Shown: positions 1 through 33,703 of the stretch, in pieces
Layout: every line of letters starts with the position of its first letter
How positions within the stretch are numbered: the first letter of the stretch is position 1
From: Hadesarchaea archaeon
GTDB taxonomy: Archaea; Hadarchaeota; Hadarchaeia; Hadarchaeales; Hadarchaeaceae
Length of the DNA stretch: 33,703 bases
Assembly (NCBI GenBank): GCA_030616305.1
Contig: JAUWXQ010000003.1
Coordinates: 1 to 33,703 of the forward strand
Reading direction: 5' to 3'
The notes under the pieces: model-generated
Databases searched by the model: none
What the model was told of the DNA's origin: nothing
Seen by the model: only the letters and a program-made list of their open reading frames with translations
Translations under genes and position numbers: made by a program

Positions 1-162
1 ACTTGCGGTGCTTTCGGTATAATAATGCTCTCAGGGATGCCGATGTTAGGGATGTTCGGCGGCATAATGGCATTGGTAATCATATTCTGTATGCTTGCCG
101 CACTATTTGTCCTGCCATCCATACTCGTTGCATATGCAAGACGGGCAGGACGGAAAAGATGA
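1..162 (+). CDS. C-terminal fragment of an RND/MMPL-type membrane transporter (5' end outside window)
   Basis: Frame 1 is open from base 1 to TGA at 160-162: TCGAFGIIMLSGMPMLGMFGGIMALVIIFCMLAALFVLPSILVAYARRAGRKR*. Hydrophobic terminal helix with LPxxL and a basic tail, as in RND/MMPL transporter C-termini. Confidence 0.55.
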   Translation, partial: TCGAFGIIMLSGMPMLGMFGGIMALVIIFCMLAALFVLPSILVAYARRAGRKR

Positions 163-336
163 ATGGTAAAGCCGCCTAGATTGAAGCTAACGTTTGACAG
201 TGGCCGCGTTGTTTTCACCGGTAAATTGGTGCTGAAATCCCCTCCCCCGCACCATCAGTTGAAAACCGAGAATCGGGCTCATTTTTGATGGCTGTCGAAA
301 AGAACGATCAATAATGAAAATGATTAGAATGACCAG

Positions 337-2997
337 CTATAGGTATCTCAGTTTTTCCGCCTCTCCGGCTTTGAGTGCGGCGTGAGCCGCGGCCAGCCTC
401 GCCACTGGAATCCTGAATGGTGAACAAGAAACGTAGTTTAGACCCAGCTCATGACAGAACTCGATCGAAGCTGGATCTCCTCCGTGTTCGCCGCAGATGC
501 CGATTTCTAAATCCGGCCTCTTCTTCCGCCCCAGCTCGACTCCGATCTGCATTAGCTTTCCCACCCCTCTTCGGTCGAGTGTCTGGAATGGATCCACTTG
601 CAGTATCCCAAGTCTGATGTAATCAAACATGAATTTTCCCTCTGCATCGTCACGAGAGTATGCAAAGGTCATCTGTGTCAGATCGTTGGTGCCGAAAGAA
701 AAGAACTCCGCATACTCTGCAATCTCGTCGGCGGTGAGCGCCGCACGGGGAACCTCAATCATCGTGCCGAACTTGTAGGAAACTTCGCCATATTTACTCA
801 TCACCTCCCGCGCCACTCGCTCAAGCTGCTCCCTCACCGTTCTGAGCTCGTTAACGTGGCCCACCAGAGGGATCATTATTTCCGGCCGGGGATCCTTTCC
901 TTCCCTTTTCAGTTCACAGGCTGCCTCGAAGATCGCCCTGACCTGCATCTCATTTATATCAGGATTGGTGATTCCCAGCCTGCAGCCCCGGAGCCCCATC
1001 ATGGGGTTCGCTTCCCTCATCGCCTCCACGCGCTTCAGAAGGTCCTCCGCGGCTTTCAATTCCTCAGCTCTTCCACCGCTCATCCTACGCATAATCACTT
1101 CTTGAAGCAGCCCCTCGTATTTCGGCAAGAATTCGTGGAGGGGCGGGTCAAGGAGGCGGATTACTACGGGCAGTCCATCCATCACCTTCAGAATCTCTTT
1201 GAAGTCGCCCTTCTGGATTTCGAGCAGTTTTCCAAGAGGCTCCTTTCGTTCCTCCTCGGTCTCCCCAAGTATCGCTTTGCGGATGAGTGGCAGCCTCTCC
1301 TGTTCAAAGAACATGTGCTCTGTTCTGCAAAGGCCTATCCCCTGGGCTCCAAGCTCCCTCGCCCGCTTAGCATCGCGTGGGTAGTCTGCGTTCGCCCAAT
1401 TTTGCAGCCGCTTGAATTCGTCGCTCCACGAAAGCAGCTTCAATAGCTCCTTTGACATTTTAGGCTCGACAAGCGGGGCCTCACCGGGGATGACCTCACC
1501 AGTGGAGCCATTTATCGTGATCACATCGCCCTCTTTTACTGTGGTTCCATTTGTTTCGAATATGCGCTTTTCTAAATCTATTTTAATCCCTTCACAGCCA
1601 ACAACCGCTGGCTTCCCCAGCCCTCTCGTTACAACGGCCGCATGACTTGTCAAGCCTCCCCTAGAGGTAAGCACGCCCACCGAAGCGATTATTCCTCCCA
1701 CATCGTCGGGATTTGTCTCAGGTCGAACGAGAATCACTGCCTTCCCAGCGTTTTCCAGCTCTTTTGCCCGATCGGAATCAAACACAACTTTTCCGACGGC
1801 TGCGCCTGGGCTGGCATTGAGCCCTTTCGCAATCACCTTGACCTTGGCCTTCGGGTCGATTTGTTTGTGCAAGAGCTGCTCGGCTTGGCCAGGTTCCACG
1901 CGCAGGACGGCTTCCTGCTTTTTAATCAATCCTTCCTCGGCCATGCTCACCGCAATTCTTACTGCCGCCTGCGCAGTCCGCTTCCCGGCCCGCGTCTGGA
2001 GCATGTACAGCTTGCCCTGTTCAACAGTAAATTCAACATCTTGCATCTCGCGGTAGTGGTGCTCGAGCTTATCCGCAATGTCCAAAAGTTGTTTGTAAAT
2101 CTCTGGATATTTTTGCTCAAGCTCCGAGATTTTGAGGGGGGTGCGGATACCAGCGACGACATCCTCCCCCTGGGCGTTGAAAAGAAATTCTCCGTAGAGC
2201 CCTTTAGCACCTGTACTTGGATCTCGGGTGAAAGCGACACCAGTTCCTGAGTCTGGCCCCATGTTTCCAAACACCATGAGTACAACGTTGATTGCCGTGC
2301 CGAGGTCGTGTGGGATTTTGTAGTACTCCCGATACTCCCGAGCCCGTTTGTTGTTCCAAGACCTGAAGACCGCGCTTATCGCAAGCTCGAGCTGTTTGAG
2401 AGGGTCAGAGGGAAATTCCTTTCCGGTTTCAATTTTTACAATTTGCTTGAACTGTTCGACAACCTTTCTCATGTCCTCAACTTTCAAATCTGTGTCGAGC
2501 TTGGTCCCAATTTTTTCTTTTTGTTTTTCAAAAACATCCTCAAACTTTTTAGCATCTATCCCGAGCACGATTTTTCCGAACATCTGGATGAAGCGCCGAT
2601 AAGCGTCTTTGGCAAATCGCTCGTTTTTTGTCAACTTAGTCAGTCCCTCAACGGTCTCGTCATTTAACCCAAGGTTAAGAATAGTGTCCATCATACCTGG
2701 CATCGAGAGCATCGACCCTGAACGGATGGATACGAGAAGCGGCTTCTTGGGGTCGCCGAAGCCTTTGTCCGTGAGTTCTTCAAGCCTGCGCATGGCCGCC
2801 CCAACTTCGTCCATCAGCCCGCCAGGGAGTTTCCCGCCGTCCTCGTAGTAACGCTTACAGACCTCGGTGGTGATCACGAAACCTGGGGGAACCGGCAGTT
2901 CAAGCTGGGTCATCGTGCAGAGGCCGGCACCCTTGCCTCCAAGCAACCTTTTGTTTTTTCCGTCTCCCTCATCGTAGAAATAAAGGTTCTTCTTCAT
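337..2997 (-). CDS. ppdK: Pyruvate, phosphate dikinase
   Basis: MKKNLYFYDEGDGKNKRLLGGKGAGL N-terminus, GGLTSHAAVVTRGLGKPAVVGC phosphohistidine motif, C-terminal GICGEHGGDP. ORF extends to 3036, but ATG at 2997 fits family N-termini. Confidence 0.95.
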   Translation of the reverse strand: MKKNLYFYDEGDGKNKRLLGGKGAGLCTMTQLELPVPPGFVITTEVCKRYYEDGGKLPGGLMDEVGAAMRRLEELTDKGFGDPKKPLLVSIRSGSMLSMPGMMDTILNLGLNDETVEGLTKLTKNERFAKDAYRRFIQMFGKIVLGIDAKKFEDVFEKQKEKIGTKLDTDLKVEDMRKVVEQFKQIVKIETGKEFPSDPLKQLELAISAVFRSWNNKRAREYREYYKIPHDLGTAINVVLMVFGNMGPDSGTGVAFTRDPSTGAKGLYGEFLFNAQGEDVVAGIRTPLKISELEQKYPEIYKQLLDIADKLEHHYREMQDVEFTVEQGKLYMLQTRAGKRTAQAAVRIAVSMAEEGLIKKQEAVLRVEPGQAEQLLHKQIDPKAKVKVIAKGLNASPGAAVGKVVFDSDRAKELENAGKAVILVRPETNPDDVGGIIASVGVLTSRGGLTSHAAVVTRGLGKPAVVGCEGIKIDLEKRIFETNGTTVKEGDVITINGSTGEVIPGEAPLVEPKMSKELLKLLSWSDEFKRLQNWANADYPRDAKRARELGAQGIGLCRTEHMFFEQERLPLIRKAILGETEEERKEPLGKLLEIQKGDFKEILKVMDGLPVVIRLLDPPLHEFLPKYEGLLQEVIMRRMSGGRAEELKAAEDLLKRVEAMREANPMMGLRGCRLGITNPDINEMQVRAIFEAACELKREGKDPRPEIMIPLVGHVNELRTVREQLERVAREVMSKYGEVSYKFGTMIEVPRAALTADEIAEYAEFFSFGTNDLTQMTFAYSRDDAEGKFMFDYIRLGILQVDPFQTLDRRGVGKLMQIGVELGRKKRPDLEIGICGEHGGDPASIEFCHELGLNYVSCSPFRIPVARLAAAHAALKAGEAEKLRYL

Positions 2998-3114
2998 GAG
3001 TACTCCCTCACAGCTTTTAGCGAGATACTCAAACATTTAAAACCTTTGCTCTTCCCCTCAATAAAAGACTATCAAAGATTTGAAAAAGACCTACGGGTAA
3101 GTAATAGGATAGAT

Positions 3115-3996
3115 ATGGAACACGAACATTTGATTCCGATCAGACCCGGCTTCGGCGGCTTCGATGAGCCCTACGAGCGGGCCAATGTGGTGTTCATGGG
3201 GGTTCCGCTAGACGTCACCTCTAGCTACCGCTCCGGATACCGGTTCGCCCCCGCCAAAATTAGGGAGGCGTCAGCGAACCTTGAGACATACCTGACATCT
3301 GCGGGGTTGGACGTCTTCGAGCAGCTCAACATCTCCGACGTTGGCGACATCGTAATCACGCCCACTGACTTAAAGGCGACCGGGGAGCGAATCACCCGAC
3401 TGGTCAAGCGAGTGAGCGGCGAAGGGAAGATGCCGATTCTGCTTGGCGGGGAACACACCCTGACCTACTTCGCTCTACAAGCCTTCGATGATATCTCTGT
3501 GATACAGCTTGACGCCCACCGCGACCTTCGCGACGAGTATATGGGCGACAAGCTCTGTCATGCGACGGTGATGCGCAGAGTACTCGAACATCTACCGCCC
3601 GAGCGCCTTCTACAATTAGGCATCCGCTCGTGCTCCAAGGAGGAAGCAGAGTTCGCGCAGGAGACGGCAGTGACAACCTACACATCGGAGCAGGTGATCG
3701 GCGATGTTCAAGGAGTAGTTGCAGCAGTGAAAAAGCTCGCTGGCGACTCGCGCGTTTACCTAACGATTGATTTGGATGTCCTAGATCCTGCTTTCGCTCC
3801 TGGGGTCGCGACACCCGAGCCTGGCGGCCTCTCCACGGTGGAACTCCTGCGTTTGATTAGGGAACTCGGGAAACTTAACGTGGAGGCTTTTGACGTGGTA
3901 GAGCTTGTTCCGCCCCACGACGATGGAACCGCTGCCTTCGCTGCAGCAAAAATAATCTACGAATTACTTGCAGCAATAGCGAGCTCAGTAAAGTAG
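3115..3996 (+). CDS. speB: Agmatinase / arginase-family ureohydrolase
   Basis: GGEHT, QLDAHRDLRD and TIDLDVLDPAFAPGVATPEPGGL metal-binding motifs. ATG at 3115 preferred over the upstream non-ATG start at 3046. Confidence 0.85.
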   Translation: MEHEHLIPIRPGFGGFDEPYERANVVFMGVPLDVTSSYRSGYRFAPAKIREASANLETYLTSAGLDVFEQLNISDVGDIVITPTDLKATGERITRLVKRVSGEGKMPILLGGEHTLTYFALQAFDDISVIQLDAHRDLRDEYMGDKLCHATVMRRVLEHLPPERLLQLGIRSCSKEEAEFAQETAVTTYTSEQVIGDVQGVVAAVKKLAGDSRVYLTIDLDVLDPAFAPGVATPEPGGLSTVELLRLIRELGKLNVEAFDVVELVPPHDDGTAAFAAAKIIYELLAAIASSVK

Positions 3997-4001
3997 GAGA
4001 A

Positions 4002-4520
4002 TCACTGAAGAAATTCTTGTCCCTTCTCTACGACAATCCTAGCGGGTAGAGAGAGCTTCAGACTTGCTCTTCGAAGCGCTTCCTTTGCGATGAGCGCGAA
4101 TTCCTTTGTAATCCTAACAGTTATCAGCTTCTGTCCGGCACTCACTCGCGCGGCGGTCCCTATCGGCCTGCCGAAAGCCCGTTGCATACCATCGGAGATG
4201 CGGTCTGCCCCGGCCCCTACCGCCATTGGGTTTTCGCGAAGCACCTGGTGAGGGTAGACGCGAAGCTTGAGATGATAGTTGTCCTTCCCTGCATTGACTT
4301 CAAGCAAGCGATTCGCCGCTATGCGCGCGGCCTCAAAGGCGTTGTGCCTTATCTGCCCGGCTTCCTGCGAGATTAGAGACATCTCGACTGGAAAATCGCC
4401 TTTAGGGTTGCCCATATCGAAGAAGGTCACCCGTATGCCGGGCACCCCCTTTATAAATTCCCGCCGGGTGTATGCTGGCCCACTGAAATGCCTGTATGCC
4501 CGAGCTGGTCTCAACGGCAT
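4002..4520 (-). CDS. rpl10e: Ribosomal protein L10e (uL16 family)
   Basis: Archaeal L10e pattern: [34 protein letters not shown]...[18 protein letters not shown]...[31 protein letters not shown]. Confidence 0.95.
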
Positions 4521-4588
4521 TTAAATCCCTTGTTAAGCTCTAGCTATCCTTTATAATAGTATTGAAGTCATCAAAAGATTGGGTAAAA

Positions 4589-5242
4589 ATGTATGTGGTC
4601 ATCGTAGGCGGAGGGCAGGTCGGCTCCAAGCTGGCGAAGCGACTCACGAATCGCGGACACAACGTCGTGCTCATCGAAAAGGACGAGAAGCGGGCGCACG
4701 AACTGGCGGCTGAACTGGATGTGTTGGTTATCCATGGAAGTGGTGCTGATCTGGATGCTTTGAAGGATGCCGGCATTGATAAAGCTGAGGTTCTAGTCGC
4801 CCTAGCTGAAGCCGACGAGGTCAACCTCATGGCCTGTGAGCTGTCCAAGAAGCTCGGCGTCCGGAAGGTAATCTCAAGGGTCAACGACGAGGAACACGGC
4901 AAGATGTTCGAAGGGATGGGTGTGGATATCGCTGTCAGTTTGCCGAGCGCGGCAGTTATGCTCTTCGAAAAGGCCGTGACGGGAGCGGGAGTTTACGGCC
5001 TCTTGGGTATAGGTGGCGGCAAGGGAGAAGTGGTCGAGGTCACCGTTGGCCCGAACTCGAAAGTAGTGGGGAAGGAAATCAAAAAAATAAACATCCCCAA
5101 GGGCTGCACGCTTGCTATGATCACGCGTGGGGACGAACTCATCCCTCCCAGAGGAGAGACGATAATTCAGGTAGGGGACCTCATCACGGTTGTCGGAAAA
5201 TCGAATGACGTTCTCAAAACAACGAAGTACCTACGCGGCTAG
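4589..5242 (+). CDS. trkA: TrkA-type K+ uptake regulatory protein (TrkA-N/TrkA-C)
   Basis: MYVVIVGGGQVGSKLAKRL Rossmann motif, HGSGADLDALKDAGIDKAEVLVALAEADEVNL, C-terminal TrkA-C-like domain. Internal ATG at 4589 preferred. Confidence 0.88.
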   Translation: MYVVIVGGGQVGSKLAKRLTNRGHNVVLIEKDEKRAHELAAELDVLVIHGSGADLDALKDAGIDKAEVLVALAEADEVNLMACELSKKLGVRKVISRVNDEEHGKMFEGMGVDIAVSLPSAAVMLFEKAVTGAGVYGLLGIGGGKGEVVEVTVGPNSKVVGKEIKKINIPKGCTLAMITRGDELIPPRGETIIQVGDLITVVGKSNDVLKTTKYLRG

Positions 5243-5247
5243 TGAAA

Positions 5248-6399
5248 TCAAGCATGCAGCTCTACTATGTCCTTATCGTGAAGCACGTAAGTTCGGGGCA
5301 CCTGCTGTCCTGGAAACCTTCCTGATCCCCAGACCCGTGCGAATTTGAAACTCTTCTCGAAATCCCTGTGCACTGCTCGTGCCACTTGAAGAACCGTGGA
5401 CCCTTTTGGCAGGACGAGCGGGCGTTTGGCGGGCCCTTCATCTGGACGCTTCGTGTACACGCGGATGAGATCAAGATTCTCGTAAATTGATTTTTTGAGT
5501 CCTCCTCCAGTATCCTCTATCGTGATGATTCGGAAAAGAGTCCCGAACTTGCTCTCCAATAGCTTCAGCTTCTCAGTGGCCTCCGGGAGGTTGTACTTGG
5601 TGAGCACGATAAAGGCGCGGCGGTATACAATGGATTCGCCAAGAACTTCCTCGATTTCCTCTCTCGTAACCGGCTCCTCCACGACTACGAAAGCGTTGGG
5701 GACGCGACGATCGTGTAGGATGCGCTTGATTTCCGCCTCGCCGCCCTCCACCATCTCAACCCCCCTAATCTCGATTCCTCCCGTTGGCCGACGCTGGATG
5801 GTGATTTTGGGTGACCGTTGGTTGAGCCTTATGCCTACTGCACCAAGTTCATCGACTAAGGTTTGAACCTGCTGTAACGCGCCGGCGGAGGCGTCGATAA
5901 CAAGGGCAATGGCGTCTGCGTTTCGGGCTGCGCTGAGAGGCTGCGCCCCGAGCCCCTTGCCAAGGCTCGAACCCTCAACAATGGCGGGCACCTCAACGAG
6001 CTGAACCTGCACATCCTCGAACTGCATCATTCCGGGCACAGGCTCCCGGGTGGTGAACGGGTAGTCTGCTACCTCGGGGCAAGCGCTTGAAAGCTTTCGC
6101 AGTAGCCACGACTTTCCTGAGTTGGGCATCCCCACAAGAGCTACTTGCGCTGCACCCTCCTTCTTGACCGCAAAACTTGGACCGCCTCCTCTGCCTACTC
6201 TGCGCTCACGCCTCTCCTGCAACTCACTTCGGAGCTTGGCTAGGCGCCGCTTGAGGGTCTTGAGGAGCTTTTCAGTTCCTTTGTGCTTTGGGGCGACGCG
6301 AATGAGTTCCTCTGTCGCTAGGATTCGCTCTTCCAAAGTGCGCGCCTGATGGTAGCGTTCTTCAGCTTTGAAATACTCTGGTGGTAGATTGGCGGGCAT
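5248..6399 (-). CDS. OBG/DRG-type GTPase with C-terminal TGS domain
   Basis: G1 VALVGMPNSGKSWLL, DYPFTTREPVPGMM, C-terminal TGS-like region LVLPKGSTVLQVARAVHRDFEKSFKFARVWGSGRFPGQQVPRTYVLHDKDIVELHA. Confidence 0.9.
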   Translation of the reverse strand: MPANLPPEYFKAEERYHQARTLEERILATEELIRVAPKHKGTEKLLKTLKRRLAKLRSELQERRERRVGRGGGPSFAVKKEGAAQVALVGMPNSGKSWLLRKLSSACPEVADYPFTTREPVPGMMQFEDVQVQLVEVPAIVEGSSLGKGLGAQPLSAARNADAIALVIDASAGALQQVQTLVDELGAVGIRLNQRSPKITIQRRPTGGIEIRGVEMVEGGEAEIKRILHDRRVPNAFVVVEEPVTREEIEEVLGESIVYRRAFIVLTKYNLPEATEKLKLLESKFGTLFRIITIEDTGGGLKKSIYENLDLIRVYTKRPDEGPAKRPLVLPKGSTVLQVARAVHRDFEKSFKFARVWGSGRFPGQQVPRTYVLHDKDIVELHA

Positions 6400-6536
6400 C
6401 TTGACACCAAATTCTCATTCACAAGACTGGAATATTTGAATATCGAAAGGCTAGAAATCATGAAAGAAAATGAATAATGGGGGAAAGTTGCTTCAGAAGC
6501 TGTCAAAAGCCGGGCTCTGACCGTTTTTGTCTATAG

Positions 6537-6563
6537 CTCCACTTTTGAAATATCTCCACTTTT
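6537..6563 (+). repeat. Direct repeat CTCCACTTTT x2 (6537-6546, 6554-6563) upstream of the ncRNA TATA box
   Basis: Exact 10-bp repeat, 17 bp start to start, ending about 10 bp before the TATA element. Confidence 0.6.
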
Positions 6564-6571
6564 AAAAAAAT

Positions 6572-6580
6572 CTATAAATA
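6572..6580 (+). promoter_or_regulatory. Archaeal TATA box (CTATAAATA) for the candidate ncRNA
   Basis: AAAAAAATCTATAAATAG lies about 25-28 bp upstream of the start of the structured region (about 6601). Confidence 0.7.
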
Positions 6581-6600
6581 GAGTAACCGTGCCAAGTAGA

Positions 6601-6842
6601 GATTGGCGGGAACCGAAGCCCGCAGAGGAGGTCGAACCGGAGTCTACGGACAACGGGGAGCCGCGTGAAAACCCGGGCGAAAAACCGGGGAAGAATGCGG
6701 ATAACCTTCGTGGTGGAACGAAGGAAGACACCGACTGTGGGAAAAAGATCCTAACCAGAAAAAGACAACGAGCTAGCGAAGTGGTCGAGATTTGCGAACT
6801 CGTTGAAGGAGTAAGAGAAGGATCGAAGTTCCCGCCTTTTTT
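6601..6842 (+). ncRNA. Candidate independent structured ncRNA, family not recognised
   Basis: Closing helix 6605-6613 GGCGGGAAC / 6828-6836 GTTCCCGCC (9 bp perfect). Internal helices: 6637-6639/6654-6656 plus 6642-6644/6649-6651 capped by UACG; 6661-6666/6695-6700 plus 6672-6676/6685-6689; 6705-6710/6719-6724; 6747-6752/6819-6824; 6766-6772/6799-6805. T6 follows at 6837-6842. Confidence 0.75.
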
Positions 6843-6846
6843 ATTT
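6837..6846 (+). terminator. T-tract terminator (TTTTTTATTT) directly after the ncRNA closing stem
   Basis: Six T's directly 3' of the long-range stem, typical of archaeal U-tract termination. Confidence 0.6.
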
Positions 6847-8052
6847 AACGCTAAGCAAACCACGTACGTATTTCATGACCCGTTTCACTCCGAGTTCCTG
6901 GAGAAGCCCAGGTAGCTCAGCCGCGAGAGCGCGAATCAAACTACCATGATGGTCAAAATCGAAGTTCTCAAGCACGAGTTTCTTCACGCTATCCTTTTTC
7001 AGGATCCCGAGGGTGGTGTTCAAGTCCTCATCCGACATCATCTCGAAGACCCTCCGGGCACGGACTCCCAGCTCAAATTCCCGGCCGAACTTCTCCTTGA
7101 CCATTTGATCATAAATCCGAAGCGTCTTCTCATCGGGTTCCGCTTCTAGACCTCGTGTAGCCACTTCAGCCGCAAATTTCGCGCACGAGAGCCCGATGTA
7201 GATTCCCCCGCCTGTGAGTGGTTTGACGTGGGCAGCAGCGTCTCCAACCAACAACACTCTGTTGGTATATGGCTTGCGCGAGAACGGCTCTGGGATGAGG
7301 CCAGTACAGATTTCGAGCGTCCTCACTTTTTCAACCTTTTTGGATATCACGAGGTGTTTTTCGAGGAAGAAACGTAGCATTTGGAGCGGGTTCCCTTCAG
7401 TGGTGCCAAGGCCCACCCTACAGACATCGCCTGCTTGGACGAGCCAGCCGAAGAAGCCGGGAGCAAACGAGCGGCCCAGATAAACTTCAGCTGCGTCCGC
7501 TCGGGCTTCTGCTATGACCTCTACTTGGGCACACTTGAGATACCGCTCGGATTTTAACAGACCGGCCTTCCGAGCGACGATGGAACTCGGACCGTCTGCA
7601 CCTATCACCAAGCGTGCGTTGATCTCTCCCGTATGAGTGCCCCTAATCTTCACAATCGAGTCACGACCGATCTTTACATCGACGCACCTGTTCTTGAGAA
7701 GCAATGTAGCCCCGGCACTCGCGGCCTCCCGCGCGAGGACGCGGTCGAATTCAGCACGATTGATTACAAATGCTTCAACTTTTTCCCTGGTAAGTTCGAT
7801 TGGTTCGTTGGAAGGGGGATAAATTACGGCGCGGCGAAGCTTCCCCAGCACCCAGCTCCCTGGTTTAATCCCCAGCTCCTCGAACCCTCCCACGCCGACT
7901 ATTCCTGCACAACAAGCTGGATTTCCCACTTCACCGTGTTCCTCCACCACTACAACATCAAACCCACGCTTCGCTAGGCTCCCGCCGACGAAGCATCCCG
8001 CGGGGCCGCCACCCACTATCACAACGTCGGCACGCACTTCCACACCTCGCAC
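6841..8052 (-). CDS. Geranylgeranyl reductase family FAD-dependent oxidoreductase
   Basis: ADVVIVGGGPAGCFVGGSLAKRGFDVVVVEE, CCAGIVG, LVIGADGPSSIVARKAGL, LLVGDAAAHVKPLTGGGIYIGLSCA. Confidence 0.9.
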   Translation of the reverse strand: MRGVEVRADVVIVGGGPAGCFVGGSLAKRGFDVVVVEEHGEVGNPACCAGIVGVGGFEELGIKPGSWVLGKLRRAVIYPPSNEPIELTREKVEAFVINRAEFDRVLAREAASAGATLLLKNRCVDVKIGRDSIVKIRGTHTGEINARLVIGADGPSSIVARKAGLLKSERYLKCAQVEVIAEARADAAEVYLGRSFAPGFFGWLVQAGDVCRVGLGTTEGNPLQMLRFFLEKHLVISKKVEKVRTLEICTGLIPEPFSRKPYTNRVLLVGDAAAHVKPLTGGGIYIGLSCAKFAAEVATRGLEAEPDEKTLRIYDQMVKEKFGREFELGVRARRVFEMMSDEDLNTTLGILKKDSVKKLVLENFDFDHHGSLIRALAAELPGLLQELGVKRVMKYVRGLLSVK

Positions 8053-8093
8053 CTTTTTTAGGTCACAACCAGATAACGGTAACGAGTGATTGA

Positions 8094-8639
8094 ATGTTAG
8101 ATATTGCCGGATACGTGATACTGGGCCTGTTCCTTTTAATAGCCCCAGGTTTTCTCTTCTCCCTGATCCTCTACCCCAAGCTTGAGAGCCTTGACTTCTG
8201 GGCCCGCATGGGAATGAGTTTGGCCCTAGGGGTGATGCTCGTCATCTACGTGGGATACTTCCTCGCGAGGCCCGAGCTGGCGATGCTCCAGCTGGCACCG
8301 TTCGTGGGGCTCACTGTGGGTGTGTGCGCCGTGCTTGTCGTCATCGCATACTTTAGGGGTGGGTTTGAAGTGATAATCGCGTATACGCGGGTAGTGATGG
8401 GATTCTTCAGAAAGTTTAAACCACCAAAACCTCCCCAGCCACCAATCCCGCCTCCGCCGGAACCGTCTCAAGAGGAGCGGAAGGGAGAGCCAGAAGGACT
8501 ACCCCCAGAGCAGTCTCAAGAACCGCAAAAGGAGCAACCGGAGGAGCGGGCCACGGAGCAGCCTGACGAGCAAACCCAAGAGCAACCTAAAGAGCAAGCC
8601 CCTGAGCAACCTCCTGAACAAAGGGGCGAGGTTAGTTGA
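8094..8639 (+). CDS. Membrane protein with three predicted TM helices and a P/E/Q-rich low-complexity C-terminal tail
   Basis: Hydrophobic segments about 1-90, then KPPKPPQPPIPPPPEPSQEE...EQPKEQAPEQPPEQRGEVS. No family recognised. Confidence 0.7.
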   Translation: MLDIAGYVILGLFLLIAPGFLFSLILYPKLESLDFWARMGMSLALGVMLVIYVGYFLARPELAMLQLAPFVGLTVGVCAVLVVIAYFRGGFEVIIAYTRVVMGFFRKFKPPKPPQPPIPPPPEPSQEERKGEPEGLPPEQSQEPQKEQPEERATEQPDEQTQEQPKEQAPEQPPEQRGEVS

Positions 8640-8995
8640 TATTCAAATACAAACAGGTCCTCGTGGTAAGGTCAGATTTAAACATGAGCCCCGGGAAGCT
8701 CGCGGTACAGGTCGCCCACGGTTCGGTGGGTTCGGCTGAGAAAGCTAGGCGCGAACACCGGGATTGGTATACGGCGTGGCTTGGCGAGGGACAGAAAAAA
8801 GTCGTGGTGAAGGTTATGGGAGAAGACGAACTGCGCAAAATTCAAGAGCAAGCGACAGAAGCCAAGTTGCCACACGAGCTGATTCAAGACGCTGGCCTGA
8901 CCGAACTTCCCGCTGGTACTTCAACCGTGCTTGCGATAGGCCCGGCCCCAAGCGAGCAGGCGGACAAGCTCACGTGCAATCTTCCTCTGTTATAG
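8636..8995 (+). CDS. pth2: Peptidyl-tRNA hydrolase, Pth2 family
   Basis: KQVLVVRSDLNMSPGKLAVQVAHGSVG...WLGEGQKKVVVKV...DAGLTELPAGTSTVLAIGPAPSEQADKLT. TTG start in a 4-nt TTGA overlap with the upstream stop. Confidence 0.93.
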   Translation: MIFKYKQVLVVRSDLNMSPGKLAVQVAHGSVGSAEKARREHRDWYTAWLGEGQKKVVVKVMGEDELRKIQEQATEAKLPHELIQDAGLTELPAGTSTVLAIGPAPSEQADKLTCNLPLL

Positions 8996-9988
8996 GTGAG
9001 TGGGATGAAGCTGAGCGACGCCGGGGAGCGCGCCTTAATAGAAATCACGCGCAGGGTGTGCAGGCGAGGTCCCAATGTCAGGATTGGTATCGGGGACGAT
9101 GCCGCTGCGATCGACATTGATGGTATGTGCTTGGTCGCGACCACGGACATGCTCGTCGCTAGGACCCACTTTCCGCCGAGCACCACGCCGAGACAGATAG
9201 GGCGCAGGGCTGTCGTGGTTAACCTGAGCGACTTGGCAGCAATGGGAGCGGAACCTCTAGGGCTAATTTTTTCGGTTGCTCTCCCGAGGAAACTCGATGT
9301 CGAATTCGTAAAACAACTTGTAAAAGGGATGGACGAGGCAGCACGCGAGTACGGCACATATGTCGTCGGTGGGGATCTGGATGAGAGCGGTGAAATCACG
9401 ATCGTGGGGGCGGCGTTCGGATTGGCCCGCAGACAGGAGCTACTGAAGCGCTCAGGCGCTAAAGACGGTGATATCGTGGCAGTGACTGGAAAGCTGGGCG
9501 CGGCTTCGGCTGGCCTCAAACTCCTGCTGGAAAAACTTCCTCTCAAGGGATATCGGGCGCTCGTCAAAGCCCAGCTCGAGCCGATCGCGCTAGTAAGGGA
9601 AGGCAGAAAGCTTGCGCGGAGCGGGGCGGTGACGGCGGCGATCGATGTGACGGATGGACTGGCGGCTAATCTCTGGCAGCTTGCGAGGGAGAGCAGAATC
9701 AAGATTATCATCGATCGGGCCAAAATCCCTGCGCATCCACTCGTCAGAAAATTTGCGATTCAGCACGGTTTCAATTTAGATGATTTCGTGCTCTTCGGGG
9801 GCGAGGATTTTGAATTGCTCTTCACTGTTAAACCGATGAGATGGGAAAAAGTTCAACTAATGCTCAAACGCATTGGCACAATGGCAACACAGATCGGGCG
9901 CGTGGCGAAAGGAAGAGGTGTTTTTGTTCAAAAGGATGGAAAAACACAAAAACTGCCTGACCGCGGCTACGAGCACTTCACCGGGTGA
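8996..9988 (+). CDS. thiL: Thiamine-monophosphate kinase
   Basis: IGIGDDAAAIDI, TTDMLVARTHFP, RAVVVNLSDLAAMGAEPLG, VGGDLDES, AAIDVTDGLAANL, FGGEDFELLFTV. Confidence 0.93.
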   Translation: MSGMKLSDAGERALIEITRRVCRRGPNVRIGIGDDAAAIDIDGMCLVATTDMLVARTHFPPSTTPRQIGRRAVVVNLSDLAAMGAEPLGLIFSVALPRKLDVEFVKQLVKGMDEAAREYGTYVVGGDLDESGEITIVGAAFGLARRQELLKRSGAKDGDIVAVTGKLGAASAGLKLLLEKLPLKGYRALVKAQLEPIALVREGRKLARSGAVTAAIDVTDGLAANLWQLARESRIKIIIDRAKIPAHPLVRKFAIQHGFNLDDFVLFGGEDFELLFTVKPMRWEKVQLMLKRIGTMATQIGRVAKGRGVFVQKDGKTQKLPDRGYEHFTG

Positions 9989-10078
9989 ATGTCCTATTTG
10001 AGACAAAGCCCTATTTAGAACGCTAGGAGCTCAGATTCGATCTTTCCTGCAGCGGATTTTATAACTCCAATTTACCTT

Positions 10079-11632
10079 GTGTTTCTGGGATTGAAGTTGG
10101 ATCTCCGCGCAATCATCGAGGGGCTGAGCTTCCAAGAGAAGAAAGTCCTCATTACGCTCCAAGAGCTCGGGGGGGGAGCGGGAGCCACAGATCTTGCTAG
10201 ACGGATCAGCCTTAACCAATCAACAGTAATGCGAGCTGCCCTCGGCCTATCAGAACGTGGACTGGTAGAAACGCAGGAGAGAAAGTTTTCAAAAGCTATC
10301 CTTCTTCTTGAGGGCCAAGAGTATGCACGCGATAGATTGCCTGAGCGACGGATGCTCGTGACATTGGCTGGCTGCGGCTCGGAATCCATCGAGGAAATAG
10401 CCGCTCGTGCGACTCTGAATGAAGAACAAAAACGTATAGCCCTCACATGGCTCAAGCGCAGAGGCTGGGCCGAATTTCTCAAGCGGGAGGGGAAGACCTT
10501 CTTGACCTTAACAAGGAGGGGCGATGCTGCCCTATCGCGAAAGACCGCCGATGAGGTGCTGATTGAGTTGCTCGCCGTTGAAGAGCGCAACGTTGACGGG
10601 CTGTCCGTGGACACGAAAGAACCACTCCGCATTTTGGTGGGACGTGGACTGGTGAAAATCGATGAAGAAACCAGACGTGAATTGGAGCTCACCCCGCTCG
10701 GAAAGCAGGTTTTAGAACAAGAGATCGAACTCGTGGAGGAGGTAAGCGAGCTAACCCATGAGCTCCTGACGAGCGGGCGGTGGCACAAGGCCAAATTTAG
10801 ACGCTACGATGTCGTTGCCCCTGGCACGCCGATTTATCCGGGGAAGGTCCACCCGCAGCAACAGGTCATAGATGAGCTTAGGGAAATATTGCTGGAGATG
10901 GGGTTCGTTGAGATAAGGGGAAAAATCGTTGAATCCGAGTTCTGGAATTTCGACGCCCTCTTTCAAGCCCAAAACCACCCCGCCCGCGAAATTCATGACA
11001 GTCTGTCCCTCTCGAGACCGGAGCAGACAAAGTTGCCCTCAACCGCGTTGGTCAGACGAGTAGCCACGGCGCACGAACGGGGCATCCCTGGGTCAACGGG
11101 CTGGGGTTACAAGTTCAACGTTGATATAAGCCGAAGACCTGTGCTGTGCTCACAGACGACTGCAGCGACCGTCCGCTACCTGGCCTCACACCCCGAGCCG
11201 CCAGCGAAGGTCTTCTGCATAGGCCGCACTTATCGTCACGAAAAAATAGACTACAAACACCTCGCCGAGTTCTACCAGGCTGAGGGCATCGTGATGGACC
11301 CGGATCTGACGTTGCGCGACATGCTCGGGTATCTGAAACAAATTGTGATAAAACTCGGCCTCCCCAAAATAAGGTTCAGGCCTGGCTACTTCCCCTACAC
11401 AGAGCCGAGTGTTGAAGCAGACGTATACTTTCCCGAAAAGCGCGAGTGGCTGGAGGTTCTTGGAGCAGGAATGTTTAGGCCGGAACTGTTAAGGCCTCTC
11501 AATATCCACCACCCCGTGCTTGCGTGGGGAATCGGGTTCTCGCGACTAGCCATGATCAGGCTCGGGATTGATGACATCCGAGACCTCTACCGGAACGATG
11601 TAGAGTGGCTCCGTAGCAGGAGGATGGTGTAA
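10079..11632 (+). CDS. pheS: Phenylalanyl-tRNA synthetase alpha subunit
   Basis: N-terminal winged-helix-like region, then class II core with FCIGRTYRHEKIDYKHLAEFYQAEG and GAGMFRPELLRPL...LAWGIGFSRLAMIRLGIDDIRDLY. Confidence 0.94.
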   Translation: MFLGLKLDLRAIIEGLSFQEKKVLITLQELGGGAGATDLARRISLNQSTVMRAALGLSERGLVETQERKFSKAILLLEGQEYARDRLPERRMLVTLAGCGSESIEEIAARATLNEEQKRIALTWLKRRGWAEFLKREGKTFLTLTRRGDAALSRKTADEVLIELLAVEERNVDGLSVDTKEPLRILVGRGLVKIDEETRRELELTPLGKQVLEQEIELVEEVSELTHELLTSGRWHKAKFRRYDVVAPGTPIYPGKVHPQQQVIDELREILLEMGFVEIRGKIVESEFWNFDALFQAQNHPAREIHDSLSLSRPEQTKLPSTALVRRVATAHERGIPGSTGWGYKFNVDISRRPVLCSQTTAATVRYLASHPEPPAKVFCIGRTYRHEKIDYKHLAEFYQAEGIVMDPDLTLRDMLGYLKQIVIKLGLPKIRFRPGYFPYTEPSVEADVYFPEKREWLEVLGAGMFRPELLRPLNIHHPVLAWGIGFSRLAMIRLGIDDIRDLYRNDVEWLRSRRMV

Positions 11633-11633
11633 C

Positions 11634-13271
11634 ATGCCATCAATCACCGTCAGCTACCACGATCTCTGTAGGCTACTCGGCAAGCGAGTAGAGCAGAAGA
11701 AATTGTGCAACCACTTGTCGATGATGGGAATCGAGGCCGAGGCGGCAGGCGACGAAATCAAGTTGGAGGTCTCACATAACCGCCCGGATTTGCTAAGCCC
11801 AGAGGGAGTCGCTCGCGCGTTGAGGGGTTTCTTAGGGATAGAGGTGGGGTTGCCTAGTTATGGACTTCGTGCATCTGGTGTCACGGTTGAGGCCGATCGT
11901 AGCGTCAAGTCCATCCGCCCCTACATTGCCGCGGGCGTGGTTACCGGTGTCAGGTTAACCAACGATGTGGTCACTGCGCTCATGCAGGTCCAAGAGAAGC
12001 TGCACGCGTCTCTCTGCAGAAACCGCCAGAGGGGATCGATAGGAGTCTACGACCTCGACACCATCACGCCACCCATCCGCTACACCACCACCTTGCCTGA
12101 TGGTATTCGCTTCGTCCCCCTAGATTTCGGTCGTGAGCTGACCTCCGCCCAGATCCTCCACGAGCACCCGAAGGGAATTGAGTACGGTGCGATAATACAA
12201 AATTTACCTCGATATCCTCTGCTCATCGATTCGCGTGGTGTCGTGCTTTCGATGCCGCCGATCGTCAACAGCGAAGATACGCGTGTCACAGAGAACACGA
12301 AGGAATTTTTCATCGACGTCACAGGTCAAGAAGAGCGCGTAGTCAATCAAGTATTAACGATTTTGATGACTGGACTTGCCGAGCGTGGATTCAAACTCAA
12401 GTCGGTCGTGGTTAAATACCCAAGCAAGCGAATTCGTGCACCTGATCTTACCCCTCAGAAATGGCGCTTGAGCGCACACAACGCGAACAAAACTATAGGA
12501 CTCAAACTGATGCCTGGGGAGATCGCCAAAATCGCCAAGAAGATGCGTTACGGGGTGGCCAAAACAAGGGGCGATGTTCTGACGTTGCTTGCCCCGCCGT
12601 ACCGAACCGACATCATGCATGAGGTAGATTTGATTGAGGATATAGCGATAGGCTACGGTTACGACCGCTTGGAGCCCACGCTGCCGAAGGTCTTGACGAC
12701 TGGGAAGCGGGCCCCTATTGAGAAGATTAGCGACAAGACCAGACGGGTTCTGACGGGACTGGGATTCATGGAGGCGATGACTTATACCCTCACGAACCCA
12801 CGCGTGAGCTTCGAGCTAATGCGGAAGAAAGGTGAGGCAGCAGAGATCGCGAATCCTGTGTCGGAGGAGTACACAATAATCAGAAACTCGCTGCTTCCAT
12901 CACTCCTCTCAGCCCTGCGGGAGAACCGACGCAACCCGTTGCCCCACCGGATTTTTGAAGTCGGAGATGTCGTGGTGTTAGACGAAAAGGCGGAGACCGG
13001 GACGAGGAACGTGCGTCGTGCAGCGGCGGCGGTGATAGGTGATAACCTCGGATTTACCTATATCAAGGCCGCAGCGGAAGCCCTGCTACGGGAACTCGGC
13101 GTCGCTTGGGAAGTTCACACGGCACGGCACCCGAGCTTCTTAGATGGCCGTGCCGCCGAGCTGACGGCAGGGGACAAGCGCTTAGGGGTAGTGGGGGAGA
13201 TCCACCCAGAAGTCATCCTCGGGTTTGAACTTGAGCATCCAGTAGCAGTGTTCGAGATTGACTTAGAGTAA
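11634..13271 (+). CDS. pheT: Phenylalanyl-tRNA synthetase beta subunit
   Basis: KLEVSHNRPDLLSPEGVARALRGF, DLIEDIAIGYGYDRLEP, NPVSEEYTIIRNSLLPSLLSALRENRR, GEIHPEVILGFELEHPVAVFEIDL. Confidence 0.95.
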   Translation: MPSITVSYHDLCRLLGKRVEQKKLCNHLSMMGIEAEAAGDEIKLEVSHNRPDLLSPEGVARALRGFLGIEVGLPSYGLRASGVTVEADRSVKSIRPYIAAGVVTGVRLTNDVVTALMQVQEKLHASLCRNRQRGSIGVYDLDTITPPIRYTTTLPDGIRFVPLDFGRELTSAQILHEHPKGIEYGAIIQNLPRYPLLIDSRGVVLSMPPIVNSEDTRVTENTKEFFIDVTGQEERVVNQVLTILMTGLAERGFKLKSVVVKYPSKRIRAPDLTPQKWRLSAHNANKTIGLKLMPGEIAKIAKKMRYGVAKTRGDVLTLLAPPYRTDIMHEVDLIEDIAIGYGYDRLEPTLPKVLTTGKRAPIEKISDKTRRVLTGLGFMEAMTYTLTNPRVSFELMRKKGEAAEIANPVSEEYTIIRNSLLPSLLSALRENRRNPLPHRIFEVGDVVVLDEKAETGTRNVRRAAAAVIGDNLGFTYIKAAAEALLRELGVAWEVHTARHPSFLDGRAAELTAGDKRLGVVGEIHPEVILGFELEHPVAVFEIDLE

Positions 13272-13295
13272 TGCCACAACACAAAATTTTACACG

Positions 13296-13481
13296 TTACC
13301 TAACTTTCAGCGCATATTTTCCAGGCTTGGTGATATTGAGACGCTTCGCGATTTCGGAGTTATCGGGTTCAAGCACCACAACGTAACCGGTCCAATCATT
13401 TGAGAGGGATGCCCCACCACAGTTCGGGCAAGTGTTTGCTTCGGTGAGGAGGTTACAATTGCGGCATGCTTTTTCCTTCAA
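13296..13481 (-). CDS. spt4: Transcription elongation factor Spt4 (RpoE2)
   Basis: LKEKACRNCNLLTEANTCPNCGGASLSNDWTGYVVVLEPDNSEIAKRLNITKPGKYALKVR. TTG start in a TTGA overlap with the rpoE1 stop; ORF track extends to 13514. Confidence 0.92.
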   Translation of the reverse strand: MKEKACRNCNLLTEANTCPNCGGASLSNDWTGYVVVLEPDNSEIAKRLNITKPGKYALKVR

Positions 13482-14032
13482 GCCTTCGCCCCCTTGCGGG
13501 CCTCCTCGATCCACTCCAGTTTACCAAGCCCTGGCTGTCGCATGGTCAAGCCTATCTTCCCGCCTTTCGTGCCGCGCTTCAGGCTCACGCTCACTATGCG
13601 GGCCCTAACCTTGTCTCCCTCCTTGAGCAAGCGCTTTGACTCCTTTCCGTAAAGGGCACCTTTTTTCTTGTCATAACCAACGAAATCGTCCATCACCTGA
13701 GAAACATGCGCGAGCCCGTCGATTGGCCCCAGACGAACGAACCCTCCAAACTCCACAATCTCAACAACTTCGCCAAGCACGACCTCATTGACCTCGGGCT
13801 TGTAGATGAGCGCCTCGAAAGTTACGTCGTGGTAGCTGGCGCCATCACCCATTATCACCCTGCCGACCCCGACCTCTTTGAGCTCAGTAATCGCTAAGAT
13901 TGTCCCAACATCTTTGTCTGTCAACCCCTGGTAATCCTTGCGGATGACGTCGATAATGACCTCGTTTGTTGGTTCGGAAAACCTATTAGGGGGCACGCGG
14001 ACTGTGTCCTCCACGGTCACTATCTTGTACAT
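13478..14032 (-). CDS. rpoE1: DNA-directed RNA polymerase subunit Rpo7/RpoE1
   Basis: MYKIVTVEDTVRVPPNRFSEP...GDGASYHDVTFEALIYKPEVNEVVLGEVVEIVEFGGFVRLGPIDGLAHVSQVMDD (S1 domain). Confidence 0.94.
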   Translation of the reverse strand: MYKIVTVEDTVRVPPNRFSEPTNEVIIDVIRKDYQGLTDKDVGTILAITELKEVGVGRVIMGDGASYHDVTFEALIYKPEVNEVVLGEVVEIVEFGGFVRLGPIDGLAHVSQVMDDFVGYDKKKGALYGKESKRLLKEGDKVRARIVSVSLKRGTKGGKIGLTMRQPGLGKLEWIEEARKGAKA

Positions 14033-14133
14033 CACTTCACCTCAATTTTTGTAATTTTCATCATGCGGGCTATCATCTTATGTGTAACCTCCTCGCACGG
14101 CATTGGAATACCTTTCTCCTTTCCCTTCAACTC

Positions 14134-14141
14134 CTTATAAA
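14134..14141 (-). promoter_or_regulatory. Putative TATA box (TTTATAAG) upstream of rpoE1
   Basis: Minus strand reads GTGTTTATAAGGAG in the 217-nt gap between hppA and rpoE1; implied start about 14110. Confidence 0.4.
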
Positions 14142-14252
14142 CACAGAAGAAACGTGCGACTCTTTTACCAGACGGACTACCTCCAAGCCCTTTACCCGGT
14201 AAAATGAGGCGGCCTTTTATCTAGCTTTATGTCTTTCTTAATATCTATCATT

Positions 14253-16268
14253 TCATCCGCCCCAGACTTTTAACAGGAGTGGGACGAACAACAGGGCAGC
14301 CATTGACATCAGCTTGATCAAGATGTTGAGAGACGGACCTGAGGTGTCCTTAAACGGATCCCCTACGGTGTCCCCTATCACGGATGCCGCGTGCGTCTCG
14401 CTTCCCTTTCCACCCAAGTGTCCTTCCTCGATGTATTTCTTTGCGTTGTCCCATGCCCCCCCGGCGTTCGCAAGGGTTATCGCTAACAAGAGCCCTGTGA
14501 CTATCGAGCCCACCAGCAGGCCACCCAGAGCCTCCACACCAAGGATGAGACCAACTACAATCGGGCTGAGGATAGCCAACGCGGCCGGGAGAGCCATGTT
14601 TTTAAGGGCAGCGGAGGTGCTGATCCCTATACACCTGTTGTAATCCGGCTTCGCTTTTCCCTTCATCAACCCGGGGATAGTCCGGAACTGCCGTCGTACC
14701 TCTCCCACAATCAGGGACGCTCCCTTGCCCACCGCACGCATGGTGAGCGCGCAGAACAAGAATGGCAACATCCCCCCTATGAATATCCCAACGATAACCT
14801 TTGGGTCCATGATGTTGAGTGTTTGGATATTCACCGCTTGAGTATATGCGAAAAACAACGCTAGCGCAGTAAGGGCAGCTGAACCGATCGCGAACCCTTT
14901 ACCTATCGCAGCGGTGGTGTTCCCGACTGCATCGAGCCGTTCCGCGCGAACCCTCGTGGTCTTTCCCATCTTGGCCATTTCGGCTATCCCTGCCGCATTG
15001 TCGGCCACGGGACCGTATGTGTCTGTGGCAAGCGTTATCCCAAGCGTGCTCAACATGCCGACCGCTGCAATCGCTATTCCGTAAAGCGCTGCGAAGTAAT
15101 ATGCCACAAGGATCGCCACGGATAGCGCTATGATTGGAACCACCGTGCTCAGCATCCCTACAGAAAAACCGCTGATGATATTGGTCGCAGGGCCCGTCTG
15201 CGAGGACACGGCAATAGATTTCACAGGAGAAAATCTGTTTTCAGTGTAATACTCCGCTGAGATACCAATCAAAATCCCAGCGATAAGCCCGGCCAGCAAC
15301 GCGTAAAATATCTCAATTGCGCCAACGAAAAACCAGATAAGGAAAAACGACGCTGCCGCCATCAAGAAAGCGCTCCCGAATACCCCCTTGTTGAGGGCCA
15401 TGTGAAGGACCTTTATTCCTGCACCCTTCCCTGTCCGCACGAAAAATGTTGCCACGATCGAACAAAATATCCCGACCGCAGCAAGTAACATGGGAAGCAC
15501 CACGGCATCTGTCTGGCCCAGCGCGACGCCTCCTACGGTGACCCCCATGAAACCGATTACCATCGCAGCGATAATCGACCCCACGTACGACTCGAAAAGG
15601 TCTGCCCCCATCCCGGCGACATCCCCGACGTTGTCGCCCACGTTGTCTGCGATCACAGCTGGATTTCGCGGGTCATCCTCCGGGATTTTAGCTTCGACCT
15701 TTCCAACCAAGTCTGCACCCATGTCCGCCGATTTTGTGTAGATGCCGCCGCCTACCCGCGCGAAAATAGCTATCGAACTTGCCCCAAAGCCAAAGCCAAC
15801 GATTATCTCAGGGTTCCCAAACAGAAAATAGAAGATGCTCACGCCAAGAAGTCCAAGCCCGACAACGCACATCCCCATCACCGCACCGCTTGAAAAACCA
15901 ACCTTTAACCCCTTCCCGATGCTTTTCCTAGCGGCTTCTGCTGTTCGGGCGTTTGATTTAGTAGCTACCCTCATTCCAACGTTGCCAGCCAGCGCCGAGA
16001 AAAATGCCCCTACCACGAAAGCTATGGCGGTGGGATAGTTCACAACCAGTGCCAAAATCAATGCCACGATGACTGCGTAGACTACCATCACGCGATATTC
16101 TTTGTTGAGAAAAGTCATGGCCCCGCGGTAGATGATGTCCGAAAGTTCCCGCATCCGCGCTGTCCCGGCGGGCTGTCGTAAAATCCTGAAAGCGAGGTAC
16201 CCTGCGAACACGAGGGCTATCGCACCAGCTATCGGAGCTAGCATCGCGGGCTCGAATTCAAACATCAC
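14253..16268 (-). CDS. hppA: Membrane-bound ion-translocating pyrophosphatase
   Basis: Multi-TM protein with GGGIYTKSADMGADLVGKVEAKIPEDDPRNPAVIADNVGDNVGDVAGMGADLFESYVG and C-terminal DTVGDPFKDTSGPSLNILIKLM. GNTTAAIGKGFAIGSA suggests the K+-dependent subclass. Confidence 0.96.
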   Translation of the reverse strand: MMFEFEPAMLAPIAGAIALVFAGYLAFRILRQPAGTARMRELSDIIYRGAMTFLNKEYRVMVVYAVIVALILALVVNYPTAIAFVVGAFFSALAGNVGMRVATKSNARTAEAARKSIGKGLKVGFSSGAVMGMCVVGLGLLGVSIFYFLFGNPEIIVGFGFGASSIAIFARVGGGIYTKSADMGADLVGKVEAKIPEDDPRNPAVIADNVGDNVGDVAGMGADLFESYVGSIIAAMVIGFMGVTVGGVALGQTDAVVLPMLLAAVGIFCSIVATFFVRTGKGAGIKVLHMALNKGVFGSAFLMAAASFFLIWFFVGAIEIFYALLAGLIAGILIGISAEYYTENRFSPVKSIAVSSQTGPATNIISGFSVGMLSTVVPIIALSVAILVAYYFAALYGIAIAAVGMLSTLGITLATDTYGPVADNAAGIAEMAKMGKTTRVRAERLDAVGNTTAAIGKGFAIGSAALTALALFFAYTQAVNIQTLNIMDPKVIVGIFIGGMLPFLFCALTMRAVGKGASLIVGEVRRQFRTIPGLMKGKAKPDYNRCIGISTSAALKNMALPAALAILSPIVVGLILGVEALGGLLVGSIVTGLLLAITLANAGGAWDNAKKYIEEGHLGGKGSETHAASVIGDTVGDPFKDTSGPSLNILIKLMSMAALLFVPLLLKVWGG

Positions 16269-16290
16269 ATTACCTCAGAAATTTCAACCT

Positions 16291-16671
16291 CTAAATCCAC
16301 CCGTCTATTGCAAGATGAGACTTTTGCCGTAAATAAATTACTGGGACGCCCTGGCGCCGTAGCTCCTTTCTCAGGAGCGCATCAGTAGTCCCAACCACGC
16401 ATTGCTTATGGGTGGCGAGTTTTAGGATCACCTCATCGGCCCCGCCTTTTGCTTTGATGACCGACCCTCGTTTGATTAATAGCAGGCCAACCCTTGCCGC
16501 TGCCCTCTCCTTTGGTTTGCCATGCTCCGAGATACGCTTGAGCTCCTGCACAACAGGGTTTGGAATCGCTAATTTGTAGGGGCGTTCAAGCAACCTTTCG
16601 AGTTCGCTCAAGATGTCAACACCGAACATACCTGGTATCATTAGAAAGCTAGTGTCCGCGATAACCTGCAA
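16291..16671 (-). CDS. PIN-domain protein (archaeal Fcf1/rRNA-processing-like)
   Basis: MQVIADTSFLMIPGMFGVDILSELERLLERPYKLAIPNPVVQELKRI...ADEVILKLATHKQCVVGTTDALLRKELRRQGVPVIYLRQKSHL, located beside aIF2gamma. Confidence 0.85.
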   Translation of the reverse strand: MQVIADTSFLMIPGMFGVDILSELERLLERPYKLAIPNPVVQELKRISEHGKPKERAAARVGLLLIKRGSVIKAKGGADEVILKLATHKQCVVGTTDALLRKELRRQGVPVIYLRQKSHLAIDGWI

Positions 16672-16684
16672 CCAAATTCACCAT

Positions 16685-17899
16685 TCAGCCGATAATACCG
16701 TGTCCGATCAAGCGCCACCTGCCAGCAATGCGGCGACTCAGCGCTGCTCGAGTACCACGTTCGGCGCATACCGGGAGCTTCAGCCTCACGGTGACCTTGC
16801 TCCCCCGGGCGCTCGTGATGGTCCCAACCGTCATAGCTGTTCCCACGTTCAGCATGAGGGGCTCCCCCGTCACAAGAGGCTTCACCTCTAACTCTTCCTG
16901 GAGCCCAACTACCCGCCTCATCAGATGGATCTCCAATTCCAGCGTGTCAAGTACCTCCGGAATGCTTCCTGGAGTTCCTAGGACGGAGCCCACGAGAGAG
17001 TCCCCCTTAGTCATGGACGGATCAAGTAAGGTACCCACGCCAATCAAGCCACCCGGTACTGCTTCCTCCAACGAGCTGTCCATCGCGTGCAGGCTGACTG
17101 CCTTTGAGTTCAAGTGCTGCCATGTCGTTTTACCCTCCCGGCTCACCCTTATTCCCGGGCGAAGCTCTATGTCATCACCCACACTTAGCTTACCTTGAAG
17201 TAGCGAGCCCCCCAAGACTCCTCCCACAAGTTTTTCCGGCCTTGCCCCTGGGCGGTTGACATCGAACGAACGAGCGACGTACATGCGCAGAGGTTTTGTG
17301 AGGTTCCGCTTGGGTGTTGGGATGTGCTCTTCGATCGTCTGAATCAACTTGTCTATATTTGCCCGATGGATGGCCGAGACAGGGATTATCGGGACATCTT
17401 CGGCGAAGGTGCCCGCGAGGAACTCCTTTATCTGGTTATAGTTCTCGAGAGCCTTTTCGCGCGGGACCAGCTCAATCTTGTTCTGTGCCACAACTAGATT
17501 CCGCGTCCCGATTATCTCTAGGGCCATGAGGTGCTCCTTTGTCTGGGGCTGGGGACAGGACTCATTCGCGGCAATCACAAGCATAGCGCCATCCATAATC
17601 GCGGCCCCAGAAATCATCGTGGCCATTAGCATCTCGTGTCCTGGAGCATCGACGAAGGAAACGCGGCGCAGAAACTTGGTGTTCGCCCCACAGTAAGGAC
17701 ATTTCTCCTCCGTGCTGTGACGGCCGCACTCCGAGCAGCGCATGAAAGACGTGTCAGCGTAGCCAAGGCGGATGGTGATGCCGCGGCGTATTTCTTCGCT
17801 ATGTACATCGGTCCAGACGCCAGATAGTGCCTCTGTGAGCGTCGTTTTACCGTGATCTATGTGACCTACAAGGCCTATGTTGACGACAGACTGGGGCAT
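16685..17899 (-). CDS. eif2g: Translation initiation factor aIF2 gamma
   Basis: [49 protein letters not shown], zinc knuckle CSECGRH...[18 protein letters not shown]. Confidence 0.96.
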
Positions 17900-17999
17900 C
17901 CTAAGCACCTCGTTCAAGTTTTCGGCTCAAATGATATAAAACGCGCAGGCTTTCCACAGATACAAATCAAGAAACAAATGTTGGTTTCCGTCATGGTAA

Positions 18000-18401
18000 C
18001 TAGGCCGCTTTTTCCACAGCTTCCTTCGGCGCCAAGATCTCCTCAATAGGTTTCTCCCCGCGCTTCACGATCTTCGCATTCACCTGCACGATCGCCTCGG
18101 AGATCCTAGACCCGCGCACCCGCTTCCGGCGGCGCTCTCCCCGCTTCCGCGGCGAAAAGCCTGATCCACCCGCCAGCAGGACTCTTGTTCGCCCGGTGCC
18201 TGTTATATCTGCACGCATGGGAAAGCCGTCTCGGTCAGTTCCTCCCGTCAACTGGATCTCGTAGCCAGGGAGCCCGACCACCTCTCCACCGAGCTTGTCC
18301 CCTATGCGTAGCCCAACCAACCTGCGGGCTTCCGGGTCGCGCGCCTCGAGCTTGTAGCTCTTGCCCGTCTCCGGATCTGCTACCACCACTTTGAACGGCA
18401 T
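18000..18401 (-). CDS. rps6e: Ribosomal protein S6e
   Basis: MPFKVVVADPETGKSYKLEARDPEARRLVGLRIGDKLGGEVVGLPGYEIQLTGGTDRDGFPMRADITGTGRTRVLLAGGSGFSPRKRGERRRKRVRG. Confidence 0.95.
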   Translation of the reverse strand: MPFKVVVADPETGKSYKLEARDPEARRLVGLRIGDKLGGEVVGLPGYEIQLTGGTDRDGFPMRADITGTGRTRVLLAGGSGFSPRKRGERRRKRVRGSRISEAIVQVNAKIVKRGEKPIEEILAPKEAVEKAA

Positions 18402-20206
18402 CACATCACCCCATACGTCGAATCTTCACGTTGTTTGATCGCGATTATCTCATCCAGCACCGCGAGCTCATCCCCCGAGAGCAGGTCTCGCAGGTCTCGC
18501 TTCAGAGCGAGCACATGGTCCCTAGGGACGTCCGTGTATAAAACATCACCCTCTTGGATGTGGCGCCCAACCATCGGGCCCTCGATTGAAACTGCCAACT
18601 CATCTCCAAGCTTGGCCTCACGCACTGATTTTTTCTCCTTTTGTAGCTCTCGAACTGTACCGACAGACCTACCATCCTTGCGCATGAGAGGCGCCTTCGG
18701 CTTTAGCACGCCACCCAGCACATCCACCCCGATAATTGCTGGGTCGCTCCGTCTAAACACGTAGCCGGGCTTGAGTGCAAATTTGGCAGGCCTCACGTAG
18801 CCCTCCAAACGCTTTGCCCTCACCTCCTCTCGCTTTAGCTTCGCCCACTCCTCGTACCTCTCTATCAGTCGGTAGATTATTTCCTCTTGTAGGATCGGCA
18901 CCCCCTCGCGCTCTGCCTCCGTCTGCGCGTCAGGAAGGATCTTCGCGTTAAAGGCCAACACCACTCCGAGAAGGGGGTCGCTATTCCTAACACTCACGGC
19001 CTCGACCACGTCACGACGTGAAACATCCCCCACATCCGCACGTCTAATCGATATGTTTTTTGTCTGAAGCTGTCCCTCCAGGGCCTCAAGTGAACCCAGA
19101 GCATCCGCTTTTACAACAACCCCGTTCACGTCCGCGCTTATCCTCACCCGCTCCAGTTCCCGCTGCATCTCCTGCCACAGTTTCTCCGCCTCCCTGATAT
19201 CCCGAACCACTAACAGCGGAGCTCCGGCTACTACCCCCTCGAGGTTGGGAGCGGCTATCTTAACTCCCGCCGCCGCGTAAACCCTATTCACCAAGTCAAA
19301 TTTGTCCTCGGGATCACGAATCTCATCAAGCGGCTTGGGGCGTAAAAGCGCACGAACCTTCGACGTTATCACGTTGTCGAGGCCTCCGACCGCGAAAATA
19401 TCCCCTTTCGCAAGGGTGCCATCGTACACGATTGCATCTATCGTCTTTCCGAGCCCTACCTCCTCCTTTACCTCGAGCACCGTGGCCCGCGCTGGTCCTG
19501 TCACCTCAACCGTCAGCTCACGCTCGAGGAATCGCTGGGCAAGACCGACAAGCACGGTGAGAACCTCAGGCAGGCCCTCTCTGGTCTTGGCACTCGCCGG
19601 AACAATGCTAACCTGTCTGCGGAAATCACTCACGCGGTCGAAGCGCTCCGCCTCAAATCCGAGTTCGTGCAGCTTGCCGACCAGTTCATATATCTTCTCG
19701 TCGAGCGCCTGCTGCACTTTTGGGGGCTGCTTCGCGAAGGAGCCCAAGAAATTTGCCTTCGGTATCGACTGCCAGCCGTGGATGAGGTCGATTTTGTTCG
19801 CCACGAGCATGAAAGGCGTGTGGTAAGATTTCAAGATCGTCAGGGACTCGAGCGTCTGCGGCATGAACCCCTCGTTGATGTCCACCACAAGGGCCGCTAG
19901 GTCAGCTAAGGCCCCCCCACGCCGACGCAGATTTGTGAAAGCCTCGTGTCCCGGGGTGTCGATGAAAAGCAAGCCAGGAAGCGTCACTTCTATTTTGAAC
20001 TTTTCGAGAAGACCGCCACAAATTCTCTTGATGGTGTCCACTGGTACTTCACTTGCCCCAACATGTTGAGTTATCGCGCCAGCTTCGCGTGCGACCACGG
20101 TGGTGCCTCTGATTCCGTCCAGTAGTAAAGTTTTTCCATGGTCTACGTGACCTAGCACAGCGATCAAGGGCTGCCTAACTTTGCGCTCCCGCATTTTCGC
20201 CACCAA
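18401..20206 (-). CDS. infB: Translation initiation factor aIF5B
   Basis: IAVLGHVDHGKTLLLDGIRGT, ITQHVGASEVPVDTIKRICG, FIDTPGHEAFTNLRRRGGALADLAALVVDINEGFMPQTLES. Confidence 0.96.
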   Translation of the reverse strand: MVAKMRERKVRQPLIAVLGHVDHGKTLLLDGIRGTTVVAREAGAITQHVGASEVPVDTIKRICGGLLEKFKIEVTLPGLLFIDTPGHEAFTNLRRRGGALADLAALVVDINEGFMPQTLESLTILKSYHTPFMLVANKIDLIHGWQSIPKANFLGSFAKQPPKVQQALDEKIYELVGKLHELGFEAERFDRVSDFRRQVSIVPASAKTREGLPEVLTVLVGLAQRFLERELTVEVTGPARATVLEVKEEVGLGKTIDAIVYDGTLAKGDIFAVGGLDNVITSKVRALLRPKPLDEIRDPEDKFDLVNRVYAAAGVKIAAPNLEGVVAGAPLLVVRDIREAEKLWQEMQRELERVRISADVNGVVVKADALGSLEALEGQLQTKNISIRRADVGDVSRRDVVEAVSVRNSDPLLGVVLAFNAKILPDAQTEAEREGVPILQEEIIYRLIERYEEWAKLKREEVRAKRLEGYVRPAKFALKPGYVFRRSDPAIIGVDVLGGVLKPKAPLMRKDGRSVGTVRELQKEKKSVREAKLGDELAVSIEGPMVGRHIQEGDVLYTDVPRDHVLALKRDLRDLLSGDELAVLDEIIAIKQREDSTYGVM

Positions 20207-20244
20207 GTAATGGTGGGTGCCAAAGTTTAAGTAAGGTATTAGAG

Positions 20245-20667
20245 CTATGCGCTAAATTTTACTAAATCTGAAAAAAATAGCGGCAACTCGCGCTCAGCGC
20301 TTTCAGCTGAATCAGCGGCGTGGATAACATTCTCCGTGATGCTCGTACCAAAGTCCCCCCGGATGGTTCCCTTGGCTGCTTTCGCCGGGTTAGTGGTACC
20401 TATCAACTCGCGCATTCGCGCGATCGCGTTATCTCCCTCCACCAATATCACGACCACATCCCCCAAAAGCACATGCTCGACCAAGCGTTTGAAGAACTCC
20501 TTGCCTCGGTGAATCGCATAAATCTTTTCAGCAGTCGACCTGTCCATCTTAAGCCGCCGCATCGAAACTATTTTCAACCCGGCCCGCTTGATGCGCGCGA
20601 TTATCTCATCAGTAAGTCCCTTCACCACACCGTCGGGCTTTACCATGACGAACGTTTGCTCCCTCAA
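20245..20667 (-). CDS. ndk: Nucleoside diphosphate kinase
   Basis: EQTFVMVKPDGVVKG, TIRGDFGTSITENVIHAADSAESAERELPLFF. Confidence 0.95.
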   Translation of the reverse strand: MREQTFVMVKPDGVVKGLTDEIIARIKRAGLKIVSMRRLKMDRSTAEKIYAIHRGKEFFKRLVEHVLLGDVVVILVEGDNAIARMRELIGTTNPAKAAKGTIRGDFGTSITENVIHAADSAESAERELPLFFSDLVKFSA

Positions 20668-20855
20668 GCCTTACCCCTCAGCTTTCGGGAGCGCTCGGTC
20701 CACTTGACGTGGTGCGGCTTCCGCCCAAGCTTCATATTTCGCTCGCACTTGCTGGAGCAGAAAAACAAGACCGTGCCATCCCGCTTGACCACCATCAGGC
20801 CGCTGCCGGGCTCGACTCGCCCGCCACAGAACGAACACTTTCGGGCGATAGGCAT
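20664..20855 (-). CDS. rpl24e: Ribosomal protein L24e
   Basis: ARKCSFCGGRVEPGSGLMVVKRDGTVLFFCSSKCERNMKLGRKPHHVKWTE. Confidence 0.95.
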   Translation of the reverse strand: MPIARKCSFCGGRVEPGSGLMVVKRDGTVLFFCSSKCERNMKLGRKPHHVKWTERSRKLRGKA

Positions 20856-21074
20856 CTATGGCACCCTGATCTCTCTTGCTTCCCGATCGGTCTCGCGAAG
20901 CATGAGGATATCGCCAACGCGCACCGGTCCCTTTACGTTGCGGGTTATGATCCGCCCCTTGTCCCGCCCCTCGAGTACCCTACACTTAACCTGCATGATC
21001 TCGCCAGTCACCCCGGTACGAGCACGTATCTCAATAACTTCGGCGGGGAAGCCGAATCCCTCTACAGCTGGCAT
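20856..21074 (-). CDS. rps28e: Ribosomal protein S28e
   Basis: [63 protein letters not shown]. Confidence 0.95.
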
Positions 21075-21079
21075 TCAAG

Positions 21080-21451
21080 TCACTTTCTGAGTTCTTTGAT
21101 GCGCTCGACTATCTCCTTGACTGTATCGGTGGCCTGCCCAGCCTCGGCGATAGTTATCGCTGCACATCCAACATCTATGCCAGCCGCTGCCCCGAGCTCG
21201 CGCTTGCTGGGCACATAAGTGTATGGGATGCCCTTCTCATCGCAGAGTGCGGGTAGATGGGCGACGATCTCGGCTGGCTCGACGTCTTCCGCGATCACTA
21301 CCAAAACAGCTTTCTTCCGCTCGATCGCCTTGGTGCTCTCATTTGTTCCTTTCCTGAGCTTTCCGGTATCGCGTGCCTTCTCGACCGCTTCGTATACCTT
21401 ATCTGCTAGATCCTTGGGGACCTCAAACCTGACATAAATTGGTTTAGCCAT
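21080..21451 (-). CDS. rpl7ae: Ribosomal protein L7Ae
   Basis: [67 protein letters not shown]. Confidence 0.96.
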
Positions 21452-21565
21452 TTATCTCCCCTCCTTCGGTTTTTCACCTCATCATTCATAGGCTTTTTGT
21501 GACTAGTTATGGGATACGCAGCTATAGATAAAAATCTGTTGTTGTCGGGAGAGCTTGAAGCTGAA

Positions 21566-23257
21566 TCACCTATGACCATATACCGCAATCAGCTTGGGCC
21601 TCACCGCGTCAATCCTGATAAACCCATACCTCTCAAATTGCACGATGCTGCCGGGTTGGAGCCCTGCCACTGCTGGCTCTGCTAAACCGTGCTCGGTGGT
21701 GTTGTCTGGTTTTATCACCTCAAGCTTGACCGCACCTCCTGAAACCCAGTGGATCTTGGGTCCCTCAGCGACTTCCAAGCTGTGAAATTCGGCTTCGAGA
21801 GCTCTCCCCTTGGCAGTCAGCTTCACGTTCATCAGGTCTTTCAACCTAAACATCTGATCTTCTTCCAATGCAGCAACGTCCTCATTTGACACATGAAACA
21901 CCAACGCGTCACCTTCGCGCTTAAGCGGCAGAATACGTTCACCACTCTCTGGCCGGCTTGGGTGGAGGCGGAGGCACGCTTCCTTAAGGCTTGGGGCCTT
22001 GTGTACCAGCAGCTTCACGGGGTTCGCCACGAAAAAGTACCTGTTTGCTAGTTTGTCCACAAATTTCCGGTTGTACGCGTAAAGGGTCTCCCAGCTGAGC
22101 GAAGAGTCAACAAGTGTCATACCTACATCCAAAATCAGCTGCCTTATCGCTTCGCGGACAAAACCCCGCCTACGAAGGGCGGCGATTGTGGCTAGCCTCA
22201 CATCGTCATGACCAGAGAGCTCTCCGCTCTGGATGGCACGCATGGTCTGGGTCTTGCTCAGCACGACGCCAGGCATTGCCAAGCGTCCATGCTGAACTGC
22301 CGTGGGATAACGCCATCCTAAGTGATCGTAGAGCGTACGCTGGCGTTGTTCGTTCACCTCGTGCTCCTTGCCTCTTATTATGTGGGTTACCTCCATCTCG
22401 TGGTCGTCGATCGCGACGGAAAAATTGTAGAGGGGCCAGACCGAGTAGCGTCCCCCGACTCGCGGGTGGGGTTTCAACACCGCGCGAAGTGCTGGCCAAT
22501 CCCGCACAGCTGGATTCGGATGCTTTATGTCTGTCTTGATGCGCACGACCGCCTCTCCCTTCACAAGATCTCCCGCCAACATCCGCCCCCAGCGACTTAG
22601 ATGCTCCTCCGCCGGAAGCCCGCGACACGGACAAGGTTCTCCGCGATCTCGGAGCTCGCGGAATTGCTCCACTTTACACGTGCACACGTATGCCTTGCCC
22701 TCCTTAATGAGACGCTCTGCGTAGCCGTAGTACAGCTCAAGGCGGTCCGACTGTGCGTACTCTTCATCCCAGCTAAGGCCAATCCACCGCAGGTCGCGCT
22801 TAATCAACTCGTACATCCCGAGCAGCGTGTTCTCTGGGTTGGTATCCTCGAAGCGAAGAATGAACTTGCCTTTGTAGCGGCGGGCATACTCATGACTCAG
22901 GAGTGCGGTCCTAACGTGTCCTAAGTGCAGCGGACCATTAGGGTTCGGGGCAAAGCGAGTGATGACCATAGGGTATTTATCGAAATCAGGCAGATCGGGG
23001 AGACCACGTCGCTCCTCTGGCTTTGGCCGTTCCACGCGCCCAACTTTTCGTAATTGGAAAAGCTGCTCCTCGCGAGGCCAAGCATTGACCTCGGCGACGA
23101 CCTGCTCCACAGTTTCTGAGAGCTCCATTATTTTTGATCGCCATCCTGGCAGCTCCGCCACGAGCTTTCCTAAGACGGCTTTGACGTTGGCCCGCCCCTT
23201 ATGTTCAGCGGCATTGGTGAGAGCCCATCGTAGCGCTTCTCTGCGAACATCCTCCAA
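21566..23257 (-). CDS. gltX: Glutamyl-tRNA synthetase (archaeal type)
   Basis: ITRFAPNPNGPLHLGHVRTALLSHEYARRYKGKFILRFEDTNPE, CTCKVEQF...CPCRG, DDHEMEVTHIIRGKEHEVNEQRQ, PGVVLSKTQ. Confidence 0.95.
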   Translation of the reverse strand: MEDVRREALRWALTNAAEHKGRANVKAVLGKLVAELPGWRSKIMELSETVEQVVAEVNAWPREEQLFQLRKVGRVERPKPEERRGLPDLPDFDKYPMVITRFAPNPNGPLHLGHVRTALLSHEYARRYKGKFILRFEDTNPENTLLGMYELIKRDLRWIGLSWDEEYAQSDRLELYYGYAERLIKEGKAYVCTCKVEQFRELRDRGEPCPCRGLPAEEHLSRWGRMLAGDLVKGEAVVRIKTDIKHPNPAVRDWPALRAVLKPHPRVGGRYSVWPLYNFSVAIDDHEMEVTHIIRGKEHEVNEQRQRTLYDHLGWRYPTAVQHGRLAMPGVVLSKTQTMRAIQSGELSGHDDVRLATIAALRRRGFVREAIRQLILDVGMTLVDSSLSWETLYAYNRKFVDKLANRYFFVANPVKLLVHKAPSLKEACLRLHPSRPESGERILPLKREGDALVFHVSNEDVAALEEDQMFRLKDLMNVKLTAKGRALEAEFHSLEVAEGPKIHWVSGGAVKLEVIKPDNTTEHGLAEPAVAGLQPGSIVQFERYGFIRIDAVRPKLIAVYGHR

Positions 23258-23340
23258 CCGGTTGCCTCCTTATCATTATCTCTAACAGCACAATAACATA
23301 AAACTTGTTGAAGAATTTTCAGTTCAAGCATTAACATTTC

Positions 23341-24351
23341 CTAAAATTCTCGCTCGACCACGAAATCGGCCAGCGCGAAGAGTATCTCCTTTGCCCTTGA
23401 CTTAGATATGGGAGCTAACTTCGATTTTGCGTCCGCGACAAACTTTCTGGCCTGTTCGGCGACATAGTCAACTGCGCCGGATCTCTTTAGTACCTCAATT
23501 GCGGCCTCTATCTCTTGCTTCGATGCGTCGCGTTTCCCGAGTACGCGGAGGAGAATAGCTCTGTCTCTCTTCGGCGCTGTTGAAAGGGCTTTAATCATGA
23601 CCAATGTTCGTTTGCCTTCCCGAATATCGCTCCCAATCGGCTTGCCAAACTTCTTCTGGTTACCTGCGACACCAAGCACGTCATCCTGCATCTGAAACGC
23701 GACACCAATCAAACGACCGTAGCTAGCGAGCGCCTCAACTTGCTTTGGCTCCCCCTTGCCCAGCAAGGCTCCGACCTTCGCCGATGCCTCTGTCAACGCT
23801 CCGGTCTTCCCGCTCACCATGCCCATGTATTCTTTCTCGCTCACGCTTCTACGATCCTCGAACACCATGTCGAAGGCCTGACCTCGACAGAGCTCAAAAC
23901 TCGCCTTGCTTATTGTGTCGAATAGCTCCACCACGCGCTCACTTTCCAGCTTGAGCCTACGAGCATTCGCCGCAACCGCCTCGAACACTTTGGCGAAGAG
24001 GGCGTCTCCTGCTATTATCGCTACGGGTTCCCCCCACAGCTCGTGTACGGTCTTCACGTTTCGCCTGAATTCGTCCCGATCCATAATATCGTCGTGGATG
24101 AGGGTGAAGTTGTGGAGCAATTCAAGGGCCGCAGCAGATTCTATAGCATCCTCAGGTCTCCCACCCACAGCCTCGCATGCTGTGAGCGCTATGCACGGGC
24201 GAAGTCTCTTCCCTCCTGCCTCGATCAAATGCCGTGTTGCCTTAGCTAGGATCTCTGGCTTGAACTTAGGGGAAACCCAGCGATCTATCTCACGCTCGAC
24301 CAAACGCGCGCGCTCCTCCAGATATCTCAACACGTCCATTCTATCCGCCAA
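23341..24351 (-). CDS. idsA: Polyprenyl (geranylgeranyl/farnesyl) diphosphate synthase
   Basis: GGKRLRPCIALTACEAVGG, LIHDDIMDRDEFRRN (first Asp-rich motif), GVAFQMQDDVLGVAGN (second Asp-rich motif). Confidence 0.93.
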   Translation of the reverse strand: MADRMDVLRYLEERARLVEREIDRWVSPKFKPEILAKATRHLIEAGGKRLRPCIALTACEAVGGRPEDAIESAAALELLHNFTLIHDDIMDRDEFRRNVKTVHELWGEPVAIIAGDALFAKVFEAVAANARRLKLESERVVELFDTISKASFELCRGQAFDMVFEDRRSVSEKEYMGMVSGKTGALTEASAKVGALLGKGEPKQVEALASYGRLIGVAFQMQDDVLGVAGNQKKFGKPIGSDIREGKRTLVMIKALSTAPKRDRAILLRVLGKRDASKQEIEAAIEVLKRSGAVDYVAEQARKFVADAKSKLAPISKSRAKEILFALADFVVEREF

Positions 24352-25666
24352 GCCTCAGGGAGATGCCATTTCGGAGATGGTGGAGATGCCCGCTCGAATA
24401 GCCGAGTTCTTTTCCTAGTTCAAGCATGATCCTGAGCTTGTCCGATGTGCCGTGGCAGGGAATGAGGTGCTCCGGCCGCACGAGCTCGATGAACTCAGCG
24501 GTATCGACTTTTCCAGCGTGGCCAGAAGCATGAACATCTCGATGGATGTGGGCCCCTTGAGCACGGAGTTTTGTCTCCAGAAGCTCCCGGTTTGACTCGT
24601 TGATGGGGTTCGGGATGACACTTGCGGAGAAGATGACCTCATCTCTATTGCTTACTTTCAGTGGGAACTGGCCGTCAGCTATACGGGAGAGCACGGAGTT
24701 TGGTTCACCCTGGTGCCCAGTACATATCAACACAAAATCCTCCTTCGAGCGCTGCATGTCTCGGAGTAGATTGCGCACGGCGTTAGGTCGTCCATGGATG
24801 TACAGTTCTGGCGGGAAGTCCACTAATCCTAGGTCGAGCGCCGCCGTACAGTAGTTGCGGAGTGAGCGCCCAACCAAGACCGGGGTGCGCCCCATCTCAA
24901 ACGACAAATCGACTATAGACTTCAGCCTGACGATATGAGATGAAAATGTGGTTGCGAGGATTAAACCCCCGCCCGAACTTGCCTCTTTCATGACTTCCTC
25001 TAACTGCTTCTTAACATGTGCCTCAGAAGGAGTCGGCCCCGGATTGTCCACCCTTACTGCCCCGACCATGGCCGCAAGCAATCCCTCGTTGGCCAATTGC
25101 TTCAGCCTCACGCGGTCGGTCTTGTACCCGAGCAGGGGCTCTTCGTCAAGCCTGAAATCGCTGGCACAGAGGACCGACGTGCCTCCATTGCCCACCAATG
25201 GCAAGGTCGTGTGCAGAATGCTGTGTGTGGCGCGAATGAACTCGATTTCGATACCATCCACCTTCACGGTGTCACCAGGCGTCACGGTTCTAAATTCGTT
25301 TTTGATCTTGAAACGACGCTCCTCGCGTAAGAGTCTCTTCGTGAGCTCGATGGTGAATGGCGTGCCGTAAATCGGCGCGTCGTAGGCGTGTGCTAACTTG
25401 CCCACCGCGCCTATGTGGTCCAAATGACCGTGGGTGAGCACTATCGCCCTGACCTTTCGGCCGCGGAGAATAGCGTCGTCAGGGATTCCGTTGATGTTTA
25501 TGAGCTCTTCGCGGCCCATGGTCCCTATATTTGCATCTTCAAATGCCATAATGCTGTCGAGCCTTATCCCCATATCCACGAGGATGTACTTGCCGTCGAA
25601 GCCCAGTGCGGTCATGTTTTTGCCCACCTCACCCAAGCCACCAACTGGAAGTATTTCCACCATCAT
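24341..25666 (-). CDS. rnj: Ribonuclease J family (beta-CASP metallo-beta-lactamase)
   Basis: [81 protein letters not shown] overlaps the IDI2 stop (ATGA). Confidence 0.93.
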
Positions 25667-26748
25667 GACTTCCGCGCTCCTTTGAGTTTGTCCGGATTTA
25701 GACCACGAGCAAGCAACCATTCGCGAGTCCTACCTGTGACCACCACTGGCGCCTCTTGTAGGTCTCTAACACGCTTGCATCCCGTCAGGAACATCGCTGC
25801 TTTTAGCTCAGTCATGAAATCATTAAGAAACTCAACAACTGCTTTTTCACCTAACGACGCAGCGCGGAGAGCAGGAAGCGCCACGCCGACAAGGTCTGCT
25901 CCCAGCGCCAATGCTTTCGCCGCGTCGAAACCAGAACGTATCCCCCCACTAGATATGACCGGCACCTTGACAGCTGATGCTACCTCCGCCGTACACACGG
26001 CCGTCGGTATGCCCCAGTCCCAGAAGGTGATTCCTAAACGAGAACGCTTCTTCGCCCTAAACGTTTCGACCCCAGCCCAAGAAGTGCCTCCTGCTCCGCT
26101 GACATCTATCGCGGCCGCGCCCGCCCGAACAAGCCTTCGCGCAACATCTGCGCTCAGCCCGCTGCCGGTTTCCTTTGCTATCACTGGTACACTCAACCCC
26201 CTACAAACTTCTGCAAACTTAGCCAAGCCCCCACGGTACTTCGGCTCCCCTTCAGGCTGCACGAGCTCCTGTAGAGGGTTCATGTGGATTGAGAGCGCAT
26301 CGGCGTCCAGCATCTCAACCGCCTTGCGCGCCTCTGCCACTCCATAACCGTGGGTGAGCTGAGGTACGCCTAAGTTACCGACAAGGAAAACATCTGGGGC
26401 GACGCTTCGGACCTTGTAGGTTCGCGCCAGCTTGGGATTCTCGATTGCTGCCCGCTGACTACCGACGCTGAACGCTAGACCAAGTTTCTGAGCAGCTGAA
26501 GCCAGCGTTAGATTAAGTTTCATCCCACGCTGGTTACCGCCCGTCATCGCAGAAATCATGATAGGTGCCTCAAGTTTAGCTCCCAGAAAGGAGGTCCGCA
26601 GGTCGACTTCTTGGAGATCTAGCTCCGGAAGCGCCATATGGACTAGGTCCACATCTCCAAACCCGGTAGTCTTGAACATGGCCCCGATGTCCTCTTTCAA
26701 ACATATGTTCAAGTGGTCAAGTTTCCTGTCCACGGTTTTCCGGCCCAT
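25663..26748 (-). CDS. fni: Type II isopentenyl-diphosphate delta-isomerase (FMN-dependent)
   Basis: [109 protein letters not shown]. Confidence 0.95.
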
Positions 26749-26752
26749 TTTA

Positions 26753-27547
26753 CTACCTCCCCACCACCACGGTGCCAAGCCCTCGTTCACCTTGAACTGC
26801 TCTTTTTAAAACCCCTGGCTTCGTTGCATTCACGATCTCCGCCTCAACGCCTCGATTGGCAAGCGCCAGCAATTCCCTGACCTTGTTCTCCATCCCACCC
26901 GTGACATCTTTTTCCTCAGCCGCACCGAGCGACGCAATGAGTTCCTCATCTGCAGGAGTTATTTTCCGTATGAGTATGGCACTTTTGTCTTTTTTCGGGT
27001 TTGCCATATGCACACCGTCCACATCCACCCCTAAGATGACTCTAGAGGCTTTGAGTTCTCCCGCGAGGTATGCCACTATTTGGTCTCCAGAAAGTATGCT
27101 CATCCCCCTACTGATATCTGGTACAGCATCCCCATACAGAACTGGGATGAGCCCAAGTTCGAGTAGTTTTTTGACGGGTGCGAGCTCCATCGACTGAATT
27201 CGCCCCCCGCTGACTACCACACAGGCTGAAGGCTGTACCGCAATCGCCGGGAGACCTGCTTTTTGGAGGGCTTCGATTACATTAGCATTTAACCGCTCCA
27301 TGGCACGGTGGGTGAGCGATAAGCCCATCAGTTGGTTCTTGTTTTTGTACCCCTCCGCGATCCCATACTTTGATGCTACCGGATGTCCGAACGAGCCACC
27401 TCCATGCACAATCACTAACGGCCCCTTCGCCGCCGCTAGCTCTCGCGCAAGTCGCCTGAGGGCCGCCCGCTTGACCACAAAAGGTCTGCGCTTGTCGGTG
27501 ATGACACTCCCGCCTAGTTTCACAATCAATGGCCGCACCTTAATCAC
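26753..27547 (-). CDS. ipk: Isopentenyl phosphate kinase (amino acid kinase family)
   Basis: [70 protein letters not shown]. Confidence 0.93.
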
Positions 27548-28383
27548 CTTGATACCGCAATTGAACCGTACCCAACAACTTGTGGCATGGGGCCCGCAGT
27601 TTCCCCGCTAGTCGCGTATTTCAGTAGCTCTGCCTTTTTTGCCCCGAGTTTTTTAGCGGCTTGCAACATCGCAGAAACTGGTCCGTAACCACACATGGTG
27701 ATTGACTCCTCCTCGACGGTGCGAATCAACCCCCCTACGTCGAGCGCCAGAATTTTATCTATTGCCCTGTGATCCTTCGTGGTGGCTGAACGTTGGGATT
27801 CATAATGGGTAAAATCAGTTGAAGCGATGATCGCTACATCCTTCCCTACCGCGGCTTTGCCAATCGCGTCCCCGACCTCCTTACTCGTTTTTGCGTCCTG
27901 TAACATCATGCATATCGGCACTATTTTGAATTCATCGCCGAAGAGATGCTGGAGAAACGGGAGCTGGACTTCGAGGGAATGCTCATGTGCGTGAGCAACC
28001 TCATCTACATCTATTATCTCCGACCCCCGCTTAATCGCCTCGCCCAACTGCTTATCCACTTGTACTTCCCCCAGAGGGGTTCTCCACTTACCTGATGTCA
28101 TTATCGACACGCCCGAACCCGCGCCCGTGTGGTTTGGGCCCAAAATTACAATTGAACCGGGCATACCGTCCTGAGCCATCCGAGCAAACCCGTGCGCAGC
28201 TACCGGGCCAGAATACATGTAGCCCGCGTGGGGCGACACCAAGCCCACTAGCCGTCTCGACCCTGGCTGCACTTTAGGCACCTCTCCCGGACCGTGTGAA
28301 TGGGTATAACACCACTCAACCTGCTCGAGAAGGGCCGATCGAGTACCTGCATAGAACTGCCCTGCGACCACCGGAGGCCTCAC
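27544..28383 (-). CDS. MEMO1 family protein (AmmeMemoRadiSam system protein B)
   Basis: MRPPVVAGQFYAG, GLVSPHAGYMYSGPVAAHGFA, VILGPNHTGAGSGVSIM, EHSLEVQLPFLQHLFGDEFKIVPICM, STDFTHYE. Confidence 0.94.
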   Translation of the reverse strand: MRPPVVAGQFYAGTRSALLEQVEWCYTHSHGPGEVPKVQPGSRRLVGLVSPHAGYMYSGPVAAHGFARMAQDGMPGSIVILGPNHTGAGSGVSIMTSGKWRTPLGEVQVDKQLGEAIKRGSEIIDVDEVAHAHEHSLEVQLPFLQHLFGDEFKIVPICMMLQDAKTSKEVGDAIGKAAVGKDVAIIASTDFTHYESQRSATTKDHRAIDKILALDVGGLIRTVEEESITMCGYGPVSAMLQAAKKLGAKKAELLKYATSGETAGPMPQVVGYGSIAVSR

Positions 28384-29013
28384 CTATTCGCCTCCCGGCT
28401 TGGTCTCAAACTCCTCCACTGGAACCTCGAAAGGTGCATCGGGCGAGAGTTCCCCTCGCTCTCTGAGCACTTGGCGAGCTAGAAGCCAGTACACCAGCGC
28501 GAGAGCCTTGCGCCCCTTGTTGTTCGTGGGGATTATCAATTCCACATCCGCTGTCTCATTGTCCGTGTCACAAAGCCCAACAACCGGAATCCCAACTTGG
28601 GCTGCCTCGCGTAGCGGTTGTTCGTCCGCGAAGGGGTCAGTGACGACGAGCGTGGCTGCTTCGATGTAACCCTTGTAATGGGGGTTGGTAAAGGTCCCCG
28701 GGATAAACCTACCTACAATCGGCCGCGTCCTTGTGACCTCACCAAACCGCTGCGCCGGGCGCTGCCCATATTGCCTAGCTGAAACCACTATCACTCTTTG
28801 GGGATCGAACCGCGCCAAAAATTTGCCCGCTGATGCTATCCGCTCGTCGGTCTTTCGTACGTCGAGTACGTAGAGACCATCTGGGCGGACCCGATAGATA
28901 AAGGGTGCCATCGCGCCAGTCTTCTGCCGGGTCCCTATGTGAACACCGCTCGAGAGGTAGGTGTCGAAATCCACTAGCCCGACCACGCCTTCTCCGAACT
29001 CCGCCGCGCTCAT
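28384..29013 (-). CDS. rps2: Ribosomal protein S2
   Basis: [80 protein letters not shown]. Confidence 0.96.
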
Positions 29014-30272
29014 CTAAATCGCCCCATTTTAGCTTTTTCTCCTAACTCCTCCTCGATTCGGATTAATTCATTAAGTTTAGCTACACGCTCGCCCCCGACT
29101 GCACCCGTCTTTATGAGAGGGCACCCCCATGCCACGGCAAGGTGAGCGATCGTCTCGTCAACAGTTTCTCCTGAACGGTGGGAAATCGCTGGAACGTAAT
29201 TGTGTTTTTTCGCCAATTTGACTGCCGCGAGCGTGTCGCTGAGCGTCCCTATCTGGTTAGGTTTTATTAGCACGGCGTTCGCTGCCCCTGCTTTTATACC
29301 TTTCTGAATTCGTGCCACGTTCGTCACGAAGAGATCGTCACCACATATCAGGCAATCCTTTCCCACCTTACGTGTGAGCTCCGCAAATCCCTCGAAATCT
29401 TCCTCGTGCAACGGGTCCTCAACGTAAAAGAGCTTGTGAGTTTTAATTAAATCAATAATAAATTCGATTTGTTCGCCAGCATCGCGTGATTTCCCCTCAC
29501 GCTCGTAAATGTATCTCTTTTGAGTCTCAGCATAGAGGCTGCTCGCCGCAACGTCTAGAGATGGTCTGACTTCAAATCCAACTTCATCGCTGGCCTGTTC
29601 GCATGCCTGTGCCACTACATCCATCGCCTGGAGGCTATCGAGATTGGGTGCCCAAGCTCCCTCGTCGCCCTTCCCACCGGTAAACGTTTTGTCCTTGCTC
29701 TCAATCGCTGCCCTGACCTTTTTGTGAACTCGAGTGTTCGCGAACGCTGCATCAACGAATCTCTTCGCGCCAACCGCTACCGATATGAATTCCTGGATAT
29801 CTGGCGCCATCTTACCTGCGTGCGCTCCACCCCCCAGCACGTTGCCAATCGGGTAAGGAAGATAGAATGCCCCCTCGCCGCCGAAATATTTGTAAAGGGG
29901 CATGCCGAGTGCAGACGCCGCGGCTTTTGCCACGGCCATTGAAGTCGCTACTGCCGCGTTCCCGCCTAACTTGGAAAAATCGGGCGTACCGTCTAGCTCA
30001 TGAAGAAGCGAGTCTACCTCCTCCTGTTTTTCAGCTGAGATATCGACCAATTTTGATGCGACCGTGTTCAATACCTCAATTGATGTATCCGGTCCACCAC
30101 TGGGGAACGCCATGACTTCATGTTTTCCCTTACTCGCTCCACTGGGGGCCGCGGCCCTGCCAGATCCCACTACTTTACCATTTCCAACCGCCACATCCAC
30201 TTCAATGGTTGGATTTCCCCGGCTGTCTAATATCTTCCGTGCGACGATTTTCTTGATTACGAGTTTCTGCAA
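29010..30272 (-). CDS. eno: Enolase
   Basis: [88 protein letters not shown] at 30272 follows AAAGGTGG; ORF extends to 30338. Confidence 0.95.
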
Positions 30273-30366
30273 ACTGCCACCTTTATCCGATATCACGCTA
30301 GGGCTTAAAATGACTTTCATCCACAGACTGATAACCAAAATGAAATTTCGAATTTTGAAGAGATAA

Positions 30367-31194
30367 CTATTCTATCCACTCATGGGTGATAAACGTCACT
30401 TCTCCATTCTCGTCGAGCGTGGCTGTGCCGTGGCCCCAGAGATCGACAGGATACTCAACATACCCATCGTAATAATTGAAGGTGTACGAGCCATCGGTTT
30501 TGACAATCCCGAATGGAACGATTTTGTTGACGTTAAAGTGGCCAAGATGGTCCTGGGCGTAAGGGGAGGTCACGTCTTTCAAGACGATAGTAGACATCGC
30601 TTGGAGCTCATCGCTCGTAGTCGCGGTGTACTCGTTTTCCACGGTTATCGTGCCCGTTGTCTGGTTGTAGATGAACACTATGGACTTTTGGTCACTCACA
30701 ACAACTCCGGTGGCAAAGTTTTCGTTCTCAACTCGCTCGGACGGGACGCAGAAGTAAACCTCCACATTGTCGGTGGAGACACTCTCTCGTGTGGCAATGA
30801 CGCTTTTGATTGCTGCCAGTGGCATCGCAACCTCTTCGGCCTTTAAGCTAATTTCACTGACTTGTAAGTCTTGAGTTCCCAGCTGAATGGTTGCGTTATA
30901 ACTTTCATAACCTGACTTGCTAACGGACAACGAATAACTCTTGTTGCCCTCCAGACCAGTAAACTCAAAATAACCATCAGAATTAGTTGTGGTCGATTCC
31001 CCGTCCAGCGTTACGGCGGCGCCAGACAGAGCGACGCCATCGGTTTTCACGTAGCCAGATATTTTGTATGTATCTGCAGTGGGCGTAACATACTGCATAC
31101 CCAAGTAAACTGCTACCACGGAAACAATTACAATGACAACAACTGCGCCTGTAACAGCGCCTATTATGCGACCGGCTATAGTTTCAACCTCCAA
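30367..31194 (-). CDS. Membrane-anchored protein with carboxypeptidase-regulatory-like beta-sandwich domain
   Basis: N-terminal TM helix RIIGAVTGAVVVIVIVSVVAVYLGMQYV, then YKISGYVKTDGVALSGAAVTLDGESTTTNSDGYFEFTGLEGNKSYSLSVSKSGYES. C-terminal domain not recognised. Confidence 0.7.
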   Translation of the reverse strand: MEVETIAGRIIGAVTGAVVVIVIVSVVAVYLGMQYVTPTADTYKISGYVKTDGVALSGAAVTLDGESTTTNSDGYFEFTGLEGNKSYSLSVSKSGYESYNATIQLGTQDLQVSEISLKAEEVAMPLAAIKSVIATRESVSTDNVEVYFCVPSERVENENFATGVVVSDQKSIVFIYNQTTGTITVENEYTATTSDELQAMSTIVLKDVTSPYAQDHLGHFNVNKIVPFGIVKTDGSYTFNYYDGYVEYPVDLWGHGTATLDENGEVTFITHEWIE

Positions 31195-31254
31195 GAAGCC
31201 TAGGGAGAAATTGTTTAAATAGTTAGCTAAGGGGCGCTCGATTCATAAAGCACT

Positions 31255-33703
31255 TTACATGTTGAATGAGTTTGCGGCGTCCCCATCGAACTCTTGAGGC
31301 GCATCGTTGCCGCTGTATGGGTAGTTCGCTGAGGCCCAGGTAAATGCCTGCTCCGCGGTGGCGAAGCCTTGGCCCACTAGCCCACGCTCCAGGAACCAAT
31401 ACGTCCAAGCACCGTTTTGATATGCGGACTGATCGTAGCCATAGCCAGCAGGCCCGCATGTAGTGTTCATGTATCGATTCGTCTTATTCGCGCCAGCTTG
31501 ATTCACAGCTGCATCCATCCCACCAGAGTGGCAGGAGTCGAAGAACACGAAGAGCTTGCCGTCGTAGCCCGACACCAAACTCTGCAGTTCCGAACCGGTG
31601 AAGTATCCGGTCCCTGACCAACCAGCATCATATGTGCAGTATGCGTGGGCGTCTCCCGGCGAGGAATCAGTCCCGTGGCCCGAAAAGATGAGGACTAGCG
31701 TGCCATCAGAGCCCGCTTGAGTTGCTGCATTCGTTATCGCCGCCCGGATATTCGCCTCGGTAGCCTGAGAATCCGTGAGGAAGGAGCTTATCGTGTATCC
31801 CTGCCCGACCAAGTAGTTCCTCCAGTCTTGAGCATCGTTCACACAATATCGTAAATCATTAATGTATGCGTAATCGTTTATCCCAAAGATGACCGCGACT
31901 TTGTTAGATGGCGTGACCGGCACCGCTGCCCCAGTCTCCACCTGGTCGACGGTGAATCCGTAATCCGTAACCGAGCCGTCAGTGACCAACCTGATTATTA
32001 CCGTGCTTCCGTCCACCCATGAGGTCCACTGGTCACGGTAGCTTCCAGTGTAGCTCTCTATGAAGTTGTTGTTCTCGTCGTAGATGTACACGTAGTCCCA
32101 GTTGCTTTCCGCATCCAGTTGAGTGAAGTGTGCCCTGATTCGACCTACCCCGGAACGGGTAATGGTCCAAGTCTGGTCGAAGTTGTTCGCGTATGGGTGG
32201 GCAGATTCCGCCAAGGCGCCAGCGGTCGATACCGAGACGTTGAGTGAGTAAGTTCCAGAACCGTTGTAGCGGTGGACACGAATGTAGTGGACGCCCGCGG
32301 AGGTCGTATCGTGGGAAACTGTGTCGGTCTGGCTCCCGCCGAGAATAGAATAATCAACCCGTGATTGGCTCGAATCGTAGAGGTAAAGGTCGAAGTCGGA
32401 GCCAGATGGAGGTACTAAGGTAGCGCTTATTGTAGCACCAACCGACCCAACTTGAACCTTGTAGTAGTCGTCCGTGTCAGTTTCATCCACATAGCCTGTG
32501 CCTGTACCAGTACTGATCATCATGGCATGGGCAAAGCTATCACCTGCGTCTTGGCCGGAGTTCCAGTCGTTCTGGGCAGCTGCTGCAGCGCCGCTGACAG
32601 TGACGGTCATCGAGTAAATCCCAGAGCCGCTCCATTGGTAAACGTAAATGTAGAAGTAGCCCGAGGCGGAGGCTGTTCCTTCAACAGAATCGGTCATGTT
32701 ACCACCATAGGTGGAGGAGTCGACATAGGACTGGTCCGTGTCGTAGAGGGAGAGGTCGAAGTCGGCACCGGAAGGTGGCGTCATGCTCACGGTCACGGTC
32801 TGGCCGCTTGAGACCGCGATCTTATAATAATCGTCTGTGTCTGTCGAGTCGATGTATCCGGTGCCCGAACCTGCTGGGATCGTCGTGGCAATGCTCAGTG
32901 AGTCACCGGCATCCATGCCCGTGCCCATATCGTTTTGAGCCGTTCCACCGGTGACAGTGACGGTCATCGAGTAGATGCCGGAGCCGCTCCACTGCTCGAC
33001 GTAGATGTAGAAGTAACCCGAGGTGGTTGCGGTTCCAGTGACTGAATCGGTCTGGCTTCCGCCGTAGGCTGAGGAGTCAACATAAGATAGACTAGAGTCG
33101 TAAAGGGTTAGATCAAAGTCAGAGCCAGAGGGTGGCGTTAGGTCTGCACTTATCGTCTGCCCTGCACCAACGTTGACTTTGTAGTAGTCTGCAGGGTCTG
33201 TGTCATCGATGTAGCCCACACCCGAACCTGCGGGGATCGTCGTGGCGGCGCTCAGAGAGTCTCCAGCATCAGTTCCCGTGCCCATGTCGTTCTGGGCCGT
33301 TCCTCCTGTGACAGTAATGTTTAGGGCATAAATTCCAGAGCCCGACCACTGCTCGACGTAGATATAGAAATAGCCGGATGAAGTGGCGGTTCCTTCAACA
33401 GAATCGGTCTGGCTTCCGCCATATGAGGACGAGTCGACATACGACTGATCCGTGTCGTAAAGGGTGAGATCGAAGTCAGAACCGTATGGAGGCGTTGAAC
33501 TAACACTAATTGTCTGGCCGCTCGAAACGCTTACCTTGTAATAATCTGCAGTGTCCGTGCTGTCGATATAACCCGTTCCTAAACCAGCGCTTATCTCAGT
33601 CGCCGTACTCAGCGAGTCACCCGCATCAGTGCCCGTGCCCATGTCGTTCTGGGTAGCCCCGCCGCCAGTGACCGTGACGGTCATCGAGTAGATGCCGGAG
33701 CCG
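31255..33703 (-). CDS. Predicted secreted caspase-like (C14) peptidase with tandem PPC domains and a CUB-like domain; N-terminus outside window
   Basis: Open to the window edge; first Met in the ORF track (33684) is internal to a PPC repeat (GSGIYSMTVTV). Caspase-like VAVIFGINDYAYINDLRYCVNDAQDWRNYL...LVLIFSGHGTDSS...KLFVFFDSCHSGGMD. His codon 31675-31677, Cys codon 31531-31533. Confidence 0.88.
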   Translation of the reverse strand, partial: GSGIYSMTVTVTGGGATQNDMGTGTDAGDSLSTATEISAGLGTGYIDSTDTADYYKVSVSSGQTISVSSTPPYGSDFDLTLYDTDQSYVDSSSYGGSQTDSVEGTATSSGYFYIYVEQWSGSGIYALNITVTGGTAQNDMGTGTDAGDSLSAATTIPAGSGVGYIDDTDPADYYKVNVGAGQTISADLTPPSGSDFDLTLYDSSLSYVDSSAYGGSQTDSVTGTATTSGYFYIYVEQWSGSGIYSMTVTVTGGTAQNDMGTGMDAGDSLSIATTIPAGSGTGYIDSTDTDDYYKIAVSSGQTVTVSMTPPSGADFDLSLYDTDQSYVDSSTYGGNMTDSVEGTASASGYFYIYVYQWSGSGIYSMTVTVSGAAAAAQNDWNSGQDAGDSFAHAMMISTGTGTGYVDETDTDDYYKVQVGSVGATISATLVPPSGSDFDLYLYDSSQSRVDYSILGGSQTDTVSHDTTSAGVHYIRVHRYNGSGTYSLNVSVSTAGALAESAHPYANNFDQTWTITRSGVGRIRAHFTQLDAESNWDYVYIYDENNNFIESYTGSYRDQWTSWVDGSTVIIRLVTDGSVTDYGFTVDQVETGAAVPVTPSNKVAVIFGINDYAYINDLRYCVNDAQDWRNYLVGQGYTISSFLTDSQATEANIRAAITNAATQAGSDGTLVLIFSGHGTDSSPGDAHAYCTYDAGWSGTGYFTGSELQSLVSGYDGKLFVFFDSCHSGGMDAAVNQAGANKTNRYMNTTCGPAGYGYDQSAYQNGAWTYWFLERGLVGQGFATAEQAFTWASANYPYSGNDAPQEFDGDAANSFNM
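32210..33703 (-). repeat. Tandem ~357-bp repeats encoding PPC-like domains (four visible; the one nearest the CUB domain diverged)
   Basis: AQNDMGTG(T/M)DAGDSLS... module recurs. DNA landmark GACGGTCATCGAGTA at 32602, 32959 and 33676, with a diverged copy near 33316; spacing 357-360 bp. Confidence 0.85.

Follow-up and report, generated by a model that had tools for sequence, protein, structure and literature searches.

A family of structured non-coding RNAs in Hadarchaeota without a match in Rfam

An RNA gene between two conserved protein genes

Hadarchaeota are archaea of the deep subsurface and of hot springs. The window analyzed here is a stretch of 33,703 nt from a Hadesarchaea genome (assembly GCA_030616305.1, contig JAUWXQ010000003.1), and coordinates without a further label refer to it. 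Two open reading frames on the minus strand frame the region of interest. The upstream, divergent neighbor (5248-6399, syntenic partner c9) encodes a DRG/Obg-like GTPase, and the convergent neighbor (6841-8052, syntenic partner c1) a geranylgeranyl-reductase-like FAD protein; the names of these and all other neighboring proteins were read by eye from the translations. Between them, on the plus strand, lies a gene for a structured non-coding RNA at 6603-6838, which is matched by the covariance model R1 with 243 bits. The predicted transcript spans about 6603-6842.

The preliminary description of this DNA had proposed a TATA box at 6572-6580, and the sequence CTATAAATA is indeed present there. 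A TATA-like box is found about 25-30 nt 5′ of the first helix of the RNA, P1, in nearly all copies of the family. P1 had likewise been recognized correctly: its 5′ strand GGCGGGAAC (6605-6613) pairs perfectly over 9 bp with its 3′ strand GTTCCCGCC (6828-6836), and a terminator-like T6 tract follows directly at 6837-6842. T-rich tracts 3′ of P1 were observed at most copies. Transcription would start from the RNA's own TATA promoter and end at the T tract right after the closing helix.

An additional element, TTGAAATATCTCCACTTTT, lies further upstream on the plus strand at 6546-6564, about 40-60 nt 5′ of the RNA start. At the same position relatives have the near-palindrome TTGGAAATATNTCCA, which is common to most copies at two of the conserved loci described below, A and B. 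The exact palindrome occurs at RNA promoters of four genomes (G005, G007, G010 and G012), and its remaining three matches are located inside genes. Because all other exact matches are intragenic, the palindrome may be the site of a regulator dedicated to these RNAs. A wider regulon under its control was rejected for the same reason, the positions having been judged by eye.

Predicted fold and conserved core

The 243-nt stretch containing the RNA has a minimum free energy of -96.9 kcal/mol, compared with -68.2 +/- 4.5 kcal/mol for dinucleotide-shuffled sequences (z = -6.3), and none of 200 shuffles was as good. The RNA would fold into a three-way junction, in which P1 closes the molecule, P2 bears three hairpins, and P3 forms a long arm. 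P2, the 5′ strand of which spans 6619-6633, consists of the pairings 6619-6625/6735-6741, 6628/6732 and 6631-6633/6727-6729. It was absent from the helices listed originally and makes a single domain of three hairpins in the 5′ part. These are H1 (6637-6656, with a UACG or UAAG loop and a GA/AA internal loop), H2 (6661-6700, 6 bp plus 5 bp, with a conserved A-rich/GGAAGG internal loop) and H3 (6705-6724, six pairs). The junction AAAAA between P2 and P3 (6742-6746) is largely conserved across all paralogue classes. The P3 arm (6747-6824) is built from the pairings 6747-6751/6820-6824, 6755-6756/6815-6816, 6766-6772/6799-6805 and 6776-6783/6790-6795, and contains an internal motif in which GAAAA (6758-6762) is opposite AGUA (6810-6813). 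All features named in this paragraph are on the plus strand. The hairpins that had been proposed at 6637-6656, 6661-6700, 6705-6724, 6747-6824 and 6766-6805 all reappear both in the minimum free energy structure and in the RNAalifold consensus of 35 homologues.

Near-invariant unpaired nucleotides were found at the junctions (about 6616-6618 and 6742-6746), at AAA 6669-6671 and in the GAAAA/AGUA motif of P3, while variation of the RNA is concentrated in the sequence of the helices and in distal P3. Invariant unpaired nucleotides together with variable helices are typical of RNAs whose binding or active core is conserved. The conserved core of this RNA is probably its binding or active surface. 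The GAAAA/AGUA pair, present in all classes, resembles a loop-E (S-turn) motif and is a candidate for one.

The clustering of highly conserved, purine-rich unpaired nucleotides at the junctions, together with the constant length and the candidate loop-E-like motif in all classes, would also fit a ribozyme or a ligand-binding RNA that acts in trans and has no obligatory protein partner. However, protein-binding RNAs fit the same pattern, and we regard an RNA of this kind as quite unlikely. Slightly more room, if still on the unlikely side, is left for a broader reading, namely a lineage-specific RNA with a catalytic or ligand-sensing activity of its own (a new ribozyme, or a new kind of ribonucleoprotein or RNA-only complex) that serves a central process of Hadarchaeota and has several specialized paralogues in each cell.

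Covariation supports the structure and a non-coding nature

The RNAalifold consensus of 35 sequences from loci A and B contains 59 base pairs, 39 of which show compensatory changes. Changes on both sides were seen in 39 pairs, compared with 24.5 in shuffles and 9-14 in controls with slid partners. Similarly, 98.4% of the cells were paired, compared with 86.8% in shuffles and 32-43% with the partners slid. Since these very sequences had also served to derive the structure, the slid control has a partial bias, and a tree-based test is the stronger one. For this a home-made, R-scape-like procedure was used on alignments that had not been fitted to the structure: a G statistic with APC was compared with a null in which Fitch-inferred substitutions were redistributed along a FastTree tree. 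When the pairs of the structure were tested, the A/B set yielded 10 significant pairs out of 59 and the set of all classes 15 out of 59, and there were none outside the structure. When all column pairs of the A/B set were tested, three passed, every one of them in the structure.

The support is distributed over the molecule. P1 contains compensatory changes, and its pair 6606/6835 is significant with all classes. Both sides have changed in 8 of the 11 pairs of P2 and in all six pairs of H3. In H2, the pairs 6666/6695 and 6673/6688 covary significantly, and the P3 pair 6777/6794 is the strongest covarying pair of the A/B set. In addition, the paralogue classes C and D, each folded alone, yielded the same layout of P1, P2, H1-H3 and P3 with compensatory changes of their own.

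Two open reading frames overlap the RNA in the window, one of 108 codons on the plus strand and one of 110 on the minus strand, and both are open there, as a protein-coding gene would be. However, homologues have stop codons in the matching frame and scattered indels, and the covariation follows the helices. The 108-aa frame is broken by stops in most homologues, and a coding gene was rejected; its probability is practically negligible. Both comparative tests that had been suggested for the RNA at the outset, compensatory changes in homologues and a codon pattern in the 108-aa frame, therefore spoke for a structured non-coding RNA: the former were present and the orthologous frame was interrupted.

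Distribution and paralogues

A blastn search of 60 relatives revealed homologues with 70-87% identity, often two per genome. With the covariance model, the RNA was found in 19 of the 22 genomes that represent the window's family and in 3 of 4 genomes of a sister family, all genomes surveyed being incomplete MAGs. Over these searches together, homologues were found in 21 relatives (E values down to 1e-77), which makes 22 genomes when the window's own is counted. The number of copies per genome ranged from 1 to 5 and was mostly 2-5. Divergent paralogues, which are shorter at about 206-223 nt, were also detected with the model. The genome of the window has three copies, the one in the window (contig C51) and two others at C4:1327-1556 and C45:6789-6999. 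Three weak R1 matches (L098, L099 and L100, E about 0.001-0.004) were judged unlikely to be homologous and excluded.

No match was obtained in 367 further archaeal genomes, which lie outside both families and the close kin covered by those runs, under stricter filters that can lose weak matches. A degenerate core pattern was scanned by exact matching against 85,462 bacterial and archaeal genomes and matched 31 contigs. Thirty of these carry the titles Hadesarchaea, Hadarchaeum or 'Hodarchaeaceae', and the remaining one, titled 'uncultured archaeon', is from a genome of the sister family f3. The title 'Hodarchaeaceae' was given by the submitters to two MAGs (Yes49-31 and Yes71-22) that are members of the window's own family. 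Among 2.9 million viral contigs the core pattern had no match, and a viral origin was rejected on this ground.

In the tree, copies cluster according to their class and mostly their locus rather than their genome of origin, which indicates that the paralogues predate the genera. One locus, L040 (G003:C30), has a very divergent copy at 2084-2306 on a long branch of the tree, together with a partial copy at the contig end; the divergent copy is possibly decaying or newly specialized. The genus g8, represented by two genomes of 90-95% completeness, has no member of the family.

Conserved loci and the question of a cis-acting role

The copies occupy three conserved syntenic places, A, B and D, with unrelated neighbors, plus a few other spots. 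Locus A, that of the window, lies between the DRG-type GTPase gene and the geranylgeranyl-reductase-like gene, and the downstream gene is antisense. In genus g6 it holds two tandem copies, one of class C and one of class A (L005:1209-1415 and 1499-1733; also L009, L012, L013 and L014). In genus g8 the site is empty: the GTPase gene comes directly after the reductase gene, at a distance of a few tens of bases and with no RNA in between, which shows that the RNA is a discrete unit. Locus D is near genes for glutamine synthetase and an aldehyde ferredoxin oxidoreductase, and the next gene is antisense at most D copies. Locus B precedes the gene for a family B DNA polymerase on the same strand in both families, with 29-60 nt between the RNA and this gene.

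The arrangement at locus B is what would be expected of a cis-regulatory leader, a riboswitch or attenuator of a neighboring gene such as that of DNA polymerase B, and a T tract lies between the RNA and the polymerase gene. However, a sense gene directly downstream was found at B only, whereas locus A and the majority of D copies are followed by an antisense gene. Furthermore, in several genera a TATA-like sequence, ACTTTTATC, is located between the RNA and the polymerase start, suggestive of a separate promoter for the polymerase, and polymerase genes that lack the RNA exist (G001 and G022). Because two of the three syntenic places are not upstream of a co-oriented gene, a leader is very unlikely as an explanation of the family. 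The RNA may nevertheless have a local role at locus B, given that the DNA polymerase B gene follows it at a distance of 30-60 nt in several genera.

Comparison with known RNAs

Rfam was the one curated RNA catalogue used for comparison. The window had no match at the gathering thresholds, and at E<=10 only a chance-level match to a eukaryotic lncRNA. Of the paralogue classes C and D, searched at E<=10, one gave a single chance-level match and the other none, and 17 loci with copies had no match at the gathering thresholds. Judged from these sequence searches, the family matches no known RNA family and is new to Rfam, and the earlier suggestion of an independent structured RNA of a possibly new class is supported by this result together with more than 30 homologues, strong covariation, promoter and terminator positions that are conserved at most copies, and non-coding behavior.

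Divergent archaeal RNAs may score under the Rfam thresholds, and we asked whether the RNA could be a diverged member of a known family such as RNase P RNA, SRP RNA, a 6S-like RNA or a C/D or H/ACA guide. However, classes A, C and D gave nothing meaningful even at E<=10, and these genomes encode their RNase P and SRP RNAs elsewhere, as genes of their own, in agreement with the initial inspection by eye, in which signatures of neither had been found. The RNase P RNA (RF00373) of the window's genome lies at G000:C48:17290-17577, and neither a match to this model nor the CR-I/CR-V P4 motifs were found in the window. Of 28 genomes searched for SRP RNA, 25 have it at another place, and it was not found in G000 (90% complete); the window contains neither a match to the archaeal model RF01857 nor the domain IV motif. 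No Rfam match to a guide RNA was obtained either, and C or D boxes and an ACA tail were not seen by eye. Taken as a whole, membership in a known family is highly improbable. Like the window RNA, the RNAs of RF00373 and RF01857 are independent, stable, multi-helix molecules of similar size (the models have 288 and 317 positions), whereas the window family is multi-copy. A guide RNA of an RNA-guided nuclease is also not favored, since both ends are paired in P1, so that a free guide segment is lacking, and since a nuclease of this type was not recognized beside the copies.

The structured RNAs raiA, OLE, ROOL and GOLLD were found via comparative genomics. Like the window RNA, they are independently encoded and ornate, have an unclear function and were found by covariation, but they are bacterial and have other sizes and folds, and the window RNA has no Rfam match. 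In PMC12286853, OLE, ROOL and GOLLD are described as forming homo-oligomeric RNA complexes. The 104 candidate structured RNAs that PMC2864571 describes from bacterial, archaeal and metagenomic sequences are the same kind of discovery; in comparison with the Rfam families, the window RNA had no match. The literature searched yielded no paper in which an RNA of this kind is connected with Hadesarchaea or Hadarchaeota.

A probable trans-acting RNA

With a covarying structure, a non-coding nature, and a promoter and terminator recognized by sequence, the gene has the features of an independent structured non-coding RNA. We consider it probable, at roughly 0.7, that the family is an undescribed Hadarchaeota family of independently transcribed structured RNAs that act in trans, most likely as the core of a ribonucleoprotein. 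The unrelated neighbors and the antisense downstream gene at locus A favor a trans-acting RNA over a leader. The RNA would act from several loci and could be a housekeeping-type RNA in the general style of RNase P or SRP RNA. However, it is unlikely to be essential throughout the family, given the range of 1-5 copies and the absence from g8.

Large RNAs that combine strong covariation and several paralogues per genome with a lack of known relatives are rare. This one, which the searches revealed only in a lineage of largely uncultured archaea, would be an additional RNA gene family for archaeal biology. The covariance model and alignment are a concrete resource for annotation, and the RNA is a target for in vitro biochemistry even if the organisms cannot be grown.

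Other sequences upstream of DNA polymerase B

In genus g8, other GC-rich sequences with paired ends, which are mutually unlike, occupy the position immediately 5′ of DNA polymerase B (L152:1321-1467, and the minus strand of L150). They read GGCGGGGAGG..CCTCCCCGCC (147 nt) and GGCGGAGGCG..CGCCTCCGCC (about 215 nt), and had no covariance model match with the filters off. Furthermore, a conserved GC-rich element of about 70 nt, GGGGYGRY..CAAGCTGGCTGGGAC..CACCCC, was observed in G009, G013 and G003 (L152:1203-1273, and the minus strands of L150 and L156). It had no Rfam match in L150 or L152. In G009 and G013 it lies upstream of DNA polymerase B, and it is possibly a further small RNA.
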